Below are positions 1-64,000 of a stretch of 64,000 nucleotides of DNA, in pieces. The position numbers and the translations under genes are program-made. Every line of letters begins with the position of its first letter. The stretch's first letter is position 1. The DNA is from Jonesiaceae bacterium BS-20 (GTDB lineage: Bacteria > Actinomycetota > Actinomycetes > Actinomycetales > Cellulomonadaceae). The notes under the pieces were generated by a model. That model had not been told where the DNA came from. It did not search any database and saw nothing but the letters and a program-made list of their open reading frames with translations. The stretch is taken from positions 124,001 through 188,000 of the forward strand of contig CP146203.1 of NCBI GenBank assembly GCA_039995105.1, in the 5' to 3' direction.

Positions 1-714
1 GCCGTTATTAAAGTTCTGGTCGGACTCAATCGCAGCAATTTGTGGGTGCGCCCAGGCGATCTGATCTCCGGTGGTCAATGCAGCTGAGGCAATTACGCCG
101 ATCGCGCCCACCGTGATGTCTTGTTCCGGCCCCATCAGGGCCCATTCCAAAACACGCAGGCCGCCCATGGAGCCACCAACTACAAGGGCCCAGTTGGCTA
201 TCTTGAGGGACTTGGCAAAGAGTATTTCAGCGTTGACGAGATCTCGGACAGTTAAGACTGGGAAGTGGCTTCCCCAGGGCTTGCCATCCGGGGCCTTGGA
301 AGACGGTCCTGTTGAACCCTGACATCCGCCTATCACGTTTGGTGCAACCACAAAATATTTGTTGGTATCAATTGGGGCGCCCGGTCCCACAAGGCTTTCC
401 CACCAGCCAACCGGTTCGCTGTCATCTTTGGGGTCAGTCCGGGTGACGTGTGAATCCCCGGTAAGAGCGTGGAGAAGGAGCACCGCGTTGTCTTGTGACG
501 CGTTGAGCGTGCCCCAAGTTTCATATGCAATGCGTACATCGGGCAGTGCGCTGCCGGTCTCGAGTGGAAGATCGCCGATATCTATGAACTTCTTGCCACC
601 GACAGGGTCATGCTCCTGCCAAGCGCCACTTGCGGGCGTGTCGCTTGCACGCCGAGATACCGGGCGGGCGGGTAGCCCAGTGCGGGTCCACTTGGTGCTG
701 GCTTCAAAACTCAT
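1..714 (-). CDS. metX: Homoserine O-acetyltransferase MetX, C-terminus cut off by the window edge
   Basis: Acetylates homoserine with acetyl-CoA in the cytoplasm, giving the substrate for MetY in methionine synthesis. The reading frame is open from an ATG at 714 to the window edge, so 238 residues are visible and the rest is missing. It shows an alpha/beta-hydrolase fold of the MetX type: an HALTGDSH motif near residue 90, then GGSMGG with the likely nucleophile Ser182, followed by LEWA. The gene lies downstream of metY on the same strand but is separated from it by about 215 bases and a hairpin, so it may be a unit of its own. The ribosome binding site before the ATG is weak. The family assignment is firm; acetyl versus succinyl preference rests on family and context. 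Confidence 0.93.
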   Translation of the reverse strand, partial: MSFEASTKWTRTGLPARPVSRRASDTPASGAWQEHDPVGGKKFIDIGDLPLETGSALPDVRIAYETWGTLNASQDNAVLLLHALTGDSHVTRTDPKDDSEPVGWWESLVGPGAPIDTNKYFVVAPNVIGGCQGSTGPSSKAPDGKPWGSHFPVLTVRDLVNAEILFAKSLKIANWALVVGGSMGGLRVLEWALMGPEQDITVGAIGVIASAALTTGDQIAWAHPQIAAIESDQNFNNG

Positions 715-839
715 GGTTCACGCTCTTAACCTGGACCGGCACCGGCGACAAAACGTTGCAGCCAAGGTGGTGGTCCATCGTGTTACTTAACAAACTAGGT
801 GCGATACATATTTGGTGATGGTCTTGCGAGAGCTCTGCG

Positions 840-873
840 GTGTTGGAACGACCCGGTTGGGCCGTTCCAACAC
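840..873 (-). terminator. Hairpin between metY and metX
   Basis: Perfect 11-base arms at 840-850 and 863-873, with a smaller CCC/GGG stem inside the loop. It follows the metY stop codon and precedes metX, so it probably ends or attenuates metY transcription. No clear T-run follows on the minus strand. Confidence 0.55.
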
Positions 874-931
874 ATCTGCAGATAACGCTAACCTAATTGA
901 TCGAGTTGCGCTCCTGTGTAGTGCCTATTGG

Positions 932-2251
932 TCACTTTGCTGCAACAGCTGCAAAACCCGATTCGAGGTCGGCAATGATGTCGGCGATTGCTTCGAGGCC
1001 AACGCTCAGACGAACTAGTCCCGGGGTGACGCCGGACTTTGCCTGCTCCTCAACGCTCAGTTGGGAGTGCGTGGTTGAAGCGGGGTGGATCACCAGTGAG
1101 CGGACGTCACCGATGTTCGCGAGGTTGGAGTGCAGGGTGAGGGCGTCTACGAACGCCTTACCAGCTTCTACACCCCCCTTGATCTCGAAAGCGAGAACCA
1201 CTCCGGCACCCTTTGGCAGGTACTTCTTGGCGTTGGCGTGAAATGGGCTGGATTCGAGGCCGGCGTAGTGCACCAGCTCGACCTCGGGACGCGCCTCAAG
1301 GAACTCGGCTACCTTTTGGGCGTTCTCAACGTGACGGTCCATCCGCAGGGACAGGGTCTCAATACCCTGAGCGATCAGGAACGAGTTGAATGGGCTGATC
1401 GAAGCTCCGATGTCACGCAAGAGGTGTACGCGCGCCTTCAAAATGTAGGAAAGGTTGGCCCCAAATGCGCTCTCTGCGCCAAGGTCACGGGCGTATACCA
1501 AACCGTTATAGGTTGGGTCAGGCTGGTTGAAGCTTGGGTAGCGTTCCGGGTATGCACCAAAGTCGAACGTTCCGGCGTCTACGATCGCGCCACCGATCGA
1601 GTTTCCGTGGCCGCCAAGGAACTTCGTTGCTGCGTGCACCACGATGTCCGCGCCGTGCTCAAATGGGCGCAGCAGGTAAGGGGTGGCAACGGTGTTGTCG
1701 ATGATCAGCGGTACGCCGGCCTCGTGGGCGAGGTCGGCGACCAGGCGGACGTCGAGAACGTCTGATTTCGGGTTTGGGATGGACTCAGCAAAGAACGTCT
1801 TGGTATTTTCCCGGACCGCGTCTTTCCACGCCTGTGGGTCGTGTGGGTCGGTAACAAATGTGGTCTCAATGCCCAACTTGCGCAGGGTGTGGCCCAATAG
1901 GTTGTAGCTGCCGCCGTATAGGGACGGGCTAGCTACGATGTGGTCGCCGGCCTCGGCTAGGTTTAGGATTGCGAAGGTGGTTGCGGACTGTCCGGAGGCA
2001 ACGAGGAGAGCACCGACGCCGCCTTCGAGTGAAGCCAGACGCTCTTCCACGGTTCCCGTGGTTGGGTTGCCTAGGCGGGTGTATAGCGGACCAAGGTCAG
2101 CCAGTGCAAAGCGAGCGGCTGCGGTGTCTGCGTCAGGGAATACAAACGACGTGCTCTGGTAGATCGGGAGAGCGCGGGCACCGGTCTCGGCATCAGGGGT
2201 CTGGCCGGCGTGGATTTGGCGGGTTTCAAAACCCCAGTTTGCGTTGGTCAT
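932..2251 (-). CDS. metY: O-acetylhomoserine sulfhydrylase MetY
   Basis: PLP enzyme that makes homocysteine from O-acetylhomoserine and sulfide in the cytoplasm. The 439 residues match the usual family length. The N-terminus ([14 protein letters not shown]) is typical of the Cys/Met metabolism PLP family, the PLP lysine is in the ATKFLGGHG motif, and the C-terminal half carries VRLSVGLE. The ATG at 2251 has a GGAG ribosome site about eight bases upstream. It is preceded by a strongly folded leader (2291-2403) that could regulate it by sulfur or methionine status, and metX follows. A cystathionine gamma-synthase is less likely because of the length and the metX neighbour. Confidence 0.95.
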
Positions 2252-2290
2252 GATGTAACTCCAGGTTTGTCAGGTTTTATATAAGGTGTG

Positions 2291-2403
2291 GCCGTCATGT
2301 TGCTGCGTGGCTGGCCAACCTCGAACCCAACCCCCTAGGGGCTGGCCTGCGTCATAGCAGGCTGGAGTGGTCTTGAGCATAGGCAAGCGAAGGCATGACG
2401 GTC
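2291..2403 (-). promoter_or_regulatory. Structured 5' leader of metY, candidate cis-regulatory RNA
   Basis: Read on the minus strand, the leader can close on itself through an 8-bp perfect helix (2394-2401 with 2292-2299). Inside are two hairpins nearly stacked on each other: 2357-2362 with 2345-2350 (6 bp, 6-base loop), and 2338-2345 with 2327-2334 (8 bp including one G-U, 3-base loop). The closed multibranch shape and the position 40 bases before a methionine gene suggest a riboswitch-like element. I could not match it to SAM-I, SAM-IV or SAH consensus motifs, so the class is open. Confidence 0.45.
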
Positions 2404-2522
2404 CGCGGTGGCGGGACTCAGTTTAGTAACAACACATTCGCTTGCTCATGGTTAAGACTCTGACACCAATTTTTGGTTCTGCAAAGCCCAAAGGGTGCAA
2501 CTTCTCACCCAGTGGACAACTG

Positions 2523-2551
2523 TTGAAACAAAAGCATCCAACATTTGAGAT
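2523..2551 (+). promoter_or_regulatory. Possible promoter of the NlpC/P60 gene
   Basis: TTGAAA at 2523-2528 and TGAGAT at 2546-2551 are separated by 17 bases. The position, about 135 bases before the ATG at 2686, would leave a long untranslated leader in which I see no recognised riboswitch. The rest of the 430-base gap between metY and this gene holds the metY leader and no convincing gene. Confidence 0.35.
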
Positions 2552-2685
2552 TTTAGAGATTTTCCGATGCTGCGCTCGTGTTTTCCCTTGGGCTCACGCT
2601 CGGTTGCAGAGCGTTCCCCGTGTCATTCAAGGCAAAGGTCGGTAGTCTCTTAGGTGATTCATTAACTCCCGCAGGAAGTACTTAC

Positions 2686-4200
2686 ATGTTTCAAGCACGG
2701 CAGGGGAAAACTCAACTGAACCTCGACGCTGCTAGTCGGCGTGCCCGAGTCAAACGTAATGTGGCAGGAAGCCTGGCCGGGGCGATGTTGTTTGCCCTGC
2801 CAGCGGTGGTCCCTGCGGCGGCGGACCCTGCGGTTCCCAGCCAAGAGGAGATTGACGAGTCGCGCCGGGTGACGGCACAGACCGCGCAAGACATCGCTGC
2901 GATGGATGTGCAAATTGCAGAACTAGAAGCACAGCTGACGCTATCCGGGGATAATTTGTCAACGGCCGCCGAGGACTACAACCAGGCGGTTGAGCAACAA
3001 GAAGAAGCGCAGAAATACGCAAGCGAAGCCAGCGACAAGGCTCGCGAGGCACAAGAGCGTGCCGCGCAGTCAAAGAAGTTCCTGGTGAAGCTGGCCCGGG
3101 AATCTACTCGTTCGGCGCAGTCGTTGGACACCTTTGCCGCTGTCATCAACGCGGATGGAATCGAATCCGCGGTGACTCAGAGCAATGCTTTGGCCTTGGT
3201 TAATGACAAAGCAGACAAGCGAGTACAGCAGTTCCAAGCGGACCAAACCGTAGCCCAAGTGCTACAAAAAGTAGCCGATGAGGCCGCACAGGAATTACAG
3301 TCAAAGACCGATATTGCAGCTACGCGCATGGGCGAAGCGCAGCAGAAACAAATGCAGGCGGAGGTGCTGGCCTCCCAAACATCGGCGCAAAAGGAAGAGC
3401 TCGTTGCGCAGTTAGCTACTGCCCGAGGCACAACCGTAGCCCTTGAACAGAGCCGCCAAGATGCTTTGGCACAGGAGCGCCAAGACCGCGCTGATCGAGA
3501 ATTTCGGGAGCAACAAGAGGCTGCAGCCCGCGAGGAAGCGCAGGAGCAGGAAGTTGGAGCTGGTACCAGGCCAACCGATCCACCGGTAGCGCCATCGCCA
3601 ACGCCTACGGGAACGGCAAAGCCAAAACCGACACCGTCGGCGACTCCTAAGCCAACCCCAACGGCAACCCCAAAGCCAACGCCAACAGCGACTCCTAAGC
3701 CAACGCCAACTGCAACTCCCAAACCAACCCCGACGGCCACACCAACTCCGACCCCAAAGCCAACCCCGACTCCCAAGCCGCCAACGTCCGATGGCAAGTA
3801 CGGATTGGGAACCGGCACCAGTAAGGGCTCGGCGGCCAAGGGAGCGGCGGCCGTGGCTGCGGCGAAGAAGCAGTTGGGCAAGGATTACCTTTACGGCGCG
3901 GCCGGCCCCAACGCTTTTGACTGCTCGGGTTTGACCAGCGTTGCCTGGGCTGAGGCGGGAGTGAACATCACCCGTAGCTCCCGCACCCAGTACAAGCACA
4001 TCCTCAAGATCAAGACCTCAGACATGCGCCCGGGAGATCTGTTGTTCTGGACGAACAAGCCGAACGACCCGGATAGCATTCGGCACGTGGCCATGTACGT
4101 GGGCAACGGCGAAATGATCGAAGCATCGCGTCCGGGAGTTCCCGTGCGGATCACCAAGATCCGCTGGAATCAGACCATGCCGTATGCGGGACGCCCGTAA
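2686..4200 (+). CDS. Secreted NlpC/P60 peptidoglycan hydrolase, RipA-like
   Basis: Probable cell-wall endopeptidase exported by Sec. The ATG at 2686 has a good ribosome site (AGGAAG at 2673-2678) and gives 504 residues; longer frames from 2578 lack this. Order of parts: signal peptide ending near the AAADPA cleavage site, a long coiled-coil region (about residues 50-290) rich in Glu, Gln and Ala, a proline/threonine linker of repeated TPKPT units (about 305-365), then an NlpC/P60 domain. The catalytic Cys413 lies in FDCSGL and the His467 in RHVAMYVG. The coiled coil resembles the autoinhibitory or FtsX-binding arm of RipA/PcsB-type enzymes. It stands alone, divergent from metY. Confidence 0.9.
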
Positions 4201-4232
4201 CAACTTGCTGTGCCCACGCCAAGTGGCGCTAG

Positions 4233-5995
4233 GTGAAAATGGCTGCGCTACTAGGTAGACGGGATTACCGATCGGAGTGGGACTTGCCTGCTGAACGCGG
4301 CGACCAGACAATTCTCGTAAAAATCGCTAGCTATAGAGATAGTGAACTTGCGAGGACTATTGCCTCTTGCGTCGCTCGTGCGCAAGACCGGGACCTGCTG
4401 AGGTTTGCAATTACCAACCAGGTTTGTGACAGCACCAGGGACCAGCTGGACCGGTGTCGCGGTGTTTCGCGGTGCTTCGCACCACCCCGGTGGATTGGAA
4501 CAGAGGTCAGGGGCTCGGTTGGGCAAAGCGGCTAACGGATAATCTGTACCGCGATGAGACCTTAGCGCTCCAAATTGACTCCCACAGTGTGTTTGAGACC
4601 AATTGGGACACCAACCTAATTGCCCAGCGGAACGAGAAAGACGATCCCCGGGCAGTATTGTCCTCGTACCCGCCCGCGTTCTCTTTTGACACACACGGCG
4701 AGGTCCAATTTGCTACATACCTGCCCAATGAGGTGGCCATCAAAGAGTTTGTGGAGCCGGGAGTCCCAAAGTTTTATGGCAGGCCAACGGGTAACTTTAC
4801 TAGCCCCGTACCTTTTGTGGCAGGGGGAATGCAGTTTGGTCCGGGCAGTACACCCACGAACGCCTTTGGCATGGCCAAGAAACTCGATGATTCTGCAACG
4901 CTCGAGGTGGGAGCAGAGATTGCGGCGGTTAATGGCAAAGAAATCGACTGGGGCGTGGAACCAATCATCCGCAAAGGGGACACCTTGACTTACCACGTCT
5001 TGATGACGCGTGGGCAGGCAGCGGCAAACTTTACCACCGAGGCTGACCTTACGGACGTGCTGGATGACACCACCCCACTCAATCTGGAGGTTATACGCCC
5101 CTCTTCGGTGAAGTCCAAAGAGCATCCATAACAGACGGCAAATTGCGGGTCGCCGGCGACAGCGACTCTACAACCGAGTACAGCGCGGAGGTTTTTGGGT
5201 TGCATACAACCTCACGTATACCGGGACCGGAAACAAGGTTCTTGCCGGTCCAACCTGTGCTTGGGTGTCAAATGCGCCCGGCGGTCAGGAAAGCGCTAGT
5301 TGCTCGGAGCAGTCGTACGCGGAACACGTCCCCCTGTACGCCGTCTCGAAGACAGCAAGCACCAAGGAACTGCCTGCGGTAGGCGAATAGGTAACGTACC
5401 GCATTGAAGGCGAACTCCTGGAAATCCCGGTATGGCAAGAACGGCCTGCCATCTACAATAGGGATGTTCTAACGGATGTGCATGATGACACTGAGATACT
5501 GCTGGTCGACGATGTTCGGGTGCTCACGGGAGAAGCAGAATCAAATGACATCAAAAATGACTCGTTATCTGTTTTTGGCTACGTAGTCCCATCGACAAAC
5601 AAGTTTGTCATCGAATATGACGTGACCTACCTGGGCAGGGCGATCAAGTGCTGGCCAATACGGCCTGCGTGCAGGCCGATGCCCCCGTGCATCCCACGCC
5701 CGCACCCACGGTAGGAGAGATTACTGGTGGACTGACCGGGGAAATCGACCCGGACTCCGAACCGGAAATATCAGCCGAGGCGGAATGTTACTCGGTGATC
5801 ATCATGGCCGATGAGCCGGAACCAACACCAACTCCCACGCCCACCCCAACGGCTCCTCCTGAACCCGGTCCGGAAGAATTACCTAAGACTAGAATTGCTG
5901 GTGGCATAGGTATCCTGCTTGGAGTAGGTGGAATGTTGGCAGCTGGATATGGTGCATTCTTGTTCAACAGGAAACGACAACCCAACAACCGGTAG
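4233..5995 (+). pseudogene. Decayed chimera: GT60-like glycosyltransferase fragment joined to an LPXTG adhesin tail
   Basis: A broken reading frame. From 4300 to about 4430 it reads like the start of a GlcNAc-type (GT60-like) glycosyltransferase (LVKIASYRDSELARTI). The frame then shifts near 4440-4475 and continues with family motifs (GLGWAKRL, LQIDSH, FVAGGMQFGPG) to about 4850. Without a stop it then runs into a DUF11-like surface repeat (IRKGDTLTYHV, LTDVLDD). Further damage follows: a stop at 5129-5131 with a frame change by about 5200, an in-frame TAG at 5389-5391 and a frame change near 5640. The end is a proline/threonine linker and a sorting signal that reads LPKTR instead of LPKTG, then a membrane segment and basic tail. 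Function is surely lost. Confidence 0.8.
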
Positions 5996-6044
5996 GAGTA
6001 CCCCTTCAGGTTTGGGCCTGGCCCCAACCTTCTTGTGGGAAAGA

Positions 6045-6080
6045 CAAGAGCTCTCCAGCGTCACAGCCGGAGAGCTCTTG
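6045..6080. terminator. Bidirectional hairpin between the chimeric pseudogene and ppa
   Basis: Twelve-base arms at 6045-6056 and 6069-6080 pair perfectly around a 12-base loop. The hairpin lies between convergent units, just downstream of the ppa stop codon. Confidence 0.7.
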
Positions 6081-6101
6081 GTCGTTCCTGGGGAAACCAG
6101 A

Positions 6102-6620
6102 TTACATAATTGGGCCCGGGTATTCCGGGTCGTAGTAGCCGGAATCCTTGGCACGCTGGAATGAGCGAGCGATCTCAGCCTCAGCCTCATCCTTGCCAAC
6201 CCAGTGCGCGCCCTCAACGGACTTACCGGGCTCGAGGTCCTTGTAGACCTCAAAGAAGTGCTGAACTTCAAGACGGTGGAAATCAGAGACATCATCGATG
6301 TCCTGACGCCAAGCTGCGCGCTGGTCCGCGGTTGGGACGCACAAGACCTTGTCATCTCCGCCCGCTTCATCGCGCATACGGAACATACCAAGCGCCCGGC
6401 AGCGGATCAGACAGCCCGGGAATGTTGGTTCTTCAAGCAGGACAAGAGCGTCCAAAGGGTCGCCGTCTTCACCGAGGGTGCCCTCAATGAAGCCGTAGTC
6501 GTCTGGATAACGCGTTGAGGTAAAGAGCATTCGGTCCAAGCGGATCCGGCCGGTCTTGTGGTCAACCTCGTACTTATTACGCTGACCCTTAGGAATCTCG
6601 ATAGTGACGTCGAATTCCAC
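6102..6620 (-). CDS. ppa: Inorganic pyrophosphatase
   Basis: Hydrolyses pyrophosphate to phosphate in the cytoplasm, pulling biosynthetic reactions forward. Family I enzyme with the motifs [22 protein letters not shown] and [10 protein letters not shown]. Metal-binding aspartates are present. I chose the GTG at 6620 (172 residues) because a GGAGG site lies six bases upstream; an upstream GTG at 6638 in the same frame has no such site and would overlap it. It is the minus-strand neighbour of dacB, an arrangement also found in mycobacteria. Confidence 0.96.
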
Positions 6621-6841
6621 GTTTTTCCTCCGTTGCACCTTTGCTAGACGGGTTTGCGCCCAGGAGGTGGCTTCTTAGACTTAGGTTTAGGTCGGGTTGA
6701 CCTTATTCACAGGTTAATCGACAATGCTACAACGCTGACGCTGTATGTGCTGTGATTCGTGTCTAAAGTCCCAGAATTGGTAAAGCACACACTAATGTTG
6801 AGGTTGGTGGGAACGTAAGCGCCCTACCGCACCAAACTTTC

Positions 6842-6873
6842 CTTATTGGACCGCCCAAGGGCAGTCCAATAAG
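6842..6873. promoter_or_regulatory. Inverted repeat just upstream of dacB
   Basis: Ten-base arms (6842-6851 and 6864-6873) pair perfectly, with three to four more inner pairs after a mismatch. It ends about 22 bases before the dacB GTG, next to its ribosome site, and no T-run follows. It may be an operator or an mRNA hairpin controlling dacB or the divergent ppa. Confidence 0.45.
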
Positions 6874-6895
6874 ACAAACATGAAGAGGTATCCAC

Positions 6896-8326
6896 GTGAG
6901 TGTTGCGGGCCGTACTATTGGGGGAGTTGTTGCCGCAGCGGTTCTTCTAGCGGGCGGATACCTGTGGGCAGACGTTCATGACTTCGTTCCGGGTTACCTC
7001 ACTATCGCCCCCGCACCGGCGCCCCCTGTGCCATTTCCGATCATTGAAGTACCCACCGTTAACGCAGAACTAGCTGCCGCGTTGCCACCGATTGATACTT
7101 CCAAGCAACGCCCCACAGCAGCTGCGGTTACCAAACTGGTGCAAGAATTTGCTCGTGATCAAGAGGTCCTAGGTGAACGCGTTGGCGTCATGGTCAGTGA
7201 CTCCTTAACCGGCGAAGTGCTTGCCCAAGTGAATGCGGAGACCAGATTGGTGCCGGCATCGGTCCAAAAGGTCATGGCTGGCGCCGCTGCTATGGCGGTG
7301 TTGGACACAAACCGGACGCTCAAGACCAAGGTATTGTCCGGGCTAGACGGCAGCATATTCCTAGTGGGCGAGGGCGATATGTTGCTCGCAGCCCAAGCGG
7401 GAAATCCAGACGTGATCAATGGGCGTGCGGGCCTTTTGGATCTCGCACAAGCGACCGCCGCCCAGTTGGAAGCCGCAGGGATCGCCCAAGTGCAGTTGTA
7501 CCTTGATGATTCGTTGTTCACAGGCCCGGATACTGGTCCGTGGGGACTGGACATGGTGACCGATGGGTATGCGGCCCCGGTTGCGACCGTGGCGGTAGAC
7601 GTAGGCCGGGAACAGGAAGGCAACTATGCCCCGCGTTTCCGGGATCCGGCAATGCAAGCCGCCCAGCAGTTTGCTGCCCTGTTAACTCAAGAGGGAATTA
7701 CCGTCACTCAACCGACCCGCAAAGCCTTTGGGCAACCCGGTGAGGGGGTCAGCGTTGTTGGTGATCAAGTGCTAGCGCAAGTAGAGTCCGCACCCCTTGG
7801 GGAGATCGTGGACTACGCCATGAAGATTTCAGATAATACGTTGACAGAGATTATCGGTCACACGATCGCCCGCGAACTTGGCTTTCCAGCTAGTTTTGAC
7901 GGGGCTATCAAGGGTATCTTGCAGACCATGGGGGATTTGGGATTGGACACGACCGGGGTATCTCTCGTAGACGCCTCGGGGCTGGGGGACACGTCCTACG
8001 TGACCGCGCGGTTTATCAATGACCTCCTCAATGTGATGGTTAGCCCCGAGCATCCGGAACTGCGCGAAGGTGCGATTGGACTTGCCATTGCAGGGATGGA
8101 TGGCACACTGAGTAGCCGCTTCCAGGATCGTAACGGACGCGGACTCGTGCGCGGGAAAACAGGCAGCCTGAACAACGTGACCTCGCTGGCGGGGACCGTA
8201 GTTACCTTGGACAACAGGTTGCTCACGTTTGTTGTGCTCACGGATGAAACCCCGGGCGGGCAAGCAGGCCCGCGTCAAGCGATGGATACCCTTGTGGAGC
8301 AATTGGCGGAGTGCGGGTGCCAGTAG
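6896..8326 (+). CDS. dacB: D-alanyl-D-alanine carboxypeptidase/endopeptidase, PBP4 (class C) family
   Basis: Extracytoplasmic penicillin-binding protein that trims or cleaves peptidoglycan stem peptides. 476 residues with an N-terminal signal anchor (about residues 5-26) and a proline-rich stretch after it. The three catalytic motifs are all present: SVQK with Ser122 and Lys125, SDN at 312-314, and KTG starting at Lys421. The GTG at 6896 follows a GAAGAGGT ribosome site. The next gene begins within or just after its end, so they are probably cotranscribed. Confidence 0.93.
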   Translation: MSVAGRTIGGVVAAAVLLAGGYLWADVHDFVPGYLTIAPAPAPPVPFPIIEVPTVNAELAAALPPIDTSKQRPTAAAVTKLVQEFARDQEVLGERVGVMVSDSLTGEVLAQVNAETRLVPASVQKVMAGAAAMAVLDTNRTLKTKVLSGLDGSIFLVGEGDMLLAAQAGNPDVINGRAGLLDLAQATAAQLEAAGIAQVQLYLDDSLFTGPDTGPWGLDMVTDGYAAPVATVAVDVGREQEGNYAPRFRDPAMQAAQQFAALLTQEGITVTQPTRKAFGQPGEGVSVVGDQVLAQVESAPLGEIVDYAMKISDNTLTEIIGHTIARELGFPASFDGAIKGILQTMGDLGLDTTGVSLVDASGLGDTSYVTARFINDLLNVMVSPEHPELREGAIGLAIAGMDGTLSSRFQDRNGRGLVRGKTGSLNNVTSLAGTVVTLDNRLLTFVVLTDETPGGQAGPRQAMDTLVEQLAECGCQ

Positions 8327-8346
8327 GTAGCGGAGCGCAGAAGGTG

Positions 8347-9435
8347 ATGAGTGACGTGCCCACGGATAAATCAGCGGAATGGGAAGACGCGGCGCGGTTA
8401 GCGGGTCGCATTGTTCAACCTGGACCGGACGTTTCTAAAGCTAAAGCTATTGAGACTGTTGAGGTGTTGCGGTCGAGCGCCCAAAAGGCCGCTCCCCTTG
8501 CCGCGAAGCTCAGCAAAATGCAGGCCGCGGATGGACGCACCATCAATGCGCACACGCTGTCCAGGGTTTACGTGGTTGACCGCCCAAGTTGGGCGTTGGG
8601 TGCGGCTCGGTCTATTCACCAGATGCTGCGCCTAGATACTCAAGAGCCGATTCCCGGAGAACCCGACGCAAGCGATATTGCATCGGGTGTGGAATTGACC
8701 GCGGTCCTGACGTTCCTGTCGCGCAAGACGCTGGGGCAGTTTGATCCGTTTGGGCCGAGTATGGGGGCGGCCGTGACCGGTCCTGCTTGGCCGCTTTCCA
8801 CGGCGGATCCACGTGGGAATCTCTTGCTAGTGGCACCAAATATCTTGGCCACGCAGCGCGCGATGGTGGTCGATTTCGAAGACTTTGCGCTTTGGGTAGC
8901 GCTACATGAACAAACGCACGCTTTGCAGTTCGCGGCGGCGCCGTGGTTGCCGCAGTATCTGCAGGGACTCACAAATGACCTCATCACCGCGTTCCCAACG
9001 GAAGGTCGGTTGCGAGACTGGTCGCGCAGCGCGGCCTCAGTCTTGCGGGGCGGTAATTCAATTGTTGACTCAATTTTGACGGCCGAGCAGAGCGAGATCT
9101 TCGCCAAAATCACAACGGCCATGTCTATCTTGGAAGGGCATGCTGACGTGATCATGGACTTGGTTTCCAGCCGTGATATCGCCAATGTTGCAGTCCTGCG
9201 CCGCAAGTTCAATTCCCGGCGCACAAGTTCTACCAAGCGGGGTGATCTGATCATGCGGCTCTCCGGGATGAACGCCAAAATGGATCAGTACCGCAATGGT
9301 GCAAAGTTTGTCCGCGCCGTGCGTCGCCGGGTGGGGATTCAAGGTGTCAATGCGCTGTGGCAGTCCCCTGAGCACTTGCCCACTCCCGCGGAACTAGATA
9401 GTCCCGCAGACTGGGTAGCGAGGGTAGTCAAATGA
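8347..9435 (+). CDS. Zinc-metalloprotease-like protein, DUF2342 family
   Basis: Uncharacterised putative hydrolase of a family found widely in Actinobacteria and sometimes labelled F420-biosynthesis-associated. The HEQTHALQF motif in the middle of the protein is an HExxH-type zinc site, which suggests a metallopeptidase; no substrate is known. The ATG at 8347 (362 residues) lies next to AAGGTG and fits better than the GTG at 8311, which would overlap dacB by 16 bases. It overlaps tilS by four bases (ATGA), and the dacB, DUF2342, tilS, hpt order is conserved in mycobacteria. Confidence 0.85.
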   Translation: MSDVPTDKSAEWEDAARLAGRIVQPGPDVSKAKAIETVEVLRSSAQKAAPLAAKLSKMQAADGRTINAHTLSRVYVVDRPSWALGAARSIHQMLRLDTQEPIPGEPDASDIASGVELTAVLTFLSRKTLGQFDPFGPSMGAAVTGPAWPLSTADPRGNLLLVAPNILATQRAMVVDFEDFALWVALHEQTHALQFAAAPWLPQYLQGLTNDLITAFPTEGRLRDWSRSAASVLRGGNSIVDSILTAEQSEIFAKITTAMSILEGHADVIMDLVSSRDIANVAVLRRKFNSRRTSSTKRGDLIMRLSGMNAKMDQYRNGAKFVRAVRRRVGIQGVNALWQSPEHLPTPAELDSPADWVARVVK

Positions 9436-10448
9436 GTTTGCCCCCGTATCCTGTTCGAGCGGCCCGGCAAGCGATGCTCGAAGCTTTGGAAGACATCGAG
9501 CCTGGATCGACCGTTGTCGTTGCCTGTTCGGGGGGCGCGGACTCGATGGCTCTGGTGAGCACCTTGGCGTACGTGGGCCCGCGCTCGGGTTGGCGTACCG
9601 GGGCGGTGTTGATTGATCATGGAATGCAAGATGGCAGCGCCGAGGTAACCGCACGAGCCGCTCAGGCATGCAGGGACTTAGGAATGCATCTTGTTGAATC
9701 TCGCCGCATCGAAGTTGCCAGCGGCTCGGGTTCCGGTGGCCCCGAGGGAGCCGCGCGGCGGGGGCGGTATCAAGCACTCAACGCGGTCGCCGGTGAAATT
9801 GAGGCGGATGTAATCCTGTTGGGGCACACCTTGGATGATCAGGCGGAGACGGTTCTTCTCGGTCTGGGACGAGGCTCGGGAGCCCGGTCGCTGTCAGGCA
9901 TGCGGGCAACGATTGGAGCATTCCGGCGTCCCTTCTTAACCCTGACCCGCGAACACACGGAAGAGATCTGTCGCCACGAGAGGATCGACTTTTGGGTTGA
10001 TCCAACTAATGAGCTTTCCGATGCTTCAGCGCCGTTGCGTTCTCAGGTGCGGCTGCGTTTGCTGCCGTTGATGGAGGAAATATTGGGGCCCGGAATTGCT
10101 CAGACGCTTGCGCGTACCGGTGAGCTTTTGCATCAGGACGCCCAGGCGCTCGAGGAACTGAGCACTGAACTTCTTGGCAGCGCCAAATTGCCTAATGGTG
10201 CTAATCGCGGTGATGATTGCGTCACACTGAACTTGGGTGTGCTCGCGGCCTCGCCAAGGGCGGTTCGTACGCGAACACTGCGTGCCGCGGCACTTGCAGC
10301 GGGCGCACCGGCAGGGTCGGTGACCTACCGTCATATTGTTGAAATAGATCGGTTGCTGTCAGACTGGCACGGTCAGGGTCCCGTGTATCTACCCTTGGGG
10401 TTCACCGTGTCCCGGGAACGAGACACCATAGTATTTCTTCCAAGGTAG
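9432..10448 (+). CDS. tilS: tRNA(Ile)-lysidine synthase
   Basis: Modifies cytidine 34 of the CAU-anticodon tRNA(Ile) to lysidine using ATP and lysine, so that AUA is read as isoleucine. The PP-loop ATP motif SGGADSMALV is at about residues 34-43, and the family motifs DHGMQDGS and LGHTLDDQAETVL follow. 338 residues is on the short side, as in other actinobacterial TilS. Starts in the ATGA overlap with the preceding gene and is followed by hpt, the usual partner. Confidence 0.95.
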   Translation: MSLPPYPVRAARQAMLEALEDIEPGSTVVVACSGGADSMALVSTLAYVGPRSGWRTGAVLIDHGMQDGSAEVTARAAQACRDLGMHLVESRRIEVASGSGSGGPEGAARRGRYQALNAVAGEIEADVILLGHTLDDQAETVLLGLGRGSGARSLSGMRATIGAFRRPFLTLTREHTEEICRHERIDFWVDPTNELSDASAPLRSQVRLRLLPLMEEILGPGIAQTLARTGELLHQDAQALEELSTELLGSAKLPNGANRGDDCVTLNLGVLAASPRAVRTRTLRAAALAAGAPAGSVTYRHIVEIDRLLSDWHGQGPVYLPLGFTVSRERDTIVFLPR

Positions 10449-10494
10449 CCACTTGCTTTACCATTGTTTCTTTCACCATTGCTAGGAGTATCCC

Positions 10495-11049
10495 GTGGGT
10501 TCTGCAAAACCAAACGACATCCAACATGTTCTGCTAACGGAACAGCAGATTGCTGACAAGCTCGATGAAATGGCCAAGCAGATTGACCAGGACTACGCAG
10601 GCAAGGAAATTCTTCTTGTCGGTGTCCTTAAGGGGGCAGTCATGGTGATGGCCGACCTCTCTAGGCGCATGCAGCACAGAGAAGTTGCCATGGACTGGAT
10701 GGCTGTTTCGTCATACGGTTCGGGAACCAAGTCTTCCGGTGTTGTTCGAATCTTGAAAGACCTTGATGCTGATCTATCCGGCGTTCACGTGCTCATTGTC
10801 GAAGACATCATTGACTCCGGTCTGACCCTGTCTTGGCTCATGTCCAACCTGCGTTCGCGCGGTTGTGCATCGCTTGAAGTAGCTGCCATGCTGCGTAAGC
10901 CCGATGCGGCCAAGGTTGATGTTCCAGTGAAGTACATTGGTTTTGATATTCCAAACGAATTCGTGGTTGGCTACGGCCTGGACTATGACGAGAAGTACCG
11001 CACGCTGCCTTACGTGGGAACCCTAGCCCCCCACGTGTACGAGCAGTAA
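10495..11049 (+). CDS. hpt: Hypoxanthine phosphoribosyltransferase
   Basis: Purine salvage enzyme converting hypoxanthine or guanine plus PRPP to IMP or GMP in the cytoplasm. 184 residues, the usual length. The PRPP-binding loop VEDIIDSGLT is near residues 101-110, and a typical C-terminal region (KYIGFDIPNEFVVGYGLDY) is present. The GTG at 10495 follows a TAGGAG ribosome site. It lies between tilS and ftsH. Confidence 0.96.
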   Translation: MGSAKPNDIQHVLLTEQQIADKLDEMAKQIDQDYAGKEILLVGVLKGAVMVMADLSRRMQHREVAMDWMAVSSYGSGTKSSGVVRILKDLDADLSGVHVLIVEDIIDSGLTLSWLMSNLRSRGCASLEVAAMLRKPDAAKVDVPVKYIGFDIPNEFVVGYGLDYDEKYRTLPYVGTLAPHVYEQ

Positions 11050-11180
11050 AGGTCTGCCAAAAAGGATTACAACTTCGCGCCCATGGCGAACAAGGCCACA
11101 AACCTTGGGACACTAGGGGCTCACGCGTGTACCTTCGTGTTAACTGCAATTTGCAAATCGCCGTCATAGTGGAAGGGACT

Positions 11181-11194
11181 CGGAGGAAACTCCG
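11181..11194 (+). promoter_or_regulatory. GNRA-tetraloop hairpin holding the ftsH GGAGG motif
   Basis: CGGAG, a GAAA loop and CTCCG form a 5-bp hairpin. The only GGAGG before the ftsH ATG is inside it, and lies 16 bases from the ATG, too far for normal use. No other in-frame start exists between 11167 (a stop codon) and 11203. The hairpin may tune ftsH translation. Confidence 0.4.
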
Positions 11195-11202
11195 CCTCGC
11201 CG

Positions 11203-13242
11203 ATGGAAAAGAAGCGCTTTCTAAGTGGACCCATGATTTGGGTCATCCTGGGCGTGGTCCTGCTGGGCCTAGCCGCATCAACCCTGTTCGCACCGAAGGT
11301 ATCCCGCATTGATACCTCGGTAGGCCTGGAACTCTTGAAGGGTGACACCGTCACTCAAGCGCTCATAGTTGACGGTGACCAACGCGTCCGCCTGACTTTG
11401 AGCGAAGACCTGAAAATCAAGGAAAAGGACCTCGGTAAGTCGGTCGAGTTCTACTACGTTGCTCCCCAGGGGGAGACGGTAGTTAAGACTGTTGCTGCAG
11501 CGGACCTCAAGGACGGCTACAACTCCGAGATCGCCAAGGTCAGCTTCTTCATGTCGCTGCTCCAGATCATGATTCCGTTCCTGATCATTGGTGTGCTGTT
11601 CTTCTTCCTCATGTCCCGTATGCAAGGTGGCGGAAACAAGGTCATGGGCTTTGGTAAGTCCAAGGCTAAGTTGGCCGCCAAGGACATGCCCCAGGTTCGT
11701 TTTTCTGATGTGGCCGGAGCCGAAGAGGCTGTTGAAGAACTCCGTGAAATTCAAGAGTTCCTAGCCGAACCAGCTAAGTTCCAAGCCGTTGGCGCAAAAA
11801 TCCCACGCGGTGTTTTGTTGTACGGTCCTCCCGGAACAGGTAAGACCCTGCTAGCCCGTGCGGTAGCGGGTGAGGCTGGCGTTCCATTCTTCTCCATTTC
11901 CGGTTCCGACTTTGTGGAAATGTTTGTTGGTGTTGGAGCTTCACGTGTCCGTGACCTGTTTACCCAGGCCAAGGAAAACTCCCCGGCGATCATCTTCGTT
12001 GATGAGATCGACGCCGTGGGACGTCACCGTGGTTCCGGTATGGGCGGTGGGCATGACGAACGTGAGCAGACTCTGAACCAGTTGTTGGTTGAGATGGACG
12101 GCTTTGACGTTAAGACCAACGTAATCTTGATTGCTGCGACCAACCGCCCGGACATTTTGGACCCTGCGCTCTTGCGTCCGGGCCGCTTTGACCGGCAGAT
12201 CTCGGTCGATCCACCGGACCTCAAGGGCCGCGAAGCGATTCTTGCAGTGCACGCCAAGGGCAAGCCGATGGTGGGCGACATCGATCTGAACTCGATCGCA
12301 AAGCGCACCCCCGGATTCTCCGGTGCTGATCTTGCGAACGTCTTGAATGAGGCCGCGTTGTTGACCGCACGGTCCAACGCGCAACTCATTGACGATCGCG
12401 CACTCGATGAAGCAATTGACCGCGTGATCGCCGGACCGCAGAAGCGGACCCGGTTGATGAACGCATTTGAACTGAAAAACACGGCGTACCACGAGGGCGG
12501 GCACGCACTGGTTGCCGCTGCTATGCACCACACTGACCCCGTCACCAAGGTGACCATCCTTCCACGTGGTCGCGCCCTGGGGTACACCATGGTCATGCCG
12601 ACCGAGGATCGTTACTCCAAGACCCGCAACGAGCTGCTCGATGAAATGGCGTATGCCATGGGTGGGCGCGTAGCGGAAGAACTCGTATTCAAGGACCCCA
12701 CAACGGGAGCCTCAAACGATATTGAGAAGGCATCGGAAACTGCTTACAAGATGGTCACCAAGTACGGCATGAGCGCACGGGTGGGCACCATAGATGTTTC
12801 CGGTGGCGCCGGTGAACCCGTGTTTGGCTACGGCCAAGGCGGGGGTGGACGTGCGATCTCACCCGAGGTTGCCAACGCAATTGACGCTGAGGTTCGCGCC
12901 CTGCTAGACAACGCAAACCGCGAGGCTTGGGAAGTTCTGACGCAATACCGTCACGTTCTGGACCACCTGGTTGCCGAGCTACTCGAGAAGGAAACCCTGA
13001 ACGAGGCCGAGCTCGCCAAGATCTTTGAGCCGGTTGTGCGCCGCCCACTGCGTCCGGTTTGGCACTCCTCAGATGAACGACCATTGGGTGACGCTCCGGG
13101 GCCAATCGACACCCCAGCTGGTGCTCCCGCGGGAACCGCAGACACCCACACGGGAATTGTGGTTGGGCCACACGAAAGCGAAAATGACCTAGACGCGGTC
13201 GAGCATGACACCACCGCGCAGGATCCTAAGGGCAACGCATGA
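11203..13242 (+). CDS. ftsH: ATP-dependent zinc metalloprotease FtsH
   Basis: Membrane-anchored AAA+ protease that degrades membrane and short-lived cytoplasmic proteins. 679 residues: transmembrane segment near 10-26, extracytoplasmic part, second transmembrane segment near 110-132, AAA+ module with GPPGTGKT near residue 208 and [15 protein letters not shown] region [17 protein letters not shown], and the zinc site HEGGH near 430. The C-terminal tail is low-complexity. It overlaps folE by four bases and so heads a protease-folate operon as in other Actinobacteria. Confidence 0.97.
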
Positions 13243-13832
13243 GTGAGGACTTGGCCACCACGGGTGGACACGTAGACCTTGAGCGTGCCGCAGCAGCGGT
13301 ACGTGAGCTCCTGATCGCGGTTGGTGAAGACCCCGACCGCGAGGGTCTGCTGGACACGCCAATGCGGGTGGCCAAGGCCTACGGCGAAACCTTTGCGGGT
13401 CTCCACCAGGACCCAATGGACGTTTTGACCGCGGCGTTCGATATTGGCCACGATGAAATGATCTTGGTCAAAGACATCGAACTGTATTCCACGTGTGAAC
13501 ACCACCTGGTGCCGTTCCACGGGGTGGCTCATGTTGGGTACATTCCGGGAGAAGACGGGCGGGTTACCGGGCTGTCCAAGCTCGCTCGCTTGGTCGAGGT
13601 TTATGCGCGCCGTCCCCAGGTTCAAGAGCGTCTGACCGGCCAAATCGCGGACGCAATGGTTCAAGCGCTCAAGCCCCGTGGCGTGATCGTTGTGGTTGAA
13701 TGCGAGCACCTGTGCATGTCAATGCGCGGAGTCAGGAAGCCCGGTTCGCGCACGGTTACCTCGGCTGTACGCGGCCAAATGCGAGACAGCACCACGCGTG
13801 CGGAAGCTATGAGCCTCATACTGAGTAAGTGA
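13239..13832 (+). CDS. folE: GTP cyclohydrolase I
   Basis: Converts GTP to dihydroneopterin triphosphate, the first step of tetrahydrofolate synthesis. 197 residues with the zinc and active-site motifs [10 protein letters not shown] and [20 protein letters not shown], and [10 protein letters not shown] near the C-terminus. The ATG overlaps the ftsH stop (ATGA) and the stop overlaps the folP start (GTGA), indicating coupled translation. Confidence 0.97.
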
Positions 13833-14692
13833 AAACGCATATGCTCCACCCAGAGCCCTTGCCAACGCATCTGACCCAGCTGGACCGTACCTTAGTCATG
13901 GGCGTTGTTAACGTGACTCCGGATTCGTTCTCGGACGGTGGGAACTGGTTCGATGCTTCGACAGCTATAGACCACGCGCACGAACTGTTAGAGGCTGGCG
14001 CGGATATTCTCGATGTCGGTGGCGAGTCTACTCGTCCCGGTGCGCCCCGCGTGGATGAGGCTGAGGAACTGCGCCGAGTTATTCCGGTTATTTCTGAACT
14101 AGCGGCTTCCGGTGCGGTGCTCTCGATCGACACCACCCGCGCAAGTGTGGCTCGGGCGGCTGCCGATGCCGGTGTGCACATCATCAATGATGTTTCCGGT
14201 GGTCTAGCTGACAAGGAAATGGCAAGGGTAGCTGCCCAGACCGGTTTGGTGTTTGTGGCCATGCACTGGCGTGGGCATGCTACCGATATGGACTACCTCG
14301 AAACCTATACTGACGTCTTTTCTGACGTCAGTAGGGAACTATTATCACGGGTAGATAATCTGCTCGGCGCCGGGGTGCAACCCCATCAGATAGTCCTAGA
14401 TCCGGGCTTGGGTTTCTCCAAAGTTGGCGCCAATAACTGGCCGCTTCTGCAACATACGGCGGATCTGGTGGCTCTTGGGTTTCCGCTCTTGGTGGGAGCG
14501 TCACGCAAACGATTCCTTGGTCACTTGCTGGCTGATGCTGATGGAGTTCCCGCTCCGCCGCAACAACGCGACCATGCAACTGCCGCAATTTCTGCATTGG
14601 CAGCGGGAGCGGGTGCGTGGTGTGTGCGAGTTCATGATGTTGCTCCGAGTGCCGCCGCAGTGCGAGTTGCGGCTGCCTGGCGACAGGCTTAA
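13829..14692 (+). CDS. folP: Dihydropteroate synthase
   Basis: Joins the pterin pyrophosphate to p-aminobenzoate; the sulfonamide target. 287 residues forming a TIM barrel with the signatures [15 protein letters not shown] and GGESTRPGA near the N-terminus and a C-terminal GASRKRFLG. The GTG at 13829 overlaps the folE stop; an ATG at 13841 is an alternative that removes four residues. Followed after 120 bases by the folB-folK fusion. Confidence 0.96.
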
Positions 14693-14814
14693 CAGTAATT
14701 GCCGGCGTTAATGTGGCCGGTGGCTAACCATTTATCCCTGTAAACCGCTAGGATTCAAAGCGCAAGGGATGGACTCGGCCGGCGGTATCAATTGTTTTAG
14801 AAGGGGTCGTTTTT

Positions 14815-16848
14815 ATGGACACGGATTCACAGGTAGGCGCCCAACAGCGTGACCTAAGTCAGATGGATCGGGTGCACATTAACGGTGTCTCCGCACAGGG
14901 GTACCACGGGGTCTTGACCGCAGAGCGTGCCCAGGGCCAATTGTTCCGCGTTGATGTAACGCTTTACTTGGATACCGCAACGGCCGCCCAGACCGATGAT
15001 CTTGCATACACGGTCAATTATGCGCACGTGTGCGATGCTTTAGTTTCCGTAATTGAGGGTCCAGAGGTCAACCTTATTGAGACTCTCGCCGAGCGCTTAG
15101 CAGCGATTGTGCTCGAGTCCGAGTTGGTTTACGCCGTGGACGTCACGGTTCATAAGCCGCAGGCTCCAATCGCGGTGGCCTTTGACGACGTCTCGATTCA
15201 AGTTCAGCGTTCCCGGGCAAACATGCCCCGGGTTTCTCGACCTTTCGCCGCCTCACAGATTCAGCCCGTTGCAACGTTGCCACGGTGGTCTGCCGAGGAA
15301 CCCACCACACCGACTTTGCCAGCAGTAGACGTTGAGCCGGTATTTGTAGCTGACTATGCGGAGGGCTTGGTTTCGGCTAGCGCGCGGCCCATCCCAGAAC
15401 TCGATGAAGTTCTCATGACAGAACAAGAAACGCAGCCCGTGATTGAAGAACTGCCGGCTGTCGAAGAGCTACCCGTGGTTGAAGAATTACCGGTTGTTGA
15501 AGAGCCGCCTTTGGTCCAAGAACTGCCCGTCGTCGAGGTCGAGACCGTATCCGAAAGCGAACCAGCCAACCCACCTACCTCGGTATTTGGTGTGGTCGAC
15601 GCTGCTGCGATGGCTGCGGCAGTCACGGTAACGCAGGCAAACGAAGTGGCCCCATCTTGGTCTGATGTCATTGGTACCCCGGTTGTAACCGCGGAGGTTG
15701 GGGGTCTGGATGAGACTCAGGTGCGCCCTGTCCAGTCGGTATTTTCCCGGGTTACCGAGCCAACAAGTGGCCCTTTGGTAGAAACCCCGTTTGCACCGGT
15801 AACGCAAAGTGCGCCGCAGGTGGCACCAGAGTTGCCCGCGGAGCCGGCAGAATCAGTTGTTGAACAGCTTCCACTTCCTGACCCGGTGGACTCCCCATAC
15901 GCTCCCGCTGTAGATAACGCGGCGTTTGCGCCGCCTGCGCCCGCAGCAGATCTGGACACCGCAGCGCAGGAACTTGCGTTACCGCAGGAGCCGGCTCCCC
16001 AGACCGCGATGCTGGACGCCGTCGTGGAAAATGCAGGCAATGAAGAGGCCCCGCTTGAGTACGATGCCTTGGGTGGCAACGACGACGTGACCCAGATCCT
16101 GCCGATTATCACTGACGCAGGCCCTATTCATGAGCCTGAGTTGGGCAGCTCTGCGATCATTGAACCTAGCCCAGAATCCCTAGCGATCTACCGCGCCCTA
16201 CGCGCGGAGGTGTTGGGTACACCCGAGCAGGAAGAAGCCTCTGCGGCCGGCGCACTTGCATCGGAGGGCGGCGTCGAGGACGTAGCGGAAGAAGTTGTTG
16301 CACCGGAACCAGACATTATGGATCGGGTTCCCACCCAGCCCGCACGCGTGGTCATTGCGATTGGCGCCAACCTTGGTAAACCCCAAGAGACCCTGCAGGC
16401 GGCGGTCGAGGCACTCGGACAAATTGACGGCTTTGAGGTTGCTCAGACGGGTCCGTTGGCGCGCACCGGCTCGGTGGGCGGACCGGAGGAACAACCGGAC
16501 TACTTCAACACCGTGATCATTGGCTACTCAACGCTCTCTCCCCGCCAGTTGCTTGGACAGACACAACGGATCGAGAACGAGCACGGCCGGGTGCGTGAGG
16601 AACGCTGGGGACCGCGCACGCTGGACCTCGACATTATTGATTTTGAGGGCGTCATTGCGGCGACCGAAGACTTGGAACTGCCGCACCCGCGGGCTAACCA
16701 ACGCGCATTTGTGCTGGTGCCTTGGGAAGTTTTGGACCCCGAGGCGCACTTGCCGGGGCTTGGTGGGGGACCGGTTGCGGCCCTAGCAGCTACGGCACCG
16801 GACCGGGCTGGCATTCGCTGGGTAGCCCTAGAATGGCTCGCTCAGTAA
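14815..16848 (+). CDS. folBK: Fused dihydroneopterin aldolase (FolB) and HPPK (FolK) with a very long disordered linker
   Basis: Predicted bifunctional folate enzyme. Residues about 18-135 are a FolB domain (RVHINGVSAQGYHG, VNYAHVCDALV, NLIETLAERLA). Residues about 508-677 are a FolK domain (IAIGANLGKPQETLQ, RWGPRTLDLDIIDF, LPHPRANQRAFVL). Between them lie roughly 365 residues of acidic, proline-rich, low-complexity sequence, including tandem EELPVVEE-type repeats near residues 205-245. Many relatives have separate genes or a short linker. The ATG at 14815 follows GAAGGGGTC. The stop overlaps the next ATG (TAATG). Both catalytic domains look intact. Confidence 0.92.
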   Translation: MDTDSQVGAQQRDLSQMDRVHINGVSAQGYHGVLTAERAQGQLFRVDVTLYLDTATAAQTDDLAYTVNYAHVCDALVSVIEGPEVNLIETLAERLAAIVLESELVYAVDVTVHKPQAPIAVAFDDVSIQVQRSRANMPRVSRPFAASQIQPVATLPRWSAEEPTTPTLPAVDVEPVFVADYAEGLVSASARPIPELDEVLMTEQETQPVIEELPAVEELPVVEELPVVEEPPLVQELPVVEVETVSESEPANPPTSVFGVVDAAAMAAAVTVTQANEVAPSWSDVIGTPVVTAEVGGLDETQVRPVQSVFSRVTEPTSGPLVETPFAPVTQSAPQVAPELPAEPAESVVEQLPLPDPVDSPYAPAVDNAAFAPPAPAADLDTAAQELALPQEPAPQTAMLDAVVENAGNEEAPLEYDALGGNDDVTQILPIITDAGPIHEPELGSSAIIEPSPESLAIYRALRAEVLGTPEQEEASAAGALASEGGVEDVAEEVVAPEPDIMDRVPTQPARVVIAIGANLGKPQETLQAAVEALGQIDGFEVAQTGPLARTGSVGGPEEQPDYFNTVIIGYSTLSPRQLLGQTQRIENEHGRVREERWGPRTLDLDIIDFEGVIAATEDLELPHPRANQRAFVLVPWEVLDPEAHLPGLGGGPVAALAATAPDRAGIRWVALEWLAQ

Positions 16849-17327
16849 TGACGCGTACCAAGTTGAGCCAGCTTGCCATGCTCGCGGTCTTAGCATTGAC
16901 CGGGGCATGGGGAGCACTGAAGTTATTTGCTCGGCAGGGATTTCACCTGCCCGCAGTTGGTTGGCTGCAAAGCATTGTGATCGCTATTTGTGCTCTGCTG
17001 ATCCTGTGGGGTGGATTTGTGGTGCGTGCATATCTAAACGGCAAACGCCCCAAGCTCTCTGGAATTACCGCCGCCCGAATCGCAGTGCTTGCCCAAGCAG
17101 GAAGCCTTGCGGGTGCATTGCTAGCTGGTTGGTTTGCGGCCCAGGCACTTGTGGCGCTCGAGAACCTGAACATTGAATCCCAGCAATACCGGTTGTTAAC
17201 CGCCGGGGTTGCTTGCGTAGTTGCGGTAGGGCTGGTTGTTTGCTCATACATCGCGGAATCGAACTGTCAGGTTCCCCCAACTGATGACGGCATGGAAACC
17301 GAACTCCCGGATGGGATTCCGGGCTGA
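16848..17327 (+). CDS. DUF3180 membrane protein
   Basis: Uncharacterised integral membrane protein of 159 residues with four predicted transmembrane segments (about 10-25, 43-60, 80-105, 120-142). It is the conserved neighbour of folK in Actinobacteria; no biochemical role is known. The start at 16848 overlaps the folBK stop codon; an ATG at 16833 in the same frame is possible but overlaps more. Confidence 0.8.
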   Translation: MTRTKLSQLAMLAVLALTGAWGALKLFARQGFHLPAVGWLQSIVIAICALLILWGGFVVRAYLNGKRPKLSGITAARIAVLAQAGSLAGALLAGWFAAQALVALENLNIESQQYRLLTAGVACVVAVGLVVCSYIAESNCQVPPTDDGMETELPDGIPG

Positions 17328-17426
17328 GACTGCCCTGCTAGCCAGCGTGCAAGCCGTTAAACTCAAGAGTTCTTTGACCAACCCTGTTTGAAATATAGGG
17401 GCACGTAATTGAGAAAGAGAAGCCAG

Positions 17427-17924
17427 ATGACCCAAGAGGTACAGTCCCCCTTTGATCCCCAGGGCGTCCAGTGGCAGCGTGTTTCCAATAAGTTGCGCTC
17501 CGTACGCCTTGTGGTAATCGCGCTGACCATGGCTTTGCCCCTGGTGGGAGCCGTAACTTTGGCGATTCTGTTACCACAGTGGTGGAGCTTCACTATCTTG
17601 GGTGCGCTCCTTGCCCTGACGGTCTGGATGATCTGGCTGGTCTACCGTCAGGTACCCGCCATTGGCTACTTTGAGCGAGAAGAAGACCTGCTTATTGTCA
17701 GCGGCATCATGTTCAAATCCCTCGTTGTTGTGCCCTACGGGCGCATGCAGCAGGTAGACGTTGAGGTGGGGCCGCTTGACCGCAAGTTTGGCATTGCCAA
17801 GGTAACACTCCACACCGCTTCTGCCGGCACCAATGCGGTTCTTCCGGGCTTGCTGGCCGACGAGGCCGCCAGGCTCCGTGACCGTCTAGCCACCCGTGGC
17901 GAATCACGATTGGCGGGCCTGTGA
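17427..17924 (+). CDS. Membrane protein with bacterial PH domain, YdbS-like
   Basis: 165 residues with two adjacent transmembrane segments (about 30-75) followed by a bacterial PH (bPH2/DUF304) domain (YFEREEDLLIVSGIMFK, VVPYGRMQQVDVEVGPLDR). The ATG at 17427 is preceded by AAAGAGAAG and is preferred to the TTG at 17409. Translationally coupled to the next gene (GTGA overlap), which encodes the longer partner of the usual YdbS/YdbT pair. The pair is of unknown function at the membrane. Confidence 0.85.
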   Translation: MTQEVQSPFDPQGVQWQRVSNKLRSVRLVVIALTMALPLVGAVTLAILLPQWWSFTILGALLALTVWMIWLVYRQVPAIGYFEREEDLLIVSGIMFKSLVVVPYGRMQQVDVEVGPLDRKFGIAKVTLHTASAGTNAVLPGLLADEAARLRDRLATRGESRLAGL

Positions 17925-19567
17925 GTTTTCCACCAACAAGCCCTGAACACTTGCCGGACAACCACTTGGAAACAAGCGACGGACAACACGACCAACTAGA
18001 TTGGCGCCGAGTCCACCGCGCCACACCGTTCATTCGCGGTTGGATTGTTCTCGTTGCAGTCGGATATGCCGTGCTTCAAAATGGCGGATCGGACATGTAT
18101 GAGAACGGTGTCGATGCCACACTGCTGTTGATCCTTGGCGGCGGGGTTGTGGCGTTTTGTGGGCTTTGGATCTTGTACGGTTGGCTCGCGTGGCGCAAGA
18201 TGACCTACGCCTACGATTACGAGTCCGTGTACTTGAAACAAGGCATTATCTTCCGTCAAGAGCGTAAGGTACGCCTGGACCGCATCCAAGCGGTTGACGT
18301 TACCAAACCGCTTATTGCCCGTTTAGTTGGCCTCGCCGAGTTGCAGATTACCTCGGCGGCTTCAAGCGCGTTCAAGATTGGGTTTCTTTCCGATGCCGCA
18401 GCCAACCAGTTGCGGAACGAGATCTTGGCCCGTGCGGCCGGAGTGATCACCGCTAAGACGGCTGGACCGCAAACCGGACAGACTCAACCCGGGCGCGCAC
18501 AAACGGGACTAGTACAAGATGGCCAGGGCGTGGCTCCCCAAACAATTCCGGGGCTCGCCTCAGGTTTGCCAATCCCTACCGGCGCGCCCGTTGGTACGGA
18601 CCAGTTCCAGCCCGGGGCGGTACCCTCCCAAGACGGTCACCCGGCCCAAGTTCCCGTGCCAGCGCTGCTGGCTCAGGAAGCTCCCGAGCGCATCATTTAC
18701 CAGGTACCGCCTGCCCGCACGATTGCGTCGGCTCTCCTGTCGTTCATCCCGCTTATCGCGGTCCTGATGGTCATCACCATGCTCGTGCTGTTCCTAACCG
18801 GGAACGGTGGGGTCGCGATTGCAATGCTTCCGGTCCTGTTTGGTTTTGGTCCGTTCGCATGGAACCGGTTTGTGGCCGAGTTTGGGTTCACCGCTGCAAC
18901 GTCTGCGGACGGAATCAGGGTGCGTCAGGGCTTGTTAGAAACGAAGGCCCAAACCATTCCGCCGGGCCGGGTGCAGGCGATTCGCCTGACCCAAGGGTTG
19001 CTTTGGCGCAAGCTCGGGTGGTGGCGTGCAGACGTCAACATTGCCGGCCAGGGCTTGGGGGAGAACAACGGATTTAACGGATCTATCCTGCTGCCGGTTG
19101 GTACGGCCAAGGAAGCGATTGACGCGCTGTGGCTCGTGCTGCCGGACCTCGGTGTGGAAAACCCACTTGAGGTGCTTGAAGCAGCTATGACCGGCAAGGG
19201 CACGGACCAGGGCTTCACCATCAGTCCAAAGAGCGCGCGCTGGTTGGACCCGCTGTCCTACCGCCGCAACGGTTACCGCGTTTTGGGCCGGGCGTTGCTG
19301 ATTCGTAAGGGTGTTTTGGTCCGGGTCATTGAGGTGGTTCCGCACGAGCGCACGCAGTCCTTGGCGCTTGCCCAGGGCCCAATTCAGCGCAAGTTGGGCT
19401 TGACCTCGTTCAGACTCCATTCCACAAGCGGTTTGATTTCCCCGGCCGTTCCGCACCTGTCCAATGCCGATGCCGCACACCTGTTGGCACACCAAAACGA
19501 ACGTGCCAGCATTGCCCGGCACGGTCAAGGCCCAGAAAAGTGGATGGAACAGATCAGTGGACGCTGA
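17921..19567 (+). CDS. Membrane protein with multiple bacterial PH domains, YdbT-like
   Basis: 548 residues with several transmembrane segments (about 35-50 and 60-85, then about 265-310) and at least two, probably three, bPH2 domains: around residues 95-165 (LKQGIIFRQERKVRLDRIQ), 330-400 and 450-525 (RALLIRKGVLVRVIEVVPHERTQ). A Gln/Pro/Gly-rich loop of about 85 residues separates the first two units. The start overlaps the YdbS-like stop. Partner of the preceding gene; function unknown. Confidence 0.85.
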   Translation: MSFPPTSPEHLPDNHLETSDGQHDQLDWRRVHRATPFIRGWIVLVAVGYAVLQNGGSDMYENGVDATLLLILGGGVVAFCGLWILYGWLAWRKMTYAYDYESVYLKQGIIFRQERKVRLDRIQAVDVTKPLIARLVGLAELQITSAASSAFKIGFLSDAAANQLRNEILARAAGVITAKTAGPQTGQTQPGRAQTGLVQDGQGVAPQTIPGLASGLPIPTGAPVGTDQFQPGAVPSQDGHPAQVPVPALLAQEAPERIIYQVPPARTIASALLSFIPLIAVLMVITMLVLFLTGNGGVAIAMLPVLFGFGPFAWNRFVAEFGFTAATSADGIRVRQGLLETKAQTIPPGRVQAIRLTQGLLWRKLGWWRADVNIAGQGLGENNGFNGSILLPVGTAKEAIDALWLVLPDLGVENPLEVLEAAMTGKGTDQGFTISPKSARWLDPLSYRRNGYRVLGRALLIRKGVLVRVIEVVPHERTQSLALAQGPIQRKLGLTSFRLHSTSGLISPAVPHLSNADAAHLLAHQNERASIARHGQGPEKWMEQISGR

Positions 19568-20495
19568 TCTGGCCGCCGGCGGTCAGCGCAAGCCGGGCCG
19601 GTTGGGGATTGGAATCATCGGTGCCGGCCGGGTGGGTGCGGTCCTTGGGGCCGCGCTGCGCGCAACCGGGCACGCGATCGTTGGTGCGACGGGGGCGTCA
19701 GATCAGACCCTCGAACGGATCGATGTCCTGTTGCCGGGAGTCCCGGTCCTAGAGCCGCAGCAGGTCGTGGAACGCTCCGAGATGGTCTTGTTGGCCGTCC
19801 CCGATGACGAACTTGTCGGTGTGGTTGGCGGTCTGGCGGAACTTGGCGCGTGGCAGGCCGGGCAAATCGTTGTCCACGTCTCCGGTGCGCACGGAATTTC
19901 CGTGTTGGCCCCCGCCCAGAAACTTGGGTGTATTCCGATTGCGATGCACCCGGCCATGACGTTTACCGGGACCTCGTTGGATCTGAGCCGGCTCGATGGC
20001 ACCACGTTTGCGGTGACCGCCCCCGGCCCGTTCCTGCCCATCGCCCAAGCCCTCGCGGTCGAACTCGGGGGAGAGCCCGTCACCATTGCGGAAGAAAAGC
20101 GCGGGCTGTATCACGCCGGTTTGGCACACGGGGCCAACCATCTGGTGGTGCTCGTGGCCCAGGCGGCGGCGGCGTTACAAGCCGCGGGTGTGCAGAATCC
20201 CGGGCACACGCTCGGGCCACTCCTGCACGCCGCCCTCGATGAGGTGTTGCGAGCAGCTAACGGTGATTCGAACCCCATGACCGCGCTGACCGGACCGGTT
20301 GTGCGCGGAGATGCGGGCACGGTTTCTAAACACCTAGAAACGCTGGCGGAGCTTGCTCGGGAACAGCACATCACCGACATTGCCCCGTCGTACATAGCCT
20401 TGGGTAGAGCCGCAACTGTCCGGGCCCTTGCCGCGGGCCGCATCAGCGCGGCTCAAGCGGAACAATTGCTCGATGCCTTTGCCCGCGGGCAATAG
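19557..20495 (+). CDS. DUF2520 Rossmann-fold oxidoreductase-like protein
   Basis: 312 residues with an N-terminal NAD(P)-binding Rossmann fold (IGIIGAGRVGAVLGAAL) and a C-terminal helical DUF2520 domain, resembling 6-phosphogluconate or ketopantoate reductase architecture. In Actinobacteria this gene sits next to panC, as here, and so a pantothenate-linked reductase role is a fair guess but unproven. The GTG at 19557 overlaps the previous gene by 11 bases; longer starts would overlap it more. Confidence 0.85.
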   Translation: MDADLAAGGQRKPGRLGIGIIGAGRVGAVLGAALRATGHAIVGATGASDQTLERIDVLLPGVPVLEPQQVVERSEMVLLAVPDDELVGVVGGLAELGAWQAGQIVVHVSGAHGISVLAPAQKLGCIPIAMHPAMTFTGTSLDLSRLDGTTFAVTAPGPFLPIAQALAVELGGEPVTIAEEKRGLYHAGLAHGANHLVVLVAQAAAALQAAGVQNPGHTLGPLLHAALDEVLRAANGDSNPMTALTGPVVRGDAGTVSKHLETLAELAREQHITDIAPSYIALGRAATVRALAAGRISAAQAEQLLDAFARGQ

Positions 20496-20527
20496 CCCCG
20501 CCTTCACTACTCTTAAGGACTTTGACC

Positions 20528-21391
20528 GTGTCAGCACCATTCTTGGCTACCACGACCGCCCAACTAGACCGGTTCTTGGCAGACAATCAACCAGCTAAGG
20601 GGCGCCGTGCCGTTGTCATGACCATGGGCGCGCTCCACGAGGGGCACCTGGAACTCGTGCGGGCTGCAAAAGAAGCGGCAACCCAAGTCATCGTCACCAT
20701 CTTTGTTAACCCGCTCCAATTTGGTCCCGGCGAAGACTACGAGGCCTATCCGCGCACGTTGGAAGCGGACCTAGCGCTACTAACTGAGGCCGGCGTGGAC
20801 GCGGTGTTCGCACCGTCTCCGCAAGAAATGTACCCGGATACGCGGCCGCTGGTGACCGTATCCGCGGGGCACATCGGGACCGTCCTCGAAGGCGCTATCC
20901 GCCCGGGCCACTTTGATGGCATGCTGACGGTGGTCCTGAAACTATTGAACCTGACCCGGCCCGACCTAGCCTTCTTTGGCCAAAAGGACGCCCAGCAACT
21001 GCTCCTGATCCAGCGCATGGTCAAGGACTTCAATTTGGGGGTCAAAATCTGCCCGGTGCCGATCGTGCGCCAAGAAGATGGCCTTGCCCTGTCATCGCGA
21101 AATTCCTACCTTTCCCAAGAAGAACGGGAAACCGCCCTGACGCTGTCCCGAGCGTTGACCGCGGCCCAGTTGGCCGCCCAACGCGGCGCTACTGCGGGCC
21201 AAGCAAGAGCGGTAGCCGCGCAGGTGATTGAGCAAATCGCCGGGCTTACCCTCGACTACCTCGTGGTGGTGGACCCGCAGACAATTGCCCAAGCGGATGA
21301 AGATTACCGTGGGTCTGCTCTCACTCTGATTGCAGCACGTGTGGGGTCAACTAGACTTATTGACAACATGCCCGTGGAAATTGCGCCGTAA
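20528..21391 (+). CDS. panC: Pantothenate synthetase
   Basis: Condenses pantoate and beta-alanine with ATP to pantothenate, for coenzyme A. 287 residues with the nucleotide-binding HIGH-like MGALHEGH, FVNPLQFGPGEDY and the KMSKS-like SSRNSYLS. The GTG at 20528 is chosen because AAGGAC at 20515-20520 is eight bases upstream; the TTG at 20522 is too close to it. Followed by panD, which supplies beta-alanine. Confidence 0.96.
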   Translation: MSAPFLATTTAQLDRFLADNQPAKGRRAVVMTMGALHEGHLELVRAAKEAATQVIVTIFVNPLQFGPGEDYEAYPRTLEADLALLTEAGVDAVFAPSPQEMYPDTRPLVTVSAGHIGTVLEGAIRPGHFDGMLTVVLKLLNLTRPDLAFFGQKDAQQLLLIQRMVKDFNLGVKICPVPIVRQEDGLALSSRNSYLSQEERETALTLSRALTAAQLAAQRGATAGQARAVAAQVIEQIAGLTLDYLVVVDPQTIAQADEDYRGSALTLIAARVGSTRLIDNMPVEIAP

Positions 21392-21443
21392 CGGACGCAG
21401 TCTAGTAAACACGCGGATACTGCAACTTGTTTGAAGGATAGCT

Positions 21444-21881
21444 GTGACCTCTTTGCAACGCCCCATGATGATTGGCAAGATTCACCGTGCCACGGTAACG
21501 CAGGCTGACCTGCACTATGTGGGGTCTATAACTATTGACGCGGACCTTTTGGACGCGGCCAACCTCTACCCCGGTCAGCAGGTGGACGTGGTAGACGTGA
21601 CCAACGGGTCCCGGCTTACTACCTATGTCATTCCTGGCGAGCGCGGCTCCGGCCAAATCTGCATCAACGGTGCTGCCGCCCACATGATTGACCCCCAAGA
21701 CATTGTCATCATCATTGCGTACGGCATGATGGCTGACGCTGAGGCCCGGCACTACCTGCCACACGTGGTCTTCGTTGATAAGAGCAATAAGATTTTGGAA
21801 GAATCCAGAGAACCGGGCCAGGTCCCGCAGGGCTTTGGATTAGAAGCCAGCGGCCTGCCAATCGCGCCGTTCCAAGCGTAA
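21444..21881 (+). CDS. panD: Aspartate 1-decarboxylase precursor
   Basis: Makes beta-alanine from aspartate. The proenzyme cleaves itself between Gly and Ser in the YVGSIT motif, making the pyruvoyl cofactor. 145 residues; GAAGGATA precedes the GTG. The typical [12 protein letters not shown] start of the family is near residue 8 and NGAAAH is present. Cotranscribed with panC. Confidence 0.96.
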
Positions 21882-21914
21882 GTTTCTTTCTTCCCTCTCA
21901 ACTTTGGAGCATCG

Positions 21915-23627
21915 GTGCCCCAGCCTTTTGCAAACTTGACCCTGCCCACCGCGCTTGCCGCGCCGGAGCCGGGCTGGGTGACTAGGGCTGACGCGATTGT
22001 GGTGGGGTCCGGCATTGCCGGGCTCACCGCAGCGTTGGAACTGCGCCAAAAGGTTAGCCGGGTGCTCCTGGTGACCAAAGACAAACTGTCTTCCGGTTCA
22101 ACCGTGTGGGCCCAAGGCGGGATCGCCGCGGCATTAGACCCCAAAGATTCCCCGGACGCGCACCTTGCTGACACGCTGACAGCTGGGGTGGGACTGTGTG
22201 ACCCAGAAGCGGTCCGGGTGCTCGTGACCGAGGGACCACAGCGCGTGCGGGAGTTGGTGGACCGCGGCACCATCTTTGATACCGATGCCTCAGGCAACAT
22301 GGCGTTGACCCGCGAGGGCGGTCACCACGCCAACCGGATTGCCCACGCCGGGGGAGACGCCACGGGTGCGGAGATCTCCCGGGCCTTGGTAGCGCAGCTT
22401 GATTTGGTGCGTGCGGATCCGGGGATCGAGATCATTGAGCATGCCCAGGTCCTTGATGTGCTGACCTCAGAGCAAGCCACGGGCCGGGTCGCCTGCGGGG
22501 TGAACCTGCACGTGCGCGGTGAGGGCGAACGCGACGGTGTTGGAGCCGCGTTGGCTCGAGTTGTGGTTTTGGCCACCGGCGGCATAGGTCAGCTGTATGT
22601 TTCCTCGACTAACCCAGCGGCTGCGACCGCCGATGGTGCCGCAGCGGCATTGCGCGCAGGAGCGGACCTGGGTGACCTCGAGTTTGTGCAATTTCACCCC
22701 ACGGTCCTGTGGTTGGGATCGGGCGCCCGCGGGCAACTCACGCTCATCTCCGAGGCGGTGCGCGGCGAGGGCGCGTATTTGATCGACGTCAACGGGCATC
22801 GGTTTATGCCGTCTGTGCACCCCATGGCTGAATTGGCGCCGCGGGATGTGGTAGCCCATGCGATCATTCGGCAAATGGAAAAAACCGGCTCGGACCACGT
22901 GTTTCTCGATGCCCGTCACCTTGGTGCCGCGTTCTTGCGTGAGCGGTTTCCCACGATTCATACCCGCTTGGCCGAGCAGGGTTTTGACCTGACCGCAGAG
23001 CCGATTCCCGTCGCTCCCGCCCAGCACTATCACTCGGGCGGAATCATCACGGACCTCGTTGGACGGTCAACCCTTGATGGGCTGTACGCGATTGGGGAGG
23101 CCGCCTGCACGGGGGTCCACGGCGCAAACCGGTTGGCTTCCAACTCGCTGCTGGAGGGCATTGTGTTTGCGTGCCGTGCGGCCGAAGACATCGCAGCGCG
23201 GATCAGCGTTGGGGAACTGCCACAGCAAGAGCCGCAGGCTCGTCCCGGATCTAGCGGCCTGACCATGGCGGCGTCAAGGTCTCGGATCCAGCACGCAATG
23301 ACCTGGGGTGCCGGAGTGCTTCGCAGCGCGCAGTCACTTGGGCAAGCCCAGGAAACGCTAGCGGGGGTTCGCACGGATGCCAACATCGCCGAGGAGGTCG
23401 ACGGCGACGGATTCACCCTGCCACAGGCAGCCGAGTGGGAAACCTCTAACGTGCATCAGGTTGCGTGCGCACTAGTCGCCGCTGCAACGCTGCGCACCGA
23501 ATCTCGGGGCGGACATTTCCGTACCGACTTCCCACAGACCGATCCCGTGTGGCAGCGCAGGATTGCGGTACGCCTGAATTTCTTGGGCGAACTTGAAACG
23601 ACCGTGATTCCGATCGTTCCGCAGTAA
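21915..23627 (+). CDS. nadB: L-aspartate oxidase
   Basis: FAD enzyme oxidising aspartate to iminoaspartate for NAD synthesis. 570 residues: FAD-binding VVGSGIAGLTAALEL, SSGSTVWAQGGIAAA, EGGHHANRIAHAGGDATG and QFHPT, with a C-terminal helical domain. The GTG at 21915 follows GGAG. nadC follows, but nadA (quinolinate synthase) is not in the window although nadABC usually cluster. Confidence 0.95.
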   Translation: MPQPFANLTLPTALAAPEPGWVTRADAIVVGSGIAGLTAALELRQKVSRVLLVTKDKLSSGSTVWAQGGIAAALDPKDSPDAHLADTLTAGVGLCDPEAVRVLVTEGPQRVRELVDRGTIFDTDASGNMALTREGGHHANRIAHAGGDATGAEISRALVAQLDLVRADPGIEIIEHAQVLDVLTSEQATGRVACGVNLHVRGEGERDGVGAALARVVVLATGGIGQLYVSSTNPAAATADGAAAALRAGADLGDLEFVQFHPTVLWLGSGARGQLTLISEAVRGEGAYLIDVNGHRFMPSVHPMAELAPRDVVAHAIIRQMEKTGSDHVFLDARHLGAAFLRERFPTIHTRLAEQGFDLTAEPIPVAPAQHYHSGGIITDLVGRSTLDGLYAIGEAACTGVHGANRLASNSLLEGIVFACRAAEDIAARISVGELPQQEPQARPGSSGLTMAASRSRIQHAMTWGAGVLRSAQSLGQAQETLAGVRTDANIAEEVDGDGFTLPQAAEWETSNVHQVACALVAAATLRTESRGGHFRTDFPQTDPVWQRRIAVRLNFLGELETTVIPIVPQ

Positions 23628-23674
23628 CTTTCCCAACGTTCAGCCAGCCACCGCACCACCATTAGGAGTTCACC

Positions 23675-24574
23675 ATGTCTACAACCAACGTTATCCAGCC
23701 ACCGTTGAACCTGGACTGGGCAGCCACAATAGTGCGCGTGGCCCTTGATGAAGACTTGGGCGGATATCCAGGCGTCGACGTCACCTCAAGCGCTACCCAC
23801 GGCGATGGGGTTGCCGGAACCGCCCATCTCATGGCGCGCGAGAGTGGTGTAATCGCTGGGATAGAACTGCTCTCGTTGGTGACCCGCCAGGTGGCTGAGC
23901 GCTTTGACCAGCCGGAACCCACCGTAACCCTGCACGTCGCCGACGGCGCCCGAGTACGCGCGGGGGACAAACTGGCAACGGTCGTGGGCCTGGTACCAAC
24001 CCTGCTCATGGCGGAACGCACGGCGCTGAACCTCATGTCACGGGCATCGGGAGTAGCCAGCGTAACCAGGCTGTGGGCGGATGAACTCGACGGAACCGGG
24101 GCGATGGTGCTGGATACCCGCAAGACCACGCCGGGACTGCGGGAACTTGAAAAATATGCGGTGCGGGCCGGGGGCGGAACCAACAAGCGCATGGGTCTAT
24201 ACGACGTTGCGATGGTCAAGGACAACCACGTGACGGCCGCCGGGTCGGTAGCCGGTGCGATCGCTGCCGTGGCAGCGATGCACCCCGGAGTCACCATTCA
24301 AGTAGAGGCGGATACCCAGGCCCAAGCGCTTGAAGCTGTCGATGCCGGAGCAAGGTTCCTCTTGCTCGACAACATGCCCGATGACGTCATGGCCAAGGCG
24401 GTTCACGCTATCCGGGCGCGTGAGGCTCAGGTAGGCAAGATCGAACTTGAAGCCACCGGAAACCTGACGTTGTCCCGCGCAAAATCGGCTGCCGCAACCG
24501 GGGTGGACTACATGTCTGTCGGAGCGTTGACGCACTCGGCACCGATCTTGGATCTCGCACTCGATCTGGTCTGA
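23675..24574 (+). CDS. nadC: Nicotinate-nucleotide pyrophosphorylase (carboxylating)
   Basis: Converts quinolinate and PRPP to nicotinate mononucleotide. 299 residues with the signature RKTTPGLRELEKYAVRAGG and the quinolinate-site KDNH, then VEADTQAQAL and LLDNMPDD. A TTAGGAG ribosome site precedes the ATG at 23675. It forms a de novo NAD pair with nadB. Confidence 0.96.
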   Translation: MSTTNVIQPPLNLDWAATIVRVALDEDLGGYPGVDVTSSATHGDGVAGTAHLMARESGVIAGIELLSLVTRQVAERFDQPEPTVTLHVADGARVRAGDKLATVVGLVPTLLMAERTALNLMSRASGVASVTRLWADELDGTGAMVLDTRKTTPGLRELEKYAVRAGGGTNKRMGLYDVAMVKDNHVTAAGSVAGAIAAVAAMHPGVTIQVEADTQAQALEAVDAGARFLLLDNMPDDVMAKAVHAIRAREAQVGKIELEATGNLTLSRAKSAAATGVDYMSVGALTHSAPILDLALDLV

Positions 24575-24654
24575 GAAAGGTGCTGCATGGGATGAACTGC
24601 GGGTGTGAGACGCACTGCACCGTCAATGCGAACCCGATTGTCGTGATAGGTGGC

Positions 24655-24667
24655 TAGAATTGTCTGG
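24655..24667 (+). promoter_or_regulatory. Leaderless-type promoter of lysS
   Basis: TAGAAT at 24655-24660 is followed six bases later by the GTG start of lysS, and there is no ribosome site. This spacing puts the predicted transcription start at the start codon itself. Confidence 0.55.
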
Positions 24668-26226
24668 TGACCACTACGCCTAAGAACCCCAAGGTAACGC
24701 CCGCTTCAGCCGCCCCAGAGGCAGTTGACCTCCCCGAGCAACTGCGATTGCGCCATGAAAAACGCGCTCGCATCATTGCTGACGGCGGCCAGGCTTACCC
24801 GGTTACGGTTCCCGTCACACACGCAATCAAAGAGGTCCGCAGTGCTTACGAGCACCTGGAGACCGGGGAAGAAACCGATGACGTTGTTGGTGTAGCCGGC
24901 CGCGTTGTGTTCCTGCGCAACACCGGCAAGCTCTGCTTTGTTGCCATCCAAGACGGCGAAGGTAACCGCCTGCAGATCATGCTCTCGCAGGGTGAGGTGG
25001 GCGCTGAGTCCCTTACCCAGTTCAAGGCGGACGTGGACCTGGGAGACCAACTCTTTGCAAAGGGTCGGGTCATCTCCTCCAAGCGCGGTGAACTTTCCAT
25101 CTTCGCAACCGAGTGGCAGATTGCGGCCAAGTCATTGCGCCCGCTGCCAAACATGTACGAGCGCGAGGACGGCACCGCCGCCGAGCTCTCCGAGGAAGCT
25201 CGGGTGCGTCAGCGCTATGTAGACCTCATCGCACGCCCAGCCGCCCGGGATAACGCCCGGTTGCGCGCAAATGTGGTGCGTTCCCTGCGTAACAACTTCC
25301 ACGCACGGGACTACATCGAAATTGAAACCCCCATGCTCCAGACCATTCACGGTGGAGCATCGGCGCGGCCATTTAGCACGCACATGAACGCCTTTGACAT
25401 GGAACTGTTCCTGCGTATTGCGCCAGAGCTTTTCTTGAAGCGCGCGGTTGTTGGTGGCCTCGAGCGGGTCTTTGAGATCAACCGTAACTTCCGTAACGAG
25501 GGTGCTGACTCAACGCACTCCCCGGAATTTGCCATGCTTGAGGCGTACGAGGCCTACGGTGATTACAACACCATGGCAGTGCTCGCCAAGGATCTAGTGC
25601 AGACCGCGGCCAAGGAAGTGTTTGATGGGGAAACCCTGGTGACCCTTGCTAACGGTGAACAGTACGAGCTGGGCGGCGACTGGGCCGACATTTCGATGTA
25701 TGACACCCTGTCCAGCGCGCTAGGTCAAGAAATCACCCCGCAGGAATCGGTTGCAACCCTGACCAAGTTGGCTGAGAAAGTCGACATTTCGATGGACCCC
25801 AAGAAGGTCACGCACGGCAAGCTCGTTGAGGAACTGTGGGAGCACTACGTTGGTGACCACCTGTATGAGCCGACCTTTGTGCGCGACTTCCCGGTTGAGA
25901 CCTCACCGCTGACCCGTGACCACCGCTCCAAGCACGGCGTTGTGGAAAAGTGGGACCTGTACATCCGCGGCTTCGAGTTGGCAACTGCCTACTCCGAGCT
26001 CATCGACCCGGTTATTCAGCGCCAACGCTTCGAAGCGCAGGCCGTGCTGGCGGCTGCCGGTGACGCCGAGGCCATGGTGTTGGATGAAGACTTCCTGACC
26101 GCAATGGAATACGCCATGCCACCGAGCGGCGGCATGGGCATGGGTCTGGACCGCTTGCTGATGGCCCTGACCGGACTTGGTATCCGGGAAACGATCTTGT
26201 TCCCCTTGGTCAAGCCACAACACTGA
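24667..26226 (+). CDS. lysS: Lysyl-tRNA synthetase, class II
   Basis: Charges tRNA(Lys). 519 residues: N-terminal OB-fold anticodon-binding domain (about 65-165), then the class II catalytic core with motif 1, motif 2 ([11 protein letters not shown]...HSPEF) and motif 3 ([13 protein letters not shown]) near the C-terminus. The GTG has no ribosome site but a well-placed -10 box, so the mRNA may be leaderless. It follows nadC where relatives often have coaX. Confidence 0.96.
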
Positions 26227-26257
26227 TAGCAAATAACCTAAGAAACGGGTAGGAACG

Positions 26258-26443
26258 ATGGAAACATTCTGGGATGGCCTTGGCGCCCTAATACCATCAA
26301 TTGGTGTGGGCATAATTTTCTACTTCGTTATGCGCTTTGTTGTCCGTGCGGACCGTAACGAGCGTCTGCAACTGGCGGAGCTTGACCGGTTGGCAAACGA
26401 GCAGACGGACACTGAGGAACCACACACCACTAACCCTCAGTAG
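26258..26443 (+). CDS. Small single-pass membrane protein downstream of lysS
   Basis: 61 residues, one transmembrane segment (about 8-28) and a charged cytoplasmic tail ending in Thr/Glu-rich sequence. A GGTAGGAAC ribosome site precedes the ATG. Small proteins of this kind often follow lysS in Actinobacteria; function unknown. Confidence 0.7.
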   Translation: METFWDGLGALIPSIGVGIIFYFVMRFVVRADRNERLQLAELDRLANEQTDTEEPHTTNPQ

Positions 26444-26483
26444 GTTCGCTCGACCACGCAAGTTTGCTTGTACCGGTTGCCGC

Positions 26484-26510
26484 AAGCCGATGATCTCGAT
26501 CATTTGGCTT
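26484..26510 (+). terminator. Weak hairpin after the lysS unit
   Basis: AAGCC and ATGAT pair with ATCAT and GGCTT across a CTCG loop with small internal mismatches. It may end the lysS unit before the lactonase gene; no T-run follows. Confidence 0.3.
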
Positions 26511-26554
26511 GGGTAGTTGCGGCCTAAATTTTCTAGACCTTTGAGGACCCTATT

Positions 26555-27637
26555 ATGCGCGTATTTGTTGGAACGTATCCCGCGCCCGCTCATGCCAATG
26601 AACCAGCACAAGCGGAGGGTATTTGGCACGCCGATTTTGACGTTGAATCCGGGCAATTTACCAACCTCACCCAGGTGATTGAGGTTCCGGCCGCCTCCTT
26701 CTTAGCGGTTGGCGCAGACAACCAAGAGCTCTTTGCCGTCAGTGAAACCGATCCGGGTAATCTCTCCAGGTTTGCAATCACGGATGCCGGACTAGAACAC
26801 CGCCAAACGGTTCCTACCTTTGGTGTCGATCCGTGCCACGTGACGATTGCGGCCGAGCAAGTGGTGGTAACGAACTACACCTCCGGTTCAGTTGCGTCCT
26901 ACCGCAGTTCCCATCCCGGCGCCGAGTTGGTCGATGGCAAGGTCTTTCAACAGTCCGGGCAAGGCCCAAACATTGACCGTCAGGCAGGTCCGCACGCACA
27001 CTTCAGCGCCCAAATTCCAACGACCCAGCACGTTTGGGTGACGGACCTTGGGGCCGACCGAATCATCGGTTACCAAATCACGAGCTACGGTGAGGGAACC
27101 CGCCAGCTTGTGGCCCGCGGTACGGCTGTCGAATTCCCTGCCGGTAGCGGACCCCGCCACATCGTATTCGATGGTGACACCTACGCATTCGTAGTTGGCG
27201 AGCTGAACAATACGTTGTATACGGTGCGGATTGATGAACTCTCTGGCAAGGGGGAAGTCGTCCACGAACATGCACTGGTTGGCACAGTGGGTCCCGATAC
27301 GCCATCTCACCTCGAGATCAACCCCGAAGGTACCCTCTTGTTTGTTGCCGTCCGCGGCATTGATAACATGCAGGCCTTCGCCATTGTCCGCAGCGACCAA
27401 AACAATACCGGGGCAGCACCAACCCTCGAACCGGTTGGCGTATTTTCCTGTGCGGGCCAGGGCCCGCGTCACTTCAAAACCTTTGGGCAGCGCAGCGACG
27501 GCCTACACGTGCTTGCCGTGGCCAACAAGAAATCGGGCACGCTTGACGTGCTTGGGTTCGATCAAACCACGGGAACCGGTCAGCTACTTTCCCAAGAAAA
27601 CGTGCCAGCTCCGGCTTGCATCGTCAATCTGAACTGA
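26555..27637 (+). CDS. Lactonase family beta-propeller protein (6-phosphogluconolactonase-like)
   Basis: 360 residues of the Pgl/YbhE seven-bladed lactonase family (VFVGTYP at the start, DPCHVTI, GPHAHFS, SGPRHIVF, GQGPRHF near the C-terminus). The likely reaction is hydrolysis of 6-phosphogluconolactone in the pentose phosphate pathway, though some members act on other lactones or have no shown activity. GAGGAC precedes the ATG. Its stop codon lies in a 17-base tandem duplication (27621-27654). Confidence 0.88.
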   Translation: MRVFVGTYPAPAHANEPAQAEGIWHADFDVESGQFTNLTQVIEVPAASFLAVGADNQELFAVSETDPGNLSRFAITDAGLEHRQTVPTFGVDPCHVTIAAEQVVVTNYTSGSVASYRSSHPGAELVDGKVFQQSGQGPNIDRQAGPHAHFSAQIPTTQHVWVTDLGADRIIGYQITSYGEGTRQLVARGTAVEFPAGSGPRHIVFDGDTYAFVVGELNNTLYTVRIDELSGKGEVVHEHALVGTVGPDTPSHLEINPEGTLLFVAVRGIDNMQAFAIVRSDQNNTGAAPTLEPVGVFSCAGQGPRHFKTFGQRSDGLHVLAVANKKSGTLDVLGFDQTTGTGQLLSQENVPAPACIVNLN

Positions 27638-27654
27638 TCGTCAATCTGAACTGA
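27621..27654 (+). repeat. 17-base perfect tandem duplication over a stop codon
   Basis: 27621-27637 and 27638-27654 are identical. The first copy ends with the TGA stop of the lactonase gene, so the second copy lies wholly outside the coding region. It looks like a recent slippage or duplication event. Confidence 0.9.
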
Positions 27655-27684
27655 GTGAGGGACGGAACCAGCCAGAATTGGCAG

Positions 27685-27990
27685 CTACTTCGCGGTTAGT
27701 GCTGCGCAGTTCGAGATCTCGACCTCAACAATGCCCGCCACAAATGGCAGGCAGGAACCACACGCGCCACCGGCACGAGTCTTCACTTGAACGTCATCGA
27801 GGCTCTTGCATTGCCCTGTTCGGATCAACGACCGGATCTCACCGGCGTTGACGTTGTTGCACGTACAGACCATGGAATCATCCTCAAAGGTCGCGCAATC
27901 CTCAGGGGAGGCGGGCACAATCTGAGTCGTTTCTTCCGTGGTACCGAGTAGGTCACGCATTGCAGCTAACGGGTCTGCGTTAAATTCCAT
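27685..27990 (-). CDS. Small BFD-like [2Fe-2S]-binding protein, related to the NirB C-terminal domain
   Basis: 101 residues from the ATG at 27990. The cysteine pattern CTCNNVNAGEIRSLI...GACGSC is that of bacterioferritin-associated ferredoxin-like [2Fe-2S] domains and of the corresponding domain in the nitrite reductase large subunit. The stretch before it (DPLAAMRDLLG) also resembles NirB, so it may be a surviving piece of a NirB-like gene that became independent, or a free electron-transfer protein. It converges with the lactonase gene and is divergent from mshA. Confidence 0.75.
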   Translation of the reverse strand: MEFNADPLAAMRDLLGTTEETTQIVPASPEDCATFEDDSMVCTCNNVNAGEIRSLIRTGQCKSLDDVQVKTRAGGACGSCLPFVAGIVEVEISNCAALTAK

Positions 27991-28137
27991 AGGACTATTT
28001 TCTCTTGGACGTTGGGAAAAACTCTGGGACCATAGGCCCGAGCGGTAATGATTGGTATTCACAATCCGGGCCGGCAAGTTGGATTGCACCCAAATAGGTG
28101 CCAAACTTGAACGCGGAACACTTAGAGTCAGGGAGAC

Positions 28138-29436
28138 ATGACAAGATTTCGGCGTGATGATTCCCCACGCATAGCGATGCTGTCAGTGCACACGTCCCCA
28201 TTGGCCCAAGCAGGTACCGGGGATGCCGGCGGCATGAACGTGTACATCACCGAACTCGCGCGCGCGATGGCGCTCCAAGGCGCCCAAATTGAGATCTTTA
28301 CCCGCCGCACAACCGCGAGCCAACCCGACTCGGTTGAGATGGAACAGGACGTTCACGTCCGGCACATTACCGCAGGACCCTTTGAAGGACTCGACAAGAA
28401 CGACCTGCCCGGCCAACTCTGCTACTTCACCCAAGGGGTCCTCCGCACTGAGGCATCGAGAGCCCCAAACTGGTATGACGTAGTCCATTCGCACTACTGG
28501 TTGTCCGGCCAAGCAGGTTGGTTAGCAGCGGACCGCTGGGACGTACCGCTCGTGCACTCCATGCACACGATGGCCCGGGTCAAAAACCTGCAACTGGCGC
28601 CGGGTGACACTCCGGATCCGGTGGGCCGGATCATCGGTGAAGAGCAGGTGGTCCAAGAGTCCGACGCTCTGATCGCTAATACCGCTTCTGAAGCCGATGA
28701 ACTGATTAACTTGTACCAAGCGGTTCCGGACCGCGTGCACGTAGTAGCACCCGGCGTTGACCTCGAAATATTTACACCTCGGGCCCCAAACGGCCTAAGC
28801 CGGAGCGAGGAACGTGCGTCCTTTGGCTTTGGAGCGGATGAAGAAGTTATTGTGTTTGCCGGGCGCATCCAACCGCTAAAAAGTCCGGATGTGCTCATTG
28901 AGATGCTCGCTGAGATTGTGAACCGAAGCAGGGAAGCACAACGACTTGGCCAGCCGACCATCAAGATTCCAACTTTGGTAATCTTAGGTGGGCCCTCCGG
29001 GCGCCCAACCGCACTGACCGAGCTTAAAGTCCTGGTGAAACTCCTGCAGATTAGTGAGCACGTACGCTTTGAACCCCCGGTTGGACGGGAGGCACTTGCC
29101 GCTTGGTTCCGGGTTGCGGACTTGGTCGCAGTACCGTCACGCAACGAGTCCTTTGGGCTGGTTGCAATTGAAGCCCAAGCCTGCGGCACACCCGTGATCG
29201 CCGCGGAAGTGGGTGGACTGCGCACGGCGGTAGCTCACGGTCAATCGGGTATTTTGGTGCCGGACCACGAGCCGCGCCGCTGGGCAGATGAAGTCCTAAG
29301 ACTACTTGGCAACCCGGCCCGGCTAGCGGCCCTGGGGACCGGGGCCGTGCACCACGCGGTGGGGTACACGTGGGAAAATACTGCTAAGGCCACCCTTGAG
29401 GTGTACCGCAGTGCAGCTCGAATAAAAAGGTTTTGA
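28138..29436 (+). CDS. mshA: D-inositol-3-phosphate glycosyltransferase MshA
   Basis: First committed step of mycothiol synthesis: transfers GlcNAc from UDP-GlcNAc to inositol 3-phosphate. 432 residues, two Rossmann domains of GT family 4: [19 protein letters not shown] near the N-terminus and the donor-binding [21 protein letters not shown] in the C-terminal half. The ATG at 28138 lies nine bases after TAGAGT and four after GGGAG, so a very short leader is likely. The neighbour order mshA, gpmA, phoU, senX3 is shared with mycobacteria. Confidence 0.95.
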
Positions 29437-29526
29437 CGATTGGCCCAGGAGCTCTAGATATTTTCTTGGTGTCCAACGGACGAAAGGCCCCTGCGATGGG
29501 GCTACAAATACGGCAAGATAGGAATC

Positions 29527-30270
29527 ATGACATACACCCTTGTACTGCTCCGCCACGGCGAGAGCGACTGGAACGAAAAGAACCTCTTCACCGGCTGGGT
29601 GGACGTAGACCTGACGGAGAAGGGTCGCGGCGAAGCAATCCGCGGCGGCGAACTCTTGAAGGAAGCCGGCATTCTGCCTGACGTAGTTCACACGTCACTG
29701 CAGCGCCGTGCAATCACCACGGCCAACCTGTCCCTGAACGCGGCCGACCGCCACTGGATCCCAGTGAAGCGCGACTGGCGCCTCAACGAGCGTCACTACG
29801 GCGCTCTACAGGGTAAGGACAAAGCACAGACCCTTGCCGAGTACGGCGAAGAGCAGTTCATGCTGTGGCGCCGTTCCTACGACACCCCACCACCTGCGAT
29901 TGAGACCGGTTCCGAGTTCTCACAGGACTCCGACCCACGCTACACGGGCGCAGCCGCTGAGGTTCGCACCGAGTGCCTCAAGGACGTGCTGGAGCGCGAG
30001 ATCCCTTACTGGGAGACCGAAATCAAGAGCGACCTCAAGGACGGAAAGACCGTTCTGATTGCCGCACACGGTAACTCCTTGCGCGCACTGGTGAAGCTCC
30101 TTGATGAGATCTCAGACGAGGACATTGCCTCACTGAACATCCCAACCGGTATGCCACTGGTTTATGAGCTTGATGAGAACTTCAAGCCAATCACCAAGGG
30201 CGGCCGCTACCTGGACCCTGAGGCTGCTGCTAAGGCTGCCGCTGCGGTAGCAAACCAGGGTAAGAAGTAG
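29527..30270 (+). CDS. gpmA: 2,3-bisphosphoglycerate-dependent phosphoglycerate mutase
   Basis: Interconverts 3- and 2-phosphoglycerate in glycolysis. 247 residues; the phosphohistidine motif [18 protein letters not shown] is at residues 7-24, with [23 protein letters not shown] and the second catalytic histidine in [10 protein letters not shown]. The C-terminus is Ala/Lys-rich. Ends at a long bidirectional hairpin shared with phoU. Confidence 0.97.
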
Positions 30271-30332
30271 TCGCTCCTTGACCTAACACGGACAGCGGTT
30301 GAACAAACACCGTTGACCCCCACTTGTCGACT

Positions 30333-30392
30333 TTGGTAGATCGCCCCCGAGATTAGCGGAACGAATCCGCAATCTCGGGGGCGATCTACCAA
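30333..30392. terminator. Long perfect hairpin between convergent gpmA and phoU
   Basis: Arms of 22 bases (30333-30354 and 30371-30392) are fully complementary, and the 16-base loop holds a further 5-bp stem (30356-30360 with 30366-30370). No strong T-run lies on either side. Its place between convergent genes suggests a bidirectional terminator. Confidence 0.75.
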
Positions 30393-30416
30393 TCTCAGTG
30401 AGGTGGGGAGTCTCGG

Positions 30417-31073
30417 TTAGGAAACTTGCGCCTCGTCGAAGTCGCCGGTCACCAGGAATGACATGCGCTGCGCAATGGAAACCGCGTGGTCCCCAAACCG
30501 CTCGAAGTAGCGCGACAGCAGCGTCAGATCCACGGTCTGCTGTGCGGTGCCCTCCCAGTCGTCGCTCAAGATGGATACAAACACGGTGTTGTGCAGGTCG
30601 TCGAGCAGGTCGTCATCGCGTTGAATGTTACTGCCCACCTCGAGATCGTGCGAGGCCAATAGCGTGTGCGTCCGGTTAGCTACGCGCATTGCGGCGGCGC
30701 TCATGGCCTCAAACGTTGGGGCAAGAGGCGTTGCCACCGCGTTCTTTGGGAACGAGCGGCGGGCCACAGAAGCAATGTGCCGGGCCAGGTCTCCCATGCG
30801 TTCTAAACTCGCGCTGATGCGCAGCGCTGAGACCACCACGCGCAGGTCAGTGGCAACGGGCTGCTGCTGAGCTAGGAGCAGGATGCAACGCTCGTCAAGG
30901 TTGCGCTCTAGCTCGTCAATAAAGCGGTCCTCATCGATGACCTTTTGGGCCAGCGGTAGGTCGCCGTTCAGCAGCGCGGTCGATGCCTGTTGCATGGCTT
31001 CCTTGACCAGCAAGGACATTTTGGTCAGGTCATCGCCGACGGCCTGTAGTTCAGATTCAAAGATCTTGCGCAC
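30417..31073 (-). CDS. phoU: Phosphate-signalling regulator PhoU
   Basis: Links the Pst transporter to the SenX3-type kinase and damps phosphate signalling when phosphate is plentiful. 218 residues of two repeated three-helix PhoU bundles, with metal-binding motifs of the DEDRFIDELE type in the first and a matching ERFGDHAVSIAQR in the second. AAAGGAG precedes the GTG at 31073. Divergent from senX3, with pstSCAB 7 kb away. Confidence 0.95.
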   Translation of the reverse strand: MRKIFESELQAVGDDLTKMSLLVKEAMQQASTALLNGDLPLAQKVIDEDRFIDELERNLDERCILLLAQQQPVATDLRVVVSALRISASLERMGDLARHIASVARRSFPKNAVATPLAPTFEAMSAAAMRVANRTHTLLASHDLEVGSNIQRDDDLLDDLHNTVFVSILSDDWEGTAQQTVDLTLLSRYFERFGDHAVSIAQRMSFLVTGDFDEAQVS

Positions 31074-31155
31074 TTTTCTCCTTTATAACGCTGCGCTAGT
31101 ACGGCACGGCGCATGCTTGTTAGCCCTAACTATCGCGCGGTCAAGTGGTCAAAGC

Positions 31156-31173
31156 TGAACCACTAAGTGAACA
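31156..31173 (-). promoter_or_regulatory. Possible RegX3/PhoP-type box between phoU and senX3
   Basis: On the minus strand this region reads GTTCACTTAGTGGTTCA, two GTTCA units spaced 12 bases apart, close to the 11-base direct repeats of PhoP-family sites. It could regulate phoU or the divergent senX3 pair. The spacing is off by one, so support is weak. Confidence 0.3.
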
Positions 31174-31285
31174 CCGAGTGACTTGCCCATGAATTCTTGT
31201 GCTCTGACGCGGCGGGGGCCTTGGAAACCCAATGAACTTGGGCCGCCCCGGCTGACGGATTGCTTGCTGAACAAGTTTCTGCCCG

Positions 31286-31299
31286 TAGGCTAGTGCCTG
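31286..31299 (+). promoter_or_regulatory. Leaderless-type promoter of senX3
   Basis: TAGGCT at 31286-31291 is followed seven bases later by GTG at 31299 with no ribosome site. This supports the GTG over the TTG at 31260, which would lie upstream of the -10 box. Confidence 0.5.
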
Positions 31300-32480
31300 T
31301 GAATGAGATTGGTTATTTGATTGCGGGCCTCACCGGCTTAGCAACCGGGGTGTTTGCCGCACTGGCGTTCCGATTTTCGGAGCGTCAACAGCGGCGGGTA
31401 CCGGACCGGGAAAAGCCCGAGCTGGATGACGGCGTTATCCGAGTGTTGGCCGTGCTGCGCTCTGCCGCGGTGGTGCTGCGTCAAGACGAATCCGTGGCCA
31501 GAGCAAGTGCCGCCGCGTATTCTCTCGGTGTGGTTCGAGGCGACCGAATTGTGCACCCGGCCATCCAAGAGATGATTGATAAGGTCCGCCGCTCCGGTGA
31601 GATCGCTGATGAAGAACTTGAACTGCCTCGCGGCCCGGTAGGGCGCGGCAGGGTCATGCTCCAGGTGCGGGTAGCCCAGCTGGATGGCCAGCACATTGTT
31701 GTCCTCGCGGAGGATCGCACCGAATCCAAACGTATTGAGACTATTCGGCGTGACTTTACCGTCAACGTTTCCCATGAACTCAAGACCCCGGTTGGGGCGA
31801 TCGGTCTGCTAGCCGAGACCCTGCAGGACGCCGCCGAAGACCCCGATGCCGTGCGCCACTTTGCGGGCCGAATGCAGCAGGAATCGAAGCGCCTGGCGGC
31901 GCTTGTCCAAGAGATCATTGAGCTGTCCCGCCTGCAACTCAAAGGCTCGGAACACCCGGTCTCGATTGTGAGTGTGGACGGCGTGATCTCGGAGGCGATC
32001 GACCGGGTCAGGGTTGTTGCCCACGACAAAGACATCACGATTTCCGTTAAGGGAGACCCGGATTCTTATCTGTACGGTGATCACAACCTGTTGGTGACTG
32101 CGGTGCGTAACCTTGTTGATAACGCGATTTCTTATTCACCCGAGCACACCACGGTAGGTATTGGTGTGGGCAGACGCGGAGAGCTCGTTGAGATCTCCGT
32201 GGTGGACCAGGGCATTGGTATTACCCCGGAACAACAGAGCCGAATCTTTGAGCGATTCTATCGGGTTGACCCGGCACGCTCACGCGCTACCGGCGGAACC
32301 GGGCTGGGGTTGTCTATTGTTAAGCACGTAGCCGCAGATCATGGCGGCGACGTGAGTATCTGGTCCCAAGCGGGCCGGGGCTCCACATTTACCTTACGTA
32401 TTCCGGCTGCGGCCGACATTCAGATCCCAACAACTGATCCGGAACCCGTAACCGGCACGTCAGGAGAGAATAATTCATGA
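31299..32480 (+). CDS. senX3: Phosphate-sensing histidine kinase SenX3
   Basis: Membrane histidine kinase of the phosphate-limitation system. From the GTG at 31299, 393 residues: one transmembrane segment near 3-22, a PAS-like sensor region (about 50-135), HisKA with the phosphorylated His159 in NVSHELKTP, and an HATPase domain (NLVDNAISYSPE, DQGIGI, GGTGLGLSIVKH). The ATGA overlap with regX3 shows coupled translation. The region before the GTG appears untranslated. Confidence 0.93.
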   Translation: MNEIGYLIAGLTGLATGVFAALAFRFSERQQRRVPDREKPELDDGVIRVLAVLRSAAVVLRQDESVARASAAAYSLGVVRGDRIVHPAIQEMIDKVRRSGEIADEELELPRGPVGRGRVMLQVRVAQLDGQHIVVLAEDRTESKRIETIRRDFTVNVSHELKTPVGAIGLLAETLQDAAEDPDAVRHFAGRMQQESKRLAALVQEIIELSRLQLKGSEHPVSIVSVDGVISEAIDRVRVVAHDKDITISVKGDPDSYLYGDHNLLVTAVRNLVDNAISYSPEHTTVGIGVGRRGELVEISVVDQGIGITPEQQSRIFERFYRVDPARSRATGGTGLGLSIVKHVAADHGGDVSIWSQAGRGSTFTLRIPAAADIQIPTTDPEPVTGTSGENNS

Positions 32481-33184
32481 CTCGTATTTTGATTGTCGAG
32501 GACGAAGAGTCCTACCGTGAACCGTTGACCTACCAACTGAAGCGCGAAGGGTATGAAGTCGACGCGGTGGCCAACGGCCCCGATGCCCTTGTGGCCTACG
32601 ACTTTGCCAAGCCTGACCTAGTCTTGTTAGACCTGATGCTGCCGGGGCTCTCTGGAACCGAGGTATGCCGTGAGCTGCGTAAGCGCGGGGATGTCCCGGT
32701 CATCATGCTGACGGCCAAGGACTCCGAGATCGACAAGATTGTGGGTCTAGAGATTGGCGCGGATGACTACGTCACCAAGCCGTATTCGTTCCGTGAATTG
32801 CTGGCTCGAATGCGCGCGATCCTGCGCCGTAAACAGACCAGTCAAGATCCAGCCCCAGTTGTGGTTGAAGAAGACGAGGAAGCCCTGCTGGTAGGTGGCC
32901 CGGTGACCATGAACGTCGAGCGCCACGTTGTCACAGTGCGCGGAATTGATACATCATTCCCGCTAAAAGAGTTTGAACTGCTTGAGTTTTTGTTACGCAA
33001 CGTAGGCCGGGTCCTGACCCGTGGCCAGTTGATCGATCGCGTTTGGGGGAGCGACTACGTGGGGGACACCAAGACTCTCGACGTTCACATCAAGCGGATT
33101 CGTGCCAAGATTGAGCAGGATCCGTCGACCCCACAATTAGTCCAAACCGTGCGGGGGCTGGGCTACAAATACGAAGAAGTGTAG
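32477..33184 (+). CDS. regX3: Response regulator RegX3
   Basis: OmpR/PhoB-type DNA-binding regulator phosphorylated by SenX3. 235 residues: receiver domain with the phospho-acceptor Asp52 (LLDLMLPG) and Lys of TKPYSFRELLARM, then a winged-helix domain (LTRGQLIDRVWG, VHIKRIRAKIE, VRGLGYKYEE). Expected to activate pstSCAB and other phosphate genes; the box at 38219-38240 is a likely target. Confidence 0.95.
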   Translation: MTRILIVEDEESYREPLTYQLKREGYEVDAVANGPDALVAYDFAKPDLVLLDLMLPGLSGTEVCRELRKRGDVPVIMLTAKDSEIDKIVGLEIGADDYVTKPYSFRELLARMRAILRRKQTSQDPAPVVVEEDEEALLVGGPVTMNVERHVVTVRGIDTSFPLKEFELLEFLLRNVGRVLTRGQLIDRVWGSDYVGDTKTLDVHIKRIRAKIEQDPSTPQLVQTVRGLGYKYEEV

Positions 33185-33217
33185 CTTTGCGCTGAACCTT
33201 CCCACCGGTGATCAGTT

Positions 33218-33244
33218 GATTGGCACCAATCGTTGGTGCCAATC
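33218..33244 (+). terminator. Hairpin after regX3
   Basis: Perfect 12-base arms at 33218-33229 and 33233-33244 with a 3-base loop. It begins 34 bases after the regX3 stop and probably ends the senX3-regX3 transcript. No T-run follows. Confidence 0.6.
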
Positions 33245-33334
33245 GACGGCCGGTCGAGTTGGGGCCGCAATGATACCGGTATCAAAACGGAGCGGTCATC
33301 CTGTTCAATAGCCTCGAGAACTGCTACTCTGCTA

Positions 33335-33352
33335 GATGTTTGGGTAAACATC
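33335..33352. promoter_or_regulatory. Operator-like palindrome upstream of the GH43 gene
   Basis: GATGTTT and AAACATC are perfect 7-base arms around GGGT. It lies 40 bases before the ATG, just after TACTCT at 33325-33330, where a repressor of the LacI or similar type could block transcription of the glycosidase. The regulator is not in the window. Confidence 0.4.
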
Positions 33353-33391
33353 GTGCCGGTTAGCGGTACTGAGGACAAGGAAGCCTTTTAC

Positions 33392-36328
33392 ATGACGAGG
33401 ACGTCACAGAGCGCCCCGGTGAAGTGGATGCGAACTCGCACCTTCGCCGCTGTGCTGACAACAGTTGCGCTAGGTTGCTCCGGCAGCCTGGCCATTGCGC
33501 CTGCTATCGCGGTGCCCGCAGGGAGCCTTAACGCCATCAGCTCCGTGGTGGGCCAAGATTTGGTGCTTGATCCCGCAGTCGGACTAGCCAGCCCGGTTGA
33601 CGTTGCGGTCGAAGCCGGCAAGAATCCGGCTTTGCCAACCGAAGTTGAGGTCACCACGGCCGGTGGTCAAACGCGCCTGGCTCAGGTGCAGTGGGACGTG
33701 AGCGGATACGAGTTCACCCGCAATTACGATTCCCTAACCGTCTACGGCGAAGCGGAGTCCGTCACGGTTCAAGCAACCGTGCACATCATCCCGGAAGGTC
33801 TTACCTACTTCATTGACTCTGGAAGCAGCAAGGACGGCTCAGCTGCCTTCGACGCTGTTCTCGCAGCCAAGGGGCTGGAACTTGCCAACCAAACGGCAGA
33901 CCAGCAGGCATCGGGAAACGCTTGGGGTTACCTAGCCGCAGGAGTCGACGGCACCCGCTCAAGCGGCAGTGCAGCAAACAAGTTCCAAAATGGACTGTAC
34001 GGCAAGAACAACTCGGCCGAACGGATCACCTACGTGCTACCGGACGTAGCCGCGGGAACCTACACCGTGACCTCGGGCGCAACCGAATGGTGGTCCGGGC
34101 CGCGCACCATGATCGCATCGGTTACGACCGCGGATGGAACCGCGGCAGACTTGGGCGCAGCGTATACCGTCAATGGATCCAAACGCGAAGCGATCGTGAC
34201 CGGCACAATCGTGCAGCCCCAAGATGGCGAGCTTCGTTTTGAGGTGCGGCGCTCGGCAGGCACCGAGGCCCCCGTGATCGCATGGTTGGCCGTTGCCGCC
34301 GGTGAGGTCGAGGTCCCAACCGTCAAGGAAGAACTAGCCGCCCCGGTTGCCTCCCTGGCCGCGGGTGCTTACAACAAGACGCAGCGCGTTGAACTGAGTT
34401 CAGCTACCGCCGATGCCGCAATCTTTTACACCCTGGACGGCTCCACGCCATCCAAGGCAACCGGTGAACTGTACACCGACGCAATCACGCTTGACAGCAC
34501 CACGACCCTCAAGGCCGTAGCGTTTAAAAATGGGCACGCCAGCGCGGTCATGAGTTCTGCATACCGGATTGAAATTGCCCCCGAGGGTGGCTATGAAGCC
34601 GTTCCGGTGGGGCAAACCTGGTTTGACACCGATGGCAACTCAATTCAGGCCCACGGCGGTGGCTTCCTGCAAAAGGACGGCTGGTACTACTGGGTTGGGG
34701 AAAACAAAGCCCACAACGGAGCCTCCCTGCACGCGGTAAGCCTGTACCGCTCACAGGACCTGAAAAACTGGGAATTCCTGAACAACATCATTACGACCGA
34801 GACTGCCGGCGTTTGTGAAACCGGAACCTACACGGACGCGAGCTGCAAGATCGAGCGCCCAAAGTTGGTCTACAACGAGCTGACGGACACCTACGTGGTT
34901 TGGGGTCACTGGGAAACCAAGGATTCCTACTCGGCTTCCCACCTCATTGTGGCCACGAGCAAGACCATCGACGGCGACTACGAGGTTGTGCGTAACTACC
35001 GCCCTGGAGTAGGCGAGGTCTCGACCGAGCATGCGGACCCAACCTACCCGGGCACCGACGGCAAATGGGGCTACGGCTCCCGTGACTTCACGGTCTTCAA
35101 AGACCCGGATTCCGATGCCGCATTCCTGATTTCCGCAGAAGACCACACGACCATGCGGGTATACCCGCTCACCGCGGACTACACGGACGTGGACTGGGAA
35201 AACTCCTACCAGCTCTTTATCGATGCCGGGCGTGAGGCACCAGCCGTAGTCAAGATTGATGGCACCTATTACGTGCTGACTTCTGGACAGTCCGGTTGGC
35301 AACCAAACCAAACCTATGTGGCCTCAACCAAGGACCTGTCCAAGGCTGACGGTTGGAGCGAGCTTGAGCCGGTTGGCAACAACACGAGCTTTGCCTCCCA
35401 GCCCACCAACATCATGACCATTGAGGGACAAGACGGAAACCGGTCCTACATTTACATGGGTGACCGTTGGGTCATGGGTGAGCTCGGTGCGTCAACCTAC
35501 GTCTGGTTGCCGCTCGAGATTGGCGCAGACGGCGTCAAGCTCGACTTCTACCCGGCCTGGGACTTTGATGTGGAATCCGGGACGGTAACCACCAAGCCAC
35601 TCGAGCTTGTTTCCGAGGGCAAACCGGTTGCTGCTTCTGCGGGTGCAAACCCGCAGATCGCAAACGATGGGTACTACTTCAACCTGAACAAGCACGGTGA
35701 GAGCTCGGCGTACTGGCAGCCCAGTTCGGTTCCGTTCTTCTGGTCCGTGGATCTTGAAGAGCCAACCGACCTAGGCCGCATTGACCTCGCCTGGAACAGC
35801 CACAACGGGTCAGAGCCGTATGCCGCTTACACCATCTCCGGTTCAAACGATGGCGTCACCTGGACCAAGTTGGCATCAAACCTGAACAACAAGCAGGTAG
35901 GGTTCACCAGCGAAAATCTGACTGGAACCTACCAGCACGTGCGCGTTGACGTTGCTGAAGTACGCAACATCCACAACGGAAACGAGGCTGCTTGGGCCGC
36001 GGGTCTAGTTGAGGTTCAGGTCTTTGCGCAGGCTCCAGAAATTACCGAGCCTACGCCTGAGCCGACTCCGGAACCAACGCCTGAGCCTTCACCTAAGCCC
36101 ACCGAGCCGGGATCAGAACTGCCCGGTGGGGACGGCGGCAACGCCGGTGCTGGGGACGCCGATGGTGGAGCTACCGATGGCGTGGATACCGATGACACCA
36201 CGACCGGCGGCGATTCCGCAGATGACCTGGCACAAACCGGTGCCCAAGTCATGGTGCCGGTCATGGCTGGTCTGCTGTTGCTGGTGGCCGGCGGGGGACT
36301 GTTGTTCCTGCGCCGCCGCACCGCCTAG
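33392..36328 (+). CDS. Sortase-anchored multidomain GH43 glycoside hydrolase
   Basis: Secreted cell-surface glycosidase of 978 residues; the ATG at 33392 follows AAGGAAG. Parts in order: signal peptide (about 1-40), Ig-like domain (about 50-130), a carbohydrate-binding-like beta domain (about 136-305), a chitobiase-type Ig domain (about 316-390, YTLDGSTPS), a five-bladed GH43 domain (about 403-732, with GWYYWVGENK and IERPKLVYN), a discoidin (F5/8 C) domain (about 743-880), a Pro/Glu/Thr linker, then the sorting signal LAQTG at 946-950, a membrane segment and a basic tail. The ERPK motif and lengths resemble the GH43 group acting on beta-1,3-galactan, an inference only. LAQTG points to a class E sortase. 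Confidence 0.88.
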   Translation: MTRTSQSAPVKWMRTRTFAAVLTTVALGCSGSLAIAPAIAVPAGSLNAISSVVGQDLVLDPAVGLASPVDVAVEAGKNPALPTEVEVTTAGGQTRLAQVQWDVSGYEFTRNYDSLTVYGEAESVTVQATVHIIPEGLTYFIDSGSSKDGSAAFDAVLAAKGLELANQTADQQASGNAWGYLAAGVDGTRSSGSAANKFQNGLYGKNNSAERITYVLPDVAAGTYTVTSGATEWWSGPRTMIASVTTADGTAADLGAAYTVNGSKREAIVTGTIVQPQDGELRFEVRRSAGTEAPVIAWLAVAAGEVEVPTVKEELAAPVASLAAGAYNKTQRVELSSATADAAIFYTLDGSTPSKATGELYTDAITLDSTTTLKAVAFKNGHASAVMSSAYRIEIAPEGGYEAVPVGQTWFDTDGNSIQAHGGGFLQKDGWYYWVGENKAHNGASLHAVSLYRSQDLKNWEFLNNIITTETAGVCETGTYTDASCKIERPKLVYNELTDTYVVWGHWETKDSYSASHLIVATSKTIDGDYEVVRNYRPGVGEVSTEHADPTYPGTDGKWGYGSRDFTVFKDPDSDAAFLISAEDHTTMRVYPLTADYTDVDWENSYQLFIDAGREAPAVVKIDGTYYVLTSGQSGWQPNQTYVASTKDLSKADGWSELEPVGNNTSFASQPTNIMTIEGQDGNRSYIYMGDRWVMGELGASTYVWLPLEIGADGVKLDFYPAWDFDVESGTVTTKPLELVSEGKPVAASAGANPQIANDGYYFNLNKHGESSAYWQPSSVPFFWSVDLEEPTDLGRIDLAWNSHNGSEPYAAYTISGSNDGVTWTKLASNLNNKQVGFTSENLTGTYQHVRVDVAEVRNIHNGNEAAWAAGLVEVQVFAQAPEITEPTPEPTPEPTPEPSPKPTEPGSELPGGDGGNAGAGDADGGATDGVDTDDTTTGGDSADDLAQTGAQVMVPVMAGLLLLVAGGGLLFLRRRTA

Positions 36329-36341
36329 CTAGCAAAGTAAA

Positions 36342-36394
36342 CCGCGAGTCCGCCGGTTCGGGTCCAAAAAGGACCCGAACCGGCGGACTCGCGG
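36342..36394. terminator. Long perfect hairpin between the GH43 gene and the UvrA-like pseudogene
   Basis: Arms of 24 bases (36342-36365 and 36371-36394) pair without mismatch around an AAAAA loop. It lies 14 bases after the GH43 stop, between convergent units. No T-run follows on the plus strand. Confidence 0.75.
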
Positions 36395-36404
36395 CATTGG
36401 ATGA

Positions 36405-38144
36405 CTAACTATTGAGGAACAGCCCTAGGTGCTTCCCGGTTGTGGTGTCAGCGGTAGACAACGCAAGCGGCGTGCCGGTGAAGACCACCTGACCACCGTC
36501 GTGACCGGCGCCCGGACCAAGGGCAATAACCCAGTCACAGTGGGCGACCACGCGCAGGTTGTGCTCGATAACCACAACCGAGCTGCCCTCGGCTACCAGC
36601 TGATCAAGCAAGCCCAACAGGTGGTCAACGTCGGCCATGTTGGATTTAATCAGGGAGCTCTTACCGGATCCGGCAACTCCCGTGACCGCCACGAGCCCGC
36701 CAAGCGGCACGTCAACCGTGACATCCTTGAGATTGTGTTGCTTAGCGCCCGCGATCGTGACGTGGTCGGTCAGTTTCCGTGCCCCACCGTCGCGCTGGGA
36801 CACCGGTTGGGCCAGGTGCCGCCCGGTTAAGGTGTCACTTGCCGCTAGACCGGCGTGGTCACCTTCAAGCATAATTTGGCCACCGTTACTTCCGGCAAGT
36901 GGGCCAAGATCAACAATATGGTCTGCAATCGCAATGACCTCGGGCTTGTGCTCAACCACCAAAATGGTGTTGCCCTTGTTGCGCAGCTCAATGAGGGCCT
37001 CGTTCATCTGCGCATTGTCGTGCGGGTGCAGCCCGACCGTGGGTTCATCAAAAACGTAGGTGATATCGGTCAGCGCGGAGCCAAGGTGGCGCACCATCTT
37101 GACGCGCTGCGCTTCACCACCGGACAGGGTGCCGGACGGCCGGTCCAAACTTAGGTACCCCAGCCCAGTTCTGGTCAGGGATTTCAACAGGTCCATGAGT
37201 TTGTCAGCGATGGGCCCAACCCCAGTGAGGTCTTGGGTTTGCAACCACTGGTACAGATCTGAAATCTGTTTTTCCGATCCCTGAGCAACGTTGATCCCGG
37301 CAACCTTACATTCTTGGGCGGCTTGGTTGAGCCGGGTCCCGTGACCGTTGGGGCAGCTGGCAAACGTTGCGGCCCGGTCCATGAACACCTGAACGGACTA
37401 TTGGGCCTTGTCGCGTTCCTTACTCATGATGGTGCGCTGGACCTTGGGCACCAAACCCTTGTAGGTGGCGCTGTGCGTGCCAATGTTGATCTTGGTGACC
37501 GGCTTGTACAAGAAGTCTTCGAGTTGTTCCGCGGTGAAGGTCTTGATGGGCTGGTCTGCGGGGTACAGCCCACTACCCGCCATGATTTGCCACTACCAGG
37601 CACCAACCTGGAAGTTTGGAACGGTGATGGCCCCATCGTTGAGGGATAGGTTCTCATCAAACAGCTCGGTCAGGTCAAAGGTGTTGACCTGCCCCATGCC
37701 CTCACACGCGAGGCACATGCCATCCGGAGTATATGAAAGATAAGGCGGATGCGCCTCTGACTGCGGGAGCCCCCAAACGCGAGAAGATCACGCGCAGCAT
37801 GGCTGAGGCATCGGTAACCGTACCCACCGTGGACCGAGAGTTAGCGCCCATTGGTACTTGATCCACCACGATAGCCGCGCTGAGGTTGGACAACTCGTCA
37901 ACCTCGGGAATGGCCAGTGACGGCATGAACGACTGCAAGAACGCGGTGTAGGTCTCGTTGATCAGGCGCTGGGACTCGGCAGCGATCATGCCAAACACAG
38001 GTGATGACTTCCCCGACCCGGATACCCCGGTAAATACCGTGATGCGGCGCTTGGGATGGTGAAGCTAATGTCCTTGAGGTTATTGGTGCGGACATCACGG
38101 ACCACAATAAAACTGTGCGAATCGGCTTGCTGGTGTGCGTTCAC
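36405..38144 (-). pseudogene. Decayed UvrA-like ABC ATPase gene
   Basis: Remnant of the two-ATPase UvrA paralogue family. Read from a GTG at 38144, homology (VVRDVRTNNLKDISFTIP) shifts frame near 38065, just before the first Walker A motif (GVSGSGKSS), and shifts again near 37735. In-frame TAG codons interrupt it at about 37594 and at 37398-37400. The last open stretch (37388-36405) keeps the first signature (LSGGEAQRVKM) and Walker B (YVFDEPTVGLHP). In the second ATPase a deletion joins GSGKSSLI directly to the region after Walker B (DVDHLLGLLDQL), removing perhaps 190 residues including its signature. It cannot make a working protein. Confidence 0.88.
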
Positions 38145-38218
38145 GGCGTCAAGAGCTCCTTGGTAAGCGGGGGCTAAATGATAAGCCCAGCCAAGGCGAA
38201 GACCAAAGTCATCCGACT

Positions 38219-38240
38219 GTTCACCTTGAGTTAACCCACT
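38219..38240 (+). promoter_or_regulatory. Probable RegX3/PhoP box upstream of pstS
   Basis: Two direct repeats 11 bases apart, GTTCACCTTGA and GTTAACCCACT, match the PHO-box pattern of actinobacterial PhoP/RegX3. The site lies about 92 bases before the pstS start. Confidence 0.6.
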
Positions 38241-38280
38241 TCCCCTTGTCCCTTCATTTTGGCTCCTTAGGTTTAAGGAG

Positions 38281-38300
38281 TTGGAAGGGAACCCTTCCAA
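38281..38300. promoter_or_regulatory. 20-base palindrome in the pstS leader
   Basis: TTGGAAGGG and CCCTTCCAA flank AA. It sits between the PHO box and the pstS start codon, 31 bases before the latter. It may be an operator or an mRNA hairpin. Confidence 0.45.
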
Positions 38301-38331
38301 CCACAAACTTTTATTTAGATTGGTACACACA

Positions 38332-39474
38332 GTGAAAAATCGTCTACTTGTAGGTGGCGCAATTTCCGCAGGTTTGGCGCTGGCACTGAGTGCTTGCGGC
38401 ACGGATGCAACTCCACAGCCAACTACTGACCCATCCAGCTCGCAGGGTTCAACCAACGAGCCAAGCGAGACTCCTGAGACCACCGTCTCCGGTTCAATCG
38501 CTGGTGCAGGCGCTTCATCACAGGAAAAGGCAATGGGCGGCTGGATCGCTACCCTTACCTCAGTGGCTCCCGACCTGACCGTCTCCTATGAGGCCGTAGG
38601 GTCCGGTGGCGGCCGTGAGCAGTTCCTTTCCGGTGGTGTCCAGTTTGCGGGAACCGACTCCCCGCTGAAGCCAGAAGAAGTAACCGCAGCAACCGACCGC
38701 TGCTACGGCGGCGACGTCCTTGAACTCCCGCTGTACATCAGCCCAATCGCGGTTGTTTACAACCTGCCAAGCCTGGCGGCAGACAACGTCAACATGTCAG
38801 CCGAGACCCTAGCCAAGGTATTCTCCGGCCAAATCACCAAGTGGAACGACCCAGAGATTGCTGGCCAGAACGAGGGCGTGGAACTTCCAGACCTCGCCAT
38901 CATCCCGGTTAACCGCTCGGATGAGTCCGGAACCACCGAGAACTTCACCGAATACCTTGCGGCCGCATCGAACGGCGTATGGGAGCACGAGGCCTCCGGT
39001 GACTGGCCAGTCTCTGGAACCCAGTCCGGTAACGGAACCTCAGGTCTGATCGACACGGTTAATGGTGCAGAGGGCGCAATCGGCTACGCCGATGCCTCAC
39101 GTGCCGGAGACCTTGGCACCGTTGCCCTCAAGGTTGGTGAAAACTACGTACCGTTCTCAGCTGAGGCCGCGGCAAAGGTAGTGGACGCTTCCCCACGTGC
39201 AGCTGACGCAACCGACAAACGCATGGTTGTTGACCTGGACCGCACCACCACGGCAGACGGCGCATACCCGCTGGTACTGATCTCTTACTCGGTAGCTTGC
39301 TCCGTATACGAGACCTCACAGGAAGCCGCGAACGTGCAGGCATTCCTGAACTACGTAGCCAGCCCAGAGGGCCAGACCGTGGCAGCACAGGCTGACGTAG
39401 CCGGATCCGCACCGATCTCAGACGCCTTGCGCACCGAGGTCACCGCAGCGATTGATGCAATCGCCGCTAAGTAG
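38332..39474 (+). CDS. pstS: Phosphate-binding lipoprotein PstS
   Basis: Binds phosphate outside the membrane and hands it to PstCA. From the GTG at 38332, 380 residues with a lipoprotein signal peptide (lipobox LSAC, Cys near residue 22), a Thr/Ser-rich spacer, then the periplasmic-binding-type domain (GAGASSQEKAMGGW, GSGGGREQF, NRSDESGTTENFTEYL, SGNGTSGLI). There is no ribosome site before the GTG, though the upstream in-frame ATG at 38281 would spoil the signal peptide. Confidence 0.96.
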   Translation: MKNRLLVGGAISAGLALALSACGTDATPQPTTDPSSSQGSTNEPSETPETTVSGSIAGAGASSQEKAMGGWIATLTSVAPDLTVSYEAVGSGGGREQFLSGGVQFAGTDSPLKPEEVTAATDRCYGGDVLELPLYISPIAVVYNLPSLAADNVNMSAETLAKVFSGQITKWNDPEIAGQNEGVELPDLAIIPVNRSDESGTTENFTEYLAAASNGVWEHEASGDWPVSGTQSGNGTSGLIDTVNGAEGAIGYADASRAGDLGTVALKVGENYVPFSAEAAAKVVDASPRAADATDKRMVVDLDRTTTADGAYPLVLISYSVACSVYETSQEAANVQAFLNYVASPEGQTVAAQADVAGSAPISDALRTEVTAAIDAIAAK

Positions 39475-39493
39475 TTCAATAACTCGCTTTACC

Positions 39494-39540
39494 GAGCTGC
39501 AGTTAGACCGCCAAACACCGTTTGGGTCTAACTGCAGCTC
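39494..39540 (+). terminator. Intra-operon hairpin between pstS and pstC
   Basis: Sixteen-base perfect arms (39494-39509 and 39525-39540) with a smaller stem in the loop. It lies between pstS and pstC. It probably stops part of the transcripts or protects the pstS 3' end, giving more PstS than membrane subunits. Confidence 0.6.
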
Positions 39541-39573
39541 AGCCAGTTACACCAACCGAGGTACACATCTGAA

Positions 39574-40644
39574 GTGGAAAAAACATTGGTCATTGATCCC
39601 ACCGCCGTAGAGCAATCGCAGCCACAAGCTGCGCAGAACTCGCAGGCTGGGCCGCACCCTGCAACTACCCCGCCACAAACCCCGGCCGGTAAGAACAGCC
39701 TCATCCAGAGCCCACGCGGCAAGTTCCACGCAGTCATAATTGCACGTTGGTTTGAATTCCTCGCCACCGGAGCAGGAATCGCCATCCTCGTGATCCTTGC
39801 TGCGGTGGCCGGATTCCTCATTTACAAAGCGTGGCCGGCACTCGTGGCCAACCCAGCCGAGTTGCAGAAGATCTCCTGGTTCAAGGCTGATTCACTCCTG
39901 GGCTACATTGCGCCACTGATCTTTGGCACGCTCCTAGCCTCACTGCTTGCGCTGGCCGTAGCAGTGCCTCTGTCGGTAGGAATCGCACTGTTTATCAGCC
40001 ACTACGCACCGCGTAACTTGGCCGGTCCGCTTGGCTACGTCATTGACCTGCTAGCTGCGATCCCGTCCGTTGTATACGGCCTGTGGGGAGCGCTTTGGCT
40101 AGCACCGCAGTTGGACCCGGTATTTAGTTGGCTGACTAACAAGCTTGGTTTCATTCCATTGTTTGCCGGCTACCAGCCGCCCGCCAAGAACCTGCTCACC
40201 GCAGCTCTTGTCTTGGCCGTCATGATCCTTCCGATCATCACCGCCGTGGCCCGCGAAGTATTCCTGCAAACCCCAAAACTTCATGAAGAGGCAGCTCTTG
40301 CCCTTGGTGCCACCCGCTGGGAACTCGTGCGGATGGCCGTTTTGCCATTTGGTAAGTCAGGCGTCATCAGCGCCGCCATGTTGGGACTGGGCCGCGCACT
40401 CGGTGAAACCATGGCAGTGCTCATGATCCTGTCCCCGGGAACCCTGTTCTCGTTCTTCTTACTCAAGCCAGGCCAGCACCAAACCATTGCCGCGAATATT
40501 GCGGCCAAGTTCCCTGAGGCATCGGGACTTTCCGTGAGCGCACTCATTGCGACCGGACTTGCCCTGTTTGTCATCACCCTCGCCGTCAACATGCTGGCCC
40601 GCTGGATTGTTAGCCGCCGCTCAGAGTTCTCAGGAGCCAACTAA
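39574..40644 (+). CDS. pstC: Phosphate ABC transporter permease PstC
   Basis: Membrane subunit of the high-affinity phosphate importer. 356 residues with a cytoplasmic Pro/Gln-rich start, then six predicted transmembrane segments from about residue 62, and the ABC permease loop EEAALALGATRWELVRMAVLP. The GTG at 39574 is the first sensible start. Overlaps pstA by one base (TAATG). Confidence 0.95.
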   Translation: MEKTLVIDPTAVEQSQPQAAQNSQAGPHPATTPPQTPAGKNSLIQSPRGKFHAVIIARWFEFLATGAGIAILVILAAVAGFLIYKAWPALVANPAELQKISWFKADSLLGYIAPLIFGTLLASLLALAVAVPLSVGIALFISHYAPRNLAGPLGYVIDLLAAIPSVVYGLWGALWLAPQLDPVFSWLTNKLGFIPLFAGYQPPAKNLLTAALVLAVMILPIITAVAREVFLQTPKLHEEAALALGATRWELVRMAVLPFGKSGVISAAMLGLGRALGETMAVLMILSPGTLFSFFLLKPGQHQTIAANIAAKFPEASGLSVSALIATGLALFVITLAVNMLARWIVSRRSEFSGAN

Positions 40645-41711
40645 TGGCCACCATAACCACACCTCCCACGCAATCACTGTCCGGGTCGCTTGCCTCAGCA
40701 GGACGCCTGCCCAAGTGGTTCCCCTGGGCCACCCTGTCCGGCGGAATCGTACTGGCTTGGCTTTTCCTGTGGCTGACCGATTCTGCTGGAATCGCCTCAG
40801 TCGTGGTGCTGGGCCTGATTATTCACGCCGTAGCGCTGACCATCAGCGCGATTAAGGTTGAGGGCACCCGGTATGCGTCGGACCGCGGCGCAACCCTCGT
40901 GGTCACCTCCGCATTTGGCCTGGCGCTGATCCCACTGATTTCATTGTTGTGGACGGTAATCGCGCACGGCATGTCGGTCATGAGCTTCGATTTCTTGAAC
41001 ACCAACATGGTTGGTGTCTTCGGTGAGATGACCGAGGGTGGAATCTTCCACGCAATCTGGGGAACCGTCCTGGTGACGCTCGCCGCGACCGCGATCTCGG
41101 TTCCTATCGGCTTGCTTACCGCAATCTACCTGGTCGAATACGGCCGCGGGGCGTTGGCCAAGGGCGTGACCTTCTTTGTTGACGTGATGACTGGAATCCC
41201 GTCGATCGTAGCCGGGCTCTTCGCGTTCTCCCTATTCACCATGATCTTTGGGCCCGCCTACCGGGCCGGAATCATGGGTGCCACTGCGCTCGCGGTCTTG
41301 ATGACGCCGGTCATTATCCGCTCGGTTGAAGAGATGCTGCGACTGGTCCCCAACGACCTACGTGAGGCCTCCTACGCACTGGGTGTATCCAAATGGCGCA
41401 CCATCTTCAAGATTGTGCTGCGCACCGCGGTCGGTGGAATCGTCACCGGAATCGTGCTCGCAATCGCACGCGTCATCGGTGAAACCGCGCCGCTGCTGCT
41501 CACCATCGGCATTGCGGCTGAGGTCAACTGGGACTTGTTTGACGGGCGCATGGCCACCCTGCCGGTTTATGCGTACCGCCAGTACTCCCAAGGTGGGATC
41601 GGTGTAGACCGGGCCTGGGGTGCTGCACTCGCGCTGATCGTGATTGTCATGGTCCTCAATATTGCAGCTCGCCTCCTTGCCAAGCGCTTTGCGCCCGCGG
41701 CCGGCCGGTAA
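40644..41711 (+). CDS. pstA: Phosphate ABC transporter permease PstA
   Basis: Second membrane subunit of the phosphate importer, pairing with PstC. 355 residues, several transmembrane segments including an extra pair near the N-terminus, and the permease loop REASYALGVSKWRTIFKIVLR. Translation is coupled to pstC through TAATG. Confidence 0.95.
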   Translation: MATITTPPTQSLSGSLASAGRLPKWFPWATLSGGIVLAWLFLWLTDSAGIASVVVLGLIIHAVALTISAIKVEGTRYASDRGATLVVTSAFGLALIPLISLLWTVIAHGMSVMSFDFLNTNMVGVFGEMTEGGIFHAIWGTVLVTLAATAISVPIGLLTAIYLVEYGRGALAKGVTFFVDVMTGIPSIVAGLFAFSLFTMIFGPAYRAGIMGATALAVLMTPVIIRSVEEMLRLVPNDLREASYALGVSKWRTIFKIVLRTAVGGIVTGIVLAIARVIGETAPLLLTIGIAAEVNWDLFDGRMATLPVYAYRQYSQGGIGVDRAWGAALALIVIVMVLNIAARLLAKRFAPAAGR

Positions 41712-41793
41712 CCACCCGCCCCGCACTGTCCGCGCTAGCTCACCGCCGCGCTTCCAATAACTTTTAAGCATTTACGGTCCGGAAAGGATCAGC

Positions 41794-42573
41794 ATGTCCA
41801 AGCGAATTGATACTAAGAACCTCAACGTCTACTACGGCGACTTCCTCGCAGTAAAAGACGTCAACATGGAAATTGAAGCACGTTCCATCACCGCCCTGAT
41901 TGGCCCATCCGGTTGTGGCAAGTCCACATTCCTGCGCACCCTGAACCGCATGCACGAGGTCATCCCCGGCGCACGCGTTGAAGGCCAGGCCCTGCTCGAC
42001 GGCGAAGACCTGTACGCAAGCTCGGTTGACCCGGTTGCCGTGCGCCGCCACATTGGCATGGTGTTCCAGCGCCCCAACCCGTTCCCAACCATGTCGATCG
42101 CGGAAAACGTTCTGGCCGGCGTTCGGTTGAACAACAAGAAGATCTCCAAGTCTGATGCCGCAGATCTGGTTGAATCATCCTTGCGTGGTGCCAACCTTTG
42201 GAACGAGGTCAAGGACCGCCTTGAGCGTCCGGGCTCCTCGCTTTCCGGTGGGCAGCAGCAGCGGTTGTGCATTGCTCGCGCGATCGCAGTTAAGCCGGAT
42301 GTGTTGCTCATGGATGAGCCCTGCTCAGCCCTGGACCCAATCTCAACCCTTGCAATTGAGGAGCTCATGCACGAGCTCAAGCAGGACTACACAATCGTTA
42401 TTGTCACCCACAACATGCAGCAGGCCGCTCGCGTGAGCGACCGCACCGGATTCTTTAACATTGCCGGAACCGGTAAGCCCGGTGAATTGATTGAGATCGG
42501 TGCAACCCCAACCATGTTCTCATCACCGACCCAGCAGGCCACCGAGGACTACATCTCCGGTCGCTTCGGATAA
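41794..42573 (+). CDS. pstB: Phosphate ABC transporter ATP-binding protein PstB
   Basis: ATPase of the phosphate importer. 259 residues with Walker [10 protein letters not shown], a Q-loop, signature [15 protein letters not shown], Walker [14 protein letters not shown] and the switch histidine ([11 protein letters not shown]). A GGAAAGGATC site precedes the ATG. Completes the S-C-A-B order. Confidence 0.97.
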
Positions 42574-42614
42574 CCAAGGCTGAGCACCGGCATTTGCCGG
42601 TCCGGTAGACGAAC

Positions 42615-42650
42615 TGGGTTGATTAGCTGGTCCTCCAGCTGGTCAACCCA
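42615..42650 (+). terminator. Terminator of the pst operon
   Basis: Eight outer pairs (42615-42622 with 42643-42650), two G-U pairs and six inner pairs (42625-42630 with 42635-42640) around a TCCT loop make a 16-bp stem, followed by TTCGTGTTTT. A smaller hairpin (42586-42601) lies just before it. Confidence 0.7.
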
Positions 42651-42999
42651 TTCGTGTTTTATGAGGACAAAGAAGTCTTTGCTGGGCGCCGCACCGCGTT
42701 CACTGCCCCGATCCGGGCGCGTTTCAAGAAGTGACAACTTTCACGTGCCCGTGTGGGTGACGGATGAAGGCACAGGTGGGAACACCATTTCAAAGCATCG
42801 GGGTAGAAGTCCCCTTCTGATGCGTTGGGAATCGTTGAATAGAAGTGCAGAGCAATAGCCCGGCTCCTCTAGCATGATTGAGTGCATCTTTGACCAAATG
42901 GGCGGTCCGCGTGCTTGGCCATCAATGGTGCGCTTGCCGCTGCGGATTTGCTGGTAGTTGGGCAAACTGACTCAAACAAGTGTTACCCGGGAGATTGTT
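42651..42999. other. Gene-poor stretch before the RCC1 pair
   Basis: About 350 bases after the pst terminator with no convincing gene. Short open frames on both strands (42619-42858 plus, 42549-42737 and 42741-42965 minus) show no recognisable motif or ribosome site. The promoter for the RCC1 genes is probably here. I see no insertion-sequence ends or repeats. Confidence 0.5.
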
Positions 43000-44997
43000 A
43001 TGGCTGAATTACCTGAAAGCGTCCAAGCATTGCGGCGAGAGTTGGCCGCTGCGCGCCAAGCCTTTGATCACGCACACTTCAGCTCAACCGCGCACCAGGA
43101 GCAAGTGGTCAGCAATGCCAAACAATTGATTCCAGCCGCCGTCGCGCAATGCGTGGCGCGGGGGGCCAGCCAAGCCGCCACACAGGTACTCCAAGAGCAG
43201 CTGCTTGCCCAAGTTGGGCCCTCCGCCGGGGTGACTTGGGCCGAGGTCATAGGCCAGGCGCTGTCACAAGCAGGGCAGAGCGCCAACGTGACAGGTTATG
43301 TTCCCGTGACGGGATATGTTCCGTCAAGCGCTCCTGAACAAGATAGCGGCGACCAGCCGGCGCCGTACTATGCCGATGCGGCTTTTGCCGCGTCCAGTGC
43401 CCCTTTCTCGATGCCTGGGCAGGGTTCCGACCAGCAGGTTCCACAACATGTTCCGGATGATCACCCCGTCCCATCTTCGCCGTGGGAGCCCACAGGCCCC
43501 GATCAGTCTGGGGCTCAGAGTAATAATGCGAGCAATAAGAAGAACGGTTTGGTTCTTGGGGTAATCGCGTTGGTCGCGGTCCTGATCCTTGGCGGCGCCA
43601 CCTATGGGATTGTGAACCTGTTGAAGAGCTCGACCTCCAATAGTTCCAATGCGAACAGCGGGAGTTCGTCTCAACCCGGCCCAAACACCACCTCAAACCC
43701 AAAGGGACCGAAGTCCAACGGGTCGGGCCCGGCCGTGCCGCAAGACGCACATGGGGACGTGGCGGTGTGGGGAAGCAGACCTTACCTGTCAAACGCACAG
43801 ACCCAGCCAATGCTGCCGGGTAACCCCGATCGGTATGCACCCGCGTGGGTACCCGATCTGACCGATGTTCAGGACATCACGCTTGGGTACAACTCCGGTT
43901 ATGCCCTGATGGCGGATGGCACGGTCAAAGCGTGGGGTTCAAACACCAATGGCGTCCTAGGCGTCAGCGGGACCGGCAACGACTCCCTCATGGTCGAGGT
44001 CGCCGGGCTCACAGACGTAAAGGAATTACTGACGAGTGCAGAAACAACGTACGCGCTGTTAGCCGACGGCACGGTCAAGTCCTGGGGGTTCAATAGCGAA
44101 GGGCAACTCGGTGACGGTAGCGATGTGAAGTTCTCGGATACGCCCGTGGATGTGAAGGGCCTTAGCGGTGTTAAAGCACTCAGTATCTCCGAGAATTCGG
44201 CCTACGCCCTGATGTCCGACGGCACGGTCATGGCATGGGGTGTCAATGATCGCGGGCAACTTGGAACTGGAGCAAATGTATTTCGATCGAACGTGCCAGT
44301 TCAGGTTCCCGATCTTGACGGGGTGGTCTCGGTTACTGCCGGATACAACTCGGCCTTTGCCGTGCTCGAAGACGGCTCGGTCAAGGGCTGGGGAGACAAC
44401 TACTTTTCAGATCCGAGCGGTGCGCAGGGCTACGTTCCGTTCTACGAGGTTCCAACCGTGGTTGAGGGACTCCAGGATGTGCGGAAAGTGGTCTCCTCTC
44501 GTAGGACCGTATACGCAATCCTCAATGACGGGACCGTCTTAGTCCTTGGAACGAGAGAAAATGGGGCAGCCGGAGATGGCAAGGATGAATGGGACTTCAC
44601 AAAACCCCAAGCGGTTCCAGGGGTGAGTAATGTCAACGATCTGGTTGTCGGCCGTGAAGCGGTCTTTGCCTTGCTTGGCGATGGCACCGTCATGTCGTGG
44701 GGCGGGAACGATTACGGGCTCCTAGGCCAGGGCAGCAAGAAGGAAGACAAGATCATGAAGCCCCAATTCATTGAGGAACTCACGAACGTGCAGAGCATTG
44801 CTGTTGGCTATGACACCGCCCACGCGACCCTTACCGATGGCACCGTCTTGAGCTGGGGTGCTCAGGCTGCGATGGACTCAGACACCTATTCCTATGACGA
44901 TCTGGTGACTAAACCGGAGAACATGTCGGGTCTGACCGGGGTGCGAACCCTGTATGCCGGTGAATTTGGTTTCTATGCGATTATCCCAACAAATTAG
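43000..44997 (+). CDS. Membrane-anchored RCC1-repeat beta-propeller protein, copy 1
   Basis: Function unknown. The ATG at 43000 follows GGGAGA and gives 665 residues. An N-terminal helical domain (about 1-95, ending in AGVTWAEVIGQAL) is probably cytoplasmic. It is followed by a Pro/Gln/Ser-rich tether, one transmembrane segment (about 182-206), a Ser/Asn/Pro spacer, and from about residue 250 an RCC1-type propeller of seven full repeats of the form ALxxDGTVxxWGxNxxGxLG. A split repeat is formed by the first strand (VAVWGS) and the last (FYAIIPTN), suggesting about eight blades outside the cell. The next gene is a diverged copy with the same architecture. The pair has no recognisable enzyme domain. 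Confidence 0.85.
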   Translation: MAELPESVQALRRELAAARQAFDHAHFSSTAHQEQVVSNAKQLIPAAVAQCVARGASQAATQVLQEQLLAQVGPSAGVTWAEVIGQALSQAGQSANVTGYVPVTGYVPSSAPEQDSGDQPAPYYADAAFAASSAPFSMPGQGSDQQVPQHVPDDHPVPSSPWEPTGPDQSGAQSNNASNKKNGLVLGVIALVAVLILGGATYGIVNLLKSSTSNSSNANSGSSSQPGPNTTSNPKGPKSNGSGPAVPQDAHGDVAVWGSRPYLSNAQTQPMLPGNPDRYAPAWVPDLTDVQDITLGYNSGYALMADGTVKAWGSNTNGVLGVSGTGNDSLMVEVAGLTDVKELLTSAETTYALLADGTVKSWGFNSEGQLGDGSDVKFSDTPVDVKGLSGVKALSISENSAYALMSDGTVMAWGVNDRGQLGTGANVFRSNVPVQVPDLDGVVSVTAGYNSAFAVLEDGSVKGWGDNYFSDPSGAQGYVPFYEVPTVVEGLQDVRKVVSSRRTVYAILNDGTVLVLGTRENGAAGDGKDEWDFTKPQAVPGVSNVNDLVVGREAVFALLGDGTVMSWGGNDYGLLGQGSKKEDKIMKPQFIEELTNVQSIAVGYDTAHATLTDGTVLSWGAQAAMDSDTYSYDDLVTKPENMSGLTGVRTLYAGEFGFYAIIPTN

Positions 44998-45054
44998 CAA
45001 TGAGTTCCTAACTTTTTCTGTTGCAGCACTCGAATCTTTTTAAGGACAAAGATC

Positions 45055-47151
45055 GTGGCCGACGAGCCTGACAGCATTTATCACCTCCGCCTAGACCTTG
45101 CGGCATACCGAGAGTCATTTTCGTATGCGCACCTCAACTCCCAGATGCACCAGGAACGCGTACTGGGAGCAAGCAAGGGGAACTTGGCGGCCGCGGCAAT
45201 CCGCTGTGTCACAGAAGGAAGTGGCGAACAAGCCTACGCCTTGCTCAAAGCCGAACAAGGAGTCCACGGCGGCGTAGCCGCAGGTGTCACGTGGGCCGAG
45301 GTCATCGGCCACGCGATTACGGAAATGCTTGAGGCATCGGAAAACACAAACGCTGGCTGGCTGATAACCGGCGATGTAGACCCGTTTGCGGGCGGCAACC
45401 AGCAAGGCACTTCCACCGGATTTCAAGGTGCTCTGGGGTCAACCTGGGGCGACCAAGCGGCCCTCAACCCGCAATCCACAACCGGGGCAGACGGCGTTAT
45501 TTTTGACCGTCGCGAGCCAACCCTGCCGGGTGCCCCTAGTCAGGCGCCAATGTTTTCCGGAACTGAATTGTATGCGGCTCCGCAGGCCAAAGCGCACCCA
45601 AAGGCTACTCCACGAACGCAATCCGAACCGCTTACTCCAACCCCCGCATACTATTCTTCGCCCGTAACGGATCCGGGGACGGCAACGAAAGCCAGCTTTG
45701 GCGGTTACCTGAAGCCAGCGCTGGCTCGCAAGAAGTTCCACATTGTGTTCCTGAGTCTGCTTGCCATCCTCTTCATTGTTTCGCGGATGGCGGCCATGGA
45801 TTTTCCTTGGCAATCCGCTCCCTCGGTCGAGGCACCGGAAACGGTTGCGCCGGTCCCACCCACGGTAGAGGACCTCCAAGAGAGCGTTTCGGAGTTTGGG
45901 GAGCCCGGCAATCTTTCCTACTGGGGCGGGTTCAACTCATACGACTATCAGCATTGGACTAATGGCAGCAACGCCCAGATTGGCAGTGCTGAGAATCCCT
46001 TCGCGGTTACCTCGGTGCTTGGCCTAGATGGAGTCCAACAGATCGTTTCCAACGAGTTCAATGCGTACGCCCTGATGGACAACGGCACCGTAACAGCCTG
46101 GGGGAGTAACTCCAGTGGGGGCCGCGGCGGGGACACAACCGATTACCTGAACGAGCCCAACCAAGTAGTGGGGCTGGCGGATGTTGTCCAAATAGAAACC
46201 TCCTTCTTGTCCGCCGTTGCGGTCCTTGAAGACGGCACGGTTTGGACCTGGGGCTCCAACGAAAACGGCATACTCGGAATCGGAAGCAATGAGGAATATT
46301 CGGCGGTACCGGAACTCGTGCCGGGCCTAGACAATGTGGTTTTCGTCAGTGCCTCCAATCAGACCGTGTACGCACTGCGCCAAGATGGCACGGTGTGGGC
46401 CTGGGGCGCAAACGAACGCGGGAATCTGGGCGATGGGTCAAAGGTGGACTACTCCAACGTGCCAGTTCAGGTTGCGGGCCTGAGCGACGTACAGACGGTT
46501 GTAGCGGGCCCGGAAACTGGCTATGCAGTGCTGACGGATGGCACCGTATGGGGCTGGGGTTCCAATGCCTTCAACCTCTTGGGTGCGGGAGGCACACCTG
46601 CGATACCTGAACCGGTACAACTGCCGGGCTTGGCTGGCGTGCAAACGGTGAGCCCGGGGTATTACGCGTCCTATGCAATCCTGGCGGATGGAACTGCTAT
46701 GGCGTGGGGCGCTTCCCTGTACGGCATGCTTGGGGATGGTCTTGATACCGGGCAACCGATGGCGCCCGGTCAGATCTCCGGGCTCAACAACGTGAAGTCG
46801 ATTGTGGCCGACCGCAATATTGCGTACGCCGTCTTGGACGATGGAACCGCCATGGCCTGGGGGAGCAACAAGTACGGTCTGCTAGGGATTGGCAGTGAAG
46901 GGTTTGATCAGATGAGCGGAGTTGTGCCGGTTCAGGATCTGACCAACGTTGACTATATTTCTATTGGCCTGTATTCCACCCACGCACTGCTGGACGACGG
47001 CACGGTCGCAACCTGGGGCATGAAGGATCTGCGGAACATGGGGCAGGAAGACGTAGAGATGTGGACCGCGCCCCAGATAGTTGAAAACCTGAGCAATGTA
47101 ACCGGTATTGACACCGGAATCATGGGGAATTACGCGGTCATTGGGCAGTAA
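45055..47151 (+). CDS. Membrane-anchored RCC1-repeat beta-propeller protein, copy 2
   Basis: Paralogue of the preceding gene, 57 bases downstream, probably cotranscribed. 698 residues from a GTG preceded by AAGGACA. The N-terminal domain (about 1-95) aligns with copy 1 (HQERV, CVTEG, AGVTWAEVIGHAI). It is followed by a tether, a transmembrane segment (about 226-248), and a propeller of seven full RCC1 repeats plus a split one (LSYWGG at the start, NYAVIGQ at the end). The propeller repeats vary more than the N-terminal signature, as in a ligand-binding surface, but the ligand is unknown. Confidence 0.85.
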   Translation: MADEPDSIYHLRLDLAAYRESFSYAHLNSQMHQERVLGASKGNLAAAAIRCVTEGSGEQAYALLKAEQGVHGGVAAGVTWAEVIGHAITEMLEASENTNAGWLITGDVDPFAGGNQQGTSTGFQGALGSTWGDQAALNPQSTTGADGVIFDRREPTLPGAPSQAPMFSGTELYAAPQAKAHPKATPRTQSEPLTPTPAYYSSPVTDPGTATKASFGGYLKPALARKKFHIVFLSLLAILFIVSRMAAMDFPWQSAPSVEAPETVAPVPPTVEDLQESVSEFGEPGNLSYWGGFNSYDYQHWTNGSNAQIGSAENPFAVTSVLGLDGVQQIVSNEFNAYALMDNGTVTAWGSNSSGGRGGDTTDYLNEPNQVVGLADVVQIETSFLSAVAVLEDGTVWTWGSNENGILGIGSNEEYSAVPELVPGLDNVVFVSASNQTVYALRQDGTVWAWGANERGNLGDGSKVDYSNVPVQVAGLSDVQTVVAGPETGYAVLTDGTVWGWGSNAFNLLGAGGTPAIPEPVQLPGLAGVQTVSPGYYASYAILADGTAMAWGASLYGMLGDGLDTGQPMAPGQISGLNNVKSIVADRNIAYAVLDDGTAMAWGSNKYGLLGIGSEGFDQMSGVVPVQDLTNVDYISIGLYSTHALLDDGTVATWGMKDLRNMGQEDVEMWTAPQIVENLSNVTGIDTGIMGNYAVIGQ

Positions 47152-47187
47152 CGCAGGCGACCTAAGCATCCGAGAAGAGAATTCGCT

Positions 47188-47215
47188 TTGACGGGCTTAC
47201 GATTGAAAGTAGCTT
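47188..47215 (+). promoter_or_regulatory. Probable promoter of the reductase-like gene
   Basis: TTGACG at 47188-47193 and TAGCTT at 47210-47215 are 16 bases apart, 50 bases before the ATG. Confidence 0.45.
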
Positions 47216-47264
47216 CTGGCGGGACCACCGCGAGCAACTGACTTTCTGGCCTAAAGGACTTCGC

Positions 47265-47831
47265 ATGCGTACCTTGATTGTCACCGCGTTTGTTTCTGCC
47301 GATGGAGTGATGGAGGCGCCCGGCGGCGAACCCGGATACCGCAACGCGGGCTGGACCTTCAAAGATATTGCGTTTGATCCGGCAGCCTACGCAATCAAGG
47401 GAAGCGAGCAGGAAGAGGCCGGGGCGCTGCTCCTGGGGCGCAAGAGCTATCAGGCCTTCGCGCCGGTGTGGCCAACCATGGACGACTTTGCCCGCTACAA
47501 CACACTGCCGCGTTACGTGGTTTCCACAACCCTCGAATCCGACGACGATCGTTGGCCCGCAACAATCTTGCGTTCGGTTGCTGACGTTGCGAAGTTGAAG
47601 CAGACCGAGGGCGGTCCGCTTCTGGTGCACGGCTCGGCCGAGCTGGGCGCTGCCCTTGCCGATGCCGGCCTCGTTGACCGCTATCATCTGCTGGTTTTTC
47701 CGGTCTTGCTTGGGGCAGGAAAGCGCCTCTTCAGCGAAGCGGATAAGGACACCACGCATCTGAACCTAGTTGCGCATGAAGCTTACGGCAACGGCATCAC
47801 CAAGATGATTTATGACGTGGTGTGTGACTAG
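47265..47831 (+). CDS. Dihydrofolate reductase-like protein (RibD C-terminal domain family)
   Basis: 188 residues of the NADPH-binding RibD_C family, often called dihydrofolate reductase family protein. Recognised by the start LIVTAFVSADGVMEAPGG, the motif LLLGRKSYQAFAPVWP, GGPLLVHGSAELGAAL and LVFPVLLGAGKRLF. The substrate is unknown; these are seldom true folate reductases. AAAGGAC precedes the ATG. The stop codon interlocks with that of the convergent lipoprotein gene. Confidence 0.85.
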   Translation: MRTLIVTAFVSADGVMEAPGGEPGYRNAGWTFKDIAFDPAAYAIKGSEQEEAGALLLGRKSYQAFAPVWPTMDDFARYNTLPRYVVSTTLESDDDRWPATILRSVADVAKLKQTEGGPLLVHGSAELGAALADAGLVDRYHLLVFPVLLGAGKRLFSEADKDTTHLNLVAHEAYGNGITKMIYDVVCD

Positions 47832-48277
47832 GGCTGCCAGCGGACCGAATCCGCACAAGGGGTAATACCCGTGGCTTCCCCGGCCAGACAGATGCCGTCG
47901 ACCATCTCCCGGTCTCCAATGGGCTCATCCAGCTTGACGGTTACCGGGACGGCGTCATTACCGGGGCAGGTGAACACGGCATCGGGGTCCTCGTGGGGGA
48001 CAACATCGGAGCGAATAATAATCTGATCAGGCTCGTATGAGACTATCGGTTGCTCAATCTCCCCGGTCATGCCGCTAGCGCAAGCAATTCGGGTGACACC
48101 AATGTCTATGCTCGTGGAATCGGGCGTCACTTGCCCTGGGTCCATGAGCTCCCACGTGCCCTCGGCGCCCGGAGCTGGGGCTGACGTGGCAGAACTATCG
48201 CTTCCACAGGCAGCGAGGACAAGTACCGCTGCGGTGGTAAGTGCAAGTAGGAACTTGGGGGCGCGTACGGATCTCAC
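47828..48277 (-). CDS. Hypothetical lipoprotein
   Basis: About 149 residues from a GTG at 48277, chosen because GGAGG lies five bases upstream. Lipoprotein signal peptide with lipobox LAAC, then a Ser/Ala-rich spacer and a small domain with several cysteines (IACASGMTGE, FTCPGNDAV, GICLAGEATG, TPCADS) that may form disulfides. No family recognised. The terminator of the upstream lipoprotein gene lies between them. Confidence 0.65.
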   Translation of the reverse strand: MRSVRAPKFLLALTTAAVLVLAACGSDSSATSAPAPGAEGTWELMDPGQVTPDSTSIDIGVTRIACASGMTGEIEQPIVSYEPDQIIIRSDVVPHEDPDAVFTCPGNDAVPVTVKLDEPIGDREMVDGICLAGEATGITPCADSVRWQP

Positions 48278-48333
48278 AGGTACCTCCATTGGAACCAAAT
48301 TTGGAGACTGGGGAACGGGCATCGGAAAAAATA

Positions 48334-48384
48334 AAGGGCTGGAACGTAGTTTGGCGGTTGCCAAAAGTCTACGTTCCAGCCCTT
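48334..48384 (-). terminator. Hairpin between the two lipoprotein genes
   Basis: Fifteen-base arms (48334-48348 and 48370-48384) with an inner TTGGC/GCCAA stem. It follows the LpqE-like gene on the minus strand. Confidence 0.65.
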
Positions 48385-48437
48385 GCAAAGTCACTCATTG
48401 AGGTGACTTGAAAACTGGGAAACAGCGCTACTAAGGA

Positions 48438-48920
48438 TCAGGGAACCAGCGGTGCGTACTCCTCGAGGGTGCCATCCAAAACCGGGATGTTGAGGTTTGC
48501 GGTGTTACCGGCAATGTCCTCAAATGTTGCGGTTACGTTGGAGCCCGGCATTGCGTCCAGGGACTCAATGATCTGGGTTGGTTCGTTGTTCTCGGTGAAG
48601 TTGATCAGCTCACCGGCAGCGATTTCAAAGATCATCTCAAACGAGCCGTCGGTCGCGGCGATGCGAACAGCGGAGTCTTCATCTGAGTAGTTCTTCAACG
48701 CGCCACCGACAACAGCGGGTGCACCATTACCGTTGCTGATCAGCATGAAGTTTTGGGTTTCGATTCCGCTGTCCAGTGCGATGCGGATACCGTCTGATGG
48801 AGCATAGTGAATATCCGTCTGGGACGGGGCGCAGGCGGCGGCGCCAAGCACTAGACCGCCGGCAAGTACTGCACCAACAACCGCGCGAACCGGGCGGGAG
48901 GCTGTAACTTGGGTAAACAT
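48438..48920 (-). CDS. LpqE-like lipoprotein
   Basis: 160 residues from an ATG at 48920 with AGGAG upstream. Signal peptide with lipobox AAAC, then a beta-sandwich-like domain (IHYAPSDGIRIAL, ALKNYSDEDSAVRI). Mycobacterial LpqE is likewise encoded beside carD, and the sequence shape is similar, but identity is not proven. Envelope role unknown. Divergent from carD. Confidence 0.65.
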   Translation of the reverse strand: MFTQVTASRPVRAVVGAVLAGGLVLGAAACAPSQTDIHYAPSDGIRIALDSGIETQNFMLISNGNGAPAVVGGALKNYSDEDSAVRIAATDGSFEMIFEIAAGELINFTENNEPTQIIESLDAMPGSNVTATFEDIAGNTANLNIPVLDGTLEEYAPLVP

Positions 48921-49147
48921 TGACACTCCTGTGAGCAAGCGGGTGCGGGTAAACGCCGCATTGAAAAGCGCTGCCCACATGGGCCTCAAGGGTAGCGCGA
49001 ACAATTCAGATTCTATACTGCACGCACAAGGTCAGTGTGACGATTTGTTATGAAACTTACCACGTTCAACACGCCGGGGTGCGGTTTGGCTTGACATCGC
49101 CCGACTGGCCGTGAATGATTCCGCCACTGAAATGCAGTTACGCGTGA

Positions 49148-49153
49148 TAGAAT
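49148..49153 (+). promoter_or_regulatory. -10 box of carD
   Basis: TAGAAT, 28 bases before the carD ATG. A TTGACA at 49091-49096 is too far upstream to pair with it; the -35 element is unclear. Confidence 0.4.
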
Positions 49154-49181
49154 GGGTATCCGCGAAAGGGGACAATTGCAG

Positions 49182-49664
49182 ATGTCGTTCACAGTTGGGG
49201 AGACCGTAGTCTACCCGCACCACGGAGCCGCCTTGATCGAAGAGATCAAGAAAAGGACTATCCGAGGTGAAGAGAAAACGTATCTTAAGCTCAAGGTTGC
49301 CCAAGGCGACTTGACTATCGAAGTGCCCGCAGAGAACGTAGACCTTGTTGGTGTGCGCGATGTTGTGGGTAAGGAAGGCTTGGAAGAGGTGTTTGAGGTG
49401 CTCCGCGCCGAATTCACCGAAGAGCCGACTAACTGGTCACGTCGTTACAAGGCAAACGTTGAGAAGATCGCCTCCGGTGATGTAATTAAGGTTTCTGAAG
49501 TTGTCAGAGACCTTTCTCGTCGTGACACCGCTCGTGGGCTATCCGCCGGTGAGAAGCGCATGCTTGCACGCGCTCGCCAGATTCTAGTTTCCGAGCTCGC
49601 GCTAGCAAAGAGCACCGAAGAGGATAAAGCTGAGGCAATCCTTGATGAGGTTCTAGCCTCATAG
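49182..49664 (+). CDS. carD: RNA-polymerase-binding transcription factor CarD
   Basis: Essential regulator that binds the polymerase beta subunit and stabilises open complexes at rRNA and other promoters. 160 residues from the ATG at 49182; AAAGGGGAC precedes it. The N-terminal RNA-polymerase-interacting Tudor-like domain ([15 protein letters not shown]) and the C-terminal helical DNA-binding part ([33 protein letters not shown]) are both present. In mycobacteria ispD follows directly; here one gene intervenes. Confidence 0.97.
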
Positions 49665-49698
49665 GCACTCTTTGTATGGGCGAGACAACGCCGTAATG

Positions 49699-49751
49699 CC
49701 CAGCCGCCACCTACTTTTCCATTTGTATGGAATATTTAGGTGGCGGCTGGG
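49699..49751 (+). terminator. Hairpin after carD
   Basis: Fifteen-base arms (49699-49713 and 49737-49751) pair perfectly, and TTCCAT/ATGGAA pair inside the loop. It probably ends carD transcription. Confidence 0.7.
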
Positions 49752-49800
49752 TGTTGTTATGCAATGCTAGGACTTTAGTTTTAGGTTTCAGGAGTGTGCA

Positions 49801-51069
49801 ATGACCACTAGTTTTGATGGTGAAGAATCAAACACCTTATTTAACTCTCTAGAAGAGGGTGGGCAAGGTGTGTTTTCCTTGATGGTTGATCCCCGCCAGG
49901 TTGTTGCATTTGAGGCTGAACCACAGGCTTCGCCTTTGACAAAATTCCACAACGAACGCGCTATCCGGGTCGGCCAGGAGCTGCGGGTTGATATCCGGCC
50001 CGAAAGTGTTTCCCCTAAAGCCCATGATGTAACCGTGGTGTGGTCAAACGGCTATGAGGGCACCGCGTATCAGGTGCAACCGGAAGACGTGGGCACGGAA
50101 CTTTACGCCACCGCACGGTTTGCCGGCCAAGATATGCGACCGCTCGAAATCAAGATTGAATGCGGCAGCGTGCTGGTTGGCCCACCTCCGGTCATCGACG
50201 CCGCCCAGATCGTCATTGCCAGCGACGCCGAGGCCATTCAAGAGCTGGTGCCCACCCAAGTGGGAGTGTCACCGAGCGCATTTTCCCAACCCGTTGACGG
50301 TGTAACGGTTGACTGGCTGCGTGACGGCATCGTATTTGCCTCCGAATCGGACATACCCGCTGAGGAAGATGGCTCCGGCTACTTTGCCGAGTTCACACCA
50401 CTGGATGATTTTGGTGGCTCCGTACTGTCCGTGCGGATCACCGGGCACAGCGCCGGGTGCGAGGACGCTGTAGTTACCATTAATGCCGGGCTGATCGTTA
50501 AGGGCCGGGAAATTGCCCTGCGTCCCGAGACAGTGGTGCGTGTCAACGAACCACGGGTCGCAGAGAAATCCAAGGTCAAGATTGACCCGGCTGAGTTTGA
50601 TCCGGTTCCGGAGCGCGTCACGTACCAGTGGATGATCAATGGCACCGCGATTGAGGGGGCTACCGCTGCTAAGTTCCGGCCGCGTGCGCGTCACCGTGGC
50701 CGCCAGCTGAGTGTTTTGGTCGCTGCCGAGCGTCACGGTTACCTGACTACCGCCGTCGATGTTTTCTTGGGGGTCGTTGCCCCCGGGTACGAGCCCGAGT
50801 ATTACGGTGAAGCTCCACGGATCAAGGGCAAAGCCAAAGTAGGTGGCACATTGCGCGTAGCGAACTTGGACCGGGACCTTTTTGACCCCGCTCCCAAGGA
50901 AATTGAGTACCAATGGATGCGTGCCAAGGACCAGATCCCTGGTGCTCGCGGTAAGACGTACGTCCCTACCGCTCAGGACCAAGGCCACAAGGTGTGGGCG
51001 CGGGTATATGCCAAGTTAGACGGCCACCGTACCCAGATGCTGGTGACCGACAAAGTCAGGATCAAATAG
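49801..51069 (+). CDS. Ig-like repeat protein without a signal peptide, inserted between carD and ispD
   Basis: 422 residues, ATG at 49801 after AGGAG. About four repeats of an Ig-like unit; the last two are clearest (VTYQWMINGTAIEGATAAKF and IEYQWMRAKDQIPGARGKTY). Such units usually occur in secreted actinobacterial proteins, but no signal peptide, membrane segment or sorting signal is visible here, so it may be cytoplasmic or use an unusual export route. The first 30 residues are acidic. The start is 130 bases from carD and its stop abuts the ispD start. Function unknown. Confidence 0.75.
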   Translation: MTTSFDGEESNTLFNSLEEGGQGVFSLMVDPRQVVAFEAEPQASPLTKFHNERAIRVGQELRVDIRPESVSPKAHDVTVVWSNGYEGTAYQVQPEDVGTELYATARFAGQDMRPLEIKIECGSVLVGPPPVIDAAQIVIASDAEAIQELVPTQVGVSPSAFSQPVDGVTVDWLRDGIVFASESDIPAEEDGSGYFAEFTPLDDFGGSVLSVRITGHSAGCEDAVVTINAGLIVKGREIALRPETVVRVNEPRVAEKSKVKIDPAEFDPVPERVTYQWMINGTAIEGATAAKFRPRARHRGRQLSVLVAAERHGYLTTAVDVFLGVVAPGYEPEYYGEAPRIKGKAKVGGTLRVANLDRDLFDPAPKEIEYQWMRAKDQIPGARGKTYVPTAQDQGHKVWARVYAKLDGHRTQMLVTDKVRIK

Positions 51070-51867
51070 TTGACCCGGGTTTTACGAGGGAAGACCGCGC
51101 GTATTGCCGGTGTACTTACGGCCGCGGGCTCAGGCTCACGGCTGGGGCATGCGGTTCCAAAGGCACTTGTTGAATTGGTTCCGGGGCGCCCCGAAACGAG
51201 CTTGCTGGCGCTTGCCGCATCACGGTTAGCAGCCGTTGAGAACATGCGAGCTATCGTGGTAACGGCGCCTCAGGGGTTAGAAGACCAATTTAGTGCAGTG
51301 CTGACACCGCTTGAACTTTCGGTGCCGTGGCAAGTGGTTGCTGGATCGGTCACGCGGCAGGCCTCGGTGGCCAGTGGGTTGGCGGCCCTAACCAAAATGG
51401 CTAGTTCGAACGCCTCATACTTTGATGCGGCTTTGGTTCACGATGCCGCACGCGCGTTGGCCCCAACCGCCATGATGGACCGTGTCGTTGCGGCCGTTTT
51501 GGAAGGTCGAAACGCCGTCATTCCGGCGCTTGCGGTGACGGACACCATCAAGGTGGTTGCTGCGCAACCAAGCGGAGCGGTTGTTGTTATTGGCGCAACC
51601 GAACGTGAAACTCTGCGTGCTGTCCAGACACCTCAAGGCTTTGCATGGCCAACGCTGTTAAAGGCCCATGGACATGCGGCGCACCTAGCCAATGAAGAGT
51701 CGACCGCTGCAACCGATGATTCGTCGATGGCGCAGTGGATTGGCGAGCAGGTTTACGTTGTTGATGGCAGTCAGCAGGCGGTCAAGATTACAACTGAGTC
51801 AGACTTACAGCTGGCCCGCACGCTACTCCACGCTAAGGGGTCAACCCACTCTGAGGAAACCGCATGA
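51070..51867 (+). CDS. ispD: 2-C-methyl-D-erythritol 4-phosphate cytidylyltransferase
   Basis: Transfers CMP to methylerythritol phosphate in the non-mevalonate isoprenoid pathway. 265 residues with the nucleotide-binding [11 protein letters not shown]...[12 protein letters not shown], and PQGF near residue 195. The TTG at 51070 directly follows the previous stop codon; AGGA lies about eight bases upstream. Overlaps ispF by four bases (ATGA). Confidence 0.93.
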
Positions 51868-52382
51868 CTACGTCCACCGGGCAGCCTCTTGGGCAACCGA
51901 TCTTGCCGCGGGTTGGTATTGGCACCGACGTCCATGCCTACGCGGAGTTAGACTCCACCAAGGAACTTTGGGTTGGCGGCGCTAGATTCATGGGGGAACG
52001 GCCGCTTGAGGGGCACTCAGATGGGGACGTCGTTGCCCACGCGGCTGCAGATGCACTCTTTTCCGCCGCCGGTTTGGGTGACCTAGGATCAAACTTTGGT
52101 ACCGCGGAGCCTGAATGGGCCGGTGCAGCCGGGAGCGTCCTATTGGGAGAGGCAGCCGCACGGGTGCGCGCAGCCGGATTTGAGATTGGCAACGTTGCTG
52201 TCCAACTTATTGGAAACCGTCCCAAGATCTCCAAACGTCGCGCAGAACTAAACAGAGCAATGACGCAGGCCGCAGGTGCGCCAGTCCAGGTCACCGCGAC
52301 CACAACCGATCGTCTAGGTTTTACCGGACGTGGCGAAGGCTTGGCGGCGATTGCAACCGCGTTGGTGTACCCGGTCGGTTAG
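51864..52382 (+). CDS. ispF: 2-C-methyl-D-erythritol 2,4-cyclodiphosphate synthase
   Basis: Later step of the same isoprenoid pathway. 172 residues. The metal site DVHAY is present, though the preceding motif reads GIGTDVHAY where Gly or Phe is more usual at the fourth place. [17 protein letters not shown] and LGDLGSNFG follow, and [15 protein letters not shown] near the end. Translationally coupled to ispD. Confidence 0.94.
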
Positions 52383-52400
52383 TCCCGCTAGACAGACCCA

Positions 52401-53783
52401 CTAGACCCGGCCAAATACCGTATTGGTGTAGTAGTTGGAAAACACTCCCGTTGGGTCCAACTCGGAACGCAAGGCAGTGAAATCTCCTAGGCGTGGGTAA
52501 CGTTCACGCAGGTCATCATGATTTAAAGTGTGCATCTTGCCCCAGTGTGGGCGACCACCGGCGGCCTTAAAAATCTGCTCAGCCGCAGCAAAGTAGTCGT
52601 GGTAGGGGCTGTTCTGATACTGGTGCACCGCGATGTAGATGCTCTCGCGTTCATAAGCGGTCGAAAGCCACACATCATCCTTGGCCGCGAAGCGCACCTC
52701 AATGGGGAAGGACACCGCATACTGCTTGCGGCTCATGAATTTCAGGTATTCGGTCAGAACCTCGCGTGCATCTGCGCGGTCCAAGGCGTATTCCATCTCA
52801 TGGAACCGCACCCTGCGTGGTGAGACAAAAACGTCGTGGGATGCGGCCACATATTCCCGCGCGGACAGTGCTTTGGACGCCACGGTGTTAATGGTGTTTG
52901 TAAGTCCGGGGACCCGCGAGGTCAGTGAGTTGGTGAACTGGAAAACCCCGTTAGATAGCAACTCATCGTCCAACCAAAGCCGTGCACTTCGAGCCAAGTT
53001 CGCAGCTGGATTACCGTCTTGGGCGGTTAACGGAGTGTCGTTTGGTACGCGATTATTGAACTTGGACAAGGTGGAGGAACTGCCTGGGAACCAGTAGAAC
53101 TCAAAGTGATCATTATTCTCCGGGTAGCCGTCGGCACCATCGAGGTGTTCCATCACTTCACCGAGCGGAAGGGGTGTCTCGCGGGCGTGGAGTAGGAATG
53201 CCGGAACAGCGCGTAGTGTCAGCGCAATGACTATTCCAATGGTGCCTAATGATAGCCGTGCGGCCTGGAAGAGGTGTGGGTTTTGGGTAGCGCTGGTCTC
53301 AACAACTTCCCCGCTTGCCAGCATGAGGCGTAGACCCAACACCTGGGCTGAGAACCCGGTCAAGGAAAGTCCCGTTCCATGCGTTCCGGTACTGATTGCC
53401 CCGGCAATGGATTGGCGGTCAATGTCCCCAAGGTTTGCCATGGCTAGGCCATGCGTTGCCAGGAGGGCATTTAAGGCGTGGAGCCTGATTCCGGCACCCA
53501 CCGTGACCGCGCATTCGCCATCGGTTCCAGGTATTGGGGTGATGCGCTCTAGCTGATCAAAATTATCCAGTGAGATCAGTGCGCCGTTGGTTGCCGCCGC
53601 TGGTGAGAATGAGTGCCCCGCACCAACCACACGCAGGTTGTATCCCTGGGCAACACACTGATCCAGGATGCGGTGCAGCGCCATTGGGTCCGAAGGTGTT
53701 TGCCTGATGTGTGGGCGGCTAGTTACCGAGCCGGCCCAGTTCGTCCAAGTAGCAGCTTCGTTGCCGCTCAATCGCTTTGCCAT
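52401..53783 (-). CDS. FAD-linked oxidase, D-arabinono-1,4-lactone/L-gulonolactone oxidase family
   Basis: 460 residues from the ATG at 53783. N-terminal FAD-binding domain (LRVVGAGHSFSPAAATNGALISLD, ISTGTHGTG) and C-terminal ALO domain (EMEYALDR, HWGKMHTL). Expected to oxidise a sugar lactone or polyol; the substrate is uncertain. The ATG is seven bases after a TACACT box (minus strand 53796-53791) and has no ribosome site, so it may be leaderless. Divergent from a PLP enzyme with which such oxidases are often paired. Confidence 0.88.
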   Translation of the reverse strand: MAKRLSGNEAATWTNWAGSVTSRPHIRQTPSDPMALHRILDQCVAQGYNLRVVGAGHSFSPAAATNGALISLDNFDQLERITPIPGTDGECAVTVGAGIRLHALNALLATHGLAMANLGDIDRQSIAGAISTGTHGTGLSLTGFSAQVLGLRLMLASGEVVETSATQNPHLFQAARLSLGTIGIVIALTLRAVPAFLLHARETPLPLGEVMEHLDGADGYPENNDHFEFYWFPGSSSTLSKFNNRVPNDTPLTAQDGNPAANLARSARLWLDDELLSNGVFQFTNSLTSRVPGLTNTINTVASKALSAREYVAASHDVFVSPRRVRFHEMEYALDRADAREVLTEYLKFMSRKQYAVSFPIEVRFAAKDDVWLSTAYERESIYIAVHQYQNSPYHDYFAAAEQIFKAAGGRPHWGKMHTLNHDDLRERYPRLGDFTALRSELDPTGVFSNYYTNTVFGRV

Positions 53784-53790
53784 AAATCCG

Positions 53791-53796
53791 AGTGTA
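53791..53796 (-). promoter_or_regulatory. Leaderless-type -10 box of the lactone oxidase gene
   Basis: TACACT on the minus strand, seven bases before the ATG at 53783. Confidence 0.5.
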
Positions 53797-53821
53797 ACGC
53801 CCGTTTTGCTCACCTTGCCGT

Positions 53822-53834
53822 TAGACTCACGGTA
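53822..53834 (+). promoter_or_regulatory. Leaderless-type promoter of the alanine-racemase-like gene
   Basis: TAGACT at 53822-53827 is six bases before the ATG at 53834, with no ribosome site. It faces away from the oxidase promoter only 26 bases away. Confidence 0.5.
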
Positions 53835-55054
53835 TGGTTTCGACGATGGGTCCACTGACTACTTTTGGTTCTTTAGCCCGCAGTTTTTCTGCCGCTACCG
53901 CGTCGCTGCCGGGACCGGTTTCGGTTATCGACTTGGCCGCGTTTGACGAGAATGCGCGCACCTTGGTTGCGCGGGCCGCGGGCAAGCCCATTCGCCTAGC
54001 GACCAAGTCAGTGCGGGTGCGCGGGCTGATTGAACGGGCCATGACCAATCCGGGGTTTCAGGGCCTGATGGCGTACTCGCTTGCGGAGGCGCTCTGGCTG
54101 GTCTCCCACGGGTTTACTGACGTGCTGGTTGCTTACCCAACGGTTGATCGTCGCTCCCTGAGTGTGCTGGCCGGGGATGAGCACGCTCGTGCGCAAATCA
54201 CAATCATGATCGATTCTCAGGACCACCTTGCTTTAATCCGCCAAGCGGTTCAAGGGACTCCCGGGGCCGGGCCCATCAGGGTTGCACTGGATATTGACTC
54301 TTCGCTGCGAATTTTGGAACGCACCGGCTTTCCCATCCATGTTGGGGTACGCCGCTCGCCCTTGCACAGCGCTGCGGAGGCGGCCCAGTTTGTGGCCCAG
54401 TGCGCGCTGTACCCTGAGGCGTCCGTTGTGGGTTTGATGTTTTACAATGCCCAAATAGCCGGATTGGGTGATAGCAATATTGCCCTACAGCTGATGAAGA
54501 AGTTATCTTCCGCGGAGCTTGCGCAGCGCCGAGGGGAGGTCATTGCGGCAGTGAGCGCGCAGGTTGCTCAACCCCTTGAGATCATTAATGGCGGTGGGAC
54601 CGGTTCGTTGCACCTACTTGCAGAGACTGACACGGTAACCGAGGTGGCCGCGGGTTCGGGTCTGCTGCATCCCACGCTGTTTGACACCTACCGGGGCTTG
54701 GGGCAGCGTCCCGCAGCTTTTTACGGTCTAGACATTGTGCGCAATCCGAGCGCCAGGCACGCAACCGCCTACAGCGGTGGGTACGTTGCTTCCGGTCCGG
54801 TTGGACCCAGCCGTGTGCCAAGCCCTATTGATCGAGCCCTGAAGCTCATTGGGAGCGAAGGGATGGGCGAAGTACAGTCACCATTCCAGATCTCCCGCGG
54901 CCGAGAAACCCCACAGGTGGGGGACCGAGTATGGTTCCGGCATGCCAAAGCTGGAGAGCAGATGGAACGGTTCAACACGACGCATTGCATTTTGAACTCT
55001 CAAGTAGTGCAGTCTCTGCCCACCTACCGGGGCGAGGGTCAGAACTTTGGTTAA
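53834..55054 (+). CDS. PLP-dependent alanine-racemase-fold protein (amino acid deaminase/aldolase type)
   Basis: 406 residues with an alanine racemase N-terminal-type TIM barrel. The PLP lysine lies in RLATKSVRV (about residue 59), and NGGGTGSL and a C-terminal beta domain (FRHAKAGEQMERF) follow, resembling D-threonine aldolase or D-serine dehydratase-type enzymes. Substrate unknown. Divergent from the lactone oxidase, a pairing seen in other Actinobacteria. Confidence 0.85.
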   Translation: MVSTMGPLTTFGSLARSFSAATASLPGPVSVIDLAAFDENARTLVARAAGKPIRLATKSVRVRGLIERAMTNPGFQGLMAYSLAEALWLVSHGFTDVLVAYPTVDRRSLSVLAGDEHARAQITIMIDSQDHLALIRQAVQGTPGAGPIRVALDIDSSLRILERTGFPIHVGVRRSPLHSAAEAAQFVAQCALYPEASVVGLMFYNAQIAGLGDSNIALQLMKKLSSAELAQRRGEVIAAVSAQVAQPLEIINGGGTGSLHLLAETDTVTEVAAGSGLLHPTLFDTYRGLGQRPAAFYGLDIVRNPSARHATAYSGGYVASGPVGPSRVPSPIDRALKLIGSEGMGEVQSPFQISRGRETPQVGDRVWFRHAKAGEQMERFNTTHCILNSQVVQSLPTYRGEGQNFG

Positions 55055-55141
55055 CAGCGGCCATTACCCAGGGCGGACCCTTAAATATGGTCAGTTTTGG
55101 TGATCTTGGCCTTTGGATACGTTGAAATCGTAGGCAACCGG

Positions 55142-55155
55142 TAAACTAGCCCCTG
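55142..55155 (+). promoter_or_regulatory. Leaderless-type promoter of cysS
   Basis: TAAACT at 55142-55147 and seven bases to the GTG, no ribosome site. Confidence 0.5.
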
Positions 55156-56582
55156 TGACTATTCGGCTTTTTGATACGGCAACTCGTACCGTGCGCGACT
55201 TTGTTCCCAATACTCCGGGCAAGGTAGGCCTGTACGTGTGTGGGGCGACCGTGCAATCGCCTCCCCACATTGGACATATGCGCTCAGCGGTGGCCTTTGA
55301 CGTGCTCAACCGCTGGTTCACCCGTACCGGGTTTGATGTCACCTATATTCGTAACGTCACCGACATTGATGACAAGATTTTGACCAAGTCCCAAGAGGCG
55401 GGCTACGAGTGGTGGGCCTGGGCCAACTTGAACGAGCACGCGTTCAGCAGTGCCTATGCCGCACTGGGTAACCTACTGCCTACATATGAGCCTCGGGCAA
55501 CCGGTCACATGACCGACATGATTGAACTGCTCAGCAAGCTTATTGAGCGTGGTCACGCTTACGTGGCGAGCCCCGGGAACGTCTACTTCGATACCCAGTC
55601 TTGGCCTCAGTACGGCACGCTCACCAACCAACACCTCGATGATGTGCTCTCCACAGGTGATGAAGTTGAGCAGTCGGAGAAACGCCATCCGCGCGACTTT
55701 GCACTCTGGAAGGCTTCCAAGCCCGGCGAGCCCGCAACCACCACGTGGCAGACGCCGTTCGGTGCTGGACGCCCGGGTTGGCACCTCGAGTGCTCGGCAA
55801 TGGCGTGGCGGTTCCTTGGTGAGAGCTTTGATATTCACGGCGGGGGACTGGATCTACGGTTCCCCCACCATGAGAACGAACAGGCGCAGTCACATGCTGC
55901 GGGCTTCAAGTTCACTAACTATTGGATGCACTCGGCTTGGGTTACCCAGGGCGGAGCCAAGATGAGTAAGTCGCTTGGTAACGGTCTCTTAGTGACCGAG
56001 GTTTTGACGCGTACTCGAGCCGTTGTACTTCGTTACGCGCTCGCATCCGTGCATTACCGCTCGATGCTTGAGTGGACGGATGAGACTATTGCGGAGGCAA
56101 CTTCTACGTGGGATCGGTTTGCGGGATTTGTTACCCGTGCAACCGAGTCAGTTGGACCGGTAGAAAAGTCAGAAGTTACTGGAGCCGTCCTGCCGCAGGC
56201 ATTTATCGCGGCAATGAACGATGACCTGAATGTGGCCAACGCCCTAGCGGTCGTCCACGAGCACCTTAAGGCCGGAAACAGTGGCCTAGCAGACAAGAAG
56301 TTGGAACTGGTGCGTACCGAGTTGATTGCGGTGCGCGCTATGCTTGATATTTTGGGTCTTGACCCGCAGGACTGGGCTACAACCCAGACCGATACCCGCG
56401 CTACAGCAGCTCTTGAGAGTTTGGTAGCCGGACAGTTAGCAGCTCGTGCACAGGCACGTGCTGATCGTGATTTTGCAACCTCTGATGCTATCCGGGACAA
56501 CCTTGCCGGGGCCGGAATTGTGGTTGAGGACTCGGCAACTGGCGCCCGCTGGTCTCTAGCAGCGCCATCTACGGAAGGCTAG
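55155..56582 (+). CDS. cysS: Cysteinyl-tRNA synthetase
   Basis: Charges tRNA(Cys). 475 residues, class I, with the HIGH motif in PPHIGHMRSA (residue ~39), zinc-binding residues (CGAT, WHLECSAMAW, HHENE) and KMSKS in GAKMSKSLGN. The GTG is preceded by a -10 box rather than a ribosome site. Followed after eight bases by rlmB. Confidence 0.96.
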   Translation: MTIRLFDTATRTVRDFVPNTPGKVGLYVCGATVQSPPHIGHMRSAVAFDVLNRWFTRTGFDVTYIRNVTDIDDKILTKSQEAGYEWWAWANLNEHAFSSAYAALGNLLPTYEPRATGHMTDMIELLSKLIERGHAYVASPGNVYFDTQSWPQYGTLTNQHLDDVLSTGDEVEQSEKRHPRDFALWKASKPGEPATTTWQTPFGAGRPGWHLECSAMAWRFLGESFDIHGGGLDLRFPHHENEQAQSHAAGFKFTNYWMHSAWVTQGGAKMSKSLGNGLLVTEVLTRTRAVVLRYALASVHYRSMLEWTDETIAEATSTWDRFAGFVTRATESVGPVEKSEVTGAVLPQAFIAAMNDDLNVANALAVVHEHLKAGNSGLADKKLELVRTELIAVRAMLDILGLDPQDWATTQTDTRATAALESLVAGQLAARAQARADRDFATSDAIRDNLAGAGIVVEDSATGARWSLAAPSTEG

Positions 56583-56590
56583 TAACAAAC

Positions 56591-57574
56591 ATGGCAGGAA
56601 ACTCTCAGCGTCGCGGAGCTGTGCGCAAGGCGTCGACAAAGAAGGGCCCAACCAAGGGCACCGGTGGTAATAGCCGTCAGGCTTTGGAAGGCCGTAAGGC
56701 AACTCCAAAGGCTGAGGATCGCACGTGGCACGTGGCTAACAAGCGTAAGGCCGCCGAGACTCGTCTCGAAGAGGCCCGCAACCGGCACGCCCCACGCACC
56801 CGCAGCAAGACCCAGCGCTCGGGTGACAACGTCACCGAGTTTGTGGCTGGCCGTAACTCGGTCCTTGAGGCCCTGCGGGCAGACATGCCGGTAAGCCGGG
56901 TCATCATCGCTACCCGCATTGAGCACGACGACCGTACCAAGGAAATCATTTCCATCGCTACCGAGCGTGGGCTGGATATCTTTGAGACATCGAAAAATGA
57001 TCTTGACACCATGACGGATAATTCCGTTCATCAGGGTGTTGCGATTGCGGTGCCACCGTACGAATATTCGGACATTGACGACCTTCTCGATGCCGCAGCA
57101 CACAAGCGTGAACCGGCACTTATTATTGCCCTAGACTCCGTTACGGATCCGCGTAACTTAGGTGCGATCCTGCGGTCCGCAGGTGCATTCGGTGCACACG
57201 GCGTGCTCATTCCAGAGCGTCGTTCCGCTGGCGTGACCGCATCTGCGTGGAAGGTGTCCGCGGGCGCCGCAGCGCGTGTTCCTGTTGCGCGTGAGACCAA
57301 CCTGGTTCGTTCGCTTGAAGAGTTGAAGAAGGCTGGCTGCTTCGTAGTTGGCCTCGACGGTGGTGGCACCACTACCGTGGCTGACCTGCCGTTCTCCAAC
57401 GATCCGGTGGTTATTGTCATTGGTTCCGAAGGTAAGGGACTGTCCCGCCTAGTGCGCGAGAAGTGCGATGTCATTGCCGGAATCCCCATGTCCAACGTGG
57501 TGGAGTCCCTCAACGCTGGTGTGGCCGCTGGCATTACCCTGTATGAGATTGCACAGGCCCGTAGAGCAAAGTAA
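56591..57574 (+). CDS. rlmB: 23S rRNA 2'-O-methyltransferase RlmB/TrmH family
   Basis: Methylates a guanosine in the 23S rRNA peptidyl-transferase region (G2251 in E. coli), using SAM. 327 residues: a lysine/arginine-rich N-terminal extension (about 1-75), an L30e-like substrate-binding domain (FVAGRNSVLEAL), and the SPOUT knot (LDSVTDPRNLGAILRSAGAFG, IGSEGKGLSRLVRE, IPMSNVVESLNAGVAAGI). Coupled to cysS, as in mycobacteria. Confidence 0.95.
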   Translation: MAGNSQRRGAVRKASTKKGPTKGTGGNSRQALEGRKATPKAEDRTWHVANKRKAAETRLEEARNRHAPRTRSKTQRSGDNVTEFVAGRNSVLEALRADMPVSRVIIATRIEHDDRTKEIISIATERGLDIFETSKNDLDTMTDNSVHQGVAIAVPPYEYSDIDDLLDAAAHKREPALIIALDSVTDPRNLGAILRSAGAFGAHGVLIPERRSAGVTASAWKVSAGAAARVPVARETNLVRSLEELKKAGCFVVGLDGGGTTTVADLPFSNDPVVIVIGSEGKGLSRLVREKCDVIAGIPMSNVVESLNAGVAAGITLYEIAQARRAK

Positions 57575-57595
57575 CGAGCTGCTAGTCATTCTTCA

Positions 57596-57638
57596 TGCAT
57601 AGGGCACCCAACCGATCATCGGTTGGGTGCCCTATGCA
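57596..57638. terminator. Long perfect hairpin between convergent rlmB and the DUF4032 gene
   Basis: Arms of 20 bases (57596-57615 and 57619-57638) pair perfectly around TCA. It is a likely bidirectional terminator. Confidence 0.75.
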
Positions 57639-57713
57639 ACTTTCCAGTAGCCTGGCACACAAAACACCTCAAGTTTTGGTCAAATTGACTGGAAACTATG
57701 AAACGGGGGACGG

Positions 57714-58958
57714 CTACTCCTGGAGGTGGGCCTCATCCGGGGCAAGCCCTAGGACAGCCATCTCATCTGGACGCTTGCGCAGCACGTTCTCTACGTAGCT
57801 TGCGACTACCTGATCCATGGGGACGTCGTACTGGGCCTTCTCAGACATGTACCAGCGGTGGTCCAAGATCTCGTGGTACAGCTGGGCGGGTTCGAGTTTG
57901 CGGCGCTGGTCGCGTGGAACAGCTTGAATGGCGGGCTCAAAAACATTAGCCAACCAGTCATGGGCAACAAACTCGATCTCATCATTTTGCCGGTCAGACA
58001 TAGCTCGGTAGGACTCGAGGTCGTTAATGAGTCTGCGAGCTTGGTTTTCTTGGACGTCCAACCCGGTCAGGTGCATGAGGCGGCGGGCGTGGTGGCCGGC
58101 GTCAACTACCTTTGGCTGAATCATGATGGTGGTGCCGTCAATATCCGTGGTCATCTCGAGCTCATCAACATCGAACCCAAGTGAGTTCAGGTGTTCAATG
58201 TGCGCGGAAACGCGCCAGGACTCATCGGCGTCAAAGGATTCCATGTCATGCAGTGCACTCCAGAGCTCGTTGTACCGAGCGAAGAGGCGGTCACCAATGT
58301 CAATGACATCTTCTTCTTCATCGATGAACTCACCGGCCTGCAGGTCCATGAGTTCGCCAATGATGTTGGTGCGTGCCAACTCAATGTCGTAGTTGCGTTG
58401 ACCATCGGTCAGCTTTGGATACAGCCTTCCGGTCTCTGCGTCTACAAGCCAAGCCGCAAAGGTCTCCGCATCCCGGCGGAACAGGGTGTTCGACAACGAA
58501 ACATCGCCCCAATAGAACCCGATGAGGTGCAAACGGACCATGAGCACGGCCAACGCGTCAACAAGGCGTGATGAAGTATCTGGCTGCAGGTTCTGGCTGT
58601 ATAGGGACCGGTACGGCAGGGAAAATTGAAGGTGCTTGGTGATCAGCACAGCCTCAAGGCGTTCCCCATTCTTGTCCTTGCGCCCGGTGATTACTCCAAC
58701 GGGCTCGACGCTAGGAATCTCAGTCTTACTGAGTTGCCGCAGCAGCTCATACTCGCTAAACGCAACAACCTCGCCGATCTCCTTGACCGCGATGACCTCA
58801 CCGGAGAGGCGCACAAAGCGCACAATGTGCCGGGAGATACCGCGCGGCAAAGCTACGAGGACATCATTGGGCCATTCTTCGAGCGGAATGTTCCACGGCA
58901 AACTGAGGAGAGCCGGGTCAGCGGTAGCTGACGTAATTTGTAGCGAAGATTTGGACAC
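57714..58958 (-). CDS. DUF4032 protein with a kinase-like fold
   Basis: 414 residues. The N-terminal half resembles lipopolysaccharide-kinase-type small-molecule kinases (IAVKEIG, GFYWGDVSLSNTLFR, AWLVDAETG at the metal-binding place), and a C-terminal DUF4032 domain follows. The substrate is unknown. It is widely kept in Actinobacteria. The GTG at 58958 has AGGA upstream. It lies between rlmB and an ABC ATPase gene. Confidence 0.82.
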   Translation of the reverse strand: MSKSSLQITSATADPALLSLPWNIPLEEWPNDVLVALPRGISRHIVRFVRLSGEVIAVKEIGEVVAFSEYELLRQLSKTEIPSVEPVGVITGRKDKNGERLEAVLITKHLQFSLPYRSLYSQNLQPDTSSRLVDALAVLMVRLHLIGFYWGDVSLSNTLFRRDAETFAAWLVDAETGRLYPKLTDGQRNYDIELARTNIIGELMDLQAGEFIDEEEDVIDIGDRLFARYNELWSALHDMESFDADESWRVSAHIEHLNSLGFDVDELEMTTDIDGTTIMIQPKVVDAGHHARRLMHLTGLDVQENQARRLINDLESYRAMSDRQNDEIEFVAHDWLANVFEPAIQAVPRDQRRKLEPAQLYHEILDHRWYMSEKAQYDVPMDQVVASYVENVLRKRPDEMAVLGLAPDEAHLQE

Positions 58959-59011
58959 GTAAGATTCCTAAGCTGGTGACCTAACAATAACTTCATCCTA
59001 TGCGGGAATGA

Positions 59012-59051
59012 CAAAGTGGGTGGGACCGGCGAACCGGTCCCACCCACTTTG
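59012..59051 (-). terminator. Hairpin between the ABC ATPase gene and the DUF4032 gene
   Basis: Arms of 18 bases (59012-59029 and 59034-59051) are perfect, around a four-base loop. On the minus strand it follows the ATPase stop codon and precedes the DUF4032 promoter region. Confidence 0.75.
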
Positions 59052-59091
59052 CGCTAAATGCTTACCTTAGATCAATCCAAAACGAATTGAA

Positions 59092-60192
59092 TCAGAGGGT
59101 GGCAATACGTGCGCCACTGCCTGGTGCAAAGATGTGCTCGTTGCCTGGCTTGATGGTCGCGTGCACAAACTCGCCCTTGTCTGGAGCGGTGCGTGGGTTT
59201 ACCCGGACAATAACGTCCTGGTCGCCCGTAGCGGTCTTCAGTGATCCGTAAACGTATGCGTCGGAACCAAGCTCCTCAACAATGTTTACCTGGATAGCAA
59301 GCGCTGATGGGTCGTTCTCGGATACGAGCTCGAGTGCCTCTGGGCGGAATCCAATGGTGACCTGACCGTTGTCAGCGTCGGTCAGCTTGGACAGTGCATC
59401 ACGTGAGATTGGTACACGGGCGTCACCGACCTTGGCTGAACCGTTCTCGATGTCAAAGGTGCCAAGGTTCATGGCTGGGGAGCCAATGAAGCCGGCAACG
59501 AAGACGTTAGCTGGGGTGTCATACATTTCACGTGGGGTGCCCACCTGCTGCAGGATACCGTCCTTGAGGACCGCGATGCGGTCACCCATGGTCAGTGCCT
59601 CGGTCTGGTCGTGAGTAACGTAAACGGTGGTTACTCCCAGACGGCGCTGCAGGGAAGCAATCTGTGTACGGGTCTGGACGCGGAGCTTAGCGTCAAGGTT
59701 AGACAGCGGCTCATCCATGAGGAAGACCTGTGGCTGACGAACAATTGCACGGCCCATTGCAACACGCTGACGCTGACCACCGGAAAGAGCCTTTGGCTTG
59801 CGGTCCAAGTACTCGGTCAGGTCAAGGATCTTTGCAGCTTCTTCAACGCGCTGGCGGATCTCGGTCTTGTTGATGCCGGCGATCTTGAGGGCAAAGCCCA
59901 TGTTGTCAGCAACGGACATGTGTGGGTACAGCGCATAGTTCTGGAACACCATTGCGATGTCACGGTCTTTTGGCTGTACGTCGGTGACGTCACGGTCACC
60001 AATCAAGACGCGTCCTTGGTTAATGTCCTCGAGGCCTGCGAGCATACGCAGTGAGGTTGACTTACCACAACCGGAAGGACCAACGAGTACAAGGAACTCG
60101 CCGTCTTCCACGTGTAGGTTGAGTTGGTCTACGGCTGGACGCTCTGTTCCAGGGTAGATCCGGCTCGCGTGGTCATAAGTAACAGTAGCCAT
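59092..60192 (-). CDS. Sugar ABC transporter ATP-binding protein, MsiK/UgpC type
   Basis: 366 residues from the ATG at 60192 (AAGGGA upstream; the start at 60210 is less well placed). Walker [10 protein letters not shown], signature LSGGQRQRVAMGRAI, Walker B VFLMDEPLSNLDAKLR, switch HDQTEALTMGD, then a C-terminal TOBE/OB domain. No permease or binding protein is near, so it is probably a shared ATPase for several oligosaccharide importers, as MsiK in Streptomyces. A hairpin (60210-60227) overlaps the region just before its ribosome site. Confidence 0.93.
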   Translation of the reverse strand: MATVTYDHASRIYPGTERPAVDQLNLHVEDGEFLVLVGPSGCGKSTSLRMLAGLEDINQGRVLIGDRDVTDVQPKDRDIAMVFQNYALYPHMSVADNMGFALKIAGINKTEIRQRVEEAAKILDLTEYLDRKPKALSGGQRQRVAMGRAIVRQPQVFLMDEPLSNLDAKLRVQTRTQIASLQRRLGVTTVYVTHDQTEALTMGDRIAVLKDGILQQVGTPREMYDTPANVFVAGFIGSPAMNLGTFDIENGSAKVGDARVPISRDALSKLTDADNGQVTIGFRPEALELVSENDPSALAIQVNIVEELGSDAYVYGSLKTATGDQDVIVRVNPRTAPDKGEFVHATIKPGNEHIFAPGSGARIATL

Positions 60193-60209
60193 GGTGCTAC
60201 ATCCCTTCA

Positions 60210-60227
60210 CCGGCAGGTACGTGCCGG
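60210..60227 (-). promoter_or_regulatory. Hairpin just before the ABC ATPase ribosome site
   Basis: CCGGCA and TGCCGG pair around a six-base loop, 17 bases before the ATG. Another hairpin lies 40 bases further upstream (near 60262-60280). They may be mRNA structures affecting translation or stability. Confidence 0.35.
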
Positions 60228-60393
60228 ACGATCCGTTGTGAATGGCTGTGCTCGCATTTTGGTCCCAGCGAAACTGGGATCAGGTCTGCGTTGACACTCT
60301 TGATTAAATTTTCAGCTGCATTGCCGACTGAGCAACAATGCCCCTGCCTTACTACGAACTGCCAAGTGAGACCGGCTTTTAACCGTGTCCTAC

Positions 60394-61218
60394 TTAACAA
60401 TCCTGAATCACCTTATCAGCAATGTATGAAAGTAGTAGCGAAATGTGATCTACAGTCCGAACTCTGAAACCGGCGGCGGTATCGCCGTCGCCGACCTTAA
60501 CTCCCACGTCGCCTGTTCCAAGGGTGATAAACACGGTTTCATCCGTAACATCATCACCAAAGTACAGCACGTGACTCGCGCCCAGCTCGTGCTTTAACTG
60601 GCCTAGTGACTGCCCCTTGGTGGCTTGTTGCACAGCCACCTCGATCACGTCTTTGCCAGCCATGGCAAAGACATCGAGCCGTGCACAAAACGCCAGGAGT
60701 TCAGCGTTGATACGGGTTGCATCGTCCGGGTGCGCTAGGCGGGTGTGCAGCACTGCGGCGGCCGGTTTGTGCTCAACCCAAGCCCCCTGTGCCGTGCCGG
60801 CAAGAGCTTCTGCCTGTTCCGCAACGGTGGCTAGGTTAGCGGCCTGAGCAGGGGACAAAGCGTGGTCCTGGCGGACTAGCAGCCCATTGGTGACCAGACC
60901 CTGCTCAGCGCCGTGACTACCGATCAGATGGGTTCCGCTAGGAGGGGCCGCCAACTCGAAGAGTTGGCCAAGAGGGCGGCCGGATACTAATGCCAAATGG
61001 ACCGAGTCCGTCAGATGCATGGAAATCTTGGCGATCGCGGCCGCGCTCGAGTCGGTCATGCGTGAGTCCTCGGGGTTGTCCACCAAGGGAGCCAAGACTC
61101 CATCAAAGTCGGACGCAATGACCAAACCGTGTGAGGCATCGGCAGTAGCGGCGTCAGAAATCGCTGCGTCAACCGCTGCCAATAACGTCGCTGGCAGAGA
61201 GCTGTAATCGGCGATCAC
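60394..61218 (-). CDS. otsB: Trehalose-6-phosphate phosphatase
   Basis: Dephosphorylates trehalose 6-phosphate. 274 residues of the HAD superfamily: motif I ASDFDGVLAPL, SGRPLGQL, and YFGDDVTDETVF near the C-terminus. The GTG at 61218 overlaps the otsA stop (GTGA), giving a coupled otsA-otsB unit. Confidence 0.94.
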   Translation of the reverse strand: MIADYSSLPATLLAAVDAAISDAATADASHGLVIASDFDGVLAPLVDNPEDSRMTDSSAAAIAKISMHLTDSVHLALVSGRPLGQLFELAAPPSGTHLIGSHGAEQGLVTNGLLVRQDHALSPAQAANLATVAEQAEALAGTAQGAWVEHKPAAAVLHTRLAHPDDATRINAELLAFCARLDVFAMAGKDVIEVAVQQATKGQSLGQLKHELGASHVLYFGDDVTDETVFITLGTGDVGVKVGDGDTAAGFRVRTVDHISLLLSYIADKVIQDC

Positions 61219-62708
61219 TGGGAACCACCGCCATTGTGGTTTCCATTCCCGTTGTCGGAGCGGTCTGCGTCATACGTGAGTGCCCACTGGGCTGCGTTGA
61301 GGGAGGTGATTTCCTCGACGGCGGACAAGAACGCATGCGACCACTTGTCTACGTCGTCTTGCATGACCTTGCGTCGCATTCTGCGCATGCGACGCCTTGC
61401 CTCGGCCGGTTCCATCTCCGCGCCGTGCACGTAGGCGTTCTTCATGCCCTCAATGTCGTGCGGGTTGACCATGAGCGCGCCACCGAGCTGATCGGCCGCC
61501 CCCGTGAACTCGGACAGTACGAGCGCGCCCAAGAGATTACCGCGGGCCGCAACGTATTCCTTGGCTACGAGGTTCATGCCGTCACGCAGCGAAGTTACGA
61601 GCATGACGTCAGCGGCTAGATACAGGGCCGCCATTTCCTCGGCAGGGTAGGAATGGTGCAGGTAGTGAATCGCGGTGTGCCCAAACTCGCCAAACTCACC
61701 GTTGATGCGACCGGTTAGTAGTTCCACTTGCTCACGCAGATCCTGGTAGGCAGCTACGTTCTCGCGGCTGGGACTTGCCACTTGAATCATGACGCACTTG
61801 TCAACGGTGATGCGTCCTTCCTCAAGGAGTTCGCCGTAGGCCTTAATGCGGTGCCGGATGCCCTTGGTGTAGTCCAAGCGGTCGACACCCAGCATGATGG
61901 TTTCTGGGTTGCCAAGCTCTGTGCGAATCTCTTTGGACCGCGCAATAACGTCCGGGTCCTTGGCAAGTTGGTCAAACGATTTGGAGTCGATCGAGATCGG
62001 GAAAGCGGCGGCCTTGATGGTGCGGCGTCCCTCTTCGCTAGCGATCGTGAAAACGTTGGACCGTGCCTTGACGCCAGTTAGGCGACTGACCGAGCGCAAG
62101 AAGTTTGAGGCATCGCCGGGGCGTTGGAAGCCAATGACATCCGCGCCCAGCAGCCCGTCAAGGATCTGGCGCCGCCATGGAAGCTGCTGAAACAACTCGA
62201 GGGGAGGGAACGGAATGTGGTTGAAGAACCCAATCCGTAAGTCCGGGCGCAGCTGCCGAAGCAGCGTGGGCACGAGTTGTAGTTGGTAATCGTGGACCCA
62301 CACCGTGGCATTTTGGGCCGCCTGCGCGGCCGCGGCTTCCGCAAAGCGCTTGTTGATCCGCTGGTAGGTGTTCCACCAGTGCCGGTGGTACGTGGGCGGG
62401 GTGATGACGTCGTGGTACAGAGGCCACAGGGTGTCATTGGAGAACCCCTCGTAAAATTCCTCGACCTCGATCTCCGACAGCGGAACGGGAACGAGAAACG
62501 TGCCATCGGCATCGAACGGCTCGAGTTCCTGATCAATTCCGCCGCTCCAACCCACCCAAGCGGCATCTGCGCCGCGCATTACCGGGTCAAGCGCGGTGAC
62601 TAATCCACCGGGAGAACGAGTCCAACTCAGCTCTCCAGAATCCGAGATTTGGCAGTCGACGGGAAGTCGGTTTGAAATGACAACAAGGTCAAAACCTGTT
62701 TTGCTCAT
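61215..62708 (-). CDS. otsA: Trehalose-6-phosphate synthase
   Basis: Joins UDP-glucose (or another nucleotide glucose) and glucose 6-phosphate, the first step of trehalose synthesis for stress protection. 497 residues of GT family 20: SNRLPVD at the start, [37 protein letters not shown] and [23 protein letters not shown] precedes the ATG. Divergent from the kinase gene at 62809. Confidence 0.96.
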
Positions 62709-62795
62709 TCTTTACACTCTCCTTGGCTTCTCTAGTACCTTACCGACACAGAGCACCAAAACGTGGCCATGTTCCATTTTTGACTGCCGAGCGCC

Positions 62796-62809
62796 TAACG
62801 TTGACCTCA
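62796..62809 (+). promoter_or_regulatory. Leaderless-type promoter of the kinase gene
   Basis: TAACGT at 62796-62801 and seven bases to the ATG, no ribosome site. It lies in the 100-base divergent gap with otsA. Confidence 0.45.
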
Positions 62810-64000
62810 TGGAACGTATGGGGTTGGAACCGGGAACTGCAATTGGTGGTTACACCATTGTGTCGCAGTTGGGCTCGGGCGCAATGGGAGTGGTCTACAA
62901 GGCCGTTGATGACGGTGGCCATGCGGTTGCGTTTAAAGTCTTGCGCTCCGACGTCATAGATAAAGAAGAGTTGCGCAAGCGGTTAGTGCGGGAAGCTGCT
63001 GCCTTGCAGAAGGTGAAGCACGAGGCCGTTGCGGCCATGCTCGACGCCGAAACGGAATCCGACGAGACCTTTATAGTTACTGAACTTATTGAGGGTCCGA
63101 CCCTCGATTCTTATGTGGCAGACAACGGGCCGTTGAACCCGGATGAACTATTGCATACCGCCCAGCGGTTGGCCGGTGCGCTCAGCGCCGTCCACGGAGC
63201 GGACGTAGTGCACCGGGACATGAAGCCAAACAATGTTCTCATGGGCCACGATGGTGCCGTCCTGATTGACTTTGGTATTGCCCATGGCATGGAGGATCCG
63301 CGCCTGACAGCCACAGGAATGGTGATTGGGACTCCCGGTTACCTAGCGCCCGAGCTGGTCACGGGGGCGTCTCCGAGCGCTGATACGGACTGGTGGGGGT
63401 GGGCCGCGGTGCTCGTTTTTGCCGCCACTGGGCGTCCGCCATTTGGGACCGGCGGATATGAACTGGTCATTGCCAGGGCTATGACTGGCAAAGCCGATGT
63501 CGATGGACTTGACCGTCGCATTGCCGTGGCTTTGCGCGGCGCGCTCGCGGTTCGTGCGGAACATCGTTGGAGCGCGCAAGAGGTAATCGCAGAGTTGGAA
63601 GACGCGGCAAAGTTCCCGGGTGCGGAAGAACAATTTCTCGATGCCAGTACGGACGTTGACCCCACCCAGGTACTGAGCGCTTTGGAGATTGCCGCGCATG
63701 AAGCAGACCTGGATCGAGAGGACGGGGCTGCGTTCGCACCGGCCCCGAGGCGCCTTCCTGATGATGACGCCACGAGGGTGACGCCGGTGGCTACCTCGGT
63801 CATGCCCGTCCAAATGGCCGCGCCGCAGAGCTTTGCACCGAGTCCAAATGGTGCGTACTCCCATCCAAACCAGCAGAACACAGGCAATCTAAACGGCTAT
63901 CAGCAGTATGCGACCCAGCAATATCAGGGTCAACAGCCACCGCAGGCCTGGCCTCAGCAAGCGGGTGGCCAGCAGCCAAACGCCCACATGCCGCAGCAGT
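62809..64000 (+). CDS. Serine/threonine protein kinase, C-terminus cut off by the window edge
   Basis: The frame is open from the ATG at 62809 to the end of the window (397 residues visible). Hanks-type kinase domain: glycine loop GSGAMG, ATP-binding Lys43 (AFKVLR), catalytic Asp137 in HRDMKPNN, metal Asp154 in DFG, and PGYLAPE. From about residue 285 the chain becomes low-complexity, then rich in Gln, Pro and Tyr, a common tether before a membrane segment, but no membrane segment is seen before the edge. Likely a PknB-type receptor kinase or a related form. Confidence 0.9.
   Translation, partial: MERMGLEPGTAIGGYTIVSQLGSGAMGVVYKAVDDGGHAVAFKVLRSDVIDKEELRKRLVREAAALQKVKHEAVAAMLDAETESDETFIVTELIEGPTLDSYVADNGPLNPDELLHTAQRLAGALSAVHGADVVHRDMKPNNVLMGHDGAVLIDFGIAHGMEDPRLTATGMVIGTPGYLAPELVTGASPSADTDWWGWAAVLVFAATGRPPFGTGGYELVIARAMTGKADVDGLDRRIAVALRGALAVRAEHRWSAQEVIAELEDAAKFPGAEEQFLDASTDVDPTQVLSALEIAAHEADLDREDGAAFAPAPRRLPDDDATRVTPVATSVMPVQMAAPQSFAPSPNGAYSHPNQQNTGNLNGYQQYATQQYQGQQPPQAWPQQAGGQQPNAHMPQQ

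Follow-up and report, generated by a model that had tools for sequence, protein, structure and literature searches.

What does an RCC1 propeller do when it is predicted to stand outside a bacterial cell and to be joined through the membrane to a small cytoplasmic domain? Bacterial RCC1 propellers are numerous and mostly lack an assigned ligand, and the cases that we sampled or took from the literature are mostly free or C-terminally attached. The question is raised by two adjacent genes of Jonesiaceae bacterium BS-20, here called A and B, which lie in the window, the whole stretch of 64,000 nucleotides that was analysed and whose coordinates are used throughout (Table 1). A propeller pair joined across the membrane to a constrained domain would offer a handle on the role of the propellers, through pull-down with the N-terminal domain (N-domain) and a ligand screen with the propellers.

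Table 1. Features of the gene pair and its 5' flank, in window coordinates.
Feature	Position	Strand	Basis or remark
Hairpin resembling a Rho-independent terminator (16-pair stem, T-rich tail)	42615..42650	+	3' of pstB; hairpin scan
Shine-Dalgarno-like GGGAG	42989..42993	+	6 bases 5' of gene A ATG; sequence
Gene A (P0001, 665 aa)	43000..44997	+	N-domain, tether, membrane segment, RCC1 propeller
Gene A N-domain (aa 1-92)	43000..43275	+	holds the AGVTWAEVIG motif and the only cysteine (Cys51); predicted to form four helices
Gene A membrane helix (aa 181-208), predicted	43540..43623	+	hydrophobicity, AlphaFold model
Gene A RCC1 propeller (aa 253-663)	43756..44988	+	seven full repeats and one split 2-2 repeat
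Shine-Dalgarno-like AAGGA	45042..45046	+	5' of gene B GTG; sequence
Gene B (P0002, 698 aa), paralogue of the same plan	45055..47151	+	starts 57 bases 3' of gene A
Gene B N-domain (aa 1-95)	45055..45339	+	alignment with gene A
Gene B membrane segment (about aa 228-248), predicted	45736..45798	+	hydrophobicity, alignment; ARKKFH just before
Gene B RCC1 propeller (aa 283-698)	45901..47148	+	seven full repeats and one split repeat

Architecture and divergence of the pair

Genes A and B are arranged head to tail in the open reading frames that the initial annotation had delimited, and its description of two adjacent paralogues built on one plan was borne out by the frames, the order of the domains and the register of the propeller blades. 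Alignment of the two proteins revealed 42% identity in the N-domain (90 ungapped columns), 42% in the propeller and 24%, with many gaps, in the tether. Synonymous changes are near saturation throughout (pS 0.66-0.76), and nonsynonymous change (pN) amounts to 0.40 for the N-domain, 0.44 for the propeller and 0.61 for the tether. The low pN at saturated pS indicates that the N-domain has been held by selection and that its similarity in the two proteins does not reflect chance. When the blades of A were compared with those of B, the mean blade score was highest at shift 0, with blades 3, 4, 6 and 7 finding their own counterparts. Because the blades are in register and the end domains have been held while the tether has drifted, the pair represents an old tandem duplication; genes A and B are diverged tandem duplicates, with constraint on both end domains and not on the tether. 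Selection had also been proposed to act on the pair, and here the pN values sustain selection on each domain but do not show it for the two genes jointly.

The topology proposed for both proteins, one membrane segment with the propeller outside, agrees with the predictions made here. Each protein contains a single 19-residue window above KD 2.4, and lysine and arginine residues flanking this segment number 2 and 4 on the N-side versus 1 and 0 on the C-side in A and B, respectively. Together, the hydrophobicity and this positive-inside charge bias point to one membrane helix and a cytoplasmic N-domain; with the lack of cysteines in the predicted extracellular parts of A and B, we infer a single-pass type II, N-in/C-out topology. 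An AlphaFold model of protein A places a low-confidence coil at residues 93-180, followed by a helix at 181-208 and then the propeller, suggesting that the tether is probably disordered. A second short stalk lies between the membrane segment and the RCC1-like domain in both proteins, both of which end with the propeller, and no LPxTG-like motif, and hence no C-terminal sortase signal, was detected in either.

The upstream neighbour of the pair is pstB, and the stem of the hairpin that follows it is much longer than any other in the terminator scan, in which the total of terminator-like sites equals the shuffle mean. This hairpin sets the gene pair apart from the pst operon. A link of the pair to phosphate uptake was rejected, both because of this strong terminator-like hairpin and because in relatives the pst genes occupy this site but the pair is missing. 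Downstream of gene B lie a gene for a RibD_C-type reductase, two lipoprotein-like genes on the opposite strand, carD and ispD; no partner candidate was found among the genes adjoining the pair.

Repeat number of the RCC1 propellers

Profile searches placed both propellers firmly among RCC1-like domains (RLDs), with E=4.5e-73 and 9.7e-71 (247 and 239 bits, cut-off 150) against Pfam PF25390, and with 110 and 132 bits (cut-off 21.7) for the repeats against PF00415. The count of seven full repeats plus one split repeat made in the initial annotation agrees with ours for both propellers, the seven full repeats being 50-52 residues each. They are flanked by N-terminal half repeats (VAVWG..., LSYWG...) and C-terminal halves (...FYAII, ...NYAVI), which constitutes the 2-2 closure by half repeats that is a trait of RCC1 domains (PMC8458387). 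Since seven full repeats and one split repeat would give eight blades, the propellers of A and B are probably eight-bladed, as judged from the repeats. The total of eight blades is a step that the initial annotation did not draw.

The AlphaFold model of protein A contains seven groups of three strands, together with those of a split blade (beta strands 254-257 and 650-661). Confidence in the whole model, built from two sequences, is too low to prove the blade count (pLDDT 57.5, pTM 0.53), and the model matches seven-bladed RLDs well, aligning about 300 residues of HERC, UVR8 and RCC1 propellers with Z about 19-23 and rmsd about 4-5. The canonical RCC1 is described as seven-bladed (Renault 1998, as cited in PMC8458387), and no description of an eight-bladed RCC1 domain was found in the literature searched, the coverage of which is incomplete.

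When the same repeat profile was applied to the RCC1 propellers of relatives, most showed seven repeats or fewer. These included the closest sequence relative (L138), a secreted protein of 392 residues that is about 41% identical and has seven or fewer repeats. Longer runs occur in a few relative frames (14, 11 and 10 repeats, and 8 in a frame that is truncated); such runs may represent two consecutive propellers. The number of blades is not the same in all propellers, and eight repeats are a variant inside the RCC1 family; the eight-repeat form of A and B, if true, would add a variant in blade number to the RCC1 class.

The N-domain and its distribution

The initial annotation had recognized an N-terminal helical domain of about 95 residues with a conserved AGVTWAEVIG motif, and this description held up, the aligned domain spanning about 90 residues and the motif block having the same letters in both paralogues. 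Cys51 occupies a common alignment column and is the sole cysteine in each protein. The AlphaFold model of protein A has helices at residues 6-25, 30-53, 57-69 and 80-90; the model of the N-domain is weak (pLDDT 67.7). A fold search with the N-domain retrieved generic helical bundles only, the best Z of 8.7 being within noise for helical bundles. The possibility that the N-terminal region matches a known signal or cell-wall domain was checked against Pfam, NCBIfam and PHROGs at permissive E (up to 10 for Pfam and NCBIfam), which gave noise and no family match, and PDB sequences likewise gave noise (best E=0.66). A type VII secretion (WxG-like) reading was dropped, as the region is without a WxG/YxxxD-E pair and is followed by a membrane helix. 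By these comparisons the N-domain stands as a putative undescribed helical domain outside known families.

Within its own genome the N-domain occurs in these two genes only. Searches of the taxonomic family, covering 150 genomes and then all 222, matched only the source genome and none of the 221 others; the genus is represented by one genome, the source genome itself. A 396-genome sample of the order yielded weak matches only (E 0.0015-0.1), none of them credible, and a 396-genome sample of the phylum yielded three weak partial matches of 35-56 positions, in searches that scored about 12 candidates per genome with an N-domain profile of two rows only. On inspection, the ten best-looking matches from the order proved to be internal, partial, in another frame or of low complexity, and all were rejected; one of them is an HTH. 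No N-domain relative emerged when genome and viral contigs were scanned by pattern, a method that depends on the conserved motif, or when plasmid and phage records were searched by tblastn.

The site itself was compared in 20 relatives, none of which has an RCC1 gene there. Most show pstB, sometimes an extra gene, the second lipoprotein gene on the opposite strand and then carD or ispD, carD being masked at times by an overlapping frame in the simple gene calling. Seen against these relatives, the pair is a lineage-specific insertion, confined to its own lineage so far as the genomes searched indicate. The proposal of a conserved tandem system is therefore unsupported, in that no homologous pair was found, the N-domain is in no other genome searched and the relatives' site is without RCC1 genes; the tandem arrangement appears not to be conserved among the genomes searched. 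Of the suggested undescribed system, the undescribed N-domain remains, and the word system was too strong for a pair of which no conservation was seen beyond this genome. What is new here is a form of surface RCC1 protein that combines an orphan, predicted cytoplasmic N-domain with, probably, eight blades.

RCC1 proteins are present in 17 other genomes of the 150-genome family sample. Those examined mostly have signal-peptide-like starts and often LPxTG-like motifs, and no long cytoplasmic N-domain was seen among them. The source genome encodes a third anchored RCC1 protein (L013:4001-5479, 492 aa, seven full and one split repeats) that resembles A and B in having an N-terminal membrane helix, a Pro/Thr-rich stalk and eight repeats. 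In contrast to A and B, it has only about 23 residues inside, no N-domain, and blades that are out of register with those of the pair.

Possible roles of the pair

By analogy with other RCC1 and BLIP-II proteins, the propeller may bind a ligand or a surface, and the N-domain would bind something inside; a role of A and B as receptor or adhesin-like proteins, as the initial annotation had envisaged, is plausible on the same grounds. We lean slightly toward surface binding, in which the propeller would act as a ligand-binding or adhesion head held outside the cell on a flexible stalk and the N-domain would serve as a cytoplasmic retention or partner-docking module. More generally, the N-domain could provide a docking, oligomerisation or signalling handle in the cytoplasm. 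Ranked below surface binding is transmembrane signalling, a possible but less probable role in which a ligand on the propeller would alter the state of the N-domain and thereby control a cytoplasmic partner. Membrane anti-sigma factors of the RskA/RsiW type and ToxR/CadC-type regulators have the same order of parts, namely a small cytoplasmic N-domain, one membrane helix and an extracellular sensor. The constraint on the N-domain, its lone conserved cysteine and the similarity of the AGVTWAEVIGQAL stretch to a helix of an actinobacterial HTH (AGLTWAEIGQAAGIARQSAHERW in L018) are also consistent with a signal receptor. However, the genes next to the pair encode no sigma factor, kinase or regulator, and so none is the cognate ECF sigma gene expected of a membrane anti-sigma factor, and no anti-sigma or HTH family matched the N-domain at E up to 10, an absence that is weak evidence given how strongly anti-sigma domains diverge. 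In addition, an HTH reading of AGVTWAEVIG was rejected since the motif carries an additional residue and is not followed by a recognition helix in the protein A models; at modest confidence, these models show no further helix between residue 90-92 and the tether, and hence no winged HTH of the ToxR/CadC type. The N-domain of protein A is also not basic, judging by its sequence. The more specific proposal that the N-domain is a new signalling or docking domain coupled to eight-bladed extracellular propellers, with the two paralogues jointly (e.g. as a heteromer) forming a transmembrane receptor, appears rather unlikely.

An N-domain that is passive, a cytoplasmic anchor plug or a fusion leftover on ordinary membrane-anchored surface propellers, is less likely still. 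The third propeller of this genome carries the same kind of anchor without an N-domain, indicating that the N-domain is dispensable for anchoring and that its role may be minor, and the failure to find the domain elsewhere in the genomes searched points the same way, but a passive part would not readily account for an N-domain conserved as strongly as the propeller when the tether between them is not. Least probable is release of the propeller, with the long N-terminal region serving as an atypical signal peptide or other secretion signal. The signal-peptide-like starts of most RCC1 proteins of relatives, and a weak cleavage-like site in the gene A sequence (GGA|T, near the end of the hydrophobic stretch), would fit release, yet 182 and 227 residues precede the hydrophobic stretch in the two proteins, a constrained domain among them, gene B is without a good cleavage site (IVSRMAAMDF), and the LPxTG motif is absent.

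Surface binding with a retained or docked N-domain, the reading that we favour, has partial parallels among known proteins. Eukaryotic RCC1, UVR8 and HERC RLDs are intracellular, and BLIP-II has seven shorter blades. The eukaryotic proteins have the repeat family and fold in common with A and B but are without a membrane helix. BLIP-II, a secreted protein binder, is, as predicted for A and B, an RCC1-class propeller outside the cell, but it is a free beta-lactamase inhibitor without an anchor or N-domain (PMC9218822). The PilX2 pilin of Saccharibacteria is an RCC1 pilin and an adhesin candidate (PMC12206443). Finally, tandem surface RCC1 proteins are already known in actinobacteria, as honeybee bifidobacteria carry tandem LPxTG-anchored RCC1-repeat surface proteins that, like A and B, are lineage-specific, diverging paralogues arising as tandem duplicates with the propeller outside (PMC4449606). 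The bifidobacterial proteins have a C-terminal LPxTG anchor, Flg_new repeats and 2-4 propeller domains of about 7 repeats (PMC4449606), whereas A and B have a predicted N-terminal membrane helix, a cytoplasmic domain and one 8-repeat propeller, with no LPxTG.

RCC1 proteins outside the pair

The closest sequence outside the BS-20 genome to the propellers of the tandem pair, at ~41% identity, is that of a relative (locus L138), a short, secreted, stand-alone protein of seven repeats. A third RCC1 protein of BS-20 with an N-terminal membrane anchor (L013) has seven full repeats plus one split repeat, and the helical N-domain of the pair is absent from it. The secreted RCC1 protein at L011 carries an Ig-like part and a C-terminal LADTG-type anchor, with an istA/istB-like transposase pair close to its gene. 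The fragmented gene at L012, with an LPETG-type C-terminal anchor, looks like a pseudogene and adjoins a large LamG/glycoside-hydrolase-like surface protein.

Other genes of the window

The two lipoprotein-like genes are of the same length and neither has a Pfam match; most relatives have the second one conserved (~29-42% identity), lying between their pstB and carD genes. The large secreted-type protein matches chitobiase C-terminal, Fn3-associated and F5/8 type C domains and, weakly, GH43.

Coordinates of the features (L012 and L013, BS-20 loci; C1, BS-20 contig coordinates; G288, relative's genome)
Feature	Position	Strand	Remark
Large secreted-type protein	window 33233-36328		upstream of pstS
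Small lipoprotein-like gene	window 47828-48394	minus	adjacent to next
Small lipoprotein-like gene	window 48438-49004	minus	
Secreted RCC1 protein	L011:3937-6063	minus	seven repeats
RCC1 gene, fragmented	L012:3493-5030		near C1:105500-106100
RCC1 protein, N-terminal membrane anchor	L013:4001-5479		C1:2693000-2694478
RCC1 frame	L138		G288 contig 267; 392 aa
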